From Actinomycetota bacterium (GTDB lineage: Bacteria; Actinomycetota; Actinomycetes; Nanopelagicales; Nanopelagicaceae): DNA of 16,041 nucleotides. Below the pieces are notes generated by a model. That model did not search any database. It saw only the letters and a list, made by a program, of their open reading frames with translations, and was not told where the DNA came from. Positions 1-16,041 of the stretch are shown piece by piece. Position 1 is the stretch's first letter. Each line of letters begins with the position of its first letter. Location of the stretch: NCBI GenBank assembly GCA_027730465.1, contig JAQCGQ010000005.1, positions 1 to 16,041 of the forward strand. Direction: 5' to 3'. The translations under genes and the position numbers were made by a program.

Positions 1-807
1 GTAGTTGATGATCTTATTGTTTATCTAAACTCTGATACTGATCTATTTTTAGTACCAAATGCATCTAATACCAGTTCAGTCTTTGAAATATTAAAAGATA
101 AAGCTCCAGATTCAGTAGAGGTTAATAACCTGCACCGTGAGTATGGGGTAATCGCCCTTCAAGGACCTAAATCAGCCCAGGTGCTAGAGACACTTGGGGT
201 TAAAAGTGCAATTAATTACATGGAATTTATTAATACCAAAATAGATGATTGCTCAGTTATTTTATGTAGAACTGGCTATACCGGGGAACTAGGGTTTGAA
301 ATTATTCCAACATGGGCTGATACTGAAAAAGTTTGGGATAAATTAATAACAGTAATTAAGCAATTTAATGGCTCGCCTTGTGGCCTCGGAGCAAGAGATG
401 TGCTTCGCACCGAGATGGGATATCCACTACATGGACATGAACTATCACTTGATATTTCACCGGTTCAAGCAGCAGCTAATTGGGCAATTGGTTGGCAAAA
501 AGATGTATTTAGAGGTAAACAAACATTACTTGAGCAAAAGCAAGTTGGGACTAAATTAAAATTAAGAGCAATTTTGGCAACAGACCGCGGAATTCCACGA
601 AAAGATATGCAGGTAAAAGACATGACAGGCAAAGTTATAGGCACAGTCACGAGTGGAACATTCTCACCTGGCCTTAAAAAAGGAATTGGCCTGGCACTAA
701 TTAATCCCGCAATTGTTAAAGGGGATCAGGTGTCAATTGATATCAGAGGCGCGGACTCATTATTTAATGTTGTAGATCTACCTTTTGTGCCATCAAAGGT
801 TCGTTAA
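1..807 (+). CDS. gcvT: Aminomethyltransferase of the glycine cleavage system (T protein), 5' end outside window
   Basis: The T protein transfers the aminomethyl group from lipoylated H protein to tetrahydrofolate, releasing ammonia and 5,10-methylene-THF in the cytoplasm. The reading frame is open from base 1, so the gene is cut by the window edge; 268 residues of a protein usually about 360 long are visible. Family hallmarks are the RTGYTGELGFE stretch (bases about 271-303), the GLGARDVLRTEMGYPLHGHEL region (about 385-441), and a C-terminal barrel domain with SGTFSPGLKKGIGLA (about 652-702). An internal GTG at 181 is not the real start, because GcvT sequence (EYGVIALQGPKSAQ) continues upstream of it. 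The gene ends five bases before the stop of a convergent small gene, with no evident terminator between them. No other gcv gene is visible. Confidence 0.93.
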   Translation, partial: VVDDLIVYLNSDTDLFLVPNASNTSSVFEILKDKAPDSVEVNNLHREYGVIALQGPKSAQVLETLGVKSAINYMEFINTKIDDCSVILCRTGYTGELGFEIIPTWADTEKVWDKLITVIKQFNGSPCGLGARDVLRTEMGYPLHGHELSLDISPVQAAANWAIGWQKDVFRGKQTLLEQKQVGTKLKLRAILATDRGIPRKDMQVKDMTGKVIGTVTSGTFSPGLKKGIGLALINPAIVKGDQVSIDIRGADSLFNVVDLPFVPSKVR

Positions 808-812
808 CAAAC

Positions 813-983
813 TTAGTAGTGCCCACCCCAATAACGCCAGCTATATTCAGCAAGGCTAGTACCAACAAAAAGTATTGCTACATGTAGGGCTAGCGCAAAT
901 GCTTTTAGAAGAGTTAATTTAATTTTTGAAGTTGTTTTAGTCATGACGATTATCAGCTCTTGCTCAAATATAGTTTTCATCAT
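813..983 (-). CDS. Small single-pass membrane protein, second gene of the B12-riboswitch operon
   Basis: This 56-residue open frame starts at ATG 983, eight bases after the stop of the riboswitch-controlled upstream gene. A good Shine-Dalgarno AGGAG (989-993) lies five bases before the first of two tandem ATGs. A third in-frame ATG at residue 14 could give a 43-residue form. The visible architecture is a short hydrophilic start, a basic stretch (KTTSKIKLTLLK), one hydrophobic segment (about residues 25-44) and a short aromatic, Trp/His-containing tail ending WGGHY. I recognise no family. The size, single helix and C-terminal histidine recall the small cobalt-transport subunit CbtB, but the His-rich CbtB tail is absent. 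Proximity and the strong ribosome site suggest it is co-transcribed and works with the upstream secreted protein, perhaps as a membrane partner. That role is inference. Confidence 0.62.
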   Translation of the reverse strand: MMKTIFEQELIIVMTKTTSKIKLTLLKAFALALHVAILFVGTSLAEYSWRYWGGHY

Positions 984-991
984 CTCAACTC

Positions 992-1519
992 CTAATCAGG
1001 GAACTTTACATCGCCATTAGTGACAAAAACAAACGCTAGGCCATCACCTGGTTTCATGGCTAACTCTGCCACTCCAACTTGTGCCCACGCCCATTTTCCA
1101 TTTAAGTCAAACGGGTTTGGAATTATTTGCCATCTTTTTTCAAGCACCGCCCAGTAAGCAAAAGCCGCAGGCATCTCCTTGCACTCTTCAATGTAATCTT
1201 CATGCCCTTTCACACCGATTGCTTGGTTCGGTTTAGGCAAATTATTTAATCGACAAACTACATTATTTCCATATTTATTAGTTCCTTCTAATTTAAAATT
1301 TGCATTTTGCATCAATTCTAAAGCTGTAATTTCACCAGTTACTGGCAGACATTTTTCAAAGTCAGTATTGGAAGAATCTAAGGAGCCATAATCAATAAGA
1401 ACATTTACACAATTTGCTCGAGTTTGAGTAGACCAAAGGGAAGTACCACCTACAACTAGAACCGCGACAAATATGGCAGAAAAAAACTTTCTCGCCTCAG
1501 TAGATATATCGCTAAACAT
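992..1519 (-). CDS. Secreted transcobalamin-like (DUF4430-type) protein under B12 riboswitch control
   Basis: The protein has 175 residues. Residues about 12-29 are hydrophobic, followed by TQTRA-N, which gives an export signal with likely cleavage after Ala35 (or an uncleaved anchor). The remaining 140 residues look like the beta-rich DUF4430/transcobalamin C-terminal domain. They show TALELMQNANF (66-75), a KYGNNVVCRLNN strand (82-93), the Tyr-Trp pair of AYWAVLEKRW (121-130) and a late GVAELAMKPGDGLAFVFV strand (149-166). Four cysteines (37, 57, 89, 113) could form two disulfides outside the cell. In eukaryotic transcobalamins this domain closes over the vitamin; here it stands alone, without the alpha/alpha-barrel half. 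The cobalamin riboswitch directly upstream supports a role in binding corrinoids. ATG 1519 has a GAGAGG ribosome site five bases upstream that can be hidden in a hairpin. Family assignment was by eye. Confidence 0.62.
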   Translation of the reverse strand: MFSDISTEARKFFSAIFVAVLVVGGTSLWSTQTRANCVNVLIDYGSLDSSNTDFEKCLPVTGEITALELMQNANFKLEGTNKYGNNVVCRLNNLPKPNQAIGVKGHEDYIEECKEMPAAFAYWAVLEKRWQIIPNPFDLNGKWAWAQVGVAELAMKPGDGLAFVFVTNGDVKFPD

Positions 1520-1696
1520 TAATGCCTCTCAAGCTGAGAGGTTTACGAAAGCGCAGAGACTCACTAGGTGAGAAACCTCGCCCCGCAATCCTCGACGGGT
1601 GGATAAGTAAATGTGTTGGGTAATCCGACTTGAAAAAATCTTCTCACGGTTGCGGGACAGCGCCGGATTTACACCGACTTCCCCCAATTACATTTA
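1520..1696 (-). promoter_or_regulatory. Cobalamin (B12) riboswitch, compact form
   Basis: Read on the minus strand, 1635-1685 carries the B12 riboswitch core: GGGAA, then CGGTGTAAATCCG, GCTGTCCCGCAAC and, after a short spacer, AAGTCGGATTACC. The core is closed by an outer stem: TAAATGT (minus, 1696-1690) pairs with ACATTTA (1614-1608), and TTGGG (1687-1683) pairs with CCCAA (1620-1616). The aptamer is therefore only about 89 nt and lacks the long peripheral arms of classical AdoCbl riboswitches. A TTGCGGG (1588-1582) downstream is perfectly complementary to CCCGCAA (1656-1650) in the core and could make the kissing interaction that senses ligand. The switch lies immediately before the transcobalamin-like gene at 1519. 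On this strand it cannot control the aldo/keto reductase at 1804. Confidence 0.9.
1525..1579 (-). promoter_or_regulatory. Expression platform: Shine-Dalgarno sequestor hairpin and competing anti-sequestor
   Basis: The 17-base stretch CCTCTCAGCTTGAGAGG (minus strand, 1541-1525) folds into a 7-bp hairpin with a 3-nt loop. Its 3' arm contains the GAGAGG ribosome site of the gene starting at 1519. An alternative pairing, GAGGTTT (1579-1573) with AAACCTC (1544-1538), consumes part of the 5' arm and so excludes the hairpin. A small CTCAC/GTGAG hairpin sits inside the alternative loop. This arrangement implies translational control: B12 binding would favour the sequestor. The direction of switching is inferred. 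Confidence 0.6.
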
Positions 1697-1762
1697 TAAA
1701 GCCTTCAATATTTGGTTGTAGGTCAATTGTTGTATCAATGCAGGCTTAATAGCAACTCACCA

Positions 1763-1774
1763 CGCAATATTGCG
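1763..1774. repeat. 12-bp perfect palindrome CGCAATATTGCG upstream of the aldo/keto reductase
   Basis: The palindrome lies about 30 bases before the GTG start at 1804 and could be an operator. A GCTTAAT heptamer occurs on each side (1744-1750 and 1774-1780). The rest of the 1697-1803 spacer must hold promoters for both divergent transcripts, but I see no convincing -35/-10 pair in it. Confidence 0.3.
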
Positions 1775-1803
1775 CTTAATCCTTTCGCAGGTTAAAGTTA
1801 AAT

Positions 1804-2805
1804 GTGCAACATAGACGCCTGGGCAGCACTGGAATGTATGTCTCTGAATTAACATTTGGAAACTGGATTACCCACGGTTCTCAAGTTGAGTCAGATGCAG
1901 CCATTAAGTGCGTGAAGACCGCCCTTGATCTTGGTATCACCACATATGACACCGCAGATGTTTATGCCGGCACAAAGGCCGAATCTGTTTTAGGCAAAGC
2001 ATTAAAAGGTGTTAAGCGTGAATCATATGAATTATTTACCAAGGTTTATTGGCCAACTGGTGAGGGCAAAAACGATCGTGGTCTTTCCCGCAAACACATT
2101 ATGGAATCTTGTAATGCCTCCCTTAAGCGACTTAAGACTGATTATGTAGATTTGTATCAAGCTCACCGATTTGATTATGAAACTCCACTTGAGGAAACAC
2201 TCGATGCATTTGATGATCTAATTAGAAGTGGCAAAGTTTTATATATTGGTTTTTCCGAGTGGAACGCTCAACAAATTGCAGCAGCATTAAAGATTCAAGA
2301 CGAAAAAGGCTACTACCGCTTTATCTCCAGCCAACCTCAATATTCAATGCTTTGGCGAGTAATTGAATCTGAAGTTATTCCACTTTGTGAAAAAGAAGGG
2401 ATTGGCCAGATAGTTTGGTCACCAATTGCGCAAGGTGTGCTGACTGGAAAATATTTACCAGGCCAGAAAGCACCTGCTGGATCCCGAGCTACCGATAAAA
2501 AAGGTGGTGCGAATATGATCTCTAAACTGAAGAGCCTTCCTATCTTAACTGCGGCTCAGAAATTGCTACCAATTGCTAAAAAAGTTGATTTAACTCCGGC
2601 TCAACTTGCAGTTGCTTGGGTGTTACAAAACTCAAATATTTCAAGTGCAATTATTGGGGCAACAAAGCCCGCTCAAATTAAAGAGAATGTAAAGGCGGCT
2701 GGGATCAAACTTGATAAATCAATTATGGATGAGATTGATGCAGTACTTAGGGCAGTAATCGAAAAGGATCCAACTAAAACAGTAAGCCCTAAACCAAGAG
2801 CCTAA
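1804..2805 (+). CDS. Aldo/keto reductase, Kv-beta-like family
   Basis: This is a cytoplasmic NADP(H)-dependent (beta/alpha)8-barrel oxidoreductase of 333 residues, full length for the family; the substrate cannot be told from sequence. The N-terminus (RRLGSTGMYVSELTFGNW) is typical. The catalytic tetrad is Asp49 and Tyr54 in YDTADVY, Lys80 in LFTKVYW, and His121 in LYQAHRFD. The IGFSEWN loop follows the barrel centre, and the C-terminal cofactor-binding region SSAIIGATKPAQIKEN is present. The bacterial relatives are stress-associated aldehyde reductases and proteins named for similarity to potassium-channel beta subunits. The start is GTG 1804; an ATG two bases upstream is out of frame and stops at once. 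No strong ribosome site is seen. It ends four bases before a convergent DUF3043 gene. Confidence 0.92.
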   Translation: MQHRRLGSTGMYVSELTFGNWITHGSQVESDAAIKCVKTALDLGITTYDTADVYAGTKAESVLGKALKGVKRESYELFTKVYWPTGEGKNDRGLSRKHIMESCNASLKRLKTDYVDLYQAHRFDYETPLEETLDAFDDLIRSGKVLYIGFSEWNAQQIAAALKIQDEKGYYRFISSQPQYSMLWRVIESEVIPLCEKEGIGQIVWSPIAQGVLTGKYLPGQKAPAGSRATDKKGGANMISKLKSLPILTAAQKLLPIAKKVDLTPAQLAVAWVLQNSNISSAIIGATKPAQIKENVKAAGIKLDKSIMDEIDAVLRAVIEKDPTKTVSPKPRA

Positions 2806-2809
2806 TTAC

Positions 2810-3334
2810 CTACTTTTTCTTCCTTAATCCTGGGCCAACTTGTGGCGCTGGAGCCCTTAATCTACGAAGTTGAGTAGAGCGCATCCAACCATATAAACCA
2901 AGGCCTTTAGTTGGTTCACCAGGATATTTCTCTACAACTAGCTTTTTAATTTTTCTTGACATAATAAATCCGCTCACACTTATTAATATCATCGCTGAAT
3001 ACATAATTGCAACTGCTAATAACTGAACCATGGGGATAGGGATAAGTGTTAAAAATAAAACAAACATAATCATTACTAGGAAATACTCAGCTACTGACCT
3101 TCGCTCATCAACATAATTTCTAACAAATTTGCGTACTGGTCCCTTATCTCTAGCAGGTAGAGCACTCTCTTCACCACGCATGTATGCAGCTCTAGCTTCC
3201 ATTCTTCTAATTCGAGTTTGTGCCTTTAATGCCTTCTTCGATTCTTTACTTGCGCCCGGAGATAGCGGTGAAAGATTTAACTTCGCCTGTGCCTCCTTGC
3301 GCTTAGGAGTTGGCTTGCCTTTTTTATCAACCAT
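2810..3334 (-). CDS. DUF3043 family membrane protein (actinobacterial)
   Basis: The protein has 174 residues of unknown function and belongs to a family found essentially in Actinobacteria. A highly basic N-terminal region (GKPTPKRKEAQAK at 6-18) is followed by the signature RDKGPVRKFVRNYVDERRS (62-80). Two membrane helices come next (about 81-100 and 103-124), then a basic C-terminal tail with GLYGWMRSTQLRRLR. Both ends are probably cytoplasmic and rich in Lys/Arg. It starts four bases after the nadA stop and is probably translated from the nadA transcript; no separate ribosome site is visible before ATG 3334. No link to NAD synthesis is implied by the protein itself. Confidence 0.88.
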   Translation of the reverse strand: MVDKKGKPTPKRKEAQAKLNLSPLSPGASKESKKALKAQTRIRRMEARAAYMRGEESALPARDKGPVRKFVRNYVDERRSVAEYFLVMIMFVLFLTLIPIPMVQLLAVAIMYSAMILISVSGFIMSRKIKKLVVEKYPGEPTKGLGLYGWMRSTQLRRLRAPAPQVGPGLRKKK

Positions 3335-3338
3335 GAGA

Positions 3339-4502
3339 TTAAGGTAGAGCCAACATTCGCTCTAATGCAACTTTTGCGTACTTTGCAATCTCCGCTTCAA
3401 CCTTAATCTGATTGACCAAACGGCCACTAACAAGTGACTCCATAGCCCAAACAAGATGGGGCAGATCAATTCGGTTCATTGTTGAGCAATAACACACAGT
3501 TTTATCTAAGAAAACCACTTGCTTATCTGAATTTTCATTAGCCAATCGGGCAACAAGGTTTAATTCAGTACCAACTGCCCATTTAGAGCCAGGGGCAGAT
3601 TCTCTAACAGTTTTTATGATCATTTCAGTACTTCCAACCACATCAGCATTTGAGACCACATCATGTTGGCACTCTGGGTGCACTAACACCTTGATTCCAG
3701 GCACCTGCTGCTTAACATCTTTAATATTTTGAATTGAAAATCGCCCGTGCACCGAGCAATGACCTCGCCATAAAATAATTTTAGATTTTTTGATCTGATC
3801 ATCAGTTAAGCCACCATTTGGTTGCCATGGATTCCATAAAACGCAATCATTAAGTGAAAGCCCAAGTGATAAAACTGCCGTGTTTCTACCTAAGTGTTGA
3901 TCGGGCAGGAATAAAATCTTCTCACCATTTTCAAACGCCCATTTCATAGCTCTGGCTGCATTGGAAGAGGTGCAAACTGCGCCATTATTTTTACCAGTAA
4001 AAGCTTTAATAGCAGCGGAAGAGTTCATGTATGTAATTGGAATAGTTTTTGCTGCCACACCCAAATTGTTTAATACCTGCCAGCAATCATTAACCTGTGA
4101 CGCTGTTGCCATATCGGCCATTGAGCAACCAGCGGATAAATCAGGCAGGATTACCTTTTGATTTGGTGTGGTTAAAATATCCGCACTCTCTGCCATAAAG
4201 TGAACGCCACAAAAGAAAATAAATTCAGCTTCTGAGTTATCAGCTGCTGCTTGTGCCAACTTAAATGAGTCACCACGAATATCAGCAAATGCAATTACTT
4301 CATCTCTTTGATAGTGATGTCCTAAAATCATTGCTTTACTGCCAAGGGCAGATCTTGCAGCTTTTGCCCGCTCTACTAACTGCGGATCACTTGCAGCAGG
4401 TAACTCGCCATCACAGGAGACGCCCCGCTCACTATTTAGATCCCGTTCACCTTTTTGCAGCAATAGATCAGTTATTCCCATGAGGGGAGTGTAAACGCTC
4501 AC
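3339..4502 (-). CDS. nadA: Quinolinate synthase
   Basis: NadA condenses iminoaspartate with dihydroxyacetone phosphate to quinolinate in de novo NAD synthesis, using a 4Fe-4S cluster in the cytoplasm. The 387-residue protein is of the long, Streptomyces-like type. Visible hallmarks are LGHHYQRDEV (60-69), FFCGVHFMAESADIL (97-110), DLSAGCSMADM with Cys126, AVCTSSNAARAM with Cys177, LFLPDQHLGRN, WRGHCSVHGRF (245-255), HPECQHDVV, and the C-terminal CYCSTMNRIDLPHL. In this last motif Cys339 in Cys-x-x-Met is the expected third cluster ligand. The start is either GTG 4502 (SVYTPLMG) or ATG 4481 (MGITDLL). Neither has a ribosome site, and similarity to streptomycete N-termini favours the longer form. 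NadB and NadC are not in the window. It is divergent from erpA. Confidence 0.96.
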   Translation of the reverse strand: MSVYTPLMGITDLLLQKGERDLNSERGVSCDGELPAASDPQLVERAKAARSALGSKAMILGHHYQRDEVIAFADIRGDSFKLAQAAADNSEAEFIFFCGVHFMAESADILTTPNQKVILPDLSAGCSMADMATASQVNDCWQVLNNLGVAAKTIPITYMNSSAAIKAFTGKNNGAVCTSSNAARAMKWAFENGEKILFLPDQHLGRNTAVLSLGLSLNDCVLWNPWQPNGGLTDDQIKKSKIILWRGHCSVHGRFSIQNIKDVKQQVPGIKVLVHPECQHDVVSNADVVGSTEMIIKTVRESAPGSKWAVGTELNLVARLANENSDKQVVFLDKTVCYCSTMNRIDLPHLVWAMESLVSGRLVNQIKVEAEIAKYAKVALERMLALP

Positions 4503-4504
4503 AG

Positions 4505-4521
4505 GTTTTGGTGCTCAAAAC
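4505..4521. repeat. Inverted repeat GTTTTG-N5-CAAAAC in the nadA/erpA divergent spacer
   Basis: This perfect 6-bp inverted repeat with a 5-base centre lies just upstream of the nadA GTG start, within the 68-bp intergenic region. It is a candidate operator for either gene. It does not match any regulator motif I can name confidently, and such short repeats arise by chance in AT-rich DNA. Confidence 0.25.
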
Positions 4522-4576
4522 ACTGGTCAGAACTAGTAACATATGAGCCTAGGCAAAGTAATGGAGAAAAGTGAAT

Positions 4577-4951
4577 ATGAGCACAGAGTCAACAACTACA
4601 ACCGATGTTGCAATTTCATCATCGTCTATTGCACTATCTGATGTTGCAGCCGAAAAGGTTTCTGCTCTTTTAAAGCAAGAAGGACGTGATGATTTAAGTC
4701 TTCGCGTTGCTGTGCAACCTGGTGGTTGTTCAGGTCTTCGCTACCAACTTTATTTTGATGATCGCAATTTAGAAGGTGACACCGTAACTGAATTTGGTGC
4801 CGCAAAGGTTCGCGTTGTTACCGACAAGATGAGTACGCCATATCTAATGGGCGCCACAATTGATTTTACTGACACCATCGAAAAGCAAGGTTTTACAATT
4901 GATAATCCGAATGCCGGAGGCTCTTGTGCTTGTGGCGATTCATTTAACTAA
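4577..4951 (+). CDS. erpA: A-type iron-sulfur carrier/insertion protein (HesB/ErpA family)
   Basis: These proteins receive Fe-S clusters from the assembly scaffold and deliver them to apo-enzymes in the cytoplasm. After a Ser/Thr-rich N-terminal stretch, the conserved domain runs from about residue 20, counting from the upstream GTG 4571. It contains the three cluster cysteines in the expected spacing: Cys53 in QPGGCSGLRY, and Cys119 and Cys121 in GGSCACGDSFN at the C-terminus. GGAG at 4563-4566 lies ten bases before ATG 4577 and four before the in-frame GTG 4571, so either could be used; I choose ATG. The sugar kinase follows after 16 bases, probably in one transcript. NadA, transcribed the other way, is a plausible client. 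The symbol follows mycobacterial/actinobacterial usage for this locus. Confidence 0.9.
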   Translation: MSTESTTTTDVAISSSSIALSDVAAEKVSALLKQEGRDDLSLRVAVQPGGCSGLRYQLYFDDRNLEGDTVTEFGAAKVRVVTDKMSTPYLMGATIDFTDTIEKQGFTIDNPNAGGSCACGDSFN

Positions 4952-4967
4952 AAGCTAAATCAATAAA

Positions 4968-5957
4968 ATGAGGGTGGCAGTTGCCGGCTCAGTCGGTGGC
5001 GACCACATCATGAGTTTTGGTGGAAAATTTACCGATTCCCTAGTTGCTGGATCTTTAGCAAAAGTATCTCTTTCATTTTTAGTAGATACTCTGGTAATAA
5101 GGCGCGGTGGGTGCGGCGCCAATATTTCATTTGGCATGGGAGCCCTCGGACTTAACCCGATATTAATCGCAGCAGTTGGTCGTGATTGGGTTGATTATGA
5201 AGCCTGGTTAAAGCGGCACGGCGTAGACACTTCACATGTATTGGTTTCAGAGACACTTCATACGGCAACCTTTATGGTTACCACCGACACTGAGTTAAAT
5301 CAGATCGCATCTTTTTTTCCAGGGGCAATGAGTGAGGCAAGAAACATTGAACTTGCTCCAATAATTGCTAAAACTGGCAAATTTGATTTACTAGTTATCT
5401 CGCCCGATGACCCAGAAGCAATGATGCGCTACTCCCAAATGGCCAGAGAGTTAAAGATTGCTGTAGCAGCTGATCCATCCCAGCAAATGGCTCGGATGGA
5501 TGGCAAGGAAATAGCGCAGTTAATTGATGGTGCTAAATATCTATTTCTAAATGAGTATGAGTTAGCACTTGCTATTCAAAAAACTGGTTGGACTGATCGA
5601 CAATTATTTGATCGTGTGCAGGTCCGTGTTGTGACATTAGGTTCTAAGGGTGCTCAAATTGAGGAGCATGGTAAGGAAACTATTTATGTAGGAGTGCCAA
5701 AAGAAAAAGAAAAACTAGATCCAACTGGGGTAGGTGATAACTTTAGATCAGGATTTATTGCCGGCCTTTCTTGGGGCCTTGGACATGAGCGGTGCGCTCA
5801 ACTTGGCTCAATGCTTGCTACATACTGTATTGAAACTACTGGAACTCAAGAGTACAGCTTTACAAAAGATGAGTTTTTAACAAGATTTGAAACTGCTTAT
5901 GGCAAAGCTGCAACGGATGAGGTTAGGCCTCATCTCAATGTGAAATTAGCAGGTTAA
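4968..5957 (+). CDS. PfkB-family carbohydrate/adenosine kinase
   Basis: This is a cytoplasmic ribokinase-fold ATP-dependent kinase of 329 residues. It starts GSVGGDHIM with substrate-binding Asp12. The family's Gly-rich substrate region is RRGGCGANISFGMGALG (45-61). The C-terminal ATP/anion-hole motif is DPTGVGDNFRSGF (251-263) with catalytic base Asp257. Both position and motif resemble the mycobacterial adenosine kinase (Rv2202c type), which lies in the same neighbourhood near ctaC and an erpA-like gene, so adenosine is the best guess. Another nucleoside or sugar is possible. No ribosome site is seen at ATG 4968, which favours coupling to erpA. The stop overlaps the stop of the convergent NifS-like gene by four bases. 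Confidence 0.88.
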   Translation: MRVAVAGSVGGDHIMSFGGKFTDSLVAGSLAKVSLSFLVDTLVIRRGGCGANISFGMGALGLNPILIAAVGRDWVDYEAWLKRHGVDTSHVLVSETLHTATFMVTTDTELNQIASFFPGAMSEARNIELAPIIAKTGKFDLLVISPDDPEAMMRYSQMARELKIAVAADPSQQMARMDGKEIAQLIDGAKYLFLNEYELALAIQKTGWTDRQLFDRVQVRVVTLGSKGAQIEEHGKETIYVGVPKEKEKLDPTGVGDNFRSGFIAGLSWGLGHERCAQLGSMLATYCIETTGTQEYSFTKDEFLTRFETAYGKAATDEVRPHLNVKLAG

Positions 5958-7009
5958 TTAGAACGTAGTTTCACAACGCTAGATTTAAGTGCTTGACAGA
6001 AATCCTTAACAATCTCAGATGTAATCTCTTTATGAATCGTTAATCTGATATTTCCAGTAATTGGTCTACCCATTGCAGCTAATACGTGAGAAGGCTTCAT
6101 ATCTGCTGATTTACAAGCTGAGCCTGATTCAACTGCAAAGCCTTGATCCTCTAAATCAAGTAATAAGCGATCTGCCTCAACACCCTTGATTGAAAGAGAA
6201 AGAAACTTTCCAAGTCCACTAGTACTAGATGCAATATCAACATCGGGGATTTGCTCTTTAATAAAACTAATTATTTCATTTTTTAATTTAGATCGAATAT
6301 CAGTCTGAGATAGGTAGTTCTCAAGTGCTACCGCGCTAGCTAGTAATAGCGGTAGTGAGTATGTATTAGGGGTTCGATTTAAATCATTATGGGGCAGGGG
6401 GTTGCGCCAAGTAGCTGATGATTTGATAACTAATATGCCGACTCCGGCTGGTCCCGCCCATGAGCGGCTATCAAATAAAGCAGTTTGATAAGTGAAATTA
6501 GGTAGTAAATCAACGCCACTACTTGTGCAGTCAGCAAAGATACTTGCGCCACTTTTTGGTGCATTTTGAGTATTTCCACTCTCACCATTTGCAACCTGCC
6601 AGATTAAAACATCACTAGATCCGATTTCACTTTCTTGAATTACGCCATCACTATTAACTGGTAGTTCAGTTACAGTTCGACCATTATTTTTCTCATTTGC
6701 TGTGATTGCAAAAACTTTTTGACGATCAATACTTGAATAAAATAATTTACTCTCACCAGTTAACAGCCCGGTTATACCTAGCTGAAAGCCAAGGTCAGGT
6801 TCACCTAAAAATTCAATCTCATCGCTTCTAACATTTAATGCCTTAGCAAAACTTTGGCGCACCTGCTCGAGCAGTATGTTCACCTGCCTAGAGCTATTAT
6901 TTAATTTGGCTGGATCCGCCCATCCGGTAGTAAAAAACTGCGATAGCATCGAAATTGCGGCAGGGTGTAGCACTCTTTCCTGTTGGAAATCACCTGTGAT
7001 GCAAACCAC
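5954..7009 (-). CDS. NifS-like (class V aminotransferase fold) protein lacking the PLP lysine
   Basis: The 351-residue protein has the overall cysteine desulfurase plan. It begins with LHPAAISMLSQFF and GWADPAKL, has a central ANGESG and an Asp160 where the PLP ring-nitrogen partner is expected, and a GPAGVGILV strand. The C-terminal catalytic-cysteine loop is SGSACKSADMKPSHVLAAMG, with Cys299. However, the Schiff-base motif Ser-x-His-Lys before GPxGVG reads SRSWAGPAGVG (181-191), with Ser183 at the lysine position. The His stacking on PLP and the usual Gln after Asp160 are also not recognisable, nor is the RxGT phosphate loop. It is therefore unlikely to be an ordinary PLP desulfurase and may be a persulfide carrier, a regulator or decaying. 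The frame is intact, arguing against a pseudogene. GTG 7009 is preceded by AGGGG at six bases. It diverges from ctaC. Confidence 0.8.
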   Translation of the reverse strand: MVCITGDFQQERVLHPAAISMLSQFFTTGWADPAKLNNSSRQVNILLEQVRQSFAKALNVRSDEIEFLGEPDLGFQLGITGLLTGESKLFYSSIDRQKVFAITANEKNNGRTVTELPVNSDGVIQESEIGSSDVLIWQVANGESGNTQNAPKSGASIFADCTSSGVDLLPNFTYQTALFDSRSWAGPAGVGILVIKSSATWRNPLPHNDLNRTPNTYSLPLLLASAVALENYLSQTDIRSKLKNEIISFIKEQIPDVDIASSTSGLGKFLSLSIKGVEADRLLLDLEDQGFAVESGSACKSADMKPSHVLAAMGRPITGNIRLTIHKEITSEIVKDFCQALKSSVVKLRSN

Positions 7010-7067
7010 CTCATACCCCTATCCAAGAATGTAAAACAACTCAATGGCAGAAGGTTATCCTTAAGCC

Positions 7068-7835
7068 ATGCGTCAGGCTCACTTAAGATTCATTGGGACT
7101 TTGCCGGCCGCCACCTTCTTACTTACTAGCTGCTCTGGTGGTGAAGTGTCTGGTCTTGGGTTTGAAGAGGGATTATCGAGCGTAAATGAGCAGTCACTCT
7201 CACTTTGGCAGGGTGCTTGGATAGCGGCTGCAGTAGTTGGCATATTTACATTAATTTTAATCTTATGGCCAGTTTTCTTTCATCGTAAAAAAGATGAAAA
7301 CTTTCCAAAGCAAACTCAGTACAACATTCCAGTAGAGATTACTTACACAGTCATACCATTTATTATCGTTGCAGTACTTTTCTATTTCACAGTCCAGCGT
7401 GAATCTCGAATTCTAAAGATTACACCTGATAATCAGGTCTCACACTTTATTGATGTAGTTGGTTTCCAGTGGTCATGGCAATTTAAGTATAAGGATGCCG
7501 GTGATTACAAGAGCGCAACTGTGACTGGAACTCCGGCGCAGCCACCAACGCTTTACTTACCATTAGGTGAAAATGTGAGATTCACATTAACCGCAAATGA
7601 TGTAGTTCACGGCTTTTGGATACCAGCTTTCATGATTCAAATGCAAAATTTGCCTGGAGTTACAAACCAACTGGAATTCGCGGCTACTAAATTAGGAACC
7701 TTCCCAGGCAGGTGTAATATTTTGTGCGGAAGAAATCACTCGCAGATGCTATTTAACGTTAAAGTAGTAACCCCAGCAGAGTATGAGAGTTATATTCAAT
7801 CCTTGGTAGCCGAAGAGAAAGCAGTGATTTCATGA
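7068..7835 (+). CDS. ctaC: Cytochrome c oxidase subunit II (lipoprotein, CuA)
   Basis: Subunit II accepts electrons from the cytochrome c domain of the bc1 complex at a binuclear CuA centre outside the membrane. The 255-residue protein begins with a lipoprotein signal whose lipobox Leu19-Thr-Ser-Cys22 predicts a lipidated N-terminus. Two membrane helices follow (about 49-71 and 91-108), then a cupredoxin domain. CuA ligands His181 ([11 protein letters not shown]), Cys216, Cys220, His224 and Met227 are present. The ligand loop reads [14 protein letters not shown], with Ile218 where nearly all relatives have Glu (CAELC). That Glu supplies a backbone ligand to CuA and a side-chain ligand to the interfacial Mg. 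ATG 7068 is weakly served by AGAAGG 13 bases upstream. The stop overlaps the ctaD start (ATGA). Confidence 0.95.
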
Positions 7836-9493
7836 CCACCTACGCCCAGCGCCCAGTCATATCATCATCTGCGCCAGCGCCAGCGCCAACTTCAAAAGGA
7901 AGACTACTTGTTAAGTGGCTTACTTCAACTGATCACAAAACAATCGGCTATTTATATTTAATTACTTCTTTTGCCTGGTTTTTAATTGCTGGATTACTCG
8001 CATTATTACTTCGAGGCGAGCTAGCTCGTCCAGGAATGCAATTTTTAAGTAATGAGCAGTACAACCAAATCTTTACCATGCATGGCACAATCATGCTATT
8101 AATGTTTGCAACACCATTATTTGTTGGTTTTGCCAATGTGATTATGCCTCTACAAATTGGCGCAGCAGATGTTGCATTTCCAAGATTAAACATGCTTTCT
8201 TATTGGTTGTATTTATTTGGTGGAACAATGGCATTTATCGGATTTATAACACCGGGGGGCGCAGCCTCTTTTGGTTGGACCGCATACGCACCTTTATCTA
8301 GAGTTGAGTACTCACCGGGTATTGGTTCAGATCTTTGGCTTGTAGGTCTTGCAATCGGTGGACTTGGCACAATCCTTGGTGGGGTTAACTTTGTAACCAC
8401 GATTTTAACTATGCGAGCACCTGGTATGACTATGTTTAGAATGTCAATATTTAGTTGGAACGTATTGCTTACTTCAATTTTAGTTCTAATTGCATTCCCA
8501 CCACTTGCTGCAGCATTTTTAGCACTTGAATCTGATCGATTATTTGGTTCTCATATCTTTGATCCTGCAAATGGCGGAGCTATGCTTTGGCAACATTTAT
8601 TTTGGTTTTTTGGTCACCCTGAGGTTTATATCTTGGCACTACCATTTTTTGGAATCGCAACTGAAATCCTGCCAGTCTTCTCTCGTAAGCCAATCTTTGG
8701 CTATAAAGGATTAATTGCAGCAACTATTGCAATTGCAGCATTATCTGTTGCAGTTTGGGCGCACCATATGTATGCAAGTGGGCAAGTGCTCCTGCCGTTC
8801 TTCTCGTTTATGACGTTTCTAATTGGTGTTCCAACTGGAGTTAAGTTCTTTAACTGGATCGGCACTATGTGGCGAGGATCAGTTACCTTTGAAACTCCAA
8901 TGCTTTTTGTTCTAGGTTTCTTAGTAACATTTTTATTTGGTGGAATTACTGGAATAATTTTGGCTTCACCGCCTCTTGATTTTGCAGTCTCTGCCTCCTA
9001 CTTCGTAGTTGCTCACTTCCATTATGTGTTATTTGGAACTGTGGTCTTTGCTATGTTTGCTGGTTTCTATTTCTGGTGGCCAAAGATGACTGGCAAGATG
9101 CTAAATGAAACTTTAGGAAAGATACATTTCTGGACCTTATTTTTTGGCTTTCACATAACATTTTTAATTCAGCACTGGCTAGGAATTAAAGGTTTCCCAC
9201 GTCGCTACGCTGATTACCTAGCTACTGATGGCTTCACATTTATGAATATGGTTTCAACTGTCGGTTCAGGTTTGCTTGCACTATCAATGATTCCATTTGC
9301 AATTAATATTTGGATCACTCGCTCAACTCCTTCGGTAACAAGTGATGATCCTTGGGGTTATGGCTCATCCCTTGAATGGGCGACTTCATGCCCACCGCCA
9401 AGACATAACTTTAAATCAATGCCAAGAATTAGAAGTGAGCGACCAGCATTTGATCTTCACTACCCACATATGGCAGCAAAGGCAGATCACTAA
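7832..9493 (+). CDS. ctaD: Cytochrome c oxidase subunit I (aa3-type)
   Basis: This is the catalytic, proton-pumping subunit, with 553 residues and about twelve membrane helices. Heme and copper ligands are His84 (MHGTIM), His262 in [10 protein letters not shown] with the Glu264 and Tyr266 typical of A-type oxidases, His311-His312 (WAHHMY), and His395 (heme a3) and His397 (heme a) in [11 protein letters not shown]. The D channel entrance (Asp113 in [12 protein letters not shown]) and the K-channel lysine (Lys338 in VPTGVK) are present. The helix before AHFHY reads [10 protein letters not shown], so the His-Asp pair that binds Mg in other A-type oxidases (bovine 368/369) is Ser387-Ala388. The N-terminus has an Ala-Pro repeat coded by three GCGCCA units (7871-7888). 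It overlaps ctaC by four bases and ctaF by one, and is the middle gene of the operon. Confidence 0.98.
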
Positions 9494-9894
9494 TGAAAAC
9501 TGGCTGGATGCTATTTGTTGGTCTTGCAATTTTTTACGCAATCCTTGCAGTCATTTATTGGCAAGTTGGTGGGGAAGCTGTCGGTATCACCGCTATTGCA
9601 TTAAGTGCTGGCCTATCAATAATTGTAGGATTTTATCTTTGGTTTACTAGCCGAAGATTAGGAAATTTATTACCAGAAGATAATGTGCAAGGTGAGATTG
9701 CAGATTCTGCTGGTGAACTTGGTTTCTTCTCACCACATTCTTGGTGGCCGCTGCCGCTGGCATTATCAATTTGCGCAGTTGGCACCGGATTAATAATTGG
9801 CTGGTGGCTGGTACTAATTGCAGTGGGGGCGATGATAATTTCAATAATTGGTCTTGTTCTACAGTATGAACGCCCTTCTAACTCTGTGCACTAG
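9493..9894 (+). CDS. ctaF: Cytochrome c oxidase subunit IV, actinobacterial type
   Basis: CtaF is a small membrane subunit found in the actinobacterial aa3 oxidase and III-IV supercomplex. The 133-residue protein has four predicted helices, about 5-22, 29-51, 82-101 and 103-123. The recognisable signature GELGFFSPHSWWPL (75-88) lies between helices two and three. Its ATG shares its first base with the last base of the ctaD stop codon, so translation is coupled. It carries no metal ligands of its own. Confidence 0.94.
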   Translation: MKTGWMLFVGLAIFYAILAVIYWQVGGEAVGITAIALSAGLSIIVGFYLWFTSRRLGNLLPEDNVQGEIADSAGELGFFSPHSWWPLPLALSICAVGTGLIIGWWLVLIAVGAMIISIIGLVLQYERPSNSVH

Positions 9895-9896
9895 TT

Positions 9897-10355
9897 ATGG
9901 CAGAGCGGGCTGAAATACTCGATACAGCAACACCTTTGCTGTTTAAAGCACAGATTCAAATTAAAGCTCCTGCTAAGAATATATTTGATTTTATATCCAG
10001 GCCAAATAATCATCCTCTAATGGATGGCTCAGGAATGGTTAAGGGCAGATTTAAAGGCTCCGATAATCTTTACCTCGGCGCTAAATTTGGAATGAAAATG
10101 AGATATGGCATTCCCTACGTTATAACAAATCAAGTTGTTGAGTTTAAAGATAATAATCTAATTGCTTGGCGACACTTGATGCGAAATGTTTGGCGTTATG
10201 AACTGCAAGAAATTGATCCTACTACCACATTAGTTATTGAAACTTGGGATGGCAGAAATGCGCTATCTAGATGGTGGGTAAGTGATTCAGATTATTGGGT
10301 TCCAAAAGCTATGGCGAAAACTTTAGTAAAGCTAAAAGGAATTTGCGAGAGTTAA
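9897..10355 (+). CDS. SRPBCC-superfamily (START/polyketide-cyclase-like) protein
   Basis: The 152-residue soluble protein fits the helix-grip SRPBCC fold. A first strand (LLFKAQIQIKAP) is followed by the typical helix AKNIFDFISRPNNHPLMDG, then a run of strands (GAKFGMKMRYGIPYVITNQVVEFK, LIAWRHLMRNVWRYELQEI, TTLVIETWDG). A long amphipathic C-terminal helix comes last (YWVPKAMAKTLVKLKGI). Such proteins hold hydrophobic ligands in a central cavity; some are enzymes, many are carriers, and no catalytic residues are diagnostic here. ATG 9897 lies two bases after the ctaF stop, so it belongs to the ctaCDF transcript, perhaps handling a lipid, quinone or heme-related ligand; that is speculation. It ends four bases before the convergent oxidase gene. 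Confidence 0.82.
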   Translation: MAERAEILDTATPLLFKAQIQIKAPAKNIFDFISRPNNHPLMDGSGMVKGRFKGSDNLYLGAKFGMKMRYGIPYVITNQVVEFKDNNLIAWRHLMRNVWRYELQEIDPTTTLVIETWDGRNALSRWWVSDSDYWVPKAMAKTLVKLKGICES

Positions 10356-10359
10356 ATAC

Positions 10360-11682
10360 CTAGCGATTTATTAGTGGATCAATAATTGCAGCAAGTAAAC
10401 TTGGTCTTTTAGTGAATTTTTCTTCATAATCGGCAATAACAGTTGCCTTAAACCCAGCATTTACTGCAAAATATCGAATTGGCTCTGGCTCCCATCTGCC
10501 GATTGCTTGATCAATAAAAGGCAGGTTTGCAGTTTTTATCCTACTGATTTTTTCTGCCAAAGTTTTTGCCACTAAGTATGACAGTGTTACGCCATCGCCA
10601 ACATAGCCACCAATTTCAGCTCTACCAGTTGTCTGATCAAAATTTAAATATGCCTGCCACCTTCTCGTTAGTGCAACAGCGCCACCCCAGCGGTACTCAA
10701 ACTTTGAATCAGCAATTTGTGGAAACCAAGATCTAGCGCGCCTTTCTAACGCCGAGTGCATTCGATTATCTATCTCACTTCGCTCTGAAAGTCGGGAAAA
10801 TAATTTATAGCGAACACCCCGCCCGCCGAGAGCTAATCTGTTATCATCGGTAATTTGGGCGTAGGTGATTAAATGGCAAGCCTCTTGAAATGTTGCACGC
10901 TGGGTATTTCGTATTTCTTTTATTACCTCACTAGATAATGGCTCAGTTGCAACCATTAACGAATAAATCGGTATTTGTCTATTTCCCATCCATTTTCTAG
11001 GTGTAAATGCCTCAGTTGCTCTAATTGAAAATATGCAATTAACCTTAAAGCCATTGACTTCAACTTGCTTATCCCTTATCTCACTCACACTAGATTGTTC
11101 ATAGATTATTACACCATTTTTTTCTAAATGATCAGCAAGGGCTCTTACTAATTTAAATGGATCTAGTGCGGCGCAGTGCGGTGTAAAGACTGAGCCAATA
11201 GCAGAGGGGATATTTAATAGCTCGGTGGTTTGGGATTTATTTAGTAATTGATGTTCGTCATCAATTTCCTTTGAGATTCTGCTTAGTTGAGCGTTACCTC
11301 TTGCAAATAATAAAGCCCCACCTTTGGCATAATCAATCTGCCAATTATTTGATTTAGCAATCTGGCCAATCTCATCAATGGATTTAGTTATTGCAGTACG
11401 TAGATTCTTATAGCTTTCTAGACCATTCTCTTTAATTAGTCTATTACTTGAGGTTGGGTACTCAGCAGATGCCCATCCACCATTTCTACCGCTCGCCCCA
11501 AATCCAACATACTCCTTTTCAAAAACTGCAATTTTAAGATTTGGTTGAAATTGTTTTAAATGAAATGCGCTCCAAAGTCCACTAAATCCAGCTCCAATAA
11601 TCGCTACATCAAATGATTCATTTTTGTTTATTGATTTACGATAACTGATATTTTGATCACCTTGCCACAGCGAAGAATTCAC
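10360..11682 (-). CDS. FAD-dependent amine/amino-acid oxidase of the DAO family (PuuB-like)
   Basis: The 440-residue flavoprotein has an N-terminal Rossmann motif DVAIIGAGFSGLWSAFHL (Gly30-x-Gly32-x-x-Gly35) and the acidic end of the second strand in VFEKEYVGFGASGRNGGW (53-70), the motif typical of glycine/D-amino-acid oxidase relatives. A middle region (CAALDPFKLVRALADHLEKNG) and a C-terminal FAD-contacting segment (GYVGDGVTLSYLVAKTLAEKI) complete the fold. The SGRNGG pattern and length are closest to gamma-glutamylputrescine oxidoreductases, but the substrate is not determined. There is no signal peptide, so it is cytoplasmic. The start is GTG 11682 with no ribosome site and a promoter immediately upstream, suggesting a leaderless mRNA. 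It follows qcrB on the same strand but after 78 bases, so it is probably separately transcribed. Confidence 0.87.
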   Translation of the reverse strand: MNSSLWQGDQNISYRKSINKNESFDVAIIGAGFSGLWSAFHLKQFQPNLKIAVFEKEYVGFGASGRNGGWASAEYPTSSNRLIKENGLESYKNLRTAITKSIDEIGQIAKSNNWQIDYAKGGALLFARGNAQLSRISKEIDDEHQLLNKSQTTELLNIPSAIGSVFTPHCAALDPFKLVRALADHLEKNGVIIYEQSSVSEIRDKQVEVNGFKVNCIFSIRATEAFTPRKWMGNRQIPIYSLMVATEPLSSEVIKEIRNTQRATFQEACHLITYAQITDDNRLALGGRGVRYKLFSRLSERSEIDNRMHSALERRARSWFPQIADSKFEYRWGGAVALTRRWQAYLNFDQTTGRAEIGGYVGDGVTLSYLVAKTLAEKISRIKTANLPFIDQAIGRWEPEPIRYFAVNAGFKATVIADYEEKFTKRPSLLAAIIDPLINR

Positions 11683-11688
11683 ATCATA

Positions 11689-11716
11689 ATTATGGTTTAT
11701 TTGATAGAAATAGCAA
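11689..11716 (-). promoter_or_regulatory. Candidate leaderless promoter for the DAO-family oxidase
   Basis: On the minus strand TTGCTA (11716-11711), a 16-base spacer and CATAAT (11694-11689) resemble -35 and -10 elements. They are followed by six bases and then the GTG start at 11682. Transcription starting there would give an mRNA beginning at the start codon, which fits the absence of a Shine-Dalgarno. Leaderless mRNAs are common in Actinobacteria. Confidence 0.42.
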
Positions 11717-11760
11717 ACATGACAGAAGTTGTAATTAAATAATACAGTCTTAGTAAAACT

Positions 11761-13353
11761 TTAGTGGTGCCCACCTTCAAGCTCTTTAACCTCAGAAGCA
11801 GTTGGTTTTGCAATATTTTCAGCATTAGCGGCGCTAAATCTTGCCTGTAGTCTCGCTCTTATTCCCTTTGGATTTAATACCCCGCCAGCATCTTCTTTAA
11901 CCAGTGCAATTGCCTTTGGTTGCTCATGTTGGGTAAGGGCGAATTTCTTCTCAGCAGATAATTCTTCATGAATCTCAACAAACTCACCATGTGGAAGCAT
12001 TACTAACCTTCCAGTCTCCTTACCATGTAGGACTAGTTCACGATCAGCTCTTTGAAGGGATAAGCAAATACGCTTGGTAATCACAAAGGCGAGTGGTGGT
12101 AGAACAATAATTCCAATCCGAGAGAACCACATGATCTGATTGATACTTAAGTCAAAATGGGTCGCAATGAGGTCATTTCCACCATTGATCATCGCAATAA
12201 CCATAAATGTTAGAGACATTACGCCAAGGGCTGTTCTATTTGGCACATTTCTTGGGCGATCAAGCAAATGGTGTTCACGCTTATCACCACTTAGCCAGCT
12301 TTCAATAAATGGGTAAAGCGCCATACCAGTGAAAATAATTCCAGGAATTATCAAACCTGGAAGCAAAATATTCCAAGAGATTGTGTATCCAAAGATGTAA
12401 GTTTCAAGTGGAGGGGCCATTCGAACTAATCCATCTAGCCAACCCATGTACCAATCAGGTTGTGAACCGGCAGAGATCTGCCCTGGTGTGTATGGACCGT
12501 AGAGCCAGATTGGGTTAATGGAGGCGACTGCTCCTAAGAATGCAGTAACACCAAATACGATAAAGAAGAAACCACCAGCTTTTGCCATATACACAGGCAT
12601 AAATGGGTAGCCAACAACATTTTTCTCAGTTCTTCCTGGTCCTGGATACTGAGTGTGCTTCTGATACCAAACTAACATTAAGTGAACTGTAATTAAAGCC
12701 AAGAAAATTCCAGGCAGTAAGAGCACATGCACAATATAAATACGCGGAATAAATACTTCACCTGGGAATGCCCCACCAAACGCAAAGAAAGATAAATACG
12801 TACCAACTACTGGAATGGATTGAATAATTGCATGGGCAATTCTTACTCCAGTTCCTGATAAAAGATCATCTGGAAGTGAGTAACCAAGGAAGCCTTCAAC
12901 AATTCCAAGAGTAAGTAATGCAATTCCTAAGATCCAGTTAAACTCACGAGGCTTTCTAAAGGCACCAGTAAAGAAAACTCTAAGTAGGTGAACCACAATT
13001 GCAGCCATAAAAATCAGCGCTGCCCAGTGATGGATTTGGCGCATTAATAGCCCGCCTCTTACATCAAAAGAGATATGAAGAGCAGAGGCGTAAGCAGCGC
13101 TCATCTCAACATCCTTTAATGGTTGATAACTTCCTTCATAAACCACATGACGCATTGAAGGATCAAACCAAAATGTTAAAAAGGTTCCAGAGAGTAATAA
13201 AATTACAAAAGAATAAAGTGCTATCTCACCTAACATAAATGACCAGTGATCAGGAAAAACCTTTTGCAGATTTTTCTTCATCCAAGCAGCAGCCCCAGTT
13301 CGCTCATCTACATAATTAGCAACTGTTCCGGCAACTCGCTCACGTGCGGTCAT
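11761..13353 (-). CDS. qcrB: Cytochrome b of the actinobacterial bc1 complex
   Basis: QcrB oxidises menaquinol and moves electrons between two b hemes in the membrane. It has 530 residues, with a long soluble C-terminal tail (about 430-530) typical of Actinobacteria. Heme ligands are His108 and His122 (RQIHHW and VVHLLRVFF) and His209 and His224 (YIVHVLLL and ITVHLMLVWY), with the b6-like 15-residue spacing in the second helix. The Qo-site motif is PDWY (299-302) in place of the classical PEWY. An N-terminal VANYVDERTGAA segment matches actinobacterial homologues. The ATG overlaps the qcrA stop by four bases (ATGA), so translation is coupled. The protein ends with Gly-Gly-His-His. No terminator hairpin with a T-run is visible after the stop. 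Confidence 0.97.
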   Translation of the reverse strand: MTARERVAGTVANYVDERTGAAAWMKKNLQKVFPDHWSFMLGEIALYSFVILLLSGTFLTFWFDPSMRHVVYEGSYQPLKDVEMSAAYASALHISFDVRGGLLMRQIHHWAALIFMAAIVVHLLRVFFTGAFRKPREFNWILGIALLTLGIVEGFLGYSLPDDLLSGTGVRIAHAIIQSIPVVGTYLSFFAFGGAFPGEVFIPRIYIVHVLLLPGIFLALITVHLMLVWYQKHTQYPGPGRTEKNVVGYPFMPVYMAKAGGFFFIVFGVTAFLGAVASINPIWLYGPYTPGQISAGSQPDWYMGWLDGLVRMAPPLETYIFGYTISWNILLPGLIIPGIIFTGMALYPFIESWLSGDKREHHLLDRPRNVPNRTALGVMSLTFMVIAMINGGNDLIATHFDLSINQIMWFSRIGIIVLPPLAFVITKRICLSLQRADRELVLHGKETGRLVMLPHGEFVEIHEELSAEKKFALTQHEQPKAIALVKEDAGGVLNPKGIRARLQARFSAANAENIAKPTASEVKELEGGHH

Positions 13354-14342
13354 GATTTTCTCTCCCAGAAGCTAGGACCAACTGCCTCTGTAAATGGTTG
13401 TTTTGCAATTAAATATCCATCAGCATCAACGGTGATAGCCAATTGTGGCAGAGGTCGAGCAGAAGGACCAAAGATAACCTTTGCGGCGCGGGTCACATCA
13501 AAGGTTGATTGATGGCATGGGCAAAGTAAATGTTTTGTAGTTTGCTCATATAAAGCAACTGCACATCCCATATGTGAGCAAATCTTTGAGAAGGCAATAA
13601 TTCCCTCATGAGTCCAAGATAAACGCTCAGCATCTAATTGAAACTCTGATGGGCGAAGCCTAATTAATAAAACTGCATCCTTTGCAATATCTTCAAGAGT
13701 TCGCTTTTGCCCAGCTAAAAGTGCTGGCATAACCTGGGCAACACCGCCAACTTCTAGATCACTAGCTTTAATAGGGCGATCACCTGGATCAGTGACTAAT
13801 TTTGTGCCAGTCTTCCAATTCGTTTCATTTAAAGAGTTACCAGGAAGTGGTCCAAGGTCTCGAAGTAAAATTACAGCTGGTAAACCAGCAAGACCTACTG
13901 CTGCTGCCAAACTTCTTTTAATAAGTGGGCGACGCCCTAGTCCTGCTTGCTCAGCACCTTCTTTAGCAGTCTTAACAAATTCGCTTCGATCTTCTGGCTC
14001 TGATTTTAATTCATGACGATACTCATTTATCTCTTGATCTGGCATTAAAGTTTTTGCCCAATGAACTGCGCCAAAGCCAATAAATAAAAGGCTAAGTGCC
14101 ATACCCATACCGATACCTAATTGATGGGCGTTGGTATTTCCCATAATTGGTAAGAAGATGAATACATCATCTTTGATAAAAAAGAAGGAGTAGATAAACA
14201 ACAAGGTTCCAAAAGCCGATAGTGAAAATAAGACTGCAACTTGTCGCTCTGCGCGCTTTGCAGCGATTGGATCAATATCTGCTTTACGATGAACATGTTC
14301 TGGCAAACCTGGGTCTGCTAGAGGCTCTAACTCTTTCGACAT
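13350..14342 (-). CDS. qcrA: Rieske iron-sulfur subunit of the bc1 complex
   Basis: QcrA passes electrons from quinol at the Qo site to QcrC through a 2Fe-2S cluster. The 330-residue protein is of the long actinobacterial type. Two N-terminal helices (about 35-56 and 73-95) are followed by a cytoplasmic loop and a twin-arginine-like GRRPLIKRSLAAAVG stretch leading into the third helix (about residues 136-160). The Rieske head follows. Cluster ligands are Cys255 and His257 in CSHMGC and Cys274 and His277 in CPCH; Cys260 and Cys276 form the usual disulfide. QSTFDVTRAAKVIFGPSARPLPQL is the expected continuation. ATG 14342 starts three bases after the qcrC stop. Confidence 0.97.
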   Translation of the reverse strand: MSKELEPLADPGLPEHVHRKADIDPIAAKRAERQVAVLFSLSAFGTLLFIYSFFFIKDDVFIFLPIMGNTNAHQLGIGMGMALSLLFIGFGAVHWAKTLMPDQEINEYRHELKSEPEDRSEFVKTAKEGAEQAGLGRRPLIKRSLAAAVGLAGLPAVILLRDLGPLPGNSLNETNWKTGTKLVTDPGDRPIKASDLEVGGVAQVMPALLAGQKRTLEDIAKDAVLLIRLRPSEFQLDAERLSWTHEGIIAFSKICSHMGCAVALYEQTTKHLLCPCHQSTFDVTRAAKVIFGPSARPLPQLAITVDADGYLIAKQPFTEAVGPSFWERKS

Positions 14343-14345
14343 TTC

Positions 14346-15140
14346 CTACCTTGCCTTTGCAGTTAGCCAAACAGCGATGCCAATTAAAATTCCAAGGCCA
14401 AAGGTCCAAACTAATAAGCCTTCAGTTACTGGCCCTACGCGGCCAAGAGCTGCCCCACCTAAGTTTGGCTCACTCTCTGCTGCTTTAATCCATTTAATAA
14501 TTGAAAGTTTTTCCTCAGGTGTAATAATTGTGTCAGAAAATACTGGCATTGATTGCGGACCAGTAATCATTACTTCATAAATATGTTTTGCCTCTACTCC
14601 CATAACTGAAGGAGCGTATTTTCCTTGAGTGAGTGCACCACCTTGGCCAGCGAAGTTATGACACATTGCGCAGTTATTTCTAAATAATTCTCCACCCTCA
14701 GCAGTATTGCCATCTCGCTCCCAAGTTATCTCCTCATTTGTATATGCCCGAGGACCGGGTGCAAGGGATGCAACATAAGCAGCAAGGGCAGCAACCTGCT
14801 CCTCGTTATAGACCGGCGTCTTACGTGCGGCTTGTTGACTCATATCCTGCATTGGCATGCGTCCGGTACCAACTTGAAAATCAACTGATGCTGCGCCAAC
14901 ACCAATTAAGGAAGGAGCAACAGCCCCCCCTTCTAAGTTTAAACCATGACAAGAGGAGCAACCTTTTAAGAAAATTTCTTTACCCTCCTCAATAATTGTG
15001 GATTTGGCTGAGGCGCTCATTGTATTTTTAGCTGGAGCAGCTGTTGCTGCTGAAAATGTTAAACCTAAACCAGTTAGAGCTAACATAATTAAAATTGGCA
15101 GAGCCCCTTTATGGCGACGGTATTTAGAAATAAATTTCAT
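14346..15140 (-). CDS. qcrC: Diheme cytochrome c subunit of the bc1 complex
   Basis: QcrC replaces soluble cytochrome c in Actinobacteria by carrying electrons directly from the Rieske protein to CuA of the oxidase. From ATG 15140 the protein has 264 residues. An N-terminal signal/anchor helix (about 13-32) is followed by two cytochrome c domains with heme sites CSSCH (61-65) and CAMCH (157-161), and by a C-terminal membrane helix (about 241-260). Candidate axial methionines lie in GRMPMQDM (93-100) and in the GPQSMPVFSD segment. A longer frame starting at GTG 15185 would begin inside ctaE. I prefer ATG 15140, five bases after the ctaE stop, because a basic signal sequence begins there. No ribosome site is seen, so translation is probably coupled to ctaE. 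Confidence 0.96.
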   Translation of the reverse strand: MKFISKYRRHKGALPILIMLALTGLGLTFSAATAAPAKNTMSASAKSTIIEEGKEIFLKGCSSCHGLNLEGGAVAPSLIGVGAASVDFQVGTGRMPMQDMSQQAARKTPVYNEEQVAALAAYVASLAPGPRAYTNEEITWERDGNTAEGGELFRNNCAMCHNFAGQGGALTQGKYAPSVMGVEAKHIYEVMITGPQSMPVFSDTIITPEEKLSIIKWIKAAESEPNLGGAALGRVGPVTEGLLVWTFGLGILIGIAVWLTAKAR

Positions 15141-15145
15141 AATCG

Positions 15146-15772
15146 TTATTTGATTAGGTAGATTGCAGAAAATAGTGCGATCCACACAATATCTACAAAG
15201 TGCCAGTAGTAGGAGACCACAATCGCTGTGGTTGCTTGGCTATGACCAAATTTTTGTGCCCTAAAAACTCTAATTAATACAATTAAGAATGCAATTAAGC
15301 CACCTGTCACGTGCAGCCCATGAAAACCAGTTGTCATATAAAAAACTGAGCCATATGCGTTTGAGGAAAGTGATAATCCTTCATGAACTAATTCAGCGTA
15401 CTCATATACTTGACCAGCAATAAAAAATGCACCCATTAAAAAAGTTAAGGCAAACCATTCACGCATTCCCCATTTACTAAATTGCCATAAGCTGCCAGAT
15501 CTGCGTGCTTGAAAACGCTCAGCCGCAAATACTCCGTACTGACATGTAACAGAGGAGAGTACTAAAATGGTTGTATTAGTTGCAGAAAATGGAATATTTA
15601 ACATCCCGGCAGATTCAGCCCAAACTTTTGGCCCTTGAACTGCTCTAGTGGTGAAATACATTGCAAAGAGAGCGGCAAAAAACATTAACTCAGATGCCAG
15701 CCAAACGATGGTGCCAACTGCGACTAGGTTAGGACGATTTGTCTTAACTGGAGTCTGGGCATATGTAGTCAC
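15146..15772 (-). CDS. ctaE: Cytochrome c oxidase subunit III
   Basis: Subunit III is an all-helical membrane subunit that stabilises the oxidase and proton uptake. Family landmarks are [29 protein letters not shown] (in two parts around the conserved Ser-Glu), [34 protein letters not shown] and [19 protein letters not shown] at the C-terminus, which closely resemble mycobacterial CtaE. About five helices are predicted, as in Actinobacteria. The start is uncertain. ATG 15811 gives 221 residues, and GTG 15772 gives 208 beginning [16 protein letters not shown] choose GTG because AATAAT lies seven bases upstream as a leaderless -10, and because no ribosome site precedes either. It is the first gene of ctaE-qcrC-qcrA-qcrB. 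Confidence 0.93.
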
Positions 15773-15779
15773 GGAGGTG

Positions 15780-15785
15780 ATTATT
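15780..15785 (-). promoter_or_regulatory. Candidate -10 element for a leaderless ctaE-qcrCAB transcript
   Basis: AATAAT on the minus strand matches TATAAT at five of six positions and sits seven bases before GTG 15772. No good -35 is present at the right distance. An alternative -10, TATAAA, overlaps the upstream ATG at 15811, and its transcript would lack that ATG, so either reading argues against the longer start. Confidence 0.3.
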
Positions 15786-15846
15786 CCCGAAATAGATACC
15801 CAATGCCTCATTTATAGCGGCGGTAGTAGCCCTATGATTTGGTGAA

Positions 15847-15888
15847 ACTGATCACCAGGGCCATAAATCGCAGCAAAACTACTGATCA
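15847..15888. repeat. Direct repeat ACTGATCA in the ctaE/regulator divergent spacer
   Basis: ACTGATCA occurs at 15847-15854 and again at 15881-15888, 34 bases apart. The first copy lies in an inverted repeat GGTGA-N6-TCACC (15841-15856). This could be a paired operator between the ctaE operon and the gene starting at 15912. It is short enough to be chance. Confidence 0.25.
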
Positions 15889-15911
15889 AACTGGGTAGGT
15901 AGGATTAAGCC

Positions 15912-16041
15912 ATGGAAAAGATGGAAAAGTTAGTGATAGCCCTCTACTCCGATGATTCAACAGTTCGAGCATCAGTTATCGCAGCATTAGGCAAGCGCCT
16001 GGAGCAAAGTTTGCCAGAGCATGAGATTAAAGAGTTCGCTA
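15912..16041 (+). CDS. N-terminus of a probable response-regulator-like (receiver) protein, cut by window end
   Basis: Only 43 residues are visible, starting at ATG 15912 after AGGA at 15901-15904, seven bases upstream, a proper Shine-Dalgarno. The sequence begins MEKMEKLVIALYSDDSTVR and continues ASVIAALGKRLEQSLPEHE. The hydrophobic first strand ending in Tyr-Ser-Asp-Asp, followed by a helix with Val-Arg, resembles the start of a receiver domain. From memory it is close to an actinobacterial protein of this kind encoded beside ctaE in streptomycetes. The phosphoacceptor Asp would lie outside the window, so phosphorylation cannot be judged. It is divergent from the ctaE-qcr operon by 100-140 bases and could regulate it, but that is only position-based inference. 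Confidence 0.5.
   Translation, partial: MEKMEKLVIALYSDDSTVRASVIAALGKRLEQSLPEHEIKEFA

Follow-up and report, generated by a model that had tools for sequence, protein, structure and literature searches.

A two-gene cassette behind a cobalamin riboswitch in an acI actinobacterium: a probable outer, substrate-capturing part of B12 acquisition

The window, i.e., the whole stretch of 16,041 nucleotides that was analyzed, carries on its minus strand a cobalamin riboswitch followed by two small genes. This cassette is probably the outer, substrate-capturing part of B12 acquisition in acI bacteria resembling Candidatus Nanopelagicus, the importer being encoded elsewhere in the genome. The capture module is real, conserved and linked to the riboswitch; stand-alone bacterial domains of this kind are already known and the missing importer is the interesting part. 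These small lake bacteria appear to need B12, yet the B12 importers looked for went undetected. At their riboswitch site stands a capture protein, and the translocator of the window's lineage must lie elsewhere or be new in kind. The B12 route in this lineage is now a testable question.

The genus of the window is taken to be Candidatus Nanopelagicus or a near relative (acI-B), a label that is not certain: it comes from a fragment 93% identical (P0035), named Candidatus Nanopelagicus sp., and from one of the loci (L067), whereas another locus of the same genus (L064) is titled Candidatus Planktophila sp.

Riboswitch and genes of the cassette

The order on the minus strand is riboswitch, 175-aa ORF, 56-aa ORF; beyond the last of these lies the end of a convergent gene, gcvT-like by eye. 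The AdoCbl riboswitch aptamer (1573..1705, minus strand) matches Rfam RF01482 with 53.9 bits against a gathering threshold of 50 (E 1.1e-7), i.e., above the Rfam cut-off. The related model RF00174 has a single match in the window's own assembly (0.91 Mb, 68% complete), at the same place. The cobalamin riboswitch that the original prediction placed ahead of a gene for an exported protein is thus borne out; the range given for the whole locus, 813-1696, contains both ORFs but clips the riboswitch slightly, its true end being 1705. An Rfam scan finds the riboswitch upstream of the capture gene in 12 of 14 related loci, the two without a match being L014, cut short within the gene by the end of its contig, and the Arthrobacter locus L015.

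The ribosome-binding site GAGAGG, 5 nt ahead of the start codon, is the 3' arm of a predicted hairpin, CCUCUC-AGCUU-GAGAGG (1525..1541, minus strand), which forms the expression platform. The hairpin is present in the predicted minimum-energy fold of 12 of 13 genus loci (the exception is L012), and in 10 of 13 a segment of 6-7 nt further upstream could serve as an alternative pairing partner, both counts being taken with no chance control. The predicted fold suggests a translational OFF switch. Aptamer and hairpin are both seen, and switching would take place as follows: AdoCbl bound to the riboswitch would lead the hairpin to hide the ribosome-binding site, so that the proteins would be made when B12 is scarce.

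The first gene (992..1519, minus strand) encodes a 175-aa protein, apparently membrane-anchored and extracytoplasmic, with a predicted N-terminal helix (residues 5-30), no lipobox (by eye) and a transcobalamin-beta-like (SLBB) domain at residues ~34-170. Structure prediction gives this domain a beta-grasp fold like that of the C-terminal domain of transcobalamin. In the model, strands 77-80, 84-91, 102-104 and 107-109 follow a helix (66-72) and might include a counterpart of the cobalamin-contacting hairpin insert of the clade. Sequence-based searches for the fold (Pfam, NCBIfam, PDB sequences and a profile of 22 relatives) yielded no meaningful match, and weak matches of the capture family to RimM, TtgR and peptide deformylase are at chance level. 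PF14478 (DUF4430) matches none of the 22 relatives at E up to 10, nor the window protein at E up to 1. The DUF4430/transcobalamin beta domain proposed earlier is therefore upheld by predicted fold but not by sequence profile. Compared with the beta domain of human transcobalamin, intrinsic factor and haptocorrin, the window protein has no alpha/alpha barrel, is membrane anchored and is 14-21% identical over the aligned part. Its identity to the bacterial RUMGNA_00854 of R. gnavus (3u7z, 96-97 residues) is 10%.

The 175-aa protein is likely an exported B12-capture protein. The N-terminal helix would hold it at the membrane and the beta domain would bind a corrinoid outside, a binding suggested by homologs located beside ECF transporters and metH. 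Extracellular corrinoid capture, as originally proposed, is thus retained as the likely role, but a bacterial protein made of the beta domain only is not itself new (Burroughs et al. 2007, PMC1796856). In the part of that paper available, stand-alone bacterial transcobalamin-like domains are described, generally in predicted operons with CbiO/CbiQ genes; B12 scavenging is proposed for them, and the hosts named are low-GC Gram-positives, planctomycetes and euryarchaea. The window protein is comparable to this transcobalamin-like SLBB clade, i.e., an exported beta-grasp domain, stand-alone in bacteria, with predicted B12 scavenging. It differs from the clade as described there by its actinobacterial host, the AdoCbl riboswitch, a locus with no CbiO/CbiQ and the 56-aa membrane partner.

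This partner (813..983, minus strand) is characterized by a single helix (by eye) and a conserved C-terminal tail, (A/E)(Y/F/L)xWR(Y/F/L)W(G/A). Both ORFs are as first described, a 56-residue single-helix protein following the 175-aa gene. A small ORF of 53-56 aa (counted from a chosen Met) lies after the capture gene in all 14 genus loci, window included; with the riboswitch counts above, the survey of relatives suggested at the outset does recover the two-gene cassette after cobalamin riboswitches. Twelve locus pairs were picked by hand for dN/dS. The ratio for the small ORF is below 1 in 12 of 12 (0.06-0.53, some pairs having few changes). For the 175-aa gene it is below 1 in the 10 of 10 pairs with a finite estimate (0.04-0.21), one pair being saturated and one not computed. 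Given the 14 loci, the conserved C-terminal motif and these ratios, the 56-aa ORF is very probably coding. Its product may be a membrane partner, its tail probably at the outer face, that would aid docking or hand-over.

The same riboswitch site in relatives

The capture protein is found in 14 of 25 genomes of the genus vs. none of the 271 other genomes of the family. Four genomes of the genus (G010, G015, G018 and G022) have the riboswitch beside the same aldo-keto reductase, then an SCO2322 family protein and EcfT. The SCO2322 protein was scanned for with NF040672 in G018 and G022, and is alike by eye and by alignment in G010 and G015. Where the contig is long enough (G015 and G022), a double EcfA and an S component continue up to the gcvT-like gene, i.e., into the position of the window's cassette. 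In these two genomes synteny with the window extends over the whole ECF operon, in G010 and G018 over its genes next to the riboswitch. Between the S component of G015 and the S part of the Arthrobacter fusion, identity is 39%.

B12-type S and T profiles match in 4 of the 25 genomes, the same four in which SCO2322 is seen, and in none of the 14 cassette genomes (G000, G001, G005 and G013 included). ECF genes are absent at the window's riboswitch site and the capture protein stands in their place. An ECF transporter at this riboswitch site in some close relatives, and its absence there in the window's lineage, go beyond the earlier note and make the stronger point. From the distribution of the capture protein in genus and family, the ECF form is probably ancestral and the two-gene cassette derived. 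The absence of any ABC, ECF or BtuB component, claimed from the first reading, is true of the stretch 813-1696; B12-type ECF S and T components, FecCD and ABC_membrane_2 are also undetected genome-wide in the cassette genomes.

A scan of GTDB species genomes gave 109 stretches that encode a relative; the best 80 of these 109 divide into 10 loci from the window's genus and 70 that, judging by genus names, we take to belong to the order Micrococcales. Among these best 80, every one of the 70 Micrococcales loci has ECF-similar ORFs next to the homolog or overlapping it, on the same strand; only 69 of these loci are independent because the ECF queries come in part from one of them (Arthrobacter ipis). 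Of the 10 loci from the window's genus, some of them short, none has an ECF-similar ORF beside the homolog. The S part is the best ECF match in 67 of the 70, and the contig-cut L096, L101 and L138 show only T or A. A metH-like ORF is located within the examined flank in 47 of the 70. No cobalamin riboswitch is found at any of the 10 Micrococcales loci scanned, nor, for 4 of these, at E up to 1; thus the B12 link there rests on the metH neighbours and on the similarity of the S component.

The window's cassette has its riboswitch site and synteny in common with actinobacterial ECF transporters of the SCO2322 (NF040672) type, and a homologous capture protein in common with the Micrococcales type, whose ECF transporters go with a lipoprotein of the capture family. 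Unlike both, the window's lineage has no detected T or S component. Relatives at 44-49% identity (P0041-P0044 and P0046, one with a lipobox by eye) may link the acI type with the Micrococcales type as intermediates.

SCO2322 and the two proteins of the cassette

HHalign aligns the 56-aa profile with the SCO2322 N-terminus, where a signal or anchor helix precedes RYWG, at a probability of 94%. The score is 37.1, vs. at most 27.3 for 200 block shuffles, the comparison having been chosen after the likeness was noticed. In an hmmsearch of a redundant pool of 14,318 ORFs and proteins, the small ORF has 22 non-self matches up to E 10; 15 of them, including the seven best, are SCO2322, at E 0.28 or worse. 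This likeness, together with the absence of ECF genes from the site, is what a decaying, functionless remnant of a transporter operon would display. The dN/dS ratios of both genes already disfavour such a remnant and the riboswitch is kept, so that decay is very improbable.

SCO2322 may also be related to the capture domain itself. Its model (pLDDT 76.1) has no fold match in the PDB; the fold aligners used follow chain order and would miss a permutation. When the first two strands of SCO2322 are moved to the end, the order of strands and helices is that of the capture domain, save one short strand (102-104 or 107-109). HHalign of SCO2322 vs. the capture family gives 21.2 over 36 columns in the native order and 33.4 over 104 columns for the best of 22 rotations; the best of 200 column shuffles reaches 23.7, and the reversed alignment, when rotated, never exceeds 12.0. 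In another run (21 rotations) the values are 22.4 native, 33.5 rotated (34.3 for the best rotation) and 20.6 for the best of 100 shuffles. The rotated HHalign probability is just 65-69%, and the match partly spans the artificial junction (DMPA ahead of the aromatic motif). Two of the four conserved cysteines align in HHalign, i.e., capture C57 with C133 and C89 with C161 of SCO2322, the two others agreeing by rough position only. A circularly permuted version of the capture domain is thus a lead, not a proof. If true, two dissimilar-looking partners of B12 ECF transporters would be one domain in two chain orders.

Importers and B12 enzymes in the genus

Incomplete assemblies make up most of the 25 genus genomes; G001, G005 and G013, each a single contig, are 99-100% complete. 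The FecCD permease (BtuCD-F) is found in one of the 25, G014, which has no cassette. ABC_membrane_2 (PF06472), which we take to cover the BacA/Rv1819c-type importer, is found in none of the 25, while the same search matches 2 of 14 controls; CobS likewise matches none of the 25 and 10 of the 14 controls. CbiQ has strong matches in 11 genomes (G002, G004, G007, G008, G010, G011, G012, G015, G017, G018 and G021). As a B12 ECF component it was rejected in G017 (L041), the sole one of the 11 inspected, where it adjoins a CbiM-like gene (by eye) and thus belongs to a cobalt/nickel system. In G001 and G000, PF02361 has weak matches that look RodA/FtsW-like by eye. PF02361 is insensitive to B12-type EcfT (12.9 bits for that of G015), hence the dedicated T-component search.

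Twelve of the 14 cassette genomes contain either a long frame resembling MetH or NrdJ above the cut-off, and G000 and G009 have NrdJ pieces below it. G005 and G013 have NrdJ over the cut-off and a MetH-like gene, named from its B12-binding domain (frame lengths 1168 and 1162 aa) and not from a MetH model; G001 keeps NrdJ, with no MetH-like frame. A MetE-type domain is absent from G001, G005 and G013, and in the genus is found only in G020, which has no riboswitch. Cassette, ECF or FecCD is present in 19 of the 25 genomes, 17 of which carry at least one of the two enzymes, as a long MetH-like frame or as NrdJ above the cut-off; the other two are G000 and G009 with their NrdJ pieces, that of G000 possibly ambiguous. 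Among the six genomes with none of the three, five have neither enzyme and G016 has both. The one-sided Fisher test of import candidate vs. B12 enzyme gives 1.1e-4 if the two NrdJ pieces are counted and 2.2e-3 otherwise, uncorrected for kinship and incompleteness. G016 (76% complete), with MetH-like and NrdJ sequence and no import candidate found, counts against the cassette as outer part of B12 acquisition.

That presence tracks B12 enzymes, along with the AdoCbl riboswitch and the metH neighbours, makes it improbable that the ligand is a related tetrapyrrole such as heme, or a corrinoid precursor, although predictions for SLBB beta-grasp domains include several ligands (PMC1796856, as far as available). 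Planktophila is reported as heme-auxotrophic in the part seen of PMC12381374.

G005 and G013 have a single cobalamin riboswitch match each, with the cassette behind it; CbiQ, B12-type EcfT and S, FecCD and ABC_membrane_2 are undetected in both. The two proteins might therefore suffice for import on their own, with the beta-domain protein and the 56-aa helix oligomerising into a minimal, ATPase-free B12 translocator. We know of no precedent for two single-helix proteins carrying so large a solute and hold this to be unlikely. Just as doubtful is a more specific proposal, in which acI-B would import B12 via a new ABC- and ECF-free system: its B12-regulated part would be only the tethered transcobalamin-like domain and a 56-aa protein derived from the N-terminus of SCO2322, SCO2322 itself being a permuted version of the domain. 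The predicted membrane anchor and the absence of a linked transporter would also suit storage or retention, i.e., a protein that holds corrinoid at the cell surface for import by a promiscuous permease; the coupling of homologs to ECF transporter genes speaks against it, and we consider it quite unlikely. With the cassette as capture part, B12 would cross the membrane by an importer encoded elsewhere, which would not be BtuCD, a B12-type ECF transporter or BacA-like, so far as these are detectable.

Kang et al. 2017 (PMC5301498), in the part available, predict an ECF module behind cobalamin riboswitches in each acI genome studied. The accessible text of Hamilton et al. 2017 (PMC5574706) predicts acI-B to be an AdoCbl auxotroph, names a putative cobalamin transporter in acI-A and finds no transporters for the new acI auxotrophies, adenosylcobalamin excepted. 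This exception slightly lowers confidence in the capture-part reading; it may reflect a B12 transporter annotation noticed there, the named one being of acI-A. Among titles and beginnings of abstracts, neither the cassette nor an ECF-less version is described.

Several other loci of the genus may be mentioned. G014 (L060) combines a FecCD permease with ORFs that, by eye, resemble a substrate-binding protein and an ATPase; the genome has a MetH-like gene but neither a riboswitch match nor the cassette. This locus is a candidate BtuFCD replacement. G001 has a second cobalamin riboswitch (C1:248000-258000, L059) ahead of class Ib nrdI-nrdE and an nrdF-like ORF, with class II NrdJ also in the genome, possibly a B12-dependent switch between two ribonucleotide reductases. 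G002, G019 and G023 (L050-L052) contain a stand-alone B12-binding domain in a 142-aa frame, possibly a mutase subunit. Two public MAG records titled Bifidobacterium breve (L066 and L070) carry sequence of the window's genus and are probably mislabelled. In the window itself, positions 7068-15811 contain ordinary respiratory genes (cytochrome c oxidase subunits and bc1 complex, by eye from translations).
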